This document shows, one piece after another, positions 1 through 46,850 of a stretch of 46,850 nt of DNA. Below the pieces are notes generated by a model, which saw nothing but the letters and a program-made list of their open reading frames with translations, ran no database searches and had not been told where the DNA came from. Source of the stretch: Acaryochloridaceae cyanobacterium SU_2_1 (lineage in GTDB: Bacteria; Cyanobacteriota; Cyanobacteriia; Thermosynechococcales; Thermosynechococcaceae); contig JAAUUW010000006.1 of assembly GCA_012030735.1 (NCBI GenBank), forward strand, positions 1 to 46,850, given 5' to 3'. The translations under genes and the position numbers were made by a program. The stretch's first letter is position 1, and each line of letters starts with the position of its first letter.

Positions 1-837
1 GCTGGGACGGCGCTTCAGGATCTGGGTGGGCCTAGGGATATTGATTCTGAGTCTACAGGTTCTGGGGCTTGGACAAAGGGCAAAGGCGGATCCCCAGATA
101 CCTCTACCCTTGAGTGCTGAAGTCCAGACTCAGGTTGATGACTTGTTCCGTCAAGCCTTCACAGCGACGAATCAGGGGGACTATGCACTGGCTGAGCGTT
201 ACTGGACGGAGGCCCTCCAAATTTTGCCTAAGAATCCAGCAGTATGGAGTAATCGCGGCAATGCTAAGGTTGGTCTGGGAAATTTTGCTGGGGCGATCGC
301 AGATTATGATCAAGCTATTGATCTCGCCCCAGATCAGCCCGATCCTTACCTGAATCGGGGCACTGCCCATGAGGGATTAGAGGAATGGGCATTAGCGATC
401 GCAGATTACAATCGCGTCCTCGAACTCGACCCTCAAGATTCTGGGGCCTATAACAATCGGGGTAATGCCCAGGCGGGCTTAGGTAATTGGGAGGCCGCTG
501 GAGCAGATTTTCTGAAGGCTGCCGACATGATGCCTCAGTTTGCCTTTGCCCGAGCCAACTATGCTCTAGCCCTATATCAAACGGGTGATCGGGACCAAGC
601 CATTGTCACCATGCGCAACTTAGTTCGTAAGTATCCTCAATTCCCGGATATGCGGGCTGCATTAACCGCTGCCCTCTGGGCCAAGGGCAAATTGGCGAGG
701 CTGAAAGCAATTGGGTCTCAGCGGTAGGGCTTGATGCACGCTACAAAGACCTTGACTGGCTCGCCAATATCCGGCGGTGGCCCCCTGCCCTAGTGACAGA
801 GATGGAAAAGTTCCTCACCTTATCAGCGCAGGCATAA
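1..837 (+). CDS. TPR-repeat exported protein (5' end outside window, one frame break)
   Basis: Tetratricopeptide-repeat protein. The frame is open to the left edge and reads LGRRFRIWVGLGILILSLQ, a basic n-region plus hydrophobic core of a signal peptide, so the true start probably lies just upstream; GTG at 26 is the first start inside the window. At least three TPR units follow (NPAVWSNRGNAKVGLGNFAG, DPYLNRGTAHEGLEEWA, GAYNNRGNAQAGLGNWE). The frame hits a stop at 725, but one extra G at the GG of 694-695 restores a conserved-looking tail (LGEAESNWVSAVGLDARYKD ... EMEKFLTLSAQA) ending with TAA at 835-837. The next gene starts at once, so the two are probably co-transcribed. Likely a periplasmic or lumenal protein-interaction scaffold; partner unknown. 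Confidence 0.8.
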
Positions 838-1396
838 GTGACGATGCCTCTCAAACCCATCCAGCATGTTTTAACAGAGATCAAAACAACCCAGTGGCAG
901 AAAGAACAAGAGTTTGCCCATCTATTAGATCTATGGACAGAACTGGTCGGAACTGTGGTGGCTGCTCAGGCTCAACCCATTCAGGTGACAGCAGCTAGGG
1001 TTTTGTTGGTGGCTACGGCTAGCTCGGCATGGGCGCAGAACTTGGCCTTTGAGCGCTCACGCCTGCTCATGAAGCTGAATACTACGCTCAAGGAGCCCTT
1101 TACTGATATTCGATTTTCCACCAGTCAATGGTCGCCCCAAAAACGCCGCCATCAAGGGGCGCTGGCCTCACCAAAATCAATCATCTCTCGCCCTGCCCTT
1201 AGATCCATGCCCCCCAACCTATCTTTGGCAGCTGAGATCGATGCCAATTCGGCCTTTGAGCGCTGGTCCCAACGGGTGAAGTCCCAAGCTCGAGGGGAAT
1301 GCTCCTTGCCCAATTTGTGCTTGTCCCACGCCTCAGGCTGAGTTGCAACGCTGGCAAAAATGTAGCTTATGTGCCGTACGCAGCCTGAATGGCTGA
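838..1396 (+). CDS. DUF721 (DciA-like) protein with C-terminal zinc-ribbon tail, one frame break
   Basis: The N-terminal ~90 residues (WTELVGTVVAAQAQPIQV ... SSAWAQNLAFERSRLLMKLN) match the DUF721/DciA-like fold, whose bacterial relatives include replicative-helicase loaders. GTG at 838 directly follows the stop of the TPR gene; ATG at 844 is an alternative. The uninterrupted frame stops at 1341, but reading GGGG at 1293-1296 as GGG continues into CPICACPTPQAELQRWQKCS and LCAVRSLNG, a four-cysteine (CxxC...CxxC) zinc-ribbon tail common in cyanobacterial DUF721 proteins, with TGA at 1394-1396. The gene converges with the GTPase gene on the other strand. DNA binding or a role in helicase loading is inferred from the family only. 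Confidence 0.75.
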
Positions 1397-1417
1397 TGCT
1401 CTCTAGAGAAGGTGATC

Positions 1418-3325
1418 TTAAGCCTGGCTGAGATAGCTTTGGTAGCGATCGCAAAGGGCCTCGGCCTCCACTTGACCCAACCAATATTCCACCAAGCTAT
1501 GGCCAAAGGCCCAGGCATCTTGGGTTATCGAGGGTGAGGTTTCGAGCAATAGGGGCCAGAGGGCCAGAAAGTCAAAACTGGGGTGAAGTTGAGGATCGGC
1601 AATCAGAGCAAATAGCTCATAGCCCATTTGCAACTTACCCATCACCACCGCCGATTGCTCCAAGGGAAGTTGAGCCGCCAAGGCAGTGGCGAGGGCTGGC
1701 GAACCCGTCATCAACGTCGAGATGAACCCCAAGATTGGGCTTTTAAGCAGGGCCGCCAGCCCTTGAGTGGTGCTCATTTGGGCGGCATACTGATCGATGA
1801 TTTTGGCAGCAGTTTGAATCCGAGACTCGCGATCGCGCAAGAATCGTGCCATCCGCCCCTGCTTAGCAGGATCTAGGCATTTGACCAGAGCAAGGGAGAG
1901 ATCCGTTATCCCCCATGCTCGCGATTCTGGGCCTGATCTGCCGTCACCAAGGGCAAAATCGATTCACACCAAGCCCCCAAGGTTTCTTGACGATAGGCAA
2001 CTGCCTCTGCCATCGACTGTTCCTTTGGTCTTCCCCCCCCTTGCCAATCGTAAGGCGGCAGCCATTCTCGCAGAGGACGCAATCGATCCATCTGAGTGAC
2101 GACAGCAATCACCGGTAAATCTGCTGCCTGAGCCTGGATATTTTGCAAAAATCAATATCCATTTGCAAAGCAGGATCAGTCGCAGGGGTCACCAAAAGGA
2201 TCAGATCAACTCGGCTGGCTTGCTTGAGGACCAACTGGCTTAAATCAGAACGGCCAGTCTGCTCATAGCCGGGTGTATCCCAGAGAATCAGCGTTTCATC
2301 CAGAACACTAGTGAGGGTATAGGACTGCAAGGTATCTGTGCTGGGCAATAAATCCACCTCAGCCCGCTGCTGAGAAAAGAGGGTATTGACCAAGCTACTC
2401 TTGCCCGCCCCTGTCCGTCCTACCAGCAACAGTTGCAGAGGAGCTACTGCCACGGGCTCAGCGGGAATTGCAGCGGTGATTTGCTGGCGCAGGGTTTGCA
2501 ATTTCTGCTCGGGAATCTTTGGCTCTAGAGTTTCTAGAGGTTTGGATTGCTCACCGCTATACAAGGCAATGGCCCGCTCCCCTAAGGCTCGCAGGGTTGT
2601 TTCCCGAAGGATCTGACCCAGATTAAGCAATAGCTGTTGGTTTGCCTGATTTCGATAGGGTTCTGTGGTCGTTCGGGTTAAGGCTACCACCGGATTAAAG
2701 ATCCAGCGCGACCAATTCCAAAGCTTGAGAGCCGTCCGAGCTGCGGGTGCTAAGTGACGATAGGTTTCATAGGCTTCATAGGCTTGGCCGACCGTGGCTT
2801 GCCCCAGGGCAGGACCCAATTGTTGCATCCATCGATCCACATCATCGACTGTGCCACGCAATAGACCATAGGCTTGGGGAACGTAGATATTCAGCAAGGG
2901 TCGTTTGGCTGTGGGTGCATAGACATGGGCCACAGCTTCTACGATGGTTTGGCAGCGGCGAAAAATTGTGTCCAGTCTTCCCAAGGCAAGACATCTGTCC
3001 GGGCCGCGATCAAAATCTGTTGAATCTGCGCCTCTGCCTCTTGGCATAAAATTGTCGCTGTTGCTGATCCTGATTTAGCCTGAGGGCTTGGGGAGGATAC
3101 CTCTTGAATAAAGGCGGTGGCGGCTGTTGTGCTGGGATCGAGTGAGCGCAGCCAATGCCCTAAGAGTGATTGCCATGCCCAGCCCCCTAAAATCACCACT
3201 GCCCAGATCCAGCTCAGCCCCCAATGGTGGAGTTGCAGACCCGCCGCTATCCCTAAAAAACCAAGAACGATCAGCACTGGCAAGATTAAAACGACCCATT
3301 GCCATCTCTGCAGAGGGATGATCAT
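1418..3325 (-). CDS. Membrane-anchored Era/dynamin-like GTPase, three frame breaks
   Basis: One protein of about 636 residues appears as four ORF pieces. The N-terminus (MIIPLQRWQWVVLILPVL) has two membrane segments. The central G domain shows G1 GRTGAGKSS, G3 DTPG and G4 TQMD. A helical C-terminal part resembles DUF697-type regions of cyanobacterial GTPases (SLALVKCLDPAKQGRMARFL, STTQGLAALLKSPILGFIST). The pieces join if one base is added in each of three runs: AAAAA 2961-2965, AAAAA 2147-2151 and CCCCC 1910-1914 (plus-strand letters). ATG at 3325 has GGAG upstream. Two small ORFs on the plus strand here are shadows. Probably a membrane GTPase; substrate process unknown. Confidence 0.8.
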
Positions 3326-3327
3326 GG

Positions 3328-3408
3328 CTACTGCTCCTGATCAGGGCTAGAGGCAGTAGCAATGCAGGGTTCGCTATCATAGGAACTGGCTACTGGTGAA
3401 ACATTCAT
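3328..3408 (-). CDS. Possible 26-aa leader peptide before the GTPase gene
   Basis: A short frame, MNVSPVASSYDSEPCIATAS followed by SPDQEQ, has the strongest ribosome-binding site nearby (GGAGGATTACC-ATG). It ends with TAG two bases before the ATG of the GTPase gene, so the two could be translationally coupled. No family is recognised. Because this region holds several single-base errors, it could instead be a displaced N-terminal extension of the GTPase, although its composition (polar, no membrane segment) does not require that. Confidence 0.3.
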   Translation of the reverse strand: MNVSPVASSYDSEPCIATASSPDQEQ

Positions 3409-3501
3409 GGTAATCCTCCAGTGAGGGATGAGTCCCTGCGCCTTTCAATGTATCAGCAGCAGTGAGTTGATGTCACTCGTTCTAGGAGTCAGCAAATCTA
3501 G

Positions 3502-4682
3502 ATGTTGTATCGACGATTTGGACGCACAGAATTACCCATGCCTGTGTTTTCCTGTGGCGGCATGCGCTACCAGCATTCTTGGCAAGATCAACCAGAAACG
3601 GCCATTCCCAAAGAAAATCAAGATAATCTGGAAGCAACCCTGCGACGATCCTTAGCCTTAGGGATTAATCACATTGAAACGGCTAGGGGTTATGGCACCT
3701 CAGAGTTACAGTTGGGCCGATTTTTGTCCCAGTTGCCCCGTTCAGAATTCATCATTCAAACCAAAATTAGCCCCAAGGCAGATCCCAATGACTTTGCCGA
3801 GAGCTTTGCGCAATCGCTGCGCTACTTGCAGTTAGAGGCTGTGGATTTGTTGAGTTTCCATGGCATTAACACCCCCGAGTTGCTGGAGTTCAGCCTGCGG
3901 CCTAGAGGTTGTATGGATCTGGCGCGTCGCTGGCAGGCTGAAGGAAAGGTGCGGTTTATTGGTTTCTCGACCCATGGCCCTACGGATCTGATTGTGCAGA
4001 CCATTACGACGGACCAGTTCGATTATGTGAATTTACATTGGTATTACATCAACCAGAGCAATTGGCCTGCGATCGCAGCGGCTGCCCGTCATGATCTAGG
4101 GGTCTTCATCATCAGCCCCTCCGATAAAGGGGGAATGCTCTACAAACCCTCCCCAACCCTTGTTGACCTGTGCCACCCCTTAAGTCCGATGGTGTTTAAC
4201 GATCTGTTTTGCTTGAGCCATCCTCAAGTTCATACCCTCAGCTTGGGGGCAGCCCAGCCCTCAGATTTTGATGAGCATCTGCAGGTCTTAGACCATCTCC
4301 CTCAAGCGGATCAACTCCTGGCTCCGATTCTGGAGCGCCTAGCAGCAGCTGCGATCGCAGCCCTTGGCAAAGACTGGCTAACCACCTGGGATAGAGGTCT
4401 ACCCCCCCCAGAACAAACACCTGGCAACATCAACATCCCCGTGATTCTCTGGCTGCGCAACTTAGTTCTCGCCTATGACCTCAAGCAATTTGCGCAAATG
4501 CGCTACAACCTTCTCGGTCAAGCAGGCCATTGGTTTCCGGGCCAACAAGCCACAGAGGTCGCCCAATTAGATTTATCAGAATGCCTCAGACATAGCCCCC
4601 ATGCAGCCCAAATCCCGAGGCTATTAGCCGAGACCGATCAGCAACTCAGCCGCCAACCCGCGCAGCGCTATCCCAAAGCTAA
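3502..4682 (+). CDS. Aldo/keto reductase family oxidoreductase
   Basis: NADPH-dependent aldo/keto-reductase fold: the N-terminus MLYRRFGRTELPMPVFSCGG and the active-site region (INHIETARGYGTSELQLGRF) are typical, with a canonical Tyr in GYG. The C-terminal third (RYNLLGQAGHWFPGQQA) belongs to the longer cyanobacterial subgroup. As sequenced the frame runs to 4767 and would overlap the tRNA-Phe gene by about 60 bases, giving a nonsense tail. One missing base near CCC 4657-4659 would end the protein at TAA 4680-4682, just before the tRNA; I prefer this end, but it is tentative. AGGAG lies upstream of the ATG at a rather long distance. Substrate unknown. Confidence 0.8.
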
Positions 4683-4705
4683 GGCCAGGTTGCTTTCTAC
4701 AAAAA

Positions 4706-4778
<73 letters not shown>

Positions 4779-4880
4779 GGGGTTAGTTCCCTTAAACCTC
4801 CGTTATCCTATCGAACTTGCACCCAATTAGCAACCATCAGCAAGATCTTAAACCCAGCTCCCTGGTTGGCCCTCTGTGAG

Positions 4881-6170
4881 TTAAGGCGTAGAGGTTTGCA
4901 GCTTTCCCTTACGGTAAACCAAGACTTGCTGATTCAAAACATCCAAAGCCTTAGCATATTGAGGATCCGCAAGAGTGCCAATTTTCTCGCGATCTTGTGA
5001 CAAAAGTTCTCGCTGCTCCTCCGTTAACTCAACCTTTACATCAGGCTCAATCCCTTTTTTATTGATATCTCTACCACTGGGGGTCAGGTATTTAGCCACC
5101 GTAACAGCTAAGCCAGACCCATCTTCTAAGGGATGAACGGATTGCACCAAGCCCTTGCCAAAGGTTTTAGTGCCAATCACAACTGCACGTTTATTGTCTT
5201 GAAGGGCACCTGCTAGAATTTCACTCGCACTGGCAGACCCACCATCCACTAAAACCACCAATGGTTTATCCGTGAGTCGGTTATTGCCAGAGGTTAATCG
5301 ATCTTCGCCCCCCTTTCGATCCAAAGTCAAGACAATCGTGCCTTGATTCATCCACAACCGTGCAATCTCAGCACTCGAATAGAGCAAACCCCCGGGGTTA
5401 GACCTTAAGTCGAGAATGAACCCCTCCACATTTTTTGCCTTGAGAGATTGGATTGCTGTACGCATCTCTTCGGCGGCATGGCTACTAAACTGGTTGAGAC
5501 GGATATAGCCAACGCCACCCGTGGGGCCAGTCTGATAGGAAAATCGGACGGGATGAATCTCAATTTTGGCCCGCTTGAGCTTAAAGTCTAGTTGCTGCGA
5601 GCCACGCTTAATCTTGAGGACGACATCAGAACCGACGGGCCCCCGAATCAAGCTCACCACGCCATTAATATCCATACCCTGGGTCGATTTATTATCCACC
5701 TTCAGGATCACATCCTTAGAGAGCAATCCAGCCTCAGCGGCGGGACTGCCTTCAATGGGGGAAATAACCGTAATGTCCTTGGTCTTTTCATCCTGCGAAA
5801 TTTGGATACCGACCCCCGTCAACTCACCAGAGGTATCAATTTGCATGCTTTTAAATTGCTCTGGATCCATGAAGCGAGTATAGGGATCACCGAGCTTTTC
5901 TACCATCTCTCGAATCGCTTTATAGGCTTGTTCTTGAGAAGCATAATTACGCTTGAGATAGTCGCTGCGTACTTGCCGCCAATTAAGACCGTTAAAAGTG
6001 CTATCGACATAGTCATGATCGATGACTTGCCAAACTTCATCGACAATCTCCTTGGGGCTTTCCTTAAAGACGGCCCAGCTGGTTTGCCATAAGTTGGCAC
6101 CAATGACCACTACACCAGCACCGACCAACGCTGTTGCACCTAACACTAAGTTGTCCTTAGCAAAAACCAT
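4881..6170 (-). CDS. Carboxyl-terminal processing protease, S41 family (CtpB/CtpC type)
   Basis: Secreted or thylakoid-lumen serine protease with PDZ domain. From ATG 6170 the order is an N-terminal membrane anchor (NLVLGATALVGAGVVVIGAN), helical region, PDZ (GELTGVGIQISQDEKT ... SPAAEAGLLSKDVILKVD) and the S41 core with the catalytic serine in GGSASASEILAGAL and the lysine in GTKTFGKGLVQS. About 429 residues, normal for the family. In cyanobacteria these proteases process precursors such as D1 (CtpA) or lumenal proteins; this one lacks features that would prove D1 specificity. TTG at 6182 is an in-frame alternative start; ATG is preferred. Transcribed towards the tRNA. Confidence 0.9.
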   Translation of the reverse strand: MVFAKDNLVLGATALVGAGVVVIGANLWQTSWAVFKESPKEIVDEVWQVIDHDYVDSTFNGLNWRQVRSDYLKRNYASQEQAYKAIREMVEKLGDPYTRFMDPEQFKSMQIDTSGELTGVGIQISQDEKTKDITVISPIEGSPAAEAGLLSKDVILKVDNKSTQGMDINGVVSLIRGPVGSDVVLKIKRGSQQLDFKLKRAKIEIHPVRFSYQTGPTGGVGYIRLNQFSSHAAEEMRTAIQSLKAKNVEGFILDLRSNPGGLLYSSAEIARLWMNQGTIVLTLDRKGGEDRLTSGNNRLTDKPLVVLVDGGSASASEILAGALQDNKRAVVIGTKTFGKGLVQSVHPLEDGSGLAVTVAKYLTPSGRDINKKGIEPDVKVELTEEQRELLSQDREKIGTLADPQYAKALDVLNQQVLVYRKGKLQTSTP

Positions 6171-6400
6171 AAGCCTACCCAATTGGTTTCGTGAGGCTCA
6201 TCCACCCTAGCATAACTTTAGAGTGAATGAAGTACGCCCACTCTAACACACAGCCTTTGCTGGTCGTGCATCCTAAGCATAAGTTGCCCGACTGGACGAG
6301 GCAAAATTGCTGAAGGAATTATAGTCTGGCAGCAAGACCGCCACAGCCCTTCTTTACCCTAGACCCCGTCCATTTTTCTAAGGACGGCTGAAGGAGGTCA

Positions 6401-8132
6401 TCACTGCTGCCAAGACTGGATTTGTGACTGAGCGGACTCATAGACTCGACTGGCCCTAGGGATTTGGCTAGCAATGGCGATCGCTGCTTGACGGTTACTG
6501 CGTGCTTGACTGCGAGCCAGATCTAATAGGCGCTCTGACCAAGCATCGATCGAGAGTTCGGCTTGAAATCTGAGGGGGGATTCGGGGCTGATTTGGTTAG
6601 CCTGGACAATGGCATTGGCAAGGGCGCTGGGGGTGCCTTGACGGGCTTCGACTTCAGCACTAGTCAACCGTTGTTGATCAATGCTGTTGCCCTCGGATAA
6701 AGCTGCAGCAGGCGGTTTATCCACCGCTGTGATTGAGCCTAGCTGATCTTGCCAATCGGCAATCCGGAGTTGGGCTTCTTGATAGAGGAACCGCTCTGGT
6801 CGAATTTTTGCGCTTCTTTAATTGCAGCTTGCAAACCAGAGCGATTGCCCGATAGGGCCAATTGATCAGCGCGATCCAAAATCGGCTGGTCTTGGCGAGT
6901 TTCAATGCTAGACTGCCATTCCTCAATCTCTTGTTGGGCAACCTCAAATTGATCACTATTGGAGGCCACTTGTTGAGCTTGAGAAACAGCAGAGGTTAAG
7001 TCCTGTAAATCGCCGGTTTTGGCACGAGCTTGAGCTTCTTGAAGGAGCCGCACATTGCCAATTTCGCCTTGCCATCGGGCAATCAATGCCTGGGCCTTCA
7101 GATAGAGAGGCCGATCTGTACCTAGTTTATAGGCTTGTTGAATGGCATCTTCTAGGCCAACAATTGTGCCATTCCAGGCAGAAGTGCTTGCCTGGGCAAT
7201 TTTAGTCAAATCTTGAGCGGCTTGCCATGCTGTTGCTTCTTCGGGAATGAGCTGTAGCGCATCCATGGAGGCACTAAAGTCCCGTCGCTCTAAGGATGTT
7301 TCGGCAATGGCGAGCAGCTTGTCAGCAATGTTGTTTTGCATTTTACGGGCTGACTTAACATAGATACTCTCAGGAATGAGTTCTTGAACAATAGCAAGGG
7401 CCTCTGATAGTGCGTCTAGGCTGCCTTGACGCAGGAGATCTTTAGCATCGGCAAGCTTGCTTTCATCCTTTTGGGCCAGGATAATTTTCTCGGTCATCGC
7501 ATCATATTGGGTGCCTGCCCAATAACGATTGTCAACGTCCAAGAGCTTAACTGTGATCCGATAGGCGGTGCGCCAATCTTCATTATTGAGGGCGGCTTCG
7601 GCTTGGTTATAGATAGTCTCGCCTTCGGCCCAAATGCGCTGCCATCGAGCAATGCGATCTTGGACAAGCTGATAGGCTGTGGTTTGGGCAGGAATTTTTT
7701 GGCAAATTGAATGGCGCGCTCTAGCTTGCCAGCATGGAAGGCTTTTTCTGCGAGATCTAATGCTTGGGTTGACCATTGCTCAATCAAGGGGTTAATGGCT
7801 GATCTCAAGGGATGATGCGCATCGAGGGCATCCACGAGGGCGATCGCAGCAAACAAGTCTTCTAAGGTCTGCTTGCTCGCCAGTTCTTGGGCACAGTAAA
7901 TTCGCAAGGAACCTGAGGCAAAGGGCCAAAAAACTCTTTCACAATGGGGTTTGCCAGCTTGATGGAGCAATAGCTGATAAGAAGAAAAGCCAACGCCGCC
8001 AGAAATAGCGATCGCAACCAAGGCCCAGAGTGGCCAATATCGCAACAGCTTCAATCTTGAACCACCAATGATCCAAGCCGCCTCTTGGCTAGCCTCCACC
8101 TTTAATAAATTGGCATTTGAATCACTAGCCAT
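6401..8132 (-). CDS. Large helical-repeat membrane protein of unknown function, two frame breaks
   Basis: Repaired, this is a single protein of about 577 residues. From ATG 8132 it has a cytoplasmic N-terminus, one membrane segment (YWPLWALVAIAISGGVGF), then a long alpha-helical, Trp-rich repeat region with recurring units of the form A-x(5)-R-x-x-W (ALIARWQGEIGN, QQEIEEWQSS, RIADWQDQ). The frames join by adding one base in TTTTTT 7695-7700 and in TTTTT 6805-6809 (plus-strand letters). The repeats suggest a solenoid scaffold; similar cyanobacterial proteins are often labelled chromosome-segregation ATPase-like without evidence. No catalytic motif is visible. Confidence 0.65.
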
Positions 8133-8457
8133 CGCTGATCCGTTGACACTAAAGGCTGTTGACACTAGAGACTGCGATACTCTAAACCATCTTCTAACTG
8201 ATAAGGCTCTGACTGGGTGGGTCGATTCTAGAGACTGAATCCTATATCTCCCCAAAGCTCAAAGGCAACGCCTGAGGATGGAAGGACAACCTCATCTAAC
8301 TGAATAACCTCCCCAATATTAGCAAATGCACTCTACTCAGCCTCCACCAAAAACCTACCTGCCTGGTTCACCCAAAGTATTTGCCTCTAACTGCAACTCA
8401 ACCCCTGAATTGGCCTACAATTAAGAAGATTTATTAAGACTCCTCGCCACACAATAT

Positions 8458-9360
8458 ATGGCTGATCAACTCATTCGTGCCACCGCTGCCCAAGATGGCA
8501 TCCGCGCCATCAGCGTGCTGACCACCCACCTAACAGAAGAGGCACGGCAGCGACATCAACTCTCCTATGTGGCAACAGCTGCCCTAGGGCGCACTATGGC
8601 CGCTGGACTGATGCTAGCCTCGACCATGAAACAACCCCAGTCTAGAGTTAATATTCGGGTGAAAGGCGATGGTCCCCTACAAGGAATTTTGGTGGATGCT
8701 GGCTTAGACGGCACAGTACGAGGGTATGTCTCTAACCCCACTGTGGAATTACCTCCTAACGACCTGGGCAAACTGGATGTTGGCCGGGCCGTTGGTCGCG
8801 AAGGTTATCTCTACGTTGTTCGAGATTTAGGCCATGGCTATCCCTATTCCAGCACCGTAGAATTAGTCTCTGGAGAAATTGGTGAGGATGTCACCCATTA
8901 TTTAGCAACTTCCGAGCAGACCCCTTCGGCTTTAGCCTTGGGTGTCTTTGTGGGTGCACAAGGGGTGACCGCGGCGGGGGGGCTATTAATTCAAGTCTTG
9001 CCTAAGGCAGCTCGGGATGACGCGCTAATCGCATTGCTAGAGTCTCGTTTATCCCATTTACAAGGGTTTACACCCTTGCTTAAGGCGGGTAAAACCCTGC
9101 CAGAAATCCTGGAGGACTTGTTGGGAGATATGGGTCTTAAACTGCTTCCCCAGCGGCAGTTGGTTCGGTTTCAGTGTCGCTGTTCCCTCGAACGGGTGTT
9201 AGGAGCCCTAAAAATGCTGGGTCAAGCCGAACTCCAAGATATGATTGAGCAGGATGATGGCGCTGAGGCCACCTGCGATTTTTGCGGTGAAGTGTACCAA
9301 GCCACTAGCCATCAACTTGCCCAACTCATTGATGACCTCAATACCAAGACAGGCTCTTGA
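8458..9360 (+). CDS. hslO: Redox-regulated chaperone Hsp33
   Basis: 300-residue Hsp33. The N-terminal chaperone domain is intact (LIRATAAQDGIRAISVLTTH, GYVSNPTVELPP), and the C-terminal redox switch has the four zinc-binding cysteines as CRC (in FQCRCSLERV) and CDFC. Under oxidative stress with unfolding, zinc release and disulfide formation activate the holdase; that mechanism is known for the family. ATG at 8458 follows an AT-rich stretch without a clear Shine-Dalgarno. It stands alone, divergent from the helical-repeat gene. Confidence 0.95.
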   Translation: MADQLIRATAAQDGIRAISVLTTHLTEEARQRHQLSYVATAALGRTMAAGLMLASTMKQPQSRVNIRVKGDGPLQGILVDAGLDGTVRGYVSNPTVELPPNDLGKLDVGRAVGREGYLYVVRDLGHGYPYSSTVELVSGEIGEDVTHYLATSEQTPSALALGVFVGAQGVTAAGGLLIQVLPKAARDDALIALLESRLSHLQGFTPLLKAGKTLPEILEDLLGDMGLKLLPQRQLVRFQCRCSLERVLGALKMLGQAELQDMIEQDDGAEATCDFCGEVYQATSHQLAQLIDDLNTKTGS

Positions 9361-9479
9361 TGTCCAGTGAGTGTCTAGTGTTTCCGTTCAAATTTAAGCT
9401 GCTCAGCAATCCATCAACTTCTGTTCACAACAGTGGGGTCTCTCTCCACCTTGTCCATCCGAATAATAACTTTAAGCCA

Positions 9480-10370
9480 CTACTGAAAAGGAGTAGCGGC
9501 AGGGGTACTCTTGGGAGCAGGAAGGGGCAAAGAAGGGAACTCTGGCGGCAAGATTGAGGGATCAGAAGGCATAGCAGAAGGCTGTGGCCCTGTAATTTCA
9601 TTGGCCTTAGGTTGTGCAGCTATCTCTAAAACCACCACCAGAGTCTCTCCCTCGGGTTTAAGCCATTCTACCTTTTGCACCCATCCATCCTCAGGGGCGA
9701 AGATATCGGGTGTCGCTTTGATTTGTTGATCAAGGGCTTCTAGATCCTTGAGAAGTTGTTTTTTCTGCTGGGCTGAGTTTTGACGCTGTTGAAGCTGGCT
9801 CTGTTGCTGGGTTTTAGTCGCTTGCAATTGTGCGATCGCCGTTGCCAATTCTTGCTGAGCTGAGGTTTTTTCGAGTTCCAACTGAGCGAGTTGTTGACGT
9901 TCTGCGGGTAAATACTTGCGGGCAAATTCTGTATAGGGAGATTGATCCCTATACTTTTGAATGGCAATTTCAGCCTTTTGCAGGCGTTGCTTAGCTTGTT
10001 GAACTGAGGCTGTTTGATCCTTCTGGTTAGCCGCCAGAGCAGGCGCTGTCTCTATCGCTGTAATGGCGGCAATTTCGACCTCAAGCTGCTGACGGCGACT
10101 TTCTAGTTGTTGCCGTTCAGGCGCGCGATCAACCAAAACTTGCCCCGCCAATACAAAGGCTCCCTGAGTCGTCTTCAAGTCTTTTTGATCGGCCAGCTTA
10201 AGTTTTAGCTGAAGGAGCTTTGCCTTGGAAGGAGCAGGACTCGCAATCACTGGAGATTGACTGGCACTGGAAGGGACCGGGGGCTGAGGAGGCGGGGACT
10301 GGAGAGAATGACATCCACCCACAGAAAGAGCTACTAGGCCCAAAACAGTCCAAAGTTTAATCATCATCAT
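9480..10370 (-). CDS. Lipoprotein with coiled coil, HlyD/membrane-fusion-like
   Basis: Lipoprotein signal peptide with lipobox (LGLVALSVGGC), a Pro/Ser-rich linker, a paired coiled coil rich in Q, K and L (about residues 75-215) and a short beta segment after it (DIFAPEDGWVQKVEWLKPEG) that resembles the lipoyl-like domain flanking the hairpin of HlyD-type periplasmic adaptors. The C-terminus is Pro-rich. It therefore looks like a membrane-fusion protein, yet no ABC, RND or TolC partner is adjacent. Divergently transcribed from desB with about 100 bases between. Confidence 0.65.
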   Translation of the reverse strand: MMMIKLWTVLGLVALSVGGCHSLQSPPPQPPVPSSASQSPVIASPAPSKAKLLQLKLKLADQKDLKTTQGAFVLAGQVLVDRAPERQQLESRRQQLEVEIAAITAIETAPALAANQKDQTASVQQAKQRLQKAEIAIQKYRDQSPYTEFARKYLPAERQQLAQLELEKTSAQQELATAIAQLQATKTQQQSQLQQRQNSAQQKKQLLKDLEALDQQIKATPDIFAPEDGWVQKVEWLKPEGETLVVVLEIAAQPKANEITGPQPSAMPSDPSILPPEFPSLPLPAPKSTPAATPFQ

Positions 10371-10480
10371 GTTGGGCTTGAAAAAGCGGTAAAAAAAAGG
10401 CAGATCAATACTTTGATTACGACTTGTTAAGCGATAAGATAGCAGACGGAACAGACAGCTTAAGGACGGATAAAAACTTC

Positions 10481-11542
10481 GTGCAAGACTCTATCGGTGT
10501 TGAAGCCAGAGACTCAAATGTCTCGCCATCCAAAGATTTACCCTTTACCCTGCAAGATATTAAATCCGCCATTCCACCTGATTGCTTTGAACCTTCACTG
10601 TGGCGCTCCATTGCCTACTTTTGCCTAGATATTGGTATTATCGCTGGCTTGTATGGCATTGCTCACCAGATCAATGCCTGGTGGTTTTGGCCCATTTTTT
10701 GGGTGGCCCAAGGGACGATGTTTTGGGCTTTGTTTGTGGTGGGGCATGATTGTGGTCATCGCTCCTTTGCCAAACAACGATGGGTGAATGATCTCTTTGG
10801 TCATCTCAGTCATACACCTATTTTGGTTCCCTTTCATGGCTGGCGGATCAGTCATCGTACCCACCATGCTAATACGGGTAATTTGCAAACAGATGAAAGC
10901 TGGTACCCACCCACCGAGTCTGAGTACCGCAGCATGCCCCAAGAAGTAAGATTTGTTCGCTACTATTTGACCTTATTTGCCTATCCAATTTACTTGTTCA
11001 TGCGCTCTCCTGGGCGTAAGGGGTCTCATTTCCTACCCAGCAGCCCACTATTTCGCCCCAGTGAGAAATGGGATGTGATCACCAGTACTGTTCTCTGGAG
11101 TTTGATGGTGGTGGGGTTGGCCGGGTTAACTTACAGCTATGGTTTTTTGTTCTTACTGAAGTATTACCTGGGTGGATATATCGTATTTGTGGTTTGGCTG
11201 GATCTCGTCACCTTACTACACCATACGGTGCCGAGCATCCCTTGGTACCCCGACAAGCATTGGTACTTTTTGAAGGGGGCTTTATCTACGATTGACCATG
11301 ACTATGGATTTATTAACCCTATTCACCACAATATTGGCACCCATGTGGCCCATCATATTTTCTTGGGGATGCCTCACTATCATTTGTTGACTGCAACCGC
11401 TGCTATTAAGCCAATTTTGGGTGAATATTACCGGAAATCCGAGGATCCAATTTGGAAAAGTTTATGGATTGCCCTTCGTAACTGCCATTTTGTTCCTGAC
11501 CAGGGTGAGCAGGTTTATTACCAGGCAGATAGACCCTCTTAG
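10481..11542 (+). CDS. desB: Acyl-lipid omega-3 (delta-15) desaturase
   Basis: Integral membrane di-iron desaturase. Three histidine boxes are present: HDCGH, HRTHH and HHNIGTHVAHH, and the N-terminus (DLPFTLQDIKSAIPPDCFEP) and DESWYPPTE segment are DesB-like rather than DesA- or DesC-like. DesB introduces the omega-3 double bond into glycerolipid-bound fatty acids, usually induced by cold. No ATG is available: GTG 10481 (AAGGA at 10462) gives a family-typical N-terminus, while TTG 10424 would add 19 residues. Several hydrophobic segments surround the boxes. Sub-family call is from remembered similarity to Synechocystis DesB. Confidence 0.88.
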   Translation: MQDSIGVEARDSNVSPSKDLPFTLQDIKSAIPPDCFEPSLWRSIAYFCLDIGIIAGLYGIAHQINAWWFWPIFWVAQGTMFWALFVVGHDCGHRSFAKQRWVNDLFGHLSHTPILVPFHGWRISHRTHHANTGNLQTDESWYPPTESEYRSMPQEVRFVRYYLTLFAYPIYLFMRSPGRKGSHFLPSSPLFRPSEKWDVITSTVLWSLMVVGLAGLTYSYGFLFLLKYYLGGYIVFVVWLDLVTLLHHTVPSIPWYPDKHWYFLKGALSTIDHDYGFINPIHHNIGTHVAHHIFLGMPHYHLLTATAAIKPILGEYYRKSEDPIWKSLWIALRNCHFVPDQGEQVYYQADRPS

Positions 11543-11588
11543 GGAGATGAGGATGACTGACGGCTTATTTGCAGTAGCCTTGAGCCCC

Positions 11589-12051
11589 TTACTCACCTCG
11601 ACTTTGGCCCTCACGTTCCTCTCGATCGGGCAAGGGCCAATCGCTGTTTTCACCTCCAATCAGGACTTGTTGAATCTGGATATATTCTTGGTTAAATTGC
11701 TGTAAGACATTAAGCAATACATCTAAGGCGATCGCATCGCTGGTACCGAGATCAAACCAGCATCGGGCCCAACATCCCTCATATTCGAGAGCTCCCATAT
11801 TATGCATGAGGGCCATTAAGCGGCTAGAGCCAAAGCTAGAGGGTAGGTCGAGATCATACCGCAGATAACTTAACTCATAGCCAGCCTCTTGCACTTGAAG
11901 ATTCTCGGCATTAAACCCCCCAATTTGCCCAAGAAGAACCAGGAATCAAAGACTTCTTCTATGTATTGTTTTCTTGCTCTGAGAGTACCGTTTCAAACTC
12001 TAACCAAATCCATAAATCAAAGGAATTAAATTCTCGAAATTGAATATCCAT
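11589..12051 (-). CDS. DUF3531 family protein, two frame breaks
   Basis: Small conserved cyanobacterial/plastid protein of unknown function. The start MDIQFREFNSFDLWIWLEFE at 12051 and the body (ALMHNMGALEYEGCWARCWF, LGTSDAIALDVLLNVLQQF) are characteristic. As sequenced it is in three frames; adding one base to TTTT 11969-11972 and one to AAA 11913-11915 (plus-strand letters) gives a continuous protein with EQEKQYIEEVFDSWFFLGKL then GGFNAENLQVQEAGYELS. The in-frame upstream stretch to 12168 is probably not translated. Converges with desB. Confidence 0.75.
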
Positions 12052-12219
12052 ACAGAGACAAGGGCTCAATAGAAGGAACGGGCTAGCAATCATTAAACCA
12101 TCAGGCGCATAACGGATCAGCAAGAGGGCATCCTGAGGGTAAGACCTAGACCCAGGGTGAGCGGCCATTCAGCGCCTGAACCTGCTCATGATTGTAGTGG
12201 ATTGGATTACCCTAGAAGC

Positions 12220-12900
12220 ATGCTGCGATTAAAACAACTGAGCTATCATCCGGCTGCTGCTGCCACTGCCATTCTCAAGCAAGTTAGCCTCGAACTACTC
12301 CCCCAACAGATGGGAGTGATCATTGGTCCCAGTGGTTCTGGTAAAAGTACTTTGCTAGAAATTGTGGCAGGCTTGGCAAGACCCACCTCAGGCGAACTCT
12401 ATTGGCGTCACGAGAAGCTGACCCCCGACAGTCTGCAACAACTGGCTGGCCTTGTCTTTCAATTTCCTGAACGGCATTTTTGTGGCGGTACTATCTTGGA
12501 AGAGCTGCGGCTAGGTCACCCAGAACTGGGGTCGGAACAGGTACATACCGCCTTAGCGGAAGTAGGGTTGGATCATGTCTCCCTATTGACTCCACCCCAA
12601 GCCTTGAGTGGTGGTCAGCAACGCCGTCTTTCCCTGGCTGTTCAATTGATTCGTCAACCCCATTTGTTACTCCTAGATGAACCCACTGCGGGTCTAGATT
12701 GGTCGATGCGTAAACAGTTGGTCAATTTACTAGCAAAATTAAAGCAACATTGGAGTTTGATCATTGTTACCCATGACCCGGCTGAGTTGGTGAGCATTGC
12801 CGATCAATCTTGGACCCTGAATCAAGGTATTTTAGTGAGGGTCGCTCCCCAAGAGTTGCCCCAAGCCAAAGCCGTTGATGCCTCCCCTGCCACCAGTTAA
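12220..12900 (+). CDS. ABC transporter ATP-binding protein (CbiO/ABCI11-like)
   Basis: Stand-alone ABC ATPase of about 227 residues. Walker A GPSGSGKST, Q-loop region VFQFPERHF, signature LSGGQQRR, Walker B LLLLDEP, D-loop and H-loop (IIVTHD) are all present. The Q-loop wording FQFPERHF resembles energy-coupling-factor ATPases and the plastid NAP14/ABCI11 group. No permease lies next to it. ATG 12220 begins the domain (MLRLKQLSYHP); GTG 12157 would add 21 poorly conserved residues. Substrate unknown. Confidence 0.88.
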   Translation: MLRLKQLSYHPAAAATAILKQVSLELLPQQMGVIIGPSGSGKSTLLEIVAGLARPTSGELYWRHEKLTPDSLQQLAGLVFQFPERHFCGGTILEELRLGHPELGSEQVHTALAEVGLDHVSLLTPPQALSGGQQRRLSLAVQLIRQPHLLLLDEPTAGLDWSMRKQLVNLLAKLKQHWSLIIVTHDPAELVSIADQSWTLNQGILVRVAPQELPQAKAVDASPATS

Positions 12901-12904
12901 GGAA

Positions 12905-12938
12905 GGAGAGCGGGCTGATGCCCTCCCTCTCTTTGGTG
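12905..12938. terminator. Possible hairpin between convergent genes
   Basis: GGGC-TGAT-GCCC flanked by imperfect GAGAG/CTCTC lies just after the ABC ATPase stop and before the end of the PfkB kinase gene, followed by TTTGG. Weak, possibly bidirectional. Confidence 0.3.
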
Positions 12939-12952
12939 CCAAGAAGCTAGCC

Positions 12953-13942
12953 TTAGACTCGCTTGAGTAAGCTCTGGGTCACCTCTGTGGCAAGGCGCGG
13001 CCCTAAGCTGGTCACCAATTTGGCAGCCGCAACGGATCCGAGTTGGCCAGCCTCGGCATAGCCCATACCATGGGTTAGCCCATATAGCACTGCGCCTGCA
13101 TACATATCCCCTGCCCCTACGGTATCAATGGCGGTGACAGGAGTGGGGGCAATCTCATGCAGCCGTTGACCATCATAGATCAAAGAACCCTGGGAACCTC
13201 GGGTAATGGCAAAGGTTTTCGCAAGGCTTTGGCAATGGGCAATGGCAGTGTTGATATCTGTCGTGTCAGCCATTTTTAAGGCTTCACTTTCATTGGCAAA
13301 CAGCAGATCTAGCTCTGAACCCATCATTTCTAAGAGGCCCTCTTTAAAGAAGGTGACCATATTGAGATCCGATAGAGTCAAGGACACTTTACGGCCCGCT
13401 GCTTTAGCAAGGTCGCGGGCTTTAATAGCGGCGGACTTTGCACTGGGCGAGGTGACTAGATATCCTTCGATATAGGTGTATTCTGACTCTGCGATCGCCT
13501 CTGGCAAAAGTTCAGCCACAGACAAGCCACCCGAAATTCCCAAAAAGGTATTCATGGTTCGATCGGCGTCGGGGGTGACAAATACCAGGCATTTTCCTGT
13601 GATTCCAGGCTCTGGTGCATGATGCTGCAGGTTCGTATCCACCTTGCAACTCAGTAAATCCTGTAAATAAAACTGACCAAAATCGTCATTGGCCACCTTG
13701 CAGGAATAACAAGCATTACCTCCAAACTGACTGACAGCAATTAAGGTATTGGCCGCCGACCCACCCGAGGCGCGCTTGAGGGGATGGCCATCCAACTGTT
13801 GAATAATTCGCTCTTGATCAGCTTCTTCTAGGAGGGTCATTACACCCTTATCAATACCCAGAGTTTGCAATAGTTCAGAGGATACTTCACATTCAATATC
13901 CACCAAGGCATTACCAAGGCCATAGACATCGTATTTTGTCAT
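12953..13942 (-). CDS. PfkB-family kinase, probable adenosine kinase
   Basis: Ribokinase-fold enzyme of 329 residues. The N-terminus [18 protein letters not shown] and [16 protein letters not shown] match signature 1, and [17 protein letters not shown] is signature 2 with catalytic Asp in GAGD. The overall pattern ([23 protein letters not shown]) fits the adenosine-kinase/sugar-kinase subgroup found throughout cyanobacteria. ATG 13942 has AGGAAG at a good distance; TTG just before it is not needed. Would phosphorylate adenosine or a sugar with ATP; substrate not proven by sequence. Confidence 0.85.
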
Positions 13943-14094
13943 CAATCTTCCTGTTCGCGTTTGATTTGCTTCCTCGTGACCATGAACACTTTAAAGCATC
14001 AGCAGCCAATCGGCCTCATTTTAGGGATAGCCATTGACCCTTGGCCTTTGTTATGCCATTGATAAACTCTAGATGGTATTTCTCCGGAGCTGTG

Positions 14095-14538
14095 ATGGTG
14101 AACCCAACCTTTACCCACCGCCTGCATCAAACCCCGAATCACCCTGCTGATTGGACCCTTTCCCTAAGTGCTGAGGAACGGACGCGATCTCGGCATCGCT
14201 TTGAAACGAGGGAGGGTCAAACCGTCTTTCTGCAACTGCCCAGGGGCACAGTTTTGCAAGATGGGGATTGGCTGGCTGCTGAGGCAACGGATCTGGTGCT
14301 GCGCATTCAGGCTAAGCCCGAAGCAGTGTTGAGTATCCAGGCCGCTACCCCTTTAGATCTGTTGCGAGCTGCCTATCATCTAGGTAATCGCCATGTTCCC
14401 TTAGAAATTACACCCACATGTCTGCGCTTAGCCCCTGATCCGGTATTACGCAAAATGCTAGAGCAGTTGGGCTTAGAGGTAACCGAAGAGATCCATCCCT
14501 TTCAACCTGAATCAGGGGCCTATGGCCATAGTCATTAA
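14095..14538 (+). CDS. ureE: Urease accessory protein UreE
   Basis: Nickel metallochaperone for urease. The start ATG 14095 has GGAG five bases upstream; the in-frame ATG-less stretch from 14041 is unlikely to be used. The body has [20 protein letters not shown] and the conserved [14 protein letters not shown] segment with the metal-binding His, and the protein ends in a short His-containing tail (YGHSH). About 147 residues. ureF follows after 22 bases, so the two form an operon. Confidence 0.93.
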
Positions 14539-14560
14539 TTTTCTCTAATCAAGGATCTCT

Positions 14561-15282
14561 ATGCCGATCTTGGATGATGATGTGTTGCTGCGACTGTTGC
14601 AGCTCACTAGCCCTACCTTGCCTGTGGGGGGGTATAGCTACTCAGAGGGCTTAGAGTTCTTGGTGGATAACAGTGTGATCACCCAGTCCACTGATTTACA
14701 GCATTGGCTCACCCAAGAAATCACCACCGGTGCGGCCCGTTTAGAAGCGGCTGTCATGGTGCGGAGCTATCGGGCAACCGAGCGCCAAGATTACGCTGCA
14801 CTCCAAGCCTGGAATCAGTGGTTATCAGCTGCCCGAGAAACGGAGGAATTACGGCGTCAAAGTTGGCAAATGGGCGGGTCATTGCTGCAGTTGCTGTTAA
14901 CCTTGCCCCCGAGAGTCCAAGACCCCAACCATAGCTTAGACGATCATCCCCTTAAACCCTTTGATCAGCTGTTCCCTTTAGGGGAATGTAACTTTGCGAT
15001 CGCCTTTGGCTGCACCGCAGCCCTCTGGCAAATTCCCTTAAAGGCGTCTTTACTCGGTTATTTGCACAGTTGGGTCACCAACCTCGTTGGCGCTGGCGTC
15101 AAATTAATTCCCCTCGGTCAAACCACTGGACAAGAACTATTAATGAGCCTGCAAGAGACAATCGCCAAAGCTGCCCCCAGCATTCTTAACCTCAGCGATG
15201 ATGAATTATGCAGTTGTGGCTGGGGGTTAGCCTTGGCCAGCATGGCCCATGAGACCCAATACAGTCGCCTTTTCGGAGTTAA
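14561..15282 (+). CDS. ureF: Urease accessory protein UreF
   Basis: UreF acts with UreG and UreD/H to activate the urease nickel centre. Family hallmarks: [31 protein letters not shown], and the C-terminal [14 protein letters not shown]. As sequenced the frame continues to 15307 with an odd tail; one extra base in TTTT 15270-15273 would end it at SRLFRS and TAA 15280-15282, the usual UreF ending. ATG 14561 follows AAGGA. No ureG or structural urease gene follows: the next gene is on the opposite strand. Confidence 0.92.
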
Positions 15283-15390
15283 TAGTCTCCCCTCCTCTAC
15301 CAGATGACTCTGAACCTGACTCACTGCAAACTCAGTCCCAAATTCTTGATCTGAGGCTGAGCTGACCAATATTTAGTGCAAAACTTGAGG

Positions 15391-15768
15391 TTAGGCAGAA
15401 TTACTCTGGGTCGTGAGAAAAGTCAATTCTTCACCTAGATAGTCATGCCAGCAAGAAGCCAATTTTTTGGCATCCTCTATTTTTTCCATCGCCACCTCAT
15501 ACATCCGGCGAGGCCTGCCTCGGCCTTCAACCTTCTGCCAATATCCCCGAATTACACCTTCATCTTCCAGAAACTTGAGCGCACTATAGAGCACCGTATC
15601 AGAGAGTCGATAGACTGAATATTCCGTCTCCACAGATTGGATTAAAGCAGTGCCATAGGAATCTCCCTGCTCTAGCAACACAGATAAGACATAGCAAACG
15701 GCTACTTCTTTACTGAGATAAATTGGCGGTGGTTCTTGGAAATATTGATAGATATCTTGAAATTTCAT
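15391..15768 (-). CDS. PadR-family transcriptional regulator
   Basis: Winged-helix regulator of about 125 residues. ATG 15768 is preferred because GAAAGAAG precedes it and MKFQDIYQYFQEPPPIYLSK is the usual N-terminus. The PadR domain contains VCYVLSVLLEQGDSYGTALI, RLSDTVLYSALKFLEDEGVI and RGRPRRMYEV. Cyanobacterial PadR-like proteins include the clock-associated Pex; this one is only family-level similar. Its divergent neighbour is a long non-coding stretch; target unknown. Confidence 0.88.
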   Translation of the reverse strand: MKFQDIYQYFQEPPPIYLSKEVAVCYVLSVLLEQGDSYGTALIQSVETEYSVYRLSDTVLYSALKFLEDEGVIRGYWQKVEGRGRPRRMYEVAMEKIEDAKKLASCWHDYLGEELTFLTTQSNSA

Positions 15769-15837
15769 ACTTCTTTCGGTCCAGATACAGTGAATAAGTT
15801 GACGTGACAACCACTGATATATGTGCATAAGCAGCAC

Positions 15838-16660
15838 ACCGGTAGAAAATCAAGGAAAGTAATACTCCCTAGAAGCAAATCCTGAACATGGACCTACCTA
15901 GCGATCTGCCTTTAATCACAGAGCAGAACAATGGCAACTGAGCTAGTCAGTCCCAGTCCGCTATGAATCTATTATTTGCCCTACTTCTCTCCCTAATCAG
16001 TGGCTCCAGGAAGGCTTCACCATTCCAATGGCGCTTAAGAGGCTAAAAGCTAGGGCAGCAATGGATTTGAATGCTTCCTAGACAAGCAATATAGATGAAC
16101 AAAATACAGCAATTTTCTGATAATTCCCCCCGGTTTATCTAAACAATCTTGACGGTATAAACTACATCAGCCCAAAAATGCCGTCTGGCATCGATTTTGG
16201 TTTGCAGTTGTTTGTGGGTCTTTGCATGGGCAGACTAAAAAAGATCCGATTTACCTGCCCAACAGCGAACTAAGCTGTTCTAGCCACTATGATTCCCATT
16301 TTCGGAAAATTACAGTGGCCACTTAAAAACATCTTGACCTGCATTATGAATCAAGTTCTTGTCTCCTAGACCTCAGCCTATGATATCCAGGAGGCAGTGG
16401 GTTCCAGCGCTGCCAAGGCCATGAGACTAATCCATTAAGATTATTGTACTCTGAGAGCATGATCTCCCTTAGCAGCAATTACCCAGAATTAGCTTCAGCC
16501 TCTACTTGAGAAATCCCTGAGATCTACAGCGATTAAACAGGGTTATAACAGGATCTAAAGGTTCCAGAATAGATTGTAATGTCTAAGGATTTAACCAATA
16601 TCTCAGTGTTTTTTAATCACAGCCGCTTGTCAAGAAAGCAGGGGGACAGGGAGCTTCAGT
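15838..16660. other. Long intergenic region with no recognised gene
   Basis: About 820 bases between the divergent PadR and kinase genes. Only frames under 30 codons occur. One hairpin stands out (entered separately at 16172-16200). No tRNA, NtcA box or transposon end was recognised. Confidence 0.6.
16172..16200. other. Hairpin in intergenic region
   Basis: CCAAAAATGCC-GTCT-GGCAT-CGA-TTTTGG folds with an 11-base arm broken only by a three-base bulge; it is followed by TTTGCAG on the plus strand. It could be a terminator of an unseen short transcript, or part of a regulatory RNA or 5' leader. Confidence 0.35.
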
Positions 16661-18268
16661 ATGACTAATTCGTCTGTTGATCCAAATCTCGGTCAAGTCT
16701 TGATCAATCGATATCGACTCATTGAACTCATTGGCCAAGGTTCAATGGGTAAGGTCTATCGTGCTGAGGATCAATTACTCGGGGGAGTCACTGTGGCGGT
16801 GAAGTTCTTAGCCCAAGCCTTGCTAAGCGAAAGGATGAAGCTCCGATTTGCCCATGAAGCTCGTACTGGGGCGCAGCTAGGCCAGCGCAGCCTCCATATC
16901 GTCCGAGTCTTAGATTATGGGGTACATCACGAAGCCCCATTCTATGTGATGGAATATATGGAAGGGATCAATTTGAGTGATTTGATCGGCACTCAACCCC
17001 TCCCTTTGGATCAGTTTTTACACCTGATGCGCCATATGAGCCTGGGTTTGCAATGTGCCCATGCGGGCATCAAAATTGATGGTCAACATTGCCAAGTGAT
17101 TCATCGAGATATCAAACCAAGTAATGCCTTTGTAATTAACGATCCTAGCTTGGGCACCTTGGCCAAGGTGCTAGATTTTGGGATTGCCCACTTCCTCTCA
17201 GATAACTCTGATGGCAAACAGACGGGAGCCTTTATGGGCACCTTAGCCTATTGTTCTCCGGAACAGATTGCTGGCAAGGATCTAGATCATCGATCAGATA
17301 TTTATAGCCTCGGCATCACTATGTTTGAGATGCTAACAAGCCATATTCCCATTCAGGCCGAGGCTAATTCCTTAGGCAGTTGGTTCCAAGCCCATCGATC
17401 TCAGACTCCGAAACGAATCGCTGAAGTGAAGCCCGAGCTGCAAATTCCAGCATCTCTAGAAAACCTGATCATGGATTGCATGGCAAAGTCGCCGAACCAG
17501 CGACCCCAAAGCATGACTGACATTTTGGCGGTCCTCCAATCCTTGATTGATATTCATGAGACCCCAAAGAGCAGCAACCCATCACTGAAGAATAGGGCGG
17601 CTGAAGCTCAAGGTATGGGCCAAAAAACAACTTGGGCAACGGAAGAAACTGCGAGGAGTACGCGACACAAAGTCTCTACGCCTAATCCTCAACAGCGATT
17701 TTGGTCTATTGAAGATGCGGGCTGGAATGTTCAATGGCCTGATAATAAGCCCCTGGCTGACATTGTTTTTTCCCAGGTGCTCCAAACCGATCGGGAGGAG
17801 GCTACTGCTTTAACCGTGATGTTGACTGGTGCAGAGGTGCGTCAACGGTTGCTTAATGCTCGCTACAACCAGTTTTTATATACGATTCATCCCCATCCGA
17901 TGATTCTGTGGATTACCACTCTTTATGATCGAATCTCTGGACCTCGCTGGTTACCTTGCTATCTAGATTTGAAAGATCCTCGGGGTTTCAAAACAACGGA
18001 GTTATTGAGCCAGACGGGGTATTATCCTCTAATTTTCTTTGCTCGGGAAGATTCTGAGCAACCGGCTAATGTTTGCACAGTACCAATTGCACCCTATCAG
18101 CGTCAGGTTTTTCAAGATTGGTTGCGGTTGAGTCGGGGAGCTGTGATGCCTGGATCTGCGGCCATGAGTAAGCAGTTGCTGAAGGCGGAGCTGGAAAAGA
18201 TTAAGCCTACTATCCTGATTAAGCTAGAAACGGCTCAGCATCTTAGTATTCAAGGGTTATCGTACTGA
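16661..18268 (+). CDS. Hanks-type serine/threonine protein kinase
   Basis: 535-residue cytoplasmic kinase without membrane segment. Kinase domain residues 18-290: glycine loop GQGSMGKVY, Lys48 in VAVKF, catalytic HRDIKPSN near 148-155, DFG near 172, and GTLAYCSPEQIAG as activation/P+1 segment. All key residues are present, so it should be active. After a Ser/Thr/Pro-rich linker comes a C-terminal domain of about 200 residues (WSIEDAGWNVQWPD to the end) with no recognised family; it may be a sensory or substrate-recruiting module. ATG 16661 is preceded by GGGGGACAGGGAG. Monocistronic. Confidence 0.92.
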   Translation: MTNSSVDPNLGQVLINRYRLIELIGQGSMGKVYRAEDQLLGGVTVAVKFLAQALLSERMKLRFAHEARTGAQLGQRSLHIVRVLDYGVHHEAPFYVMEYMEGINLSDLIGTQPLPLDQFLHLMRHMSLGLQCAHAGIKIDGQHCQVIHRDIKPSNAFVINDPSLGTLAKVLDFGIAHFLSDNSDGKQTGAFMGTLAYCSPEQIAGKDLDHRSDIYSLGITMFEMLTSHIPIQAEANSLGSWFQAHRSQTPKRIAEVKPELQIPASLENLIMDCMAKSPNQRPQSMTDILAVLQSLIDIHETPKSSNPSLKNRAAEAQGMGQKTTWATEETARSTRHKVSTPNPQQRFWSIEDAGWNVQWPDNKPLADIVFSQVLQTDREEATALTVMLTGAEVRQRLLNARYNQFLYTIHPHPMILWITTLYDRISGPRWLPCYLDLKDPRGFKTTELLSQTGYYPLIFFAREDSEQPANVCTVPIAPYQRQVFQDWLRLSRGAVMPGSAAMSKQLLKAELEKIKPTILIKLETAQHLSIQGLSY

Positions 18269-18287
18269 CCCCTCCACCAGGGTTCGC

Positions 18288-19175
18288 CTATCTAACGGGA
18301 GGCAGAAACAGAATGGGATGCCAACTGCGGCGGAGAATTTCGCCAGCAAAACTGGGGATAGCTAGCTCCCAAAGGCGACCAAAATGTTTGGAGGAGACGA
18401 CAATAACGGTGGTGTCACTCTCTAGGGCTACGGCTTGAATTTCTGCGATCGCAGTTCCCTCCCGCACCTCAATCTCCACCTGCAAATCCGATCTAGCTAT
18501 CCGTTTTTTCACCGCTTCTAAGGTCTGCTGGCAGTCTGCTAACTGGCTCTGCGACCCTAATTTTTGAAGTTTTGTTTTTTCCAGAACCCAACAAAGCAAA
18601 CAAGTCATCATCTCTTGACACATCTGGTTCTGCATTTTAGCTTGGATAAACTGAATCACATATTCTGCGGAAGAACTGCCATCGTAGGGAACCAGCAGAT
18701 AGCGAAACAGATGCTGACAGCGCAAGGATAGCTCCTCAACGGTATAAGCAGAGACTAACTGAGGCCGCAGAATCAGTAAAGGCACAGTAATTTTCTGGGC
18801 AAGTTTACTGGTAGTGCTGACAAATAGCTTTTCATCTAGCAGGTTATGGGTGGGCATGCCCGTAATCACCAAATCCGACTGATGCTGTTGGACTGCATCC
18901 AAAATCGTCTGTGCCGTCGAGGCCTTGGAGAGTGAGGATAAGAGTTCTACCTGCACCTGCACACCCTCAGGGATATCTTGCAACGCTGGAGCTAGCTTAG
19001 CCTGGGCTTGGGCTTGCTTCTTTTCATCTACTTGAGGGATGCTGCCCTCTCGTAGCGGTACGCAATGCAAAAATACAATTTTCTGAAAACCGGCCAAGGC
19101 TAACTCAGGAATAAAGTTCACTAACCGGTGTAGACCATCTTCAAAATCAGTGGTGATTAACAGCCGATGAAACAT
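18288..19175 (-). CDS. Tandem universal stress protein (UspA family)
   Basis: Two Usp domains of about 145 residues. Domain 1 starts MFHRLLITTDFEDGLHRLV and has the GMPTHN-type nucleotide-loop position replaced (no G-x9-G-S/T). Domain 2 starts LFRYLLVPYDGSSSAEYV and ends with VIVVSSKHFGRLWELAIPSF, also a variant loop. Such tandem proteins often act in stress tolerance; ATP binding is doubtful here. ATG 19175 fits the domain start; the longer frame to 19196 is not needed. Convergent with the kinase gene. Confidence 0.85.
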   Translation of the reverse strand: MFHRLLITTDFEDGLHRLVNFIPELALAGFQKIVFLHCVPLREGSIPQVDEKKQAQAQAKLAPALQDIPEGVQVQVELLSSLSKASTAQTILDAVQQHQSDLVITGMPTHNLLDEKLFVSTTSKLAQKITVPLLILRPQLVSAYTVEELSLRCQHLFRYLLVPYDGSSSAEYVIQFIQAKMQNQMCQEMMTCLLCWVLEKTKLQKLGSQSQLADCQQTLEAVKKRIARSDLQVEIEVREGTAIAEIQAVALESDTTVIVVSSKHFGRLWELAIPSFAGEILRRSWHPILFLPPVR

Positions 19176-19196
19176 AGCGCAGATCCGCAGGAGCAA

Positions 19197-19889
19197 GGGA
19201 TAGTTCTATTATGGGGGGTGGCCTTACCCTGCTGCCAAAGGGATACTCCTATTCCGACATAGAATTGCATAGCATAAATCTAAATTCAGCAAGGCTTACA
19301 GCCTATTTTAAATAGGTAATCTTGGAGCGGAAAGAGAGTAGGCTTACTGAGCAGCACAAATAGCCCTACGCCCACAAAGCTATTGAGCGGGCCTCAAAGC
19401 GGTAGACTTCAATTCGCACTAGAGAATCGGCACCAGAGTGGCTAATGGTTACATCCCCCACCCTGATTTCCAAGCTAAGGTCGAAGATATCTAGCCAGGT
19501 CTAGCGGCAAGCTCAAGTACGCGCTGAGCAGAGAGAAATGACCCTCGGCAAAACAAAACTGAGCAGAAGTAACATTTGGTGATGACTTGTCTCAAGACCC
19601 ACCAATCGAGGGAAAAGCGCTGGTGGCTGAAATGATTGCATGATTTTTAATGCTAGGCATAGGTACAGGAGAACCTTACCCTTAAACTTCTGGCTGCAAA
19701 GGGGAGGCGTCTCCTATCGTTGATCGGTTATTTGCGAAGCTTTATATCGAGATCTCAGAAAATGTAAAGAACTACACCAAAGATGAGACGAAGAAGGGAG
19801 AATGAAACTATTAAGGCTGAGTATACTATCACAATAATAGTTGTTTCGCTGTTCACTGTTTTCAAACCCCTTAATTCTCTCCTAGATCA
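19197..19889. other. Intergenic region with possible promoter
   Basis: About 690 bases without a credible gene. Near its right end TATACT at about 19819 could serve as -10 for the secreted-protein gene at 19890. No other signal was recognised. Confidence 0.4.
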
Positions 19890-20417
19890 ATGGAAACCCT
19901 AGCATCTGAGCAATATGGCGACTTCAACCTCTGGAAACGCTGCTCAGAATCTCGACTGCTCAAGTTAGTTTGTTTGGTGTTGATATTTAGTGCCATTAGC
20001 ACCACCACATTAATGGCCCAAACAAAAACACAGACAGCTCTTGACAGTGCTAGCGAGACCAAAAACCCTCCTGCTGTTGCAGTATCTCTAAGCCGCCAGC
20101 CCCTCAAAGAAGGGACCTATCTCTTTGGGCAGTCCCGTACACCTGGGCAACTGCGTAAGGAATATTTAGTCTTCAAGGTTCGCGGAAATCAGGTGGTGGG
20201 GGCGTTTTATATGCCTTCTTCTTCCTTTGATTGCTTTACAGGGACAGTGGCAGGGAACGGGTTGGATCTAGCGGTTGTCGAAAGCTATGAGCAGGGAGTC
20301 TATACCCATACTGTCAATCTCAATAGCTATTACCCAATGCAGCAGGTCAGCGAGACGGATCAACATATTTTGGAAGAGTGTAGCACCAGCAAAAACTATA
20401 CCGCTTCAGAACCCTAA
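19890..20417 (+). CDS. Conserved secreted protein of unknown function
   Basis: 175 residues. A polar N-terminus (METLASEQYGDFNLWKRC) is followed by a hydrophobic segment (LLKLVCLVLIFSAISTTTLM) ending in AQ, consistent with a signal peptide or anchor. The mature part holds LKEGTYLFGQSRTPGQL and EYLVFKVRGNQVVGAFYMPS, a motif I recognise from unnamed cyanobacterial exported proteins. No enzymatic motif. A strong hairpin follows its stop. Confidence 0.7.
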   Translation: METLASEQYGDFNLWKRCSESRLLKLVCLVLIFSAISTTTLMAQTKTQTALDSASETKNPPAVAVSLSRQPLKEGTYLFGQSRTPGQLRKEYLVFKVRGNQVVGAFYMPSSSFDCFTGTVAGNGLDLAVVESYEQGVYTHTVNLNSYYPMQQVSETDQHILEECSTSKNYTASEP

Positions 20418-20452
20418 AAGTTGCCTGATTGTAGGGATGCGAAACAAAGAAG

Positions 20453-20485
20453 CAGTCTGTCAAGTTGACAGACTGTCTTTACTTT
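20453..20485 (+). terminator. Rho-independent-like terminator
   Basis: CAGTCTGTC-AAGTT-GACAGACTG: nine-base perfect stem with a five-base loop at 20453-20475, then TCTTTACTTT. It lies 35 bases after the secreted-protein stop. Confidence 0.7.
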
Positions 20486-20559
20486 AATTGGTTTTAGTTT
20501 TCTACCATTGGTCTTGCGGGTTTTGATTAGCTTCTATACCTCAAAACAACCGAAATTGA

Positions 20560-21201
20560 CTAACGCATCGCCAAGGCAGAATCTAAAGTGAGATCTAGGT
20601 CTTGTGTGGCATCAACAACGACGACCTCAGTTCGCTCTTGGCGACCGAGCAACCAACCGCCTAAGGCACCTGCCCCAGCACCACCCAGTACTTTAAATAC
20701 TCCCACGTCACCAACAACCTCAGAAATAACGGCAGCAGCACCACCTCCGACTAAGGCTCCCTGCCAGACTCGATCATTGTTACCCTTGCGAATTTCTTCG
20801 GTACGGGTAATCACCTCAGATGTTGCTGAGATATTTTGACGCTGACGATTGCGTAGAATTAAGGTCTTGGCCACAAATTGGGTGCCCCCATTCGCCGGCT
20901 CAAGTTGGCCACTGATTCGACTGCCCTTAGGAATCAGAATAGCACCTCTGGAGTTACGAACATTTTCAGCGACGGTCAAGGTGAGTGGCAATGTTTCGTT
21001 GGGGCGGAGAATAATGCGATTTTGGCCGGAATAGACGGCAGGAATAACGGTTCCCGATCTGAGGGTACCTTGACTTGTTCTCGGTAATATCTGTGCCTGG
21101 GCAGACTCTGCTTGCAAGAGAGGTGCAACGCCAGTGGTGCTCATCCCTAAGACTAGCAATGCTGCCAATCCTGCCTGAGAAATGGATGACTGGTTATACA
21201 T
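20560..21201 (-). CDS. Exported protein with glycine-rich membrane-inserting segment
   Basis: 213 residues from ATG 21201, chosen because GAGGAC lies about eight bases upstream. Signal peptide (MYNQSSISQAGLAALLVLGM) with AQAQ cleavage region. The mature part has RSGTVIPAVY and LIPKGSRISGQLEPA, resembling the beta-rich TrbI/VirB10-type fold (bulky scaffold with a GTxI/PKGS pattern), then a glycine-zipper stretch (GALVGGGAAAVISEVVGD, GGAGAGALGGWLLGRQ). No conjugation gene is near, so this is a generic envelope protein; function unknown. Confidence 0.7.
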   Translation of the reverse strand: MYNQSSISQAGLAALLVLGMSTTGVAPLLQAESAQAQILPRTSQGTLRSGTVIPAVYSGQNRIILRPNETLPLTLTVAENVRNSRGAILIPKGSRISGQLEPANGGTQFVAKTLILRNRQRQNISATSEVITRTEEIRKGNNDRVWQGALVGGGAAAVISEVVGDVGVFKVLGGAGAGALGGWLLGRQERTEVVVVDATQDLDLTLDSALAMR

Positions 21202-21390
21202 AAAGTTGTCCTCGCCCATGGATAGGGACCTAATAAAGATACAGGATTTGTTGTTGAAGATTCGAAGACCGCAGGCCTAGCCAAAATGTTCCACAATGTA
21301 ATTGATCATGATGGTTTACCTTGAATTAGGTCATTGATCATTGATTTGCATGGCATATCTTAAACATAATTTGGACGCCAAGATGAATAT

Positions 21391-21412
21391 TGTTTAGAAG
21401 TATTCCTAAACA
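21391..21412. other. Inverted repeat downstream of SRPBCC gene
   Basis: TGTTTAG-AAGTATTC-CTAAACA, seven-base stem, between two minus-strand genes. No T-run follows, so a terminator role is only possible. Confidence 0.3.
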
Positions 21413-21437
21413 GCAATACTCCGAGTAGGGCTGATGG

Positions 21438-21906
21438 TTAGGTTGGGATTCTGGAGGCTTGAGTGATACCTTCAGCTACTTGTTTGAGCCGCTGCAGTTG
21501 GTTTTGCATATCTCGGCGAGTGAGCTTGGGCGGCAAAGGCTTGAAACCCAAGGGCAATCAGGGGATGATCGATTTGAAATTCGAAGCGGTTAACTAAGCG
21601 TGTACCATAAACTTCCGGACGGCATTCCCAGCGATCGTATCCTCGAAAGAAACCCTCAAACTGCCAAACCACCAATCCTAATTCTCGCTCAATCACCTGG
21701 CTGTATAGGGTAGGGCTCAACAAGGGAATGCGAATCACAAACTCAGTCTGGCTGCCGATCTCTGAACTCCAAACTCCTACGGGCTTGCATTTAAGAAGAG
21801 GATTGAGCCATAAATGCATGAGATGTTGATCGGTGACGGTTTGATCAACAACCTGAAGAGGGGCATCTATATATATCGATTGCTCAAAGATGCTGCTATC
21901 TGCCAT
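21438..21906 (-). CDS. SRPBCC (START/Bet v1-like) protein, one frame break
   Basis: Small hydrophobic-ligand-fold protein. ATG 21906 begins MADSSIFEQSIYIDAPLQVV, the typical first strand; the body includes YDRWECRPEVYGTRLVNRFE. As sequenced it ends at 21472 in a foreign-looking tail; reading GGG 21538-21540 (plus strand) as GG restores AKLTRRDMQNQLQRLKQVAE and a stop at 21438-21440. About 155 residues. Close relatives in cyanobacteria carry the same C-terminal helix. Ligand unknown. Confidence 0.75.
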
Positions 21907-22165
21907 ATTCAATCCATCAGCGCCGGAAAATCCAGACCCTTTAAATCTAAAGACTGTGAGTTCAAAACTAAATCCTCTTGACTCCATCCAAATGAGGTCC
22001 TGAGGTCAAGTCTACTCTGGATAGTCCCTCATTTCTGACACTTTGGGCAATCTAACTTTAGAATGTGGAAGGTTTATATGCCCCTGCTTGAGAACCTTTG
22101 CTGCTGCTCAGTCGGCAACCCAATCTTAGATAAACTGCCAAATCAATAATGTTTAGGAGCCTCCT

Positions 22166-23463
22166 GTGACCATCTCACGCCGCCAGTTTCTCTCCGTTGC
22201 CAGCGCTAGCTTTACAGGAACGATGCTAAGTGCTCCACTGTCTCATCTTCTGAGTTCAGCGGCACAAGGCTTGCCAACCCACACTCATCATTACGGCCCT
22301 CTGATCCGCGATCCTCAAGGGATGTTAGATTTACCCCGAGGCTTCCAATATCGAATTTTGTCGCGCGAGGCCAAAAGATGAGCGATGGCTTCCCTGTTCC
22401 TGCAAAACATGATGGGATGGCCGCCTTTGCGGGTCCACAGAGGACTACCATTCTGGTGCGTAATCATGAGCTGGGTTCCGATCAATCTCCTGCTGTGCAA
22501 GGCGTAAATCCCTACGATCCAAAGAGCAAAGGTGGGACGACTACCCTTGTTATTGATCGCGATCGCAAACTATTACGCGATTATGCTTCCCTAACCGGAA
22601 CTACTCGAAATTGTGGTGGAGGTGCGACCCCTTGGGGATCTTGGATTAGTTGCGAAGAGAATACTGATACGCCCGAGAGTGAGCCAGCGGTCAGCAAGCG
22701 CCACGGTTATGCCTTTGAAGTTCCTAGCCAAGCAACGGGTCCTATTCAACCGCAGCCCTTAATTGCCATGGGACGCTTTTATCGCGAAGCTGTTGCTGTC
22801 GATCCCAAGACTGGCATTGTCTACCAAACAGAAGATCGTGAAGATGGCCTGTTTTATCGGTTTATTCCCCATCGTCCAGGGCAATTGCAAGCAGGTGGCC
22901 TTCTAGAGGCCCTCAAAATTAAAGGCAAACCCCAAGCGATTACGAAAAAAGGGTTTCCTGTCGGTAAATCTTGGCCCGTAGAATGGGTCCCTATTGACAA
23001 CCCTGACCCCGATACGGACAGCATCCGACAGGAAGGGTTTGCCAAGGGAGCGGCACAATTTATGCGGGGAGAGGGAATTTGTTTGGGCAAAAAGGAGATG
23101 CTCTTTTGCTGCACCACAGGGGGGCTATCGGGCATGGGCCAAATATGGCGCTATATTCCAGGCCCAACAGCCCAAGAGGGTGGTGCCTTGGCGCTATTCT
23201 ATGAGTCCCAGAATCGAGGGGTTTTAGATAGCCCAGATAACATCATCATGGCTCCCTTTGGCGATCTGTTTATTTGTGAAGACGGCTGGGGAGAGCAATT
23301 TATTCGGGCTGTAACTCGACAGGGAAAGCTATATCCCTTTGCTCGGAATGCTTTAAATGAGAATGAGTTTGCAGGGGTTTGTTTTAGCCGCAACCCCTTA
23401 ACGATGTTTGTCAATTTTCAGAAGCCGGGTATGACCTTTGCAATTTGGGGACCCTTTGTCTGA
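22166..23463 (+). CDS. PhoX/DUF839-type phosphatase, Tat-exported, one frame break
   Basis: Calcium/iron-type alkaline phosphatase family (DUF839). GTG 22166 has AGGAG upstream and opens a twin-arginine signal (ISRRQFLSVASASFTGTM). The core shows ILVRNHELGSD, GGGATPWGSWISCEENTD and DNIIMAPFGDLFICEDGWGE, the metal-binding regions of PhoX-like proteins. The frame breaks at 22369-22372 (GGCC); adding one base gives SREGQKMSDGFPVPAKHDG, so the ATGA overlap at 22378 is not two genes. Would release phosphate from organic esters outside the cytoplasm; substrate range unproven. No Pho box was recognised. Confidence 0.82.
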
Positions 23464-23638
23464 ATTGTGCTGAGTGGTTATTTTTTTAGCTTCACCGTGC
23501 ATGGATCCCAGAACCCCTCTATGGCAATGGCGTTTACTCAAGATAAGGGGGAAGAGGCGTCTACAATGAGGAGTCAGGTTCGGAGTGCTCTCACCTCGAT
23601 TTGACCTTGCCCAAATTACTGAGTTATATGAGGTATTC

Positions 23639-24701
23639 ATGGCTAGCGAGCGTTCTACCAACCCCGAAAAAGATAAAGCACTAGAGGTGGTGCTGAATCA
23701 AATTGAGCGCACCTTTGGGAAAGGATCAATCATGCGATTAGGGGATGCTACCCGCATGAGGATCGAGACTATTTCCACGGGAGCCTTAACTTTAGATTTG
23801 GCCCTTTGGTGGTGGTTTACCCAAGGGAAGAGTCATTGAAATCTACGGTCCAGAAAGCTCGGGTAAAACTACCCTTGCCCTGCATGCCATTGCTGAAGTG
23901 CAGAAAACGGGGGGTGTGGCGGCCTTTGTGGATGCCGAACATGCCTTAGATCCTGCCTATGCCTCTGTGTTGGGGGTTGATACAGAAAATCTTTTAGTGG
24001 CTCAGCCAGATACGGGAGAATCGGCGCTGGAAATCGTTGATCAGCTGGTGCGGTCCACCGCTGTGGATATTGTGGTCATTGACTCTGTAGCAGCCTTAGT
24101 TCCTAGAGCTGAGATTGAAGGCGAAATGGGGGACTCTCACATGGGCTTACAGGCGCGGTTGATGAGCCAAGCTCTCCGCAAAATCACAGGGAATATTGGC
24201 AAGACGGGTTGCACTGTGGTTTTTCTGAATCAACTTCGGCAAAAAATTGGTGTCACCTATGGCAATCCTGAGGTAACAACTGGCGGTAATGCCCTTAAGT
24301 TTTATGCCTCTGTGCGTTTAGATATTCGTCGAATTCAAACCCTAAAAAAAGGTACAGAAGAATTTGGAATTCGGGCTAAGGTCAAGGTAGTTAAAAATAA
24401 GATTGCGCCTCCCTTTCGGATTGGTGAATTTGATATTATTTTTGGCCAAGGGATTTCCACCGTGGGCTGCCTTTTAGATATGGCCGAAGAAACAGGAGTG
24501 ATGGTCCGCAAAGGTGCTTGGTATAGCTACAATGGCGAAAATATTGGCCAAGGTCGCGATAATACTGTGATTTACATGCAAGACAATCCTGATTTTGCTG
24601 AATCCCTTAGCCAGCAGGTTCGTGAAAAGCTAGAACTGGGAGTGGCAGTTTCAGCGAATACGGTGGCAGCGACCAAGAAAGGAAAATCTGAGGCTGATTA
24701 G
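23639..24701 (+). CDS. recA: Recombinase RecA, one frame break
   Basis: Homologous-recombination ATPase. ATG 23639 has GAGG upstream and begins [20 protein letters not shown]. Walker A is GPESSGKTT, Walker [21 protein letters not shown], and the L2 region [20 protein letters not shown] is intact. TTT at 23805-23807 has one T too many: with TT the protein reads [20 protein letters not shown] without interruption. As sequenced, translation would stop at 23837-23839, before Walker A. About 353 residues when repaired, normal for RecA. Either a sequence error or a recent pseudogene (a second copy elsewhere would then be expected). Confidence 0.9.
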
Positions 24702-24898
24702 GGATGTTACAGAGATAAAAGGCAGCGGTTTTCTAGTCGGAGTCATCCGGACTATTGCTATAAAGCCTTCTTGAGCTCAATGTCAGCTTATTCCTAGGTG
24801 CAGAAGGGTTACGAAGGATTCGCTTGGTTGGTTATCTCTACTTTCTATGCACAAAGAGCATGATTGTCATGCATAAATAACATTCGAGTTTAAGCTTT

Positions 24899-24912
24899 GT
24901 AGCAATTAATAC
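24899..24912 (+). promoter_or_regulatory. NtcA-binding site upstream of nirA
   Basis: GTA-GCAATTAA-TAC is a perfect GTAN8TAC box. TATCTT (a TAN3T -10 element) follows at 24936-24941, 23 bases downstream, the classic layout of an NtcA-activated promoter. Transcription would start near 24948. Confidence 0.85.
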
Positions 24913-24935
24913 TAACTCTCATAGGGAGTTCTCGA

Positions 24936-24941
24936 TATCTT
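24936..24941 (+). promoter_or_regulatory. -10 element of the nirA promoter
   Basis: TATCTT fits TAN3T at the spacing expected from the NtcA box at 24899-24912. Confidence 0.7.
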
Positions 24942-25025
24942 GCTAATAGATTATTTTGATCCAATTGATCGAATATCAGATCAATTTAGATCATAATCTC
25001 AGCCAATAGTTGCAGGGATCGGGTC

Positions 25026-26975
25026 TTGAGTAATAGTAGTGTCGAAGCAACTCAAAAACTCAACAAGTTTGAACGGTTTAAAGCGAAAAGATGGCTTAGA
25101 AATTTTGCCAGAGCTGTTCCATTTTGCCCAAATTGGTTGGGAGGCGATGGATGAAACTGATCTGACCCAGCGGCTCAAATGGGTGGGTTTATTTTTTCGA
25201 CCCATCACCCCTGGTAAATTTATGCTGCGCATGCGGACACCTAACGGTATTCTTAGCAGTGGCCAAATGCGAGTGCTCGCAGCGGTAGTTCAGCGGTATG
25301 GCGAGGATGGCTATGCCGACATCACAACTCGCCAAAATATTCAATTGCGGGGTATTCGGATTGAAGATATTCCCCATATTTTTAATCGATTTCAGCAAGT
25401 CGGATTAACGAGTATGCAATCGGGCATGGATAATGTCCGCAATATTACCGGATCGCCTGTTGCTGGTATTGATGCTGATGAGCTGATTGATACTCGGGGT
25501 CTGGTCCGCAATGTTCAGGACATGATTACTAATAACAGCCAAGGGAATTCGGCCTTTACCAACCTGCCGCGCAAATTTAATATTGCGATCGCAGGCGGTC
25601 GCGACAACTCTGTCCATGCTGAAATCAATGATATTGCCTTTGTCCCCGCCTATAAAAATGGAACGTTAGGCTTTAACGTTCTTGTCGGCGGTTTCTTCTC
25701 TGCTAAGCGCTGTGCCCCAGCAATTTCCATGAATGTTTGGGTCGATCACACCCAAGTAGTAGCCATTAGCGAAGCCATTTTAATTGTTTACCGAGACAAC
25801 GGCTTACGGGCCAATCGCCACCAAGCCAGATTAATGTGGTTGATTGATGAATGGGGTATTGACCGTTTTCGGGCCGCAGTAGAAACCCAAATGGGAATTC
25901 CCCTGTTATCTGCCGCTGAGAAAGATGAATTTGACTGGGACAAACGCGACCATATTGGCGTATATCCCCAAAAACAACCCAGCCTGAACTTTGTCGGTCT
26001 ACATATCCCGGTGGGGCGGTTCTATGCCGACGATATGTTTGAACTAGCCCGCATAGCCGAAGTTTATGGCAGCGGCGAAATACGGCTCACCGTTGAGCAA
26101 AATGTCATTATTCCTAATGTTTCTGATTCTCGCTTAGAGCCGTTAAGACAAGAACCTCTATTAGAGGTATTTAGTATCAATCCCGATCCCCTAGCTCGAG
26201 CCTTAGTCTCCTGCACAGGCAGCCAGTTCTGCAACTTTGCCCTCATTGAAACCAAGAACCGGGCTGTGGCCCTCATTGACGAACTTGAAAATGAACTAGA
26301 AGTTCCCAAACCAGTTCGTTTCCACTGGACAGGATGCCCCAACGCTTGTGGTCAACCTCAAGTCGCGGACATCGGCTTGATGGGCACCAAGGCCCGTAAA
26401 GATGGCAAAACCGTAGAAGCCGTGGATCTGTTTATGGGCGGCAAGGTTGGCAAAGATGCTCATCTCGGTGAAAAAGTGCGAAAGGGCATCCCCTGTGATG
26501 AACTCAAGGCCGTCTTAACAGATATTCTGATTCAGCAGTTTGAGGCTCAACCCCGAACCACCCCTCGTCTCCCCGCTCACACGGCCAGACTAGCCCGTCA
26601 GCGTAATCTGCAAACCACCATTGACCAAAACGGATTTGTGGCTCCAACCGCTCCAGCTGCTCCAACCGTTGCGACACCTGCTTCTGCCATTACCACTGCT
26701 GCTCCTCCTCAACCCGCCATTGTTCACTTTGCAGCATCTGGTAAGGAGGTGAACTGTGACGATAGTCAATCCTTACTGGAGATCGCTGAGGCCGCTGGGG
26801 TTGAGATCGAAAGCAGTTGCCAGTCTGGAACCTGTGGCACCTGTATCGCCAAGTTGGTGGAAGGTGAATTCCGGTATGAAGCAGATCCAGAGGGCCTAGC
26901 GGAAGAAGATGCATCAGCAGGGCATATATTAACCTGCATTGCCATCCCCTGGGCAAAGTCGTGCTAGATGCATAG
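25026..26975 (+). CDS. nirA: Ferredoxin-nitrite reductase with fused C-terminal [2Fe-2S] ferredoxin domain, two frame breaks
   Basis: Reduces nitrite to ammonium with six electrons from ferredoxin. The catalytic part has the sulfite/nitrite reductase repeats (GRFYADDMFELARIAEVY) and the siroheme/[4Fe-4S] cysteines in CTGSQFC and CPNACG. A Pro/Ala-rich linker then leads to a plant-type ferredoxin domain with CQSGTCGTC plus a last Cys in HILTCIAIP. Two single-base gaps are inferred: in AAAA 25086-25089, which moves the start to TTG 25026 (AGGGA upstream; MSNSSVEATQKLNKFERFKA), and in CCCC 26946-26949, which gives the ferredoxin ending PLGKVVLDA and stop at 26973-26975. Preceded by an NtcA box. 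Confidence 0.92.
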
Positions 26976-27045
26976 CTTTTTTTTGGCTGATCAAGCCACT
27001 ATTGGCTGATTTAATTTTTCATTCCTTCAGATCTATATTTTATAG

Positions 27046-27085
27046 AGCCCAGAGGTTTATCAATGTCAAAACCTCTGGGCTATTT
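27046..27085 (+). terminator. Strong terminator hairpin after nirA
   Basis: AGCCCAGAGGTTT pairs with AAACCTCTGGGCT, a perfect 13-base stem with a 10-base loop, followed by ATTTCGTT. It separates nirA from the porin promoter. Confidence 0.75.
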
Positions 27086-27160
27086 CGTTGACCTAAAGTC
27101 ACAGGTAGATGCAATTTAGACATAGTGTTAATGCACAAAATACATGCAATGAACTTTACT

Positions 27161-27174
27161 GTAGAAAAAGATAC
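27161..27174 (+). promoter_or_regulatory. NtcA-binding site upstream of the porin gene
   Basis: GTA-GAAAAAGA-TAC is a perfect GTAN8TAC box. TAAAGT (TAN3T) follows at 27197-27202, 22 bases downstream. Confidence 0.8.
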
Positions 27175-27280
27175 AAACTAACTTAAAAATATTCCTTAAA
27201 GTGAGCTGGAATTCTCTATAAATTGATCTTGAATTTCAGTCAAGTTCAGTATTGTTCCCGATGTGAGGTTAGTGAAACAT

Positions 27281-29077
27281 ATGTCAGAACGTTTTTCTTG
27301 GTGCCGACTGCTTCTAGGTACCAGTGTTTTTGGGATAGCAATTCTGAATTGCGTCTCTGCTCAAGGTATTTCTCAGACATCAAGGATTGATATCTCGTCA
27401 CAACAGTTAGATCTAGCCATCACTAGTGATCATGCTTTACCTACTTCTGCCTCTACTGGCAGGGTAGCAGATCAAGATCTCAACTTAGAATTAGCTCAGG
27501 CAGTTGAAAATTCTACGCTTGAGGTTCCTCAACCTTCGGTTACCGATATTGTGGGAGCAGAAAATCCGACTTATTTTCCCGCTGACCCTAGCTTGCATAC
27601 CTCAGATGACTTCCAAGCTCAGGTGACCTCTGTATCTCAACTATCCGATGTTCAACCTGATGATTGGGCTTTTCAAGCCATTCAATCTCTGGTAGAACGC
27701 TATGGTTGTGTAGCAGGCTACCCCGACGGCACCTTTAAGCCGGGTCGGGCAATGTCTCGTCGTGAAGCTGCTGCCCTAGTCAATGCCTGCCTAGACAATT
27801 TAAGTAATCGCTTCGCCACCAAGGAAGACTTAGATGCGCTCAAGGCCCTACAGGATGAGTTTGCCGCTGAACTTGCTACCCTCCGAGGCCGCGTGGATGG
27901 CTTAGAGGCTCGAGTAGCAACGGTGGAAGCTCAGCAGTTCTCCACCACCACTAAGCTTAATGGTGAAGTGATTTTTGCCTTTGGCGGCTTAGTCGGCGAT
28001 AACGTCAATACCGGTGCAGACATTGATGCCAATATTTCCTTTAACCAACGTACTCGGTTAAACTTTATCACCAGCTTTACGGGCAAAGATCGACTTTACA
28101 CACGGCTGCAAACCTCTAATCGGGCTCCAAACTTTGGTAACGCCTCCGGCACATCGCAAACTCGGTTAGCCTTTGATACGGGGAATACTGACAACAACTT
28201 CATCTTGGATCGCCTAGATTACAAGTTCCCGATTGGCAAAAATCTGGATGTGACTATCTTTGCCAATGCCGCTTTCCACCATTATTATGCAACCACCATC
28301 AATCCCTATTTTGAAGGGCTAGGGGGCGGCAAAGGTGCCCTTTCTTTCTTTGGTGAGCGCAATCCCATTTATCGGATTGGGACTGTTGGGATTCCTAGCG
28401 TTGCTGGAGTAGGGACAAGCTATACGGTTAATAAAGAGAATGAGTTCCGAATTGACCTAGGCTACCTAGCAGGGCGTGCCAATCAGGCGACTGCCACAAA
28501 TTTGGGCACTACTACCGATGGCGGGCTTTTTGGCGGTACCTATAGCTTATTGGCTCAAGCCAGCATTAAACCGACAAAAAATTCACAAATTGGCTTAACT
28601 TATATCCGCAACGATGCCCCTGATGGCAATATTCGTTTTGGCACAGGAACCGCCTTCTCTAATGTGCCCTTTGCTGGAAATCCTCTCAGTGGTAATTCCT
28701 TTGGTCTTGAAGGCACCTTTCAGGTCACAGACTGGTTGGCTGTGGGTGGATGGTTTGGCTATACAATCGCCCACGAAAGCGGCACTGGCAGAAAAGCCGA
28801 CATTATTAATGGGGCGATTAATTTTGCCTTTCCTGATCTGGGTATAGAAGGCGCTACGGGAGGCTTGATCTTTGGGGTACCGCCCACAGTAATCAACAAC
28901 GATGTTGTTGCGAGGGAAAACCCCGATCAGACTTACCATTTGGAAGCCCTCTACTCTTTTCCAGTCAATGACTATATCACCATTACTCCAGGTGTGATTT
29001 ATCTGATCAATCCAGAGGGCAACACTGCCAATAGCAATATTCTTGTAGGTGTAATTCGAACGACCTTCAAGTTTTAG
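27281..29077 (+). CDS. SLH-domain outer-membrane porin (OprB type), NtcA-linked
   Basis: About 598 residues. Signal peptide (RLLLGTSVFGIAILNCVSAQ), an acidic spacer, one SLH domain (LSDVQPDDWAFQAIQSLVER, YPDGTFKPGRAMSRREAAAL), a coiled coil (ATKEDLDALKALQDEFAAEL), then a beta-barrel ending in aromatic VGVIRTTFKF, the usual C-terminal strand. This is the typical cyanobacterial porin architecture; relatives are often labelled iron-uptake porin. ATG 27281 is chosen; GTG 27272 and 27263 are alternatives. It lies between nirA and narB with its own NtcA box, which suggests a role in passage of nitrate, nitrite or other nitrogen compounds through the outer membrane (inference). Confidence 0.88.
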   Translation: MSERFSWCRLLLGTSVFGIAILNCVSAQGISQTSRIDISSQQLDLAITSDHALPTSASTGRVADQDLNLELAQAVENSTLEVPQPSVTDIVGAENPTYFPADPSLHTSDDFQAQVTSVSQLSDVQPDDWAFQAIQSLVERYGCVAGYPDGTFKPGRAMSRREAAALVNACLDNLSNRFATKEDLDALKALQDEFAAELATLRGRVDGLEARVATVEAQQFSTTTKLNGEVIFAFGGLVGDNVNTGADIDANISFNQRTRLNFITSFTGKDRLYTRLQTSNRAPNFGNASGTSQTRLAFDTGNTDNNFILDRLDYKFPIGKNLDVTIFANAAFHHYYATTINPYFEGLGGGKGALSFFGERNPIYRIGTVGIPSVAGVGTSYTVNKENEFRIDLGYLAGRANQATATNLGTTTDGGLFGGTYSLLAQASIKPTKNSQIGLTYIRNDAPDGNIRFGTGTAFSNVPFAGNPLSGNSFGLEGTFQVTDWLAVGGWFGYTIAHESGTGRKADIINGAINFAFPDLGIEGATGGLIFGVPPTVINNDVVARENPDQTYHLEALYSFPVNDYITITPGVIYLINPEGNTANSNILVGVIRTTFKF

Positions 29078-29103
29078 AGCGTCGAGTCACTAAACAAAAA
29101 TGA

Positions 29104-29118
29104 CGGCTTCTAAAGCCG
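29104..29118. other. Small hairpin after the porin gene
   Basis: CGGCTT-CTA-AAGCCG; first of three hairpins between the porin and narB. Confidence 0.35.
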
Positions 29119-29139
29119 CCTAATTCTAGGAATAGATCG

Positions 29140-29172
29140 GCAGTTTAGGGAGCATTGGCCACCCTAAACTGC
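29140..29172 (+). terminator. Hairpin downstream of the porin gene
   Basis: GCAGTTTAGGG pairs with CCCTAAACTGC (11 bases, 11-base loop). No clear T-run; may stabilise the 3' end or terminate weakly. Confidence 0.5.
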
Positions 29173-29181
29173 AGTTAAATC

Positions 29182-29225
29182 AATCAGCCCAGGGAATGAT
29201 ACCTTACTGGGCTGATTTTGGAAAT
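29182..29225 (+). terminator. Terminator hairpin downstream of the porin gene
   Basis: AATCAGCCCAG pairs with CTGGGCTGATT (11 bases, 14-base loop), followed by TTGGAAATTTT. It likely ends the porin transcript before the narB promoter. Confidence 0.6.
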
Positions 29226-29361
29226 TTTATAGGGTTGACTAGAACTAGAAAAAATTGCTGATTTTACACTCTAAAACCAACTCGGTAATATTTATTTCTT
29301 GGGTTGGGTATGAGTGAGTTGCATGAAATCGATGACGAGACTGCATCGAGCATCATAATTA

Positions 29362-29375
29362 GTATTCAATCGTAC
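29362..29375 (+). promoter_or_regulatory. NtcA-binding site upstream of narB
   Basis: GTA-TTCAATCG-TAC is a perfect GTAN8TAC box 83 bases before the narB start. The best TAN3T (TAATGT) is only 15 bases downstream, so the -10 element is less certain than for nirA. Confidence 0.75.
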
Positions 29376-29458
29376 AATTTTTGATCAGAATAATGTTGAT
29401 GATGGGTTTGGAATAGTGCTGATTTTTTTAGCTTGCTTCTCCTCTCTTCGCAATATTT

Positions 29459-31681
29459 ATGACAATACCCGTCAAAACCTTGTGCCCCTATTGTGGGGTG
29501 GGCTGTGGATTAGAACTGCTGCCTCCTGCTTTACCAGGTAGACCCGTTAACCGGGATAGTACTGGTACGCCTATTTGGCGGGTACGAGGTGATCAGGCCC
29601 ATCCCTCTAGCAAAGGGCAAGTTTGTGTCAAGGGTGCAACCGTCGCTGGGGCTTTAGATAAGGATCGTCTGCGCTATCCGCTATTGCGGGACTCTCTCGA
29701 TCAACCCTTCCGGCAAGTGACTTGGGAGGAAGCGTTAGATCGCGTTGTCGGTGAACTGAAGGCTGTCTATAGCAGTCAAGGGCCGGAAGCGATTTGTATG
29801 TATGGCTCGGGGCAGTTTCAAACAGAGGATTATTATATTGCCCAAAAATTATTTAAAGGCTGCTTAGGCAGCAATAATTTTGATGCTAACTCTCGTCTAT
29901 GTATGTCTTCAGCAGTGGCAGGCTATATCCAGAGTTTTGGGTCTGACGGGCCGCCACCCTGTTATGACGATTTGGAGTTAACGGACTGTGCCTTCTTAAT
30001 TGGCACTAATACAGTTGAATGCCATCCGATTGTATTTAATCGGTTGCTGAAGCATCACAAGAAGAATCGCCATGTCAAAATAATTGTGGTTGATCCGCGA
30101 CGAACTAAAACGGCGGAGAAGGCGGACTTGCATCTGGCGATTAAACCTGGCACAGATATTAATCTGCTGAATGGGATTGCCCATTTGCTGATGCGCTGGG
30201 GAAAGCTTGATGCTTTGTTTATTGATGAATGTACCTCTGGCTTTGCCAGTTTTGTGAGTGTGATCAGTCAATATCCACCGGAGTTGGTGGCGAAAGATTG
30301 TGGCATTCGAGTCGATGAACTAGAGCAAGCAGCAAAGTATTGGAGTGACTCGAAGCGGGTGTTGTCGCTGTGGTCGATGGGGGTTAACCAATCTTCAGAG
30401 GGCACAGCAAAGTGCCGCACCATCATTAATTTGCATCTGATGACTGGAACTATTGGTAAGCCGGGATCTGGCCCTTTTTCCTTGACGGGTCAGCCGAATG
30501 CGATGGGGGGTAGAGAGGCCGGTGGCTTATCCCATATTTTGCCAGGGTATCGGGCGGTGAAAAACCCTCAACATCGTCGCGAGGTAGAAGAAGCCTGGGG
30601 ATTGCCGGAGGGGAGTATTTCACCTCAGCCCGGTTTGGCAGCTTGGGATATGATTCTGGGCTTAGAAAGCCAGACAGTGGGATTCTTCTGGGTGGCGGCT
30701 ACGAACCCAGCCGTGAGTATGCCTGATATTATCCGCACTAAGGCAGCGCTACGAAAGTCTAGGTTTACGGTCTATCAGGATACTTACTATCCGACGGAGA
30801 TGGTGGATTATGCTCATGTAGTTTTGCCTGCCTCCCAATGGGGCGAAAAAACTGGCGTGATGACCAATTCTGAGCGGGTGGTGACTTACTGTCCTGCTTT
30901 TCGGGAGCCTGTGGGTGAAGCGAGGGCAGATTGGGAAATCTTTGCGGAGGTGGGTCGCCGCCTAGGGTTTGAGCGAGAGTTTGCCTTTACTCGTTCTGCT
31001 GATGTCTATGCTGAGTTTGTGCAACTGACGCGCGATCGCATCTGCGATATGTCTGGCCTGAGTCATGAACGCTTACAAGCAGGCCCCATTCAATGGCCAT
31101 GTCCTGAGGGAGCCCATGGTGGGGGTGAAGATGCTATGGATACAGGAAAACGACTCTACACCGATCACAAATTTCCAACGGAGGATGGCCGCGCTAAGTT
31201 CTCGGCCTTCCATGCTCAGGGTTTAGCTGAACCTCCTGATCCCAACTATCCCTTTGTGCTCACCAATGGGCGACTCTATGGCCATTGGCATACCCAAAGT
31301 CGCACAGGTCGCATTGAAAAAACAGCCAGCATGCATCCAAATCCCTTTATTGAAATTCATCCTCGGGATGCCGCTAAAATTGGGGTGCAAGATGGAGAGG
31401 AATTGGAGGTGCGATCGCGGCGAGGCTTTGCTCGAGTACCTGCCCTAGTGACCAAGGCAATTGCACCAGGCACCGTCTTTATGCCCATGCATTGGGGAAC
31501 CCTCTGGGCTGATCATGCTGAGGTGAATGCCTTAACCCATTCAGAAGCCTGCCCCATTTTCCTTGGAGCCAGAACTGAAAGCCTGTGCGGTGCAACTGAT
31601 CCCACTACCTCTGGTTCAGGTGATCTTACCAAGTCAGGAAAAATCCCTGGCTGCTCATTAATCAAGCCTGTTTATCTCTAG
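29459..31681 (+). CDS. narB: Ferredoxin-dependent assimilatory nitrate reductase
   Basis: Molybdenum bis-MGD enzyme that reduces nitrate to nitrite in the cytoplasm. The N-terminal [4Fe-4S] cysteines are in CPYCGVGC and QVCVKG; the Mo-cofactor regions are typical ([47 protein letters not shown]), and the C-terminal domain includes [16 protein letters not shown]. 740 residues, as expected, no frame break. ATG 29459. No narM, nrt or molybdenum-cofactor gene adjoins. Together with NirA it carries out the two steps from nitrate to ammonium. Confidence 0.96.
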
Positions 31682-31688
31682 GTTGTCC

Positions 31689-32891
31689 TCAGGAGCGGGC
31701 CAGGCGAATCCCAAATAATCGATGTACTGCCCGCATAAGCCCAAGCCAATGGCGGTGAATCATCCATGCAACCAGAGGCGTGAAGATCACCAGCAATAGC
31801 ATCATGGCCGCCATGATCGATAAGTCAACCTCAAAAACATCTCGCGCCAATCGCACTAAATCGTGATCAAGCAGTCCACCTTTGCCTTGTTCGTAAAGGG
31901 CGCGATAAGGTTGATCAAAGAGCAATTGCCAACTAAACCGTAAATTGTAACCCGTGATATAGACGCCCAACACTGCGTAGGCAGAGCGTTCCATAACAGA
32001 GCGACAGCCAGCACCGCTGAGGGCTTTGCTCAAAAAGATGATGGCAAAGATCAACTCAAAGCCATGCCCCATCGCCAACATCAAGACATCTTTGAGAGCG
32101 CTAAAAGCACAGAGGCTATAGATAATCGCAGTCATGAGTAACAGACGGGCTGTTAAATAGTTATGCCAATACCGATAAAACAAATAGCCAAACCCGGCAT
32201 ACACTAACCCCAACAGCAGCATGAAGCGCTGGCTAGCACGGAAGGTGATACCGCCTCCGTGAATAAAGTCTAAGGCGGGTATAGCAGGATAGCCAAAAAT
32301 CCAGCTCGTGAGGGTATGGCCGAGTTCATGGATGAGGATGAGGAGCGGACTCAAGAGCAAGAATATAAGGGGAAATACTAAGCCTAAACCGGTGAGAGCA
32401 ATACCAGCTATCAGTGCAGCCCATACCTCTTGATCTATGGCGTGGCCGGTTGGGATTGTCCTCTGAAGACTGATATCCCCAGGCAATAAATCGGCTGGCG
32501 TGCAGTCTAATCTCTTCCATAACTGGCCCAAAGCTGCTTGCTGAACCGTCGGCAGATGATAGTCTGTGCCCCTCAATCCTAATTTCCAGCGCCAAGAGAT
32601 GGCTGAGTCATTCAAGCTCTGGCCAGAAATCCACAGGGCTGTCACCCTAGGCATAGACCAATGCAAAATCTCTCGACAGCAGATCATGACCGCCGTTTTT
32701 TCTGAGGGCAGATCTGGTGCCTGCAAGCAGATATGTAACTCTGGCAGATTTACCCAAACCGAGGCTTGGATCTGTTTATGGGCTAAGGCTTGGTTGAGGA
32801 GTTGGCCCATCGCCTGCACAGAGCCTTGCTCAGCTTGAGATCGTAACTGAGAGATCCTGAGGGTTGATTCAAAATTGGACTCAAAGGGCAT
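31689..32891 (-). CDS. Membrane protein with M50-like HELGH zinc-protease motif
   Basis: 400 residues. The N-terminal ~120 residues (LRSQAEQGSVQAMGQLLNQA ... VTALWISGQSLNDSAISWRW) are a soluble domain that I know from many otherwise unrelated cyanobacterial proteins. Then follow several membrane segments, the first ending in the zinc-binding motif LILIHELGHTLTSW, with FIHGGGITF further on. HExxH inside a membrane helix is typical of site-2 (M50) proteases, but the second motif (NxxPxxxLDG) is not clear, so activity is uncertain. No adjacent anti-sigma factor. Confidence 0.7.
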   Translation of the reverse strand: MPFESNFESTLRISQLRSQAEQGSVQAMGQLLNQALAHKQIQASVWVNLPELHICLQAPDLPSEKTAVMICCREILHWSMPRVTALWISGQSLNDSAISWRWKLGLRGTDYHLPTVQQAALGQLWKRLDCTPADLLPGDISLQRTIPTGHAIDQEVWAALIAGIALTGLGLVFPLIFLLLSPLLILIHELGHTLTSWIFGYPAIPALDFIHGGGITFRASQRFMLLLGLVYAGFGYLFYRYWHNYLTARLLLMTAIIYSLCAFSALKDVLMLAMGHGFELIFAIIFLSKALSGAGCRSVMERSAYAVLGVYITGYNLRFSWQLLFDQPYRALYEQGKGGLLDHDLVRLARDVFEVDLSIMAAMMLLLVIFTPLVAWMIHRHWLGLMRAVHRLFGIRLARS

Positions 32892-32969
32892 CGCTCAGCC
32901 GCAACAATCCGCTCCCTTAGGATGCCCCCCACGCTAGTCAGATCAGACGAGAGAGACTCAAGTCTAGGG

Positions 32970-33764
32970 TCAGATCATGAGCTGGTCAGAGTTGTGAAGC
33001 TGACGGTGGCTCCCTGGAAGTGAGGGCTGTGAGGGCTGGGATTCGGAGGTCTGAATTTGCAAAAAGGCAACTTGGGCAGCAGCTTTCTCAGCGGCCTTAC
33101 GACTGCGTCCGCGGCCTTGGCCTAGGCAATGATTCTGCAGCCAAACTTCGGCCATAAAACGCTCTTCAGGGGAGCTATCAGGGCCAGGAAGGGGTTGGGT
33201 GTCTTGGACTCGATAATCTGGTAGTTGTTGATAATGGGCTTGAGTCCATTCTTGCAGGGCTGCTTTATAGTTGCGGTGGGCAGGATCGGCGCGAACCAGT
33301 TCAGCCTGTTTATGGAGTAAGGGCTGCAACCAAGGTTGGATCAGGGATAGATCATGAGTACTCAGATACAAGGCCCCTAGGACTGCCTCAAAGGCATCGG
33401 CGAGGCGAGATTCTTGGCCATTGCTGTCTTTAAGGGCGCTGGTCCCGAGTTGTAAAAACCTTGTGAAGCCATAGCTTGTTGCTAATTCGGCAAGGATGCG
33501 ATCGCTCACCAATTCCGAGCGAATGGCAGACCATTCCCCCACAGATCCATGGGGATCAAGCTCCCACAGCCATAGAGCAGCAACCATTTTGACAACGGCA
33601 TCCCCCACAAATTCTAGTTGCTCATAATTAGCAGTACTTGAGGCAGTGGGATGGGTGAGGGCAATATCTAGCAAGCCCCAATTCACAGAGGGTGTTTTGG
33701 GTAATCCAAGGTGGGCAATCAGCTTTTGGAGTTGTTGCTGTCGGTGAGGAGGACAGTCAGCCAT
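32970..33764 (-). CDS. rnc: Ribonuclease III
   Basis: Double-strand-specific endoribonuclease. Catalytic signature YEQLEFVGDAVVK (family form ERLEFLGDAVL) and the second acidic cluster RLADAFEAVLGALYL are both present, so the metal site is complete. The C-terminal double-stranded RNA-binding domain runs from NYKAALQEWTQAHYQQLPDY to GRGRSRKAAEKAAAQVAFLQ. The protein ends in a Ser/Pro/Gln-rich tail. 264 residues. It lies directly downstream of the RNase P RNA gene on the same strand. Cyanobacteria often have more than one RNase III; which paralogue this is cannot be told. Confidence 0.92.
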   Translation of the reverse strand: MADCPPHRQQQLQKLIAHLGLPKTPSVNWGLLDIALTHPTASSTANYEQLEFVGDAVVKMVAALWLWELDPHGSVGEWSAIRSELVSDRILAELATSYGFTRFLQLGTSALKDSNGQESRLADAFEAVLGALYLSTHDLSLIQPWLQPLLHKQAELVRADPAHRNYKAALQEWTQAHYQQLPDYRVQDTQPLPGPDSSPEERFMAEVWLQNHCLGQGRGRSRKAAEKAAAQVAFLQIQTSESQPSQPSLPGSHRQLHNSDQLMI

Positions 33765-33888
33765 AGCCTGAGTCTAAGGTGATCAAGAGGGAGGGCAAAT
33801 CAACTAGCAACTGCTGCTAGGTTGCTTAAAATCTAGCATGCATGCCCATCTCTCTATAGAAAATTAAGAAAAAAGGGAAATAAGAAAA

Positions 33889-34300
33889 GAGCAGGCGGTA
33901 AGCCGGGTTCTGTTCTCTCGACGGATCAAGAGCAAAACAATGCGACTGTCCGTCGAGGGGTAGTTATCTATCTGGGACGCCTGTTACCAGAACGCCTCTA
34001 GCGGCTTCTCAAGCAAGAACAGGGAAAAGACCAACCATTGTTCTCATTGCCTTGCTCTCGACCGGGGTTTACCGAGCAACGCCTCTCGACGTTGCTGGTG
34101 CGCTCTTACCGCACCTTTGCACCCTTACCTGTATACCTTGAGGGGTTATCACACTCCCCAAGGTGCCATCGGCGGTATATTTCTGTGGCACTCTCCTCAC
34201 GGTCACCCGCACTGGGCGTTACCCAGCAAGTCTGGTCTTTCGAGAGTCCGGACTTTCCTCAGACCTGTGGCTACAAGTCCGCAACTACCTACTCCTGCTC
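33889..34300 (-). ncRNA. rnpB: RNase P RNA
   Basis: On the minus strand the gene starts GAGCAGGAGTAGGTAGTTGC and has the conserved AGGAAAGTCCGGACTC (P4 5' half) and ends AACAGAACCCGGCTTACCGC followed by CTGCTC, pairing the ends (P1: GAGCAGG with CCTGCTC). About 412 bases, the size range of cyanobacterial type A RNase P RNA. The conserved ACAGAA-GG-CTTA element near the 3' end is present. Frames in this interval are not genes. Confidence 0.95.
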
Positions 34301-34572
34301 TTTCCTTACTGTTTATAGGTAACATAGTTTGCCTGACGAAAAAAGTCCTTGGGCCTCGGCAAGGGGGGTTTTCCTTCGTAAAGAGTGAGATGCAGTCTTT
34401 CCCCTTTGAAAAAACCTTAAGATTACTGGTGTTTATGTATGACTTATGAATATGGTTGTGGTGACTCTCTCTAGACTGGCGATCGCATCTGCACAGTTTT
34501 CCACTGATCTTCCTCAGCAAAATAAGCGGATTTTTCCATCGCCTACCCATTGTGCATAAGGCTAAGAGCACT

Positions 34573-36214
34573 ATGTTGCTAACTAAACGACCTGCTTCAA
34601 TTTTCAACCCTGGCTCTGTTGGTCAGCCTTGGGGTTATGCCTGTGGCGTTATTGCCGACCTTCCCTCCTGATGCAGCCCAGGCGACCCCCCAACGGATAG
34701 CAACATCCGCAGAGCGAGTTGTGAGAATCGACAACCAAACGAGGATGGCCCCTATCAATCAGGTGCTCAAACAAGAGTTTGAAACTCAGAAAGGGGGCAA
34801 TAATATTATCATTACACCCCAACCCCCCGATGCCGCCCTAGAACGCCTTCAGGAGGGGCAAACTGATCTGGTAGCCCTCAGTCGCTTATTAACTGCCGAG
34901 GAGAAGGAACAGGGCTTTATTCAGATCCCCGTGACCCGCGAGAAAATTGCGATTGTGGTGGGGGGAGACAATGGTTTTGCCCGAAGCCTCACCATTGAGC
35001 AAGTCGTTCAAATCTTTCAAGGTAAAATCACAGATTGGTCTGAGATCGGGGGCACACCAGGGCCGATTCGAGTCATTCATCGTCCTGTAGCCAGCAATTT
35101 GCAAGGGACCTTGCAAACCTACGATTTTTTTAATCAGGCTCCCCTAGAGGCCGGGGGTAAGATCTTGGAATTAGACAAAGATGATGTGGATACCTTGGCC
35201 CAAGAACTGGGAACCGATGGAATTAGCTATGCCTTATTCAGTCAAGTGCTGAATACAGGCCGACTGCGGTCTGTGGCCATGTACAATACCTTGCCAGATA
35301 ATCCTAGCTACCCCTTCTCACAACCCTTTAGCTATGTCTATCATGGTACCCCTAATGCTTCGGTGCAACAATTTCTAGAGTTTGTCACCTCCGAACCGGG
35401 ACAAGTTGCGATCGCAACCTCTAAATCACAGCCCACCTTAACCAGCGACACAGACCCCAATAGCGCAGATCCCAACAACAGCTCCGGCTCCTCTTCTAGC
35501 AGCTCCCCTTCAACAGACAATAGTGGCTCTCAGAGCAATCAACCCTCCGCTCAGGATAGCTCAACCACCCCAAACTCCAATACCGGCAGTTCAGAGAAAC
35601 CGAGTGCTAGGCAGATAGACTGGCTACCACTCGGTTTAATAGCCTTAAGCTTCGGTGCTCTAGTGGTGGGTGGCCTTCTCAAGCGCAACGCATCCAAACG
35701 CAAGCAAACCGTTGCCCCCAGACCTGCACCCAACTACGCAGAAAGAGTACGGCCCACCACCCTGCAACCCACCACCACCACTCTGCAATCACCCAGCGAT
35801 CCAGTAGGCATGGCTGCAGCCGCAGAGCTCGCGCTTGCAGATACCAACTCAACGACTAGCCCTGAGGCAATTTCCACTGATACGGTCTTGCAAGGGTCAA
35901 CCTCTGGCCCTAACACTGTGATGCAAACACCCACCACTCAAGACCAAGATCCCAGCTCACCAAGGGCATTCCAAACTCAACTCCAAAATGTCACTCGCAC
36001 TCAACTGCAGCCAGATATTGCTGAGGGAAGCAGCATCAATCCAACCCAGCCTCAAGATCCTACTCAAACCGTCTTACAAGAACCAGCCCCCACTGGATTT
36101 GAAGAGGAGGATCAAACCCAACTCCAAGACCCTACTCAAACCGTCTTACAAGAGCCAAACCCAGATTGGTTTGACGATCCTGACCAAACCCAGCTCCAAG
36201 ATCCCGACCACTAA
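34573..36214 (+). CDS. PstS-like substrate-binding protein with membrane anchor and Thr-motif tail, one frame break
   Basis: The true start is probably ATG 34573: reading CCC 34608-34610 as CC gives MLLTKRPASIFNLALLVSLG, a good signal peptide. Residues ~45-285 are a PBP-like domain of the PstS type (LTIEQVVQIFQGKITDWSEI, FLEFVTSEPGQVAIA). A Ser/Pro/Asn-rich linker leads to a membrane segment (WLPLGLIALSFGALVVGGLL) and a cytoplasmic tail of about 175 residues with ten copies of T-x-[LM]-Q (TTLQ, TVLQ, TVMQ, TQLQ), several in the repeat QTQLQDPTQTVLQEP. No phosphate permease adjoins. It looks like an extracytoplasmic ligand sensor rather than a transporter subunit (inference). Confidence 0.82.
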
Positions 36215-36610
36215 ACATAGTCTGGCTTAGATTTTAATCTCTCATTAACAAGGAAAAGCCCAAGGAGTAAAGGGAAATTGCCATATTTTGACCCGTCTTC
36301 AAGAGATTTCCTTTGCTGTGATTGCATAGAGGAACATCAAGACCCTCGATTTCGACTCAACTATCATGGCACCCAATGATCAGCCTACCTATTTGCAACG
36401 ACTTCTGATACTCTATGCAGAGTTAAGGCTTGGCCATCACCATTCCGAGAATTTCTTAGATAACAATCCTTGAGCACCATGGGAAAAATCGATTTTTGGG
36501 CCATTTCCAGATCAATCTTTGCCCAAAAATTCAATCAGAGGCTAATCTTGTCTACAACTTCTGCTTGAGGGTCTTGATTCTCCTAAAAACAGCGACAAAG
36601 AGAAAACCCT
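36215..36610. other. Intergenic region with hairpin and one tiny frame
   Basis: About 400 bases between the PBP-domain and DUF3747 genes. A 35-codon frame at 36366-36473 (MAPNDQPTYLQRLLILYAEL...) has no ribosome-binding site and is probably chance. TTTTTGGGC (36493-36501) pairs with GCCCAAAAA (36521-36529) across a 19-base loop. Confidence 0.45.
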
Positions 36611-38275
36611 ATGCACAATTCCTCCCGATATGGGCTAACAGCACTAACAGCCCTTTCAATCTCCCTTGGATCCTGCCTACCTCTGCTGGCTGCAGCTGAG
36701 CTTGAAGCCATAGATCTCAATCAAGCTGAGGGCTCCCAGGCTTCGTCCCTTCACATAGCAGCGACCTTTAGCCAAACATCTGTCCCCCAAGATAAGTTCG
36801 TTGCTGTAGCCATGCCTCGGCGAGATAACTATTACAATCTGCTGATTTTGGAGCAGATTTCGAGCAGTAAAAAATGCTGGCAAGAAAAAGGATCGCAGCC
36901 CACAGAAATAGAGCCCCTGCTACTCAAATTTGACTTTACGGGAATTTGTGGGCGCAATACAGATAGTAATGGTTACTCCATTCGGCAAGCAGGTCAAGAC
37001 TTGGGATTAAAGTACCGATTAATCATCGAGAAACAAGGGGATGATCTCGTTTTAGTGGGTAGTCCAGGCTCTAGGCAATATGGCCAGCCCCTAGAAATTG
37101 GTAGAACTCAGGGGATTAGATCGGGGCTACTTAAAATTCACTTGAATCCCGGCTGGCAATTTGCCAAGCGCACCTATCAGGGTAAGACCTTAGGTCATGT
37201 CTACTTCACCACCAATCAAACTCAACCACCTCCATCCCTTGCTCGTCGATCCTCTTCTTCTAGTCGACCATCCCCAGCTGCGTCCTCTCAGTCTAAGTCT
37301 GCTAGAGACAATAGACCCATCAATCTACCGGCACCTTCTACTAAGCCAGAGCCTCGTATTCGGTCAACTCCAAGTTCCTCAGGGACAAACTACCGTGTCA
37401 TTGTCCCAGCCAATAATCCCTCGGAGCAGGCGAAGGTGAAATCCTTGGTGCCCGACGCCTTCCGGTCGACCCATGGGGGTCGCTCTGTAATGCAGGTGGG
37501 TTTGTTTAATAGCCAAGATAAGGCCGACCAAATGGTCAGCTTTATGAAGCGTAGTGGATTGAGAACTCAAGTCCTTCAAGATAAAGTAGCCGCTAACTCG
37601 CCCTCCTCTAGATCCACCATTGCCAGTAGAGGCGTTAATATTCCTGTGCCTAAACCTCAGCGCGCTAGCGATTCTCGCTTGCAGTCCAAGGCCGGCAGTA
37701 ATTCCCAAACGATCTATCGCGTCTTGGTCGAAACGCGTAATACGCAACAACAGACAAAGGTCCGTTCCTTAGTGCCTGATGCCTTCCGGTCGACCCATAA
37801 TGGTCGCTCTGTGATGCAGGTGGGTTTGTTTGATAGCCAAGATAAGGTAGAGCGTATGGTCACCTTGATGAGGCGCAATGGCTTGAGAACCCAAGTGATT
37901 CGGGATCAGCGCAGCAGAATTAGTTTACAGACTGTACCTGGGGCTGCTCCAGGGATTATCCCTGTGCCCAGTTCTGTTGCCCCTATCGGGCGGGCAGATA
38001 GCGGATCTGATATCTATAATTTAAGAGCGGGTTTACCCCCTCCACCCCCTGGCGCTGCGATCGCTCTTGCACCCCGATATCGAGTGGTGGTTCCTTCCCA
38101 AAATTCTGCCCAAACTGCCAAGATTAAAGGTTTAGTTCCGGGCGCTTTTCGTTCTTCCTATCAAGGCCGCTCTGTGATTCAAATTGGTTCCTTTAGTTCG
38201 GAGGAAGAAGCACGAGATAGAATGCGGATAGTTCAGCGGCATGGAATGAACCCAATTTTAGAAAAAACACCCTAA
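36611..38275 (+). CDS. DUF3747 secreted protein with three SPOR-like repeats
   Basis: 554 residues. Signal peptide (YGLTALTALSISLGSCLPLL), then a DUF3747 domain (residues ~45-200; NYYNLLILEQISSSKKCWQE, LLLKFDFTGICGRNTDSNGY, GHVYFT). A Ser/Pro linker is followed by three SPOR-like units, each starting YRV and carrying VPxAFRS...GRSVxQxGxFxSx (at about DNA 37390, 37714 and 38080). Repeats 1 and 2 are nearly identical in DNA over about 125 bases. SPOR domains bind denuded peptidoglycan, so this is probably a cell-wall-associated protein; the DUF3747 function is unknown. Confidence 0.82.
   Translation: MHNSSRYGLTALTALSISLGSCLPLLAAAELEAIDLNQAEGSQASSLHIAATFSQTSVPQDKFVAVAMPRRDNYYNLLILEQISSSKKCWQEKGSQPTEIEPLLLKFDFTGICGRNTDSNGYSIRQAGQDLGLKYRLIIEKQGDDLVLVGSPGSRQYGQPLEIGRTQGIRSGLLKIHLNPGWQFAKRTYQGKTLGHVYFTTNQTQPPPSLARRSSSSSRPSPAASSQSKSARDNRPINLPAPSTKPEPRIRSTPSSSGTNYRVIVPANNPSEQAKVKSLVPDAFRSTHGGRSVMQVGLFNSQDKADQMVSFMKRSGLRTQVLQDKVAANSPSSRSTIASRGVNIPVPKPQRASDSRLQSKAGSNSQTIYRVLVETRNTQQQTKVRSLVPDAFRSTHNGRSVMQVGLFDSQDKVERMVTLMRRNGLRTQVIRDQRSRISLQTVPGAAPGIIPVPSSVAPIGRADSGSDIYNLRAGLPPPPPGAAIALAPRYRVVVPSQNSAQTAKIKGLVPGAFRSSYQGRSVIQIGSFSSEEEARDRMRIVQRHGMNPILEKTP
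37448..37573 (+). repeat. Direct repeat, copy 1 (within the DUF3747/SPOR gene)
   Basis: Starts GTGCCCGACGCCTTCCGGTC; highly similar to 37772-37897, 324 bases downstream, in the same frame. The core CCTTCCGGTCGACCCAT and ATGCAGGTGGGTTTGTTT are identical. Confidence 0.8.
37772..37897 (+). repeat. Direct repeat, copy 2 (within the DUF3747/SPOR gene)
   Basis: Starts GTGCCTGATGCCTTCCGGTC; partner of 37448-37573. The third protein repeat near 38131 is too diverged in DNA to count. Confidence 0.8.
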
Positions 38276-38316
38276 GATCTTGGAAATAGAATGATCAAGA
38301 CATCAGCATAAGGAGA

Positions 38317-39876
38317 ATGAGGTTGCGCACCCCCCGAAAGATTGTCCTATTCTTAGTTACTCTGCTCCTTAGCCTCACCTTCTTAACTCAGCCAGTTTGG
38401 TCTGAGAGCCTGACTGTCCAGAAAACTTCAGTCCCGCAGGGGCAGTCTATTCAACCCTATTTGGATCGCGTCCAAAAAAAGGTAACCACCTTTAAGTTAA
38501 AGAATGGGCTGAAGTTTATTGTCTTAGAACGACATCAGGCTCCGGTGATTGCCTTTCATACCTATGCTGATGTGGGAGGCAACGATGAGCCTACGGGGCA
38601 AACAGGGGTGGCGCACTATTTAGAGCATCTTGCCTTTAAGGGGACTCAGCGGATTGGCTCCTCTGACTATGCTGCGGAGCAACCCCTGCTCGATCGTCAA
38701 GATCAGTTATTTGATCAAATCCAGGCTGCACAAGCGAAGGGTGATCAGCAAGCGCTGCAAACCTTAACCTCAAACTTTGAGCAAGTCTCAAAGGAGGCTG
38801 ATAGCTTGGTTGAGCAGAATGAGTTAGGGAAAATCATTAACCAAGCAGGTGGGGTGGGCCTGAATGCAACGACCTCTGCCGATGCCACTCGCTATTTTTA
38901 TAGTTTACCCGCTAACAAACTAGAACTCTGGATGTCTTTAGAATCTGAGCGGTTTCTAGAGCCCGTGTTTCGGGAGTTCTATAAAGAGAAAGAGGTAATT
39001 CTAGAAGAGCGACGGACGCGAACTGATAATTCTCCGATTGGCAAGATGGTAGAAGTCTTTTTAGGAGAAGCCTTTGATGTCCATCCCTATCAAAGACCTG
39101 TGATTGGTTATGAAGAAGATTTACGCAATTTGACCCGCAAAAATGTCACAGATTTCTTTGAGACCTATTATGGGCCTGGCAACCTCACCATTGCGATTGT
39201 GGGAGATGTGGAGCCAAAGCAGGTAAAACGCCTTGCCCAGATTTATTTTGGCCGCTATCGGGCTAGGCCTGTGCCTCCTAAGGTCCAGCAGGTAGAACCA
39301 CCCCAGCAAAAGACTAAATCCACCACCTTAAAGCTGGCTTCTCAGCCTTGGTATTTAGAGGGCTATCATCGACCGGCAATTAGCGATCCTGATCATGTGA
39401 TCTATGAATTGATTGCCAGTTTAATGAGTGACGGAAGGACCTCGCGACTCTATAAATCCTTGGTGGAATCGGAAAAAATTGCCCTACAAGCTTCTGGCTT
39501 TAATGGCTTCCCTGGTGATAAATATCCTAACCTGATGTTGTTTTATGCCCTAACTGCCCCTGGACATACGGGAGATGAAGTTGCTGCATCCTTTGGCAGA
39601 GAGTTAGACCGCCTCAAAACAGAACTGGTGGATACCCAGGACTTGGAGCGCCTAAAAACTCAAGCGAGAGCCAGCTTACTGCGTTCTCTTGACTCTAATG
39701 AGGGCATGGCGGACGTGCTGGTGGAATATCAGGTTAAAACGGGTGATTGGCGTAATTTATTTGCGGAGTTGAGCAAAATTGAAGCGATTACCCCAGCCGA
39801 TCTACAGCGAGTTGCCCAGGCCACCTTTACCCCAGAGAATAAGACGGTTGGCTATATTTTGCCTCAGGACAAGTAA
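38317..39876 (+). CDS. M16 family zinc peptidase (insulinase/pitrilysin type)
   Basis: 519 residues with signal peptide (IVLFLVTLLLSLTFLTQPVW). The inverted zinc motif HYLEHLAFKGT (HxxEH) is present with the downstream Glu region (EKEVILEERRTRTDNSP). The second half has the inactive M16-C-type domain (SLMSDGRTSRLYKSLVES). Compared with classical members there is an insertion of about 50 residues with heptad-like Q/A-rich sequence between HLAFKGT and the N-ATTSADATRY segment. ATG 38317 follows AAGGAGA unusually closely. Periplasmic peptide degradation is likely. Confidence 0.9.
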   Translation: MRLRTPRKIVLFLVTLLLSLTFLTQPVWSESLTVQKTSVPQGQSIQPYLDRVQKKVTTFKLKNGLKFIVLERHQAPVIAFHTYADVGGNDEPTGQTGVAHYLEHLAFKGTQRIGSSDYAAEQPLLDRQDQLFDQIQAAQAKGDQQALQTLTSNFEQVSKEADSLVEQNELGKIINQAGGVGLNATTSADATRYFYSLPANKLELWMSLESERFLEPVFREFYKEKEVILEERRTRTDNSPIGKMVEVFLGEAFDVHPYQRPVIGYEEDLRNLTRKNVTDFFETYYGPGNLTIAIVGDVEPKQVKRLAQIYFGRYRARPVPPKVQQVEPPQQKTKSTTLKLASQPWYLEGYHRPAISDPDHVIYELIASLMSDGRTSRLYKSLVESEKIALQASGFNGFPGDKYPNLMLFYALTAPGHTGDEVAASFGRELDRLKTELVDTQDLERLKTQARASLLRSLDSNEGMADVLVEYQVKTGDWRNLFAELSKIEAITPADLQRVAQATFTPENKTVGYILPQDK

Positions 39877-40130
39877 ACCTCTGGCTGGATCTTGTGAATA
39901 ATATCAATGCTCCATTGGTGGGTGGTTGTTGCTGACCTGCCAATCTAGGGAATCGTTACACTAGAGATCAGGAGAATATCTTCTTCTCAAGAATGCTCCT
40001 GACTTGGCGGGACTGTCTAGAGAATGAAAAGGTCTGTTTGATTTTGAGATCTGGTGTGAGTGCAGTATTGCACTCTACAAATTCGCCCTCAAGGGGGTGA
40101 TACTGTGAGCAGGATAAGGATGGATCAAAG

Positions 40131-40787
40131 ATGAAAGCATTTGTAGCAGGCGCGACAGGAGAGACAGGTCGTCGCATTGTTTCTCAGTTGGTTGAGCGGG
40201 GCTTTGCGGTTAAAGCTTTAGTGCGCGATCGCACCAAAGCAAAAGCTCTATTATCACCAGATGTTGAGCTAGTCGTGGGTGATATTTTAGACGCCAGTTC
40301 CTTCAATGCTGCAATCGCAGATTGTACGGTGGTTCTCTGTGCAACAGGAGCAGCTCCTGGCTTCAATCCCTTTGCCCCTTTGCAGATCGATTATTTAGGA
40401 ACCAAAAACTTAGTCGATGTTGCCAAAACCCATTCTATACAACAGTTCGTTTTCGTATCTTCGCTCTGCACCTCTAAATTACTCCATCCTTTAAATTTAT
40501 TTTTCTTAGTTTTGGTTTGGAAGAAACAGGCCGAGGAATATTTGCGAAACAGTGGCTTGACTTACACCATTGTTAGACCCGGTGGCCTCAAAAATGAAGA
40601 TAATGACTATGGAATTGTCATGTCCGTAGCTGACAGCTTGCTTGAAGGCAGTATTCCCCGCACTAAGGTCGCTCAAGTTTGTATTGAAGCATTATTGGTT
40701 CCCGCTGCCCAAAATAAAATCATCGAGATTGTCGCTGCTGCCGAAGCAAAACAGCGACCTGTTTCTGAGTTGTTTGCGAATGTTTAA
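40131..40787 (+). CDS. Atypical SDR, NAD(P)-binding (Tic62/Ycf39-like)
   Basis: 218 residues. Rossmann motif at the N-terminus MKAFVAGATGETGRRIV (GxTGxxG), the substitute active-site region FVFVSSLC and EEYLRNSGLTYTIVRPGGL. It lacks the YxxxK catalytic pair, as in divergent SDR-a5 proteins such as Tic62 or Ycf39. AAGGA lies upstream of ATG 40131. Probably an NADP(H)-dependent regulator or assembly factor rather than a classical dehydrogenase; exact role unknown. Confidence 0.85.
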   Translation: MKAFVAGATGETGRRIVSQLVERGFAVKALVRDRTKAKALLSPDVELVVGDILDASSFNAAIADCTVVLCATGAAPGFNPFAPLQIDYLGTKNLVDVAKTHSIQQFVFVSSLCTSKLLHPLNLFFLVLVWKKQAEEYLRNSGLTYTIVRPGGLKNEDNDYGIVMSVADSLLEGSIPRTKVAQVCIEALLVPAAQNKIIEIVAAAEAKQRPVSELFANV

Positions 40788-40907
40788 AAGATATGCATGA
40801 GCGAATTCGGTTCAGTTATAACTAGGCTATAGTTGGCCTTGATTATTGGGTTGACTAGCCCTCTCCTCTCTCTGCATTCTGTCCTGCTGAATTAACGAAA
40901 CAATCTA

Positions 40908-41609
40908 ATGTTCAAGAGTGAGATCTGGGTGTCAAATTCGCCTGCAAAGATAGACAAGCGCTTCCCTGGCCGGTGGCTAGGTTTAGCGGCAGCAGGGATC
41001 GCTGTCACAGTTCTATTTGCGACTTCAAAACTTGATCCCAAACATCTACATTGGCCCACAGCCATGCCTGGGAAAATTGCCCCCTTGGCGATGTCTGGGG
41101 GGAATCCCTATTTGCGCGCTTTAATGCGTACTATTTCTGCCAGCGAAGCCAACGACTCTAGTCCTTATACCCTGCTCTATGGCGGTAGTCATATTCAGGA
41201 TCTAGGTCAACATCCAGATCGCTGTGTGCCCATTGGCTGGGGTCCTAATCAGGGCCGATGCACGACGGCAGCGGGACGATATCAATTTATTACGACAACT
41301 TGGTTAGAGAAGGCTGAACAGTACCATCCATCCTCCTCAGGTGAATGGATTTGGCAAGGCTACAGTTTTGCACCAGAATATCAAGATCAAGTCGTTTATG
41401 CCTGGTTAGCAGACAGTGAGTATTGGGGGAGTGATTTGTCTGGGCTATTAGAAAGGGGGCAATTATCCAGGGTGCTCAAGGATTTGTCTGGCACCTGGAC
41501 CAGTTTAGGTGATGGTATTGAAAGCAACCGTATAACCCCCTACTTATCGGAAATCTATGAGCAGATGTTAGCAGAGGAATTAGCAATCGCCCATGCTAAG
41601 GCTCCCTAA
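40908..41609 (+). CDS. Lambda-R-type lysozyme/transglycosylase-like protein (GH104 like)
   Basis: 233 residues. Anchor or signal segment near the N-terminus (WLGLAAAGIAVTVLFATSKL), then a lysozyme-like domain: NPYLRALMRTISASEANDSS, YTLLYGGSHIQDLGQHPD and TTAAGRYQFITTTW are characteristic of the phage lambda endolysin R family; the Glu in SASEAN is the probable catalytic acid. Likely acts on peptidoglycan. No holin, spanin or other phage gene is nearby, so this is a domesticated cell-wall enzyme. Confidence 0.85.
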   Translation: MFKSEIWVSNSPAKIDKRFPGRWLGLAAAGIAVTVLFATSKLDPKHLHWPTAMPGKIAPLAMSGGNPYLRALMRTISASEANDSSPYTLLYGGSHIQDLGQHPDRCVPIGWGPNQGRCTTAAGRYQFITTTWLEKAEQYHPSSSGEWIWQGYSFAPEYQDQVVYAWLADSEYWGSDLSGLLERGQLSRVLKDLSGTWTSLGDGIESNRITPYLSEIYEQMLAEELAIAHAKAP

Positions 41610-41626
41610 AAGTGACTGAGAGAATT

Positions 41627-41914
41627 TTACCCCGCAGAGGAATCTTCTAATATGTCGATGGATCCTGCTGCGGATAGTCGATGCCATAACTCTTGGTAAA
41701 TCGCCTCTGGTACTGATGCTTTGAGAACTTTGGCCAGTCGATTTTTACGCTGGGCATTTTTTAAGCAGATATCCTGGGGACAGAGATAGGCTGAGCGGCC
41801 CATGCCCTGATCCAACTGGACAATATGGGTGGGATGCACTCTGACAATTCGCCAAAATTCAGATTTAGGCGCTACCTTTCGGCAACTCAGACAGCGGCGA
41901 TAATTGAGATCCAT
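41627..41914 (-). CDS. ylxR: YlxR (DUF448) family RNA-binding protein
   Basis: 95 residues. The N-terminal YRRCLSCRKVAPKSEFWRIV and the GRSAYLCPQDICLKNAQRKN loop are diagnostic of YlxR. In most bacteria ylxR lies between nusA and infB; here it stands between a lysozyme-like gene and a SulP transporter. The family is thought to bind RNA or the RNase P RNA; recent reports link YlxR to RNase P activity. Intact. Confidence 0.85.
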   Translation of the reverse strand: MDLNYRRCLSCRKVAPKSEFWRIVRVHPTHIVQLDQGMGRSAYLCPQDICLKNAQRKNRLAKVLKASVPEAIYQELWHRLSAAGSIDILEDSSAG

Positions 41915-41979
41915 GGATATTCTTGGGAGCAGAGCTATACTTTACCGTAAATCGGCTGGACTGCTGATTGTCTCTAGAC

Positions 41980-43740
41980 TCATTCCTGGTTGATCGAGCT
42001 GGACTGGGGCAGAGGCAACTCTAGCATGGGATCATTGCCATTGAGCACATCCTTCACGAAGGCAGTCACGGCTAACTGCAAGCTAGGAAAGATATAGTCG
42101 GGTGGGATATGCTGCAAAAACTCCGAGGGTTTGAGTTGGTTATACAGATCTTGCTTGACCCGAGCTAAGCCACAGGTGATCCCCATAGTAGACAGTTCTT
42201 GGCGGAGACTTTCCAGCATATCCACCGCTGTAATATCAATGTCTATAATGGCTTCAGTATTTAAGATTAACCAGCGAACTGGATCTGCTTCTGCAGTGAT
42301 TGCTTCAAGGACCCGTTGCTTAAAATTTTCCGCATTGGCAAAACAGAGAGGTGCATCGTACCGGTAGATCACCAAGCCTGGCCAAGTAGCGGCCCCTTGC
42401 CAATCGGCAATATCATGCCAGCCCGCTAGCCCTGGCACCTTGCCCAAGACTGCATCATGAGGACGGGCAATGCGTGTAAACAGATCAATTACCGATAGGG
42501 CCACGGCCAGGGCTACTCCGATTAAAATATCTGTGCCTAAGACCCCCAAGCTGGTGATCACAGCTAAACCAAATTCCGTTTTTCTGAACTGCCATAATCG
42601 ATAAAATTCAGAAATATCAATCAGTTTGGTGGCTGCAAAAATGACGATCGCACCCAAGGCTGCTGTCGGAAAGAGGGCCAACAAAGGTCGTAAAAACAGC
42701 AAAACACCCATCACTGCTCCCCAGGCCACGAGGGAAAAAACTTGGGTCTTACTGCCGAGGGCGTCGCCAATCACCGTTCGACTGCCACTACTGCTGATTG
42801 GAAAGCCCTGAAGAACACCTGTGCCTAGATTTGCGATGCCTAGAGCAAGCAATTCCTGATTACCATCAATTTGATAACTATGGCGATTGGCAAAGGCTCG
42901 AGCGGTCAGTATATTGTCCGAATAGCCCACCACAGCAATTCCCATGGCTGCAGCCACCAAGGAGCTGAGATCTGGAACAGAGGGCTGGGGAAGTTGCAAA
43001 TGGGGTAATCCAGCTGGAATCATCCCCACTACTTTGACACCCTGTTGATCGAGGTGAAACAAGGCCACTGCAGTCGTGGCTAGTAAGACGGCAATTAATG
43101 GACCTGGGGCGCGGGGGAAGCGTCTCTGGCTACTCCATAAAAACACTAGAACTAGACTGGCGATTAGAAAGGTCTTCCAGTGGATCTGCTCAATATCGCT
43201 GACAAACCGATAGGTCTGCTCCCAAATACTATTGGCTTGAATAGGAATTCCACTCACTTTGCTCAGCTGCCCGGTGATCATAATAATGGCAACCCCTGCC
43301 ATATACCCCACTAAAATGGGTTTGGAGAGCAAGTCTGCTAGAAACCCGAGATGGGCAATATACCCCACCAGGTAGACAAGGCCCACTAAGATCGCCAAGA
43401 AGGCGGCAATGCTGGCATAGGTGCTGGTGTTAGTCATGGCCAGGGGTGCGATCGCAACCGCTGTCATCACTGCTGTGGTTGATTCTGGCCCGACGGATAA
43501 CTGGGGAGAAGATCCCAGCAAGGCATAGATCAGCATCGGAGGCAAAATAGCCCATAATCCGGCAACGGGCTGCACCCCGGCCAGTTCTCCATAGGCCATA
43601 CATTGGGGAATTAAATAGGCTGCCACCGTTAATCCCGCCAGACCATCCTGGCGTAACCATCCCAGTTGATAGTGCCTCAAAGATTGCCAGCCCGGTGCTA
43701 AGGACTGCCTTCCTTGACGATTTTTGACCGGTTTATCCAA
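41980..43740 (-). CDS. SulP family anion transporter with STAS domain
   Basis: 586 residues. About 11-12 membrane segments with SulP signatures (GLTVAAYLIPQCMAYGELAG, GPESTTAVMT, GFPISSSGSRTVIGDALGSK), followed by a cytoplasmic STAS domain (VIYRYDAPLCFANAENFKQR, LILNTEAIIDIDITAVDMLE). The start is TTG at 43740 with AGGGG upstream. Cyanobacterial SulP proteins include the sodium/bicarbonate symporter BicA and sulfate transporters; the substrate here cannot be told from sequence by eye. Confidence 0.88.
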   Translation of the reverse strand: MDKPVKNRQGRQSLAPGWQSLRHYQLGWLRQDGLAGLTVAAYLIPQCMAYGELAGVQPVAGLWAILPPMLIYALLGSSPQLSVGPESTTAVMTAVAIAPLAMTNTSTYASIAAFLAILVGLVYLVGYIAHLGFLADLLSKPILVGYMAGVAIIMITGQLSKVSGIPIQANSIWEQTYRFVSDIEQIHWKTFLIASLVLVFLWSSQRRFPRAPGPLIAVLLATTAVALFHLDQQGVKVVGMIPAGLPHLQLPQPSVPDLSSLVAAAMGIAVVGYSDNILTARAFANRHSYQIDGNQELLALGIANLGTGVLQGFPISSSGSRTVIGDALGSKTQVFSLVAWGAVMGVLLFLRPLLALFPTAALGAIVIFAATKLIDISEFYRLWQFRKTEFGLAVITSLGVLGTDILIGVALAVALSVIDLFTRIARPHDAVLGKVPGLAGWHDIADWQGAATWPGLVIYRYDAPLCFANAENFKQRVLEAITAEADPVRWLILNTEAIIDIDITAVDMLESLRQELSTMGITCGLARVKQDLYNQLKPSEFLQHIPPDYIFPSLQLAVTAFVKDVLNGNDPMLELPLPQSSSINQE

Positions 43741-43831
43741 GCGAAACCCCTAGTGCAGCATCAATGGTCATTATAGGCGCGATATCTGACTAGACAGCGC
43801 CTTAGGATTTAGATTTATAGCCTTAGATCAA

Positions 43832-43870
43832 GTCAGAAAAAGGCCCGAGCAGCAACAGCTTGCTCGGGCC
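43832..43870 (-). terminator. Rho-independent terminator of glnN
   Basis: On the minus strand GGCCCGAGCA pairs with TGCTCGGGCC (10 bases, 9-base loop) and is followed by TTTTTCTGACTT. It lies about 95 bases downstream of the glnN stop. Confidence 0.85.
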
Positions 43871-43965
43871 GACGGCCTAGGTGAAAACTTGAAGGGCTAA
43901 AAAGGGTAATCGTACCCAGCTGCGCTTGAGCCACAGGCCGCCTTAACCCAGCATTACATCAACAC

Positions 43966-46140
43966 CTATTTGATAAACAACATTTCCTGATACTTCGGCA
44001 AGGGCCATAGATCATCGGCGACTTCACCTTCGAGGGCGTCAGCATATTCGCGAACTTGGTCCATCATAGGGCGGAGGGTTTTGGCAGAATATTGCATATG
44101 CTCCTCGATACTAGAAAAGTCATGTTGATGCAAAGCACCGCATAACTTACTAATGCTCTCCATCATCGATTTGGTGAGCATTGCAACCTTTTCAGCCCCT
44201 TCGCGGTCCAATTCAATGCCGACAGCCTTCAAGTTAGCAATACTGCCAGATAATTCCGATAGATAGCGGATGGCAGCCGGATAGATCACAGTCTTCGCTA
44301 GACTGATCACCAGATTGGCCTCCATCTCGATCACCTGAATATACTGCTCAGCATAAACCTCAAACCGACTTTCCAGCTCTGTTGCTGTGAGCACCCCTGT
44401 TTTGGCAAACAGTTCCTCAATTTTCTTTTCCCTTAAGACCGGTAATGCATCGGCAGTGGTGGGTAGATTGGGTAATCCCCGCTCTTCCACCGCCATCTGG
44501 TGCCATTCCTCCGAATAACCATTGCCACCAAAGACCACCGCGCTGTGATTCTCCATGACTTCCTTGAGGACGGTCAAGGCTGCTGTATTCAGATCAGCAC
44601 CGGCCTGTAGCTGGGTTTCTAATTTGTCGGCCACCCAGTTTAAGGAATCAGTCAAGATCGTATTCATGGCCACCAAGGGGCCAGCTACGGATTGGCCCGA
44701 CCCTACGGCTCGAAATTCGAAGCGGTTACCCGTAAAGGCAAAGGGAGAGGTACGGTTGCGATCTCCCGGATCTTTGGGAAATTCTGGCAGCGTAGCCACA
44801 CCAAGCTTCATTACCCCAACCCGGTCAGAATCCTGCACATTTCCCTGCTTAATCTGCTCGAAGACCCCTTCTAATTGCGATCCGAGATAAACGGAGATAA
44901 TAGCTGGGGGAGCCTCGTTAGCCCCCAAGCGATGATCATTACTAGCCGTTGCCACCACTGCCCGCAACAGACGGCCATATTTGTGAACGCCGCGAATAAC
45001 AGCCCCGCAAAAGAGTAAGAATTGCAAATTAGCATGGGGGGTATCCCCTGGATCGAGGAGGTTGCCCTGGGTGGCATTGCCAACGGACCAATTGACATGT
45101 TTGCCAGACCCATTGATGCCGGCAAAAGGTTTTTCATGTAATAAGCAGATAAAACCATGCTTCTTGGCAACGCTTTTCAGCAGAGTCATGGTCATCTGCT
45201 GATGGTCACTGGCCACGTTGGCCGCTTCAAAGAAAGGTGCAATTTCAAACTGACCAGGTGCGACCTCATTATGTCTGGTTTTAGCTGGAATACCCAGCCG
45301 ATACATCTTTTGCTCCACATCTTGCATGAAGACTTGGACCCGCTCGGGGATAGCACCAAAATAATGATCATCAAATTGTTGACCCTTAGCCGCCGGCCTG
45401 CCAAACAGGGTTCTGCCCGTTAACAATAAATCAGGGCGGCTATGGGCGAAATGGGTATCCACCAAGAAATACTCTTGCTCTGCACCACAGCTAGAGTTAA
45501 CCGTGGCCACATCTGTATGCCCTAGCAGGTTAAGTAAACGGGTGGCGGAGTTGCTCATGGCTGCATTAGAGCGCAGCAAGGGTGTTTTTTTATCTAAGGC
45601 TTCACCAGTCCAGGAAATAAATACCGTTGGGATGCATAGGGTAACGCCGTTATCCGTTTCCATGACATAGGCTGGACTGGTGACATCCCAGGCTGTATAG
45701 CCTCGGGCTTCAAAGGTGGAACGAATACCACCATTGGGAAAGGAAGAGCCATCGGGTTCACCCTGAACCAGCACTTTGCCGGTGAATTCGGTAATGGCCG
45801 AGCCATCCCCTTGCACCGAAATGAACCCGTCATGCTTCTCGGCAGTGGAGTTAGTCATGGGATAGAAAACATGGGCATAGTAGAGCGCGCCCTTAGAAAT
45901 AGCCCAATCCTTCATAGAAGCAGCCACAATACCCGCCACCGAGGTATCTAACTTGCCCCCGGAATGGATAGTTTGCTTGATAGACTTAAACACTTCCTTG
46001 GGCAAACAGGCTTGCATTTTGCTGAGCGTGAAGACATCAATGGCCCATAATTCTTCTAGGCGGTTGGGTGTTTTTGCCGGTTGGATATCTCGATCTGTGA
46101 TTTGGCTAATGGCTTGAAACCGTGATCCGTTACCACTCAT
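43966..46140 (-). CDS. glnN: Glutamine synthetase type III
   Basis: 724-residue GSIII, which makes glutamine from glutamate and ammonium with ATP. GSIII hallmarks are present: [20 protein letters not shown], the active-site [39 protein letters not shown], and [20 protein letters not shown]. In cyanobacteria glnN is typically induced by nitrogen starvation through NtcA; I found no perfect GTAN8TAC in the 117 bases upstream, though the box could lie before or inside ppk2. ATG 46140 has AAGGAA; a TATATT -10-like element lies upstream. Intact. Confidence 0.95.
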
Positions 46141-46257
46141 AATTGCTGTTCCTTTTACTAATCTCAGAGAATGAATATATTTGGGAGGTGATCTGAATCC
46201 AACCGATGGCAGAGGGCCAAGGTGTGACTTTGTTTCCCAGATCTAAGTGACCATTGA

Positions 46258-46850
46258 TCAATAGATCTGGGGGACAAAGAACTGCTCGTTGCGTGGGGCT
46301 CGCTCGTATTGTTGAGCAGACTTGCGTGGAGGCAGCTCTAAGGGCTCTGGGGTCATATCCACATAGGGAATCTTGCTGAGGAAATGGCGGATGCAGTTGA
46401 GGCGCGCCCGTTTTTTATCATCGGCTTCTACAGTGAACCAGGGTGCTTCCGGAATGTTGGTGGAAGCGAACATGACGTCCTTGGCTTGGGAATATTCCAC
46501 CCAGCGATCGCGCGACTCTAAATCCATGGGACTGAGTTTCCAGCGACGAGCCGGATCGATGGTCCGCGACTGAAAGCGACGCTCCTGTTCCTCATCGCTC
46601 ACTGAGAACCAATACTTGAGCAGGATGATTCCAGAGCGAACAAGCATCCGTTCAAATTCAGGACAGGTTTGCAGAAATTCTTGATGTTGTTCATCGGTGC
46701 AGAAGCCCATCACATGCTCAACACCAGCGCGGTTATACCAACTGCGATCAAAGCAGACAATTTCCCCCGCAGCGGGCAGATGAGAGACATAACGTTGGAA
46801 GTACCATTCTGTTTTTCGCGATCGCTCGGTGTCCCAGCGCCACAACTCGA
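46258..46850 (-). CDS. ppk2: Polyphosphate kinase 2 (3' part, start outside window)
   Basis: The last ~197 residues of a PPK2-family enzyme that transfers phosphate between polyphosphate and a nucleotide. Visible are Walker B-like CFDRSWYNRAGVE, the lid (FSVSDEEQERRFQSRTIDPA, RRWKLSPMDLESRDRW) and the C-terminal WFTVEADDKKRARLNCIRHF. The frame is open to the right edge (ELWRWDTERSR), so the TTG at 46845 is not the start. Same strand as glnN, 117 bases upstream. Confidence 0.92.
   Translation of the reverse strand, partial: ELWRWDTERSRKTEWYFQRYVSHLPAAGEIVCFDRSWYNRAGVEHVMGFCTDEQHQEFLQTCPEFERMLVRSGIILLKYWFSVSDEEQERRFQSRTIDPARRWKLSPMDLESRDRWVEYSQAKDVMFASTNIPEAPWFTVEADDKKRARLNCIRHFLSKIPYVDMTPEPLELPPRKSAQQYERAPRNEQFFVPQIY

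Follow-up and report, generated by a model that had tools for sequence, protein, structure and literature searches.

A putative NtcA- and NtcB-type promoter module shared by nirA, narB and an outer-membrane porin gene in an Acaryochloridaceae cyanobacterium

Why does the gene of an outer-membrane porin lie between a nitrite and a nitrate reductase gene, and is it expressed together with them as one operon or from a promoter of its own? Cyanobacterial nitrate uptake is usually told by way of the inner-membrane transporters NrtP and NrtABCD and the two reductases, and the crossing of the outer membrane is rarely treated. We analyzed a 46,850-nucleotide stretch of DNA (hereafter the window) of Acaryochloridaceae cyanobacterium SU_2_1, whose assembly (G000; 3.02 Mb, 87% complete) belongs to the same genus as six relatives, G001 to G006. 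Our analyses suggested that nirA, the porin gene and narB are likely to form three units with the same compound promoter, and that the porin is co-induced with the reductases, most likely as the outer-membrane entry for nitrate and nitrite. What is new is, first, the strictly spaced compound promoter and, second, a nitrate regulon with a conserved porin among its members; the promoter elements, their conservation, their fixed spacing and their specificity for nitrate-type genes were observed directly.

All three genes lie on the forward strand. nirA (25026..26967) codes a ferredoxin-nitrite reductase with a C-terminal 2Fe-2S domain (Pfam NIR_SIR, NIR_SIR_ferr and Fer2; NCBIfam NF007125); its mechanical open reading frame covers 25039-26967, and a frame check indicated TTG at 25026 as the likelier start, with a one-base frameshift near 25086. 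The SLH-OprB porin gene (27281..29077) has a mechanical reading frame from GTG 27263, while comparison with relatives made ATG 27281 the likelier start. The product carries PF00395 and PF04966 (Pfam OprB 1.1e-46, SLH 8e-10) and matches NCBIfam por_somb (NF033921) at 3.2e-151, with 504 bits against a cut-off of 100. narB (29459..31681; Pfam Molybdopterin 2.7e-66) codes an assimilatory nitrate reductase of the molybdopterin oxidoreductase type and is, over the compared part, 88-91% identical to the syntenic gene of the relatives. Besides nirA, frameshifts were seen in recA (near 23805-23839), ntcA (contig C35), ntcB (C32) and nrtA/nrtB/nrtC (C187); because they strike several genes, recA and ntcA among them, assembly indel errors are suggested rather than gene decay. 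The window also contains an RNase P RNA gene (Rfam RF00010) at 33883-34302 on the minus strand.

The preliminary description had placed a GTAN8TAC box upstream of each of the three genes, and perfect forward-strand boxes were found at all three places: GTAGCAATTAATAC before nirA (24899..24912), GTAGAAAAAGATAC before the porin gene (27161..27174) and GTATTCAATCGTAC before narB (29362..29375). As it had also stated, two of them are followed by a TAN3T element on the same strand, namely TATCTT (24936..24941), 23 bp past the nirA box, and TAAAGT (27197..27202), 22 bp past the porin box, and narB is without one at 22-23 bp, as are most of its relatives. Because TAN3T is absent, the predicted narB promoter is NtcA-like and not fully canonical. 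Bare GTAN8TAC shows no enrichment across the window (5 observed against 3.19 expected, with 19 of 100 shuffles reaching 5), so counting alone is no proof, and enrichment by count was dropped as evidence. When intergenic sequence with matching dinucleotide content was simulated, the upstream regions of all three nitrogen genes held a box in about 1 in 10,000 trials (probability ∼1e-4).

Upstream of each box we identified a second element that the preliminary description had overlooked: two 15-bp ATGCA-N7-CAT sites of the LysR-type T-N11-A form, 22 bp apart. These probable NtcB sites lie at 24847..24883 before nirA (24847-24861 and 24869-24883, forward strand), at 27109..27145 before the porin gene (27109-27123 and 27131-27145, forward strand) and, in reverse orientation on the minus strand, at 29310..29346 before narB (29310-29324 and 29332-29346), and each copy shows 0 of 16 mismatches to ATGCAN7CAT-N7-ATGCAN7CAT. 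The perfect tandem element has exactly three copies in the 3.02-Mb genome, which are the nirA, porin and narB promoters, and a reversed control gave none. A pair of TGCA half-sites, 22 bp apart and in a fixed register, stands upstream of almost every box. Among 25 promoters compared, the pair begins, with few exceptions, 52-54 bp ahead of the NtcA box; the 22-bp period gave a mean of 1.3 mismatches versus at least 4.1 at every other period from 16 to 39. Tandem element and NtcA box would most simply be read as an NtcB plus NtcA module, in which NtcB would be the binder of the tandem element and would probably turn general nitrogen control into nitrate/nitrite-specific control. The NtcB site of the Synechococcus elongatus nirA gene we take to read ATGCAAAAAACGCAT.

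The compound module of tandem element and NtcA box was found in 110 of 194 cyanobacterial genomes, and control matches were 0 in every genome, making it a specific pattern with which to search for members of the nitrate regulon. Genes read behind it were mostly nirA, then nrtP and nrtA; further ones code a formate/nitrite transporter, tetrapyrrole (siroheme-type) methylases, a NirB-like flavoprotein, a globin, a ResB-like protein and a CLC channel. The modules before ResB-like, globin-domain and CLC-type chloride channel genes (loci in G085, G040, G115, G012 and G105) mark these as possible further members of the predicted nitrate regulon. Only a handful of the ∼150 modules listed stand before porins; by coordinates, four further porins are directly behind a module (G043:C31, G046:C1, G012:C58 and G013:C1).

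Conservation in relatives, the test that the preliminary description itself had named, came out in favor of the boxes, which are kept at the same place within diverged surroundings. The order nirA-nrtP-porin-narB is found in G001, G002, G003, G005 and G006. The nirA box is kept in all five of these cluster copies and on G004 contig C361, the narB box in all six relatives read, and of their six porin boxes five are perfect and one reads GTGN8TAC. Distances from box to start codon are near constant (nirA ∼110-114, porin 103-113 and narB 83-102 bp), and in same-genus genomes the box core is 98-100% conserved versus a mean of 51-69% for the 60 bp upstream. nrtP, which directly follows nirA in the relatives, has no NtcA box of its own in G001-G006. 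In addition, G004 has nirA-nrtP on C361 and porin-narB on C302 behind unrelated genes, with all boxes retained. Hairpins had likewise been reported behind nirA and behind the porin gene, and they are real and stable on the forward strand, with weak T tails: a terminator-like hairpin of 13 bp in the nirA-porin gap (27046..27081; -22.7 kcal/mol, z -5.5) and two 11-bp hairpins 3' of the porin gene (29140..29172, z -4.7; 29182..29217, z -3.8). Intergenic hairpins recur in several relatives with different sequences, and they would terminate transcription.

Three other readings of these promoters have to be weighed. That the boxes are chance matches is almost inconceivable: their frequency in the window is close to expectation, but their position, their conservation and the perfect compound module at just these three places of the genome refute it. 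A single nir operon, with nirA, porin and narB transcribed mainly from the nirA promoter and the inner boxes minor, we consider quite improbable. The genes share a strand with gaps of only ∼300-380 bp, and read-through from nirA is possible because the T tails of the hairpins are weak; against this, both inner promoters are conserved, hairpins between the genes recur in the relatives, and the porin-narB boxes of G004 are kept on another contig than nirA-nrtP. Because G004 retains every box although the two gene pairs are apart, and with one box per gene at constant distance in G001-G006 and nrtP lacking a box, each of nirA, the porin gene and narB is probably transcribed as a unit of its own under NtcA/NtcB control, in agreement with the three independent promoters first proposed for the locus. 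It is also unlikely, if a little less so, that only NtcA acts here and that the TGCA-rich upstream element binds another LysR-type regulator instead of NtcB. T-N11-A sites are used by other LysR-type regulators as well, but the compound module stands, class-wide, overwhelmingly before nitrate/nitrite genes, and ntcB is linked to the porin in three sister-genus genomes.

Membership of the porin in the regulon was examined by defining an NtcA-type promoter as a box with at most one mismatch and TAN3T at 22-23 bp. Such a promoter precedes 12 of 12 best-hit porins, that of the window included, versus 5 of 36 other fetched porins. The Fisher p for this contrast is 1e-6, computed with 13 "orthologs" that include one miscounted paralogue, and as the 12 porins share ancestry and are thus not independent, its true weight is less than that p suggests. 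In the porin tree, 11 of the 12 fall into one clade (98/100 support), in which the NtcA-type promoter is kept in all seven genomes of the genus and four of sister genera. The porin of G043 groups with those of G046, G053 and G050 in a different clade, so NtcA-type promoters occur in at least two porin clades. A plasmid-borne porin was considered and rejected, its only matches being below 60% identity.

The genomic neighborhood points in the same direction. In G012, G014 and G017 the porin gene has ntcB, a cnaT-like gene and mobA as neighbors, in the first two also narM, and in G043 the porin gene lies behind narM; the clade porins of G009 and G015 keep the NtcA-type promoter with nitrate genes not next door. 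As a separate observation, G050 (C1:2866000-2883000) has nirA-nrtP(part)-narB-narM-porin-ntcB-cnaT-mobA on one strand, with a second-clade porin inside the nitrate cluster. Across 80 nirA loci of named cyanobacteria, just 2 have a porin in the neighborhood, both in Acaryochloris, so a general nirA-porin linkage in Cyanobacteria was dropped. The same count bears out the view that a porin member is uncommon, but it is not unique, since the porin clade is nitrate-linked and has NtcA/NtcB-type promoters in sister genera too. The other half of that view, that a split nitrate regulon is itself uncommon, did not hold: the nitrate genes of marine Synechococcus WH7803 are predicted to be under several separate NtcA promoters, with deviating boxes accepted (PMC9430850). 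Split NtcA promoters are ordinary, and the porin membership is the unusual part.

Regulators and transporters were located elsewhere in the genome. ntcA lies at C35:1234-1814 in two overlapping frames. The gene at C32:1517-2481, 67-70% identical over two frames to the NtcB-like protein of G014, is preceded by an NtcA box and shares its contig with narM; it is assigned as putative ntcB from its linkage to cnaT-like, mobA and narM genes. nrtP, a NarK-type MFS nitrate transporter gene between nirA and porin in the relatives, is missing at 26968-27262 of the window, and no NrtP homologue was found in the 87% complete genome. On C187, nrtC/nrtD-type genes above the family cut-off adjoin nrtA- and nrtB-like fragments, with an NtcA-like site ∼700 bp upstream. 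Within C187:32000-46000, ∼600-640 bp upstream of nrtA and downstream of an NtcA-like box, about three head-to-tail copies of TTTTGCATCGGTCATTAC follow one another with an 18-bp period. In marine or saline strains NrtP is as a rule the only one of the two transporters, and freshwater strains carry one, the other or both (PMC4390861); because transporter type follows habitat in this way, the swap from NrtP to an nrtABCD-type transporter may reflect habitat as well.

Taken together, the promoter architecture would work as follows. The class II NtcA site, ∼41 bp upstream of the expected start, would sense nitrogen hunger (2-oxoglutarate), and the two tandem LysR-type sites directly upstream of it, 22 bp or two helical turns apart, would recruit NtcB as nitrite-responsive activator. 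Under a shortage of ammonium with nitrate or nitrite available, the porin would come on along with both reductases, and in the relatives NrtP would be induced along with them. The porin would most likely be the outer-membrane entry for nitrate/nitrite, and the shared switch suggests that this entry may be controlled together with the remaining nitrate uptake.

What the porin carries is the less certain part. That its clade forms a channel dedicated to nitrate/nitrite in the outer membrane, co-induced with the reductases and the inner-membrane transporter through NtcA and NtcB, we hold at slightly below an even chance; if true, part of the Cyanobacteria have nitrate regulons that reach out to the outer membrane. 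Its main competitor, a tenable though weaker proposition, is a general or iron-type SLH-OprB porin that is induced during nitrogen or nitrate growth for a different reason, e.g., iron for the siroheme and Fe-S groups of NirA and NarB, in which case the promoter is read correctly and the cargo is not nitrate. This rival stays alive because the NCBIfam family is named "iron uptake porin"; metal starvation also moves most porin-like genes in Anabaena (PMC9705863), and the porin clade is without an overall shift to positive charge (barrel net charge of the clade versus others, Mann-Whitney p 0.92). Positive charge was thus dropped as a sign of anion selectivity, the charge statistics showing no anion channel. 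On the other side, within the genus, and also in three genomes of sister genera, the genomic partners are nitrate genes, and the promoter is of the nitrate-specific compound type, which is more than an NtcA box. Nitrate may cross general porins anyway.

Six clade-specific basic residues (R287, K357, R366, R396, R405 and R458) count as a hint only, because clade-specific acidic and other residues are similarly many. The AlphaFold model shows, at low confidence, a helical coil and ∼15 barrel strands; with a mean pLDDT of 63 it does not allow these residues to be assigned to the pore, and among solved structures only the SLH parts of the porin found a match by sequence. With its full nitrate-type promoter, cross-genus conservation and nitrate-gene linkage, the porin gives one named candidate for the outer-membrane step.

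Several known systems resemble this arrangement. Canonical class II NtcA promoters likewise have GTAN8TAC followed by TAN3T ∼22 bp downstream before nirA, as in the published Anabaena nirA site GTAGCTACTTATAC-N22-TAACCT (PMC3898017), whereas here the same kind of promoter also stands before an outer-membrane porin gene in the nitrate cluster. WH7803 is similar in having its nitrate genes in several predicted units and differs in that no porin is mentioned for it (0 occurrences in PMC9430850). The one precedent for a porin gene bound by NtcA is the OprB-type gene all7614 of Anabaena PCC 7120 with the NtcA site GTATGAAATAGTAC found by ChIP-seq (PMC3898017), and that study ties NtcA, not NtcB, to a porin. 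NtcB of Synechocystis (slr0395) is described, in the summary of Aichi et al. (2001) given by PMC5318462, as a nitrite-responsive LysR-type activator of nitrate assimilation genes; the targets here are of the same kind and the T-N11-A elements fit LysR-type sites, but the predicted targets include a porin, and our 22-bp tandem geometry comes from sequence analysis. Finally, the porin shares with the SomA/SomB-type por_somb family its SLH domain, OprB barrel and full-length family match, and it differs in belonging to a clade of its own, with nitrate-gene linkage and NtcA/NtcB-type promoters.
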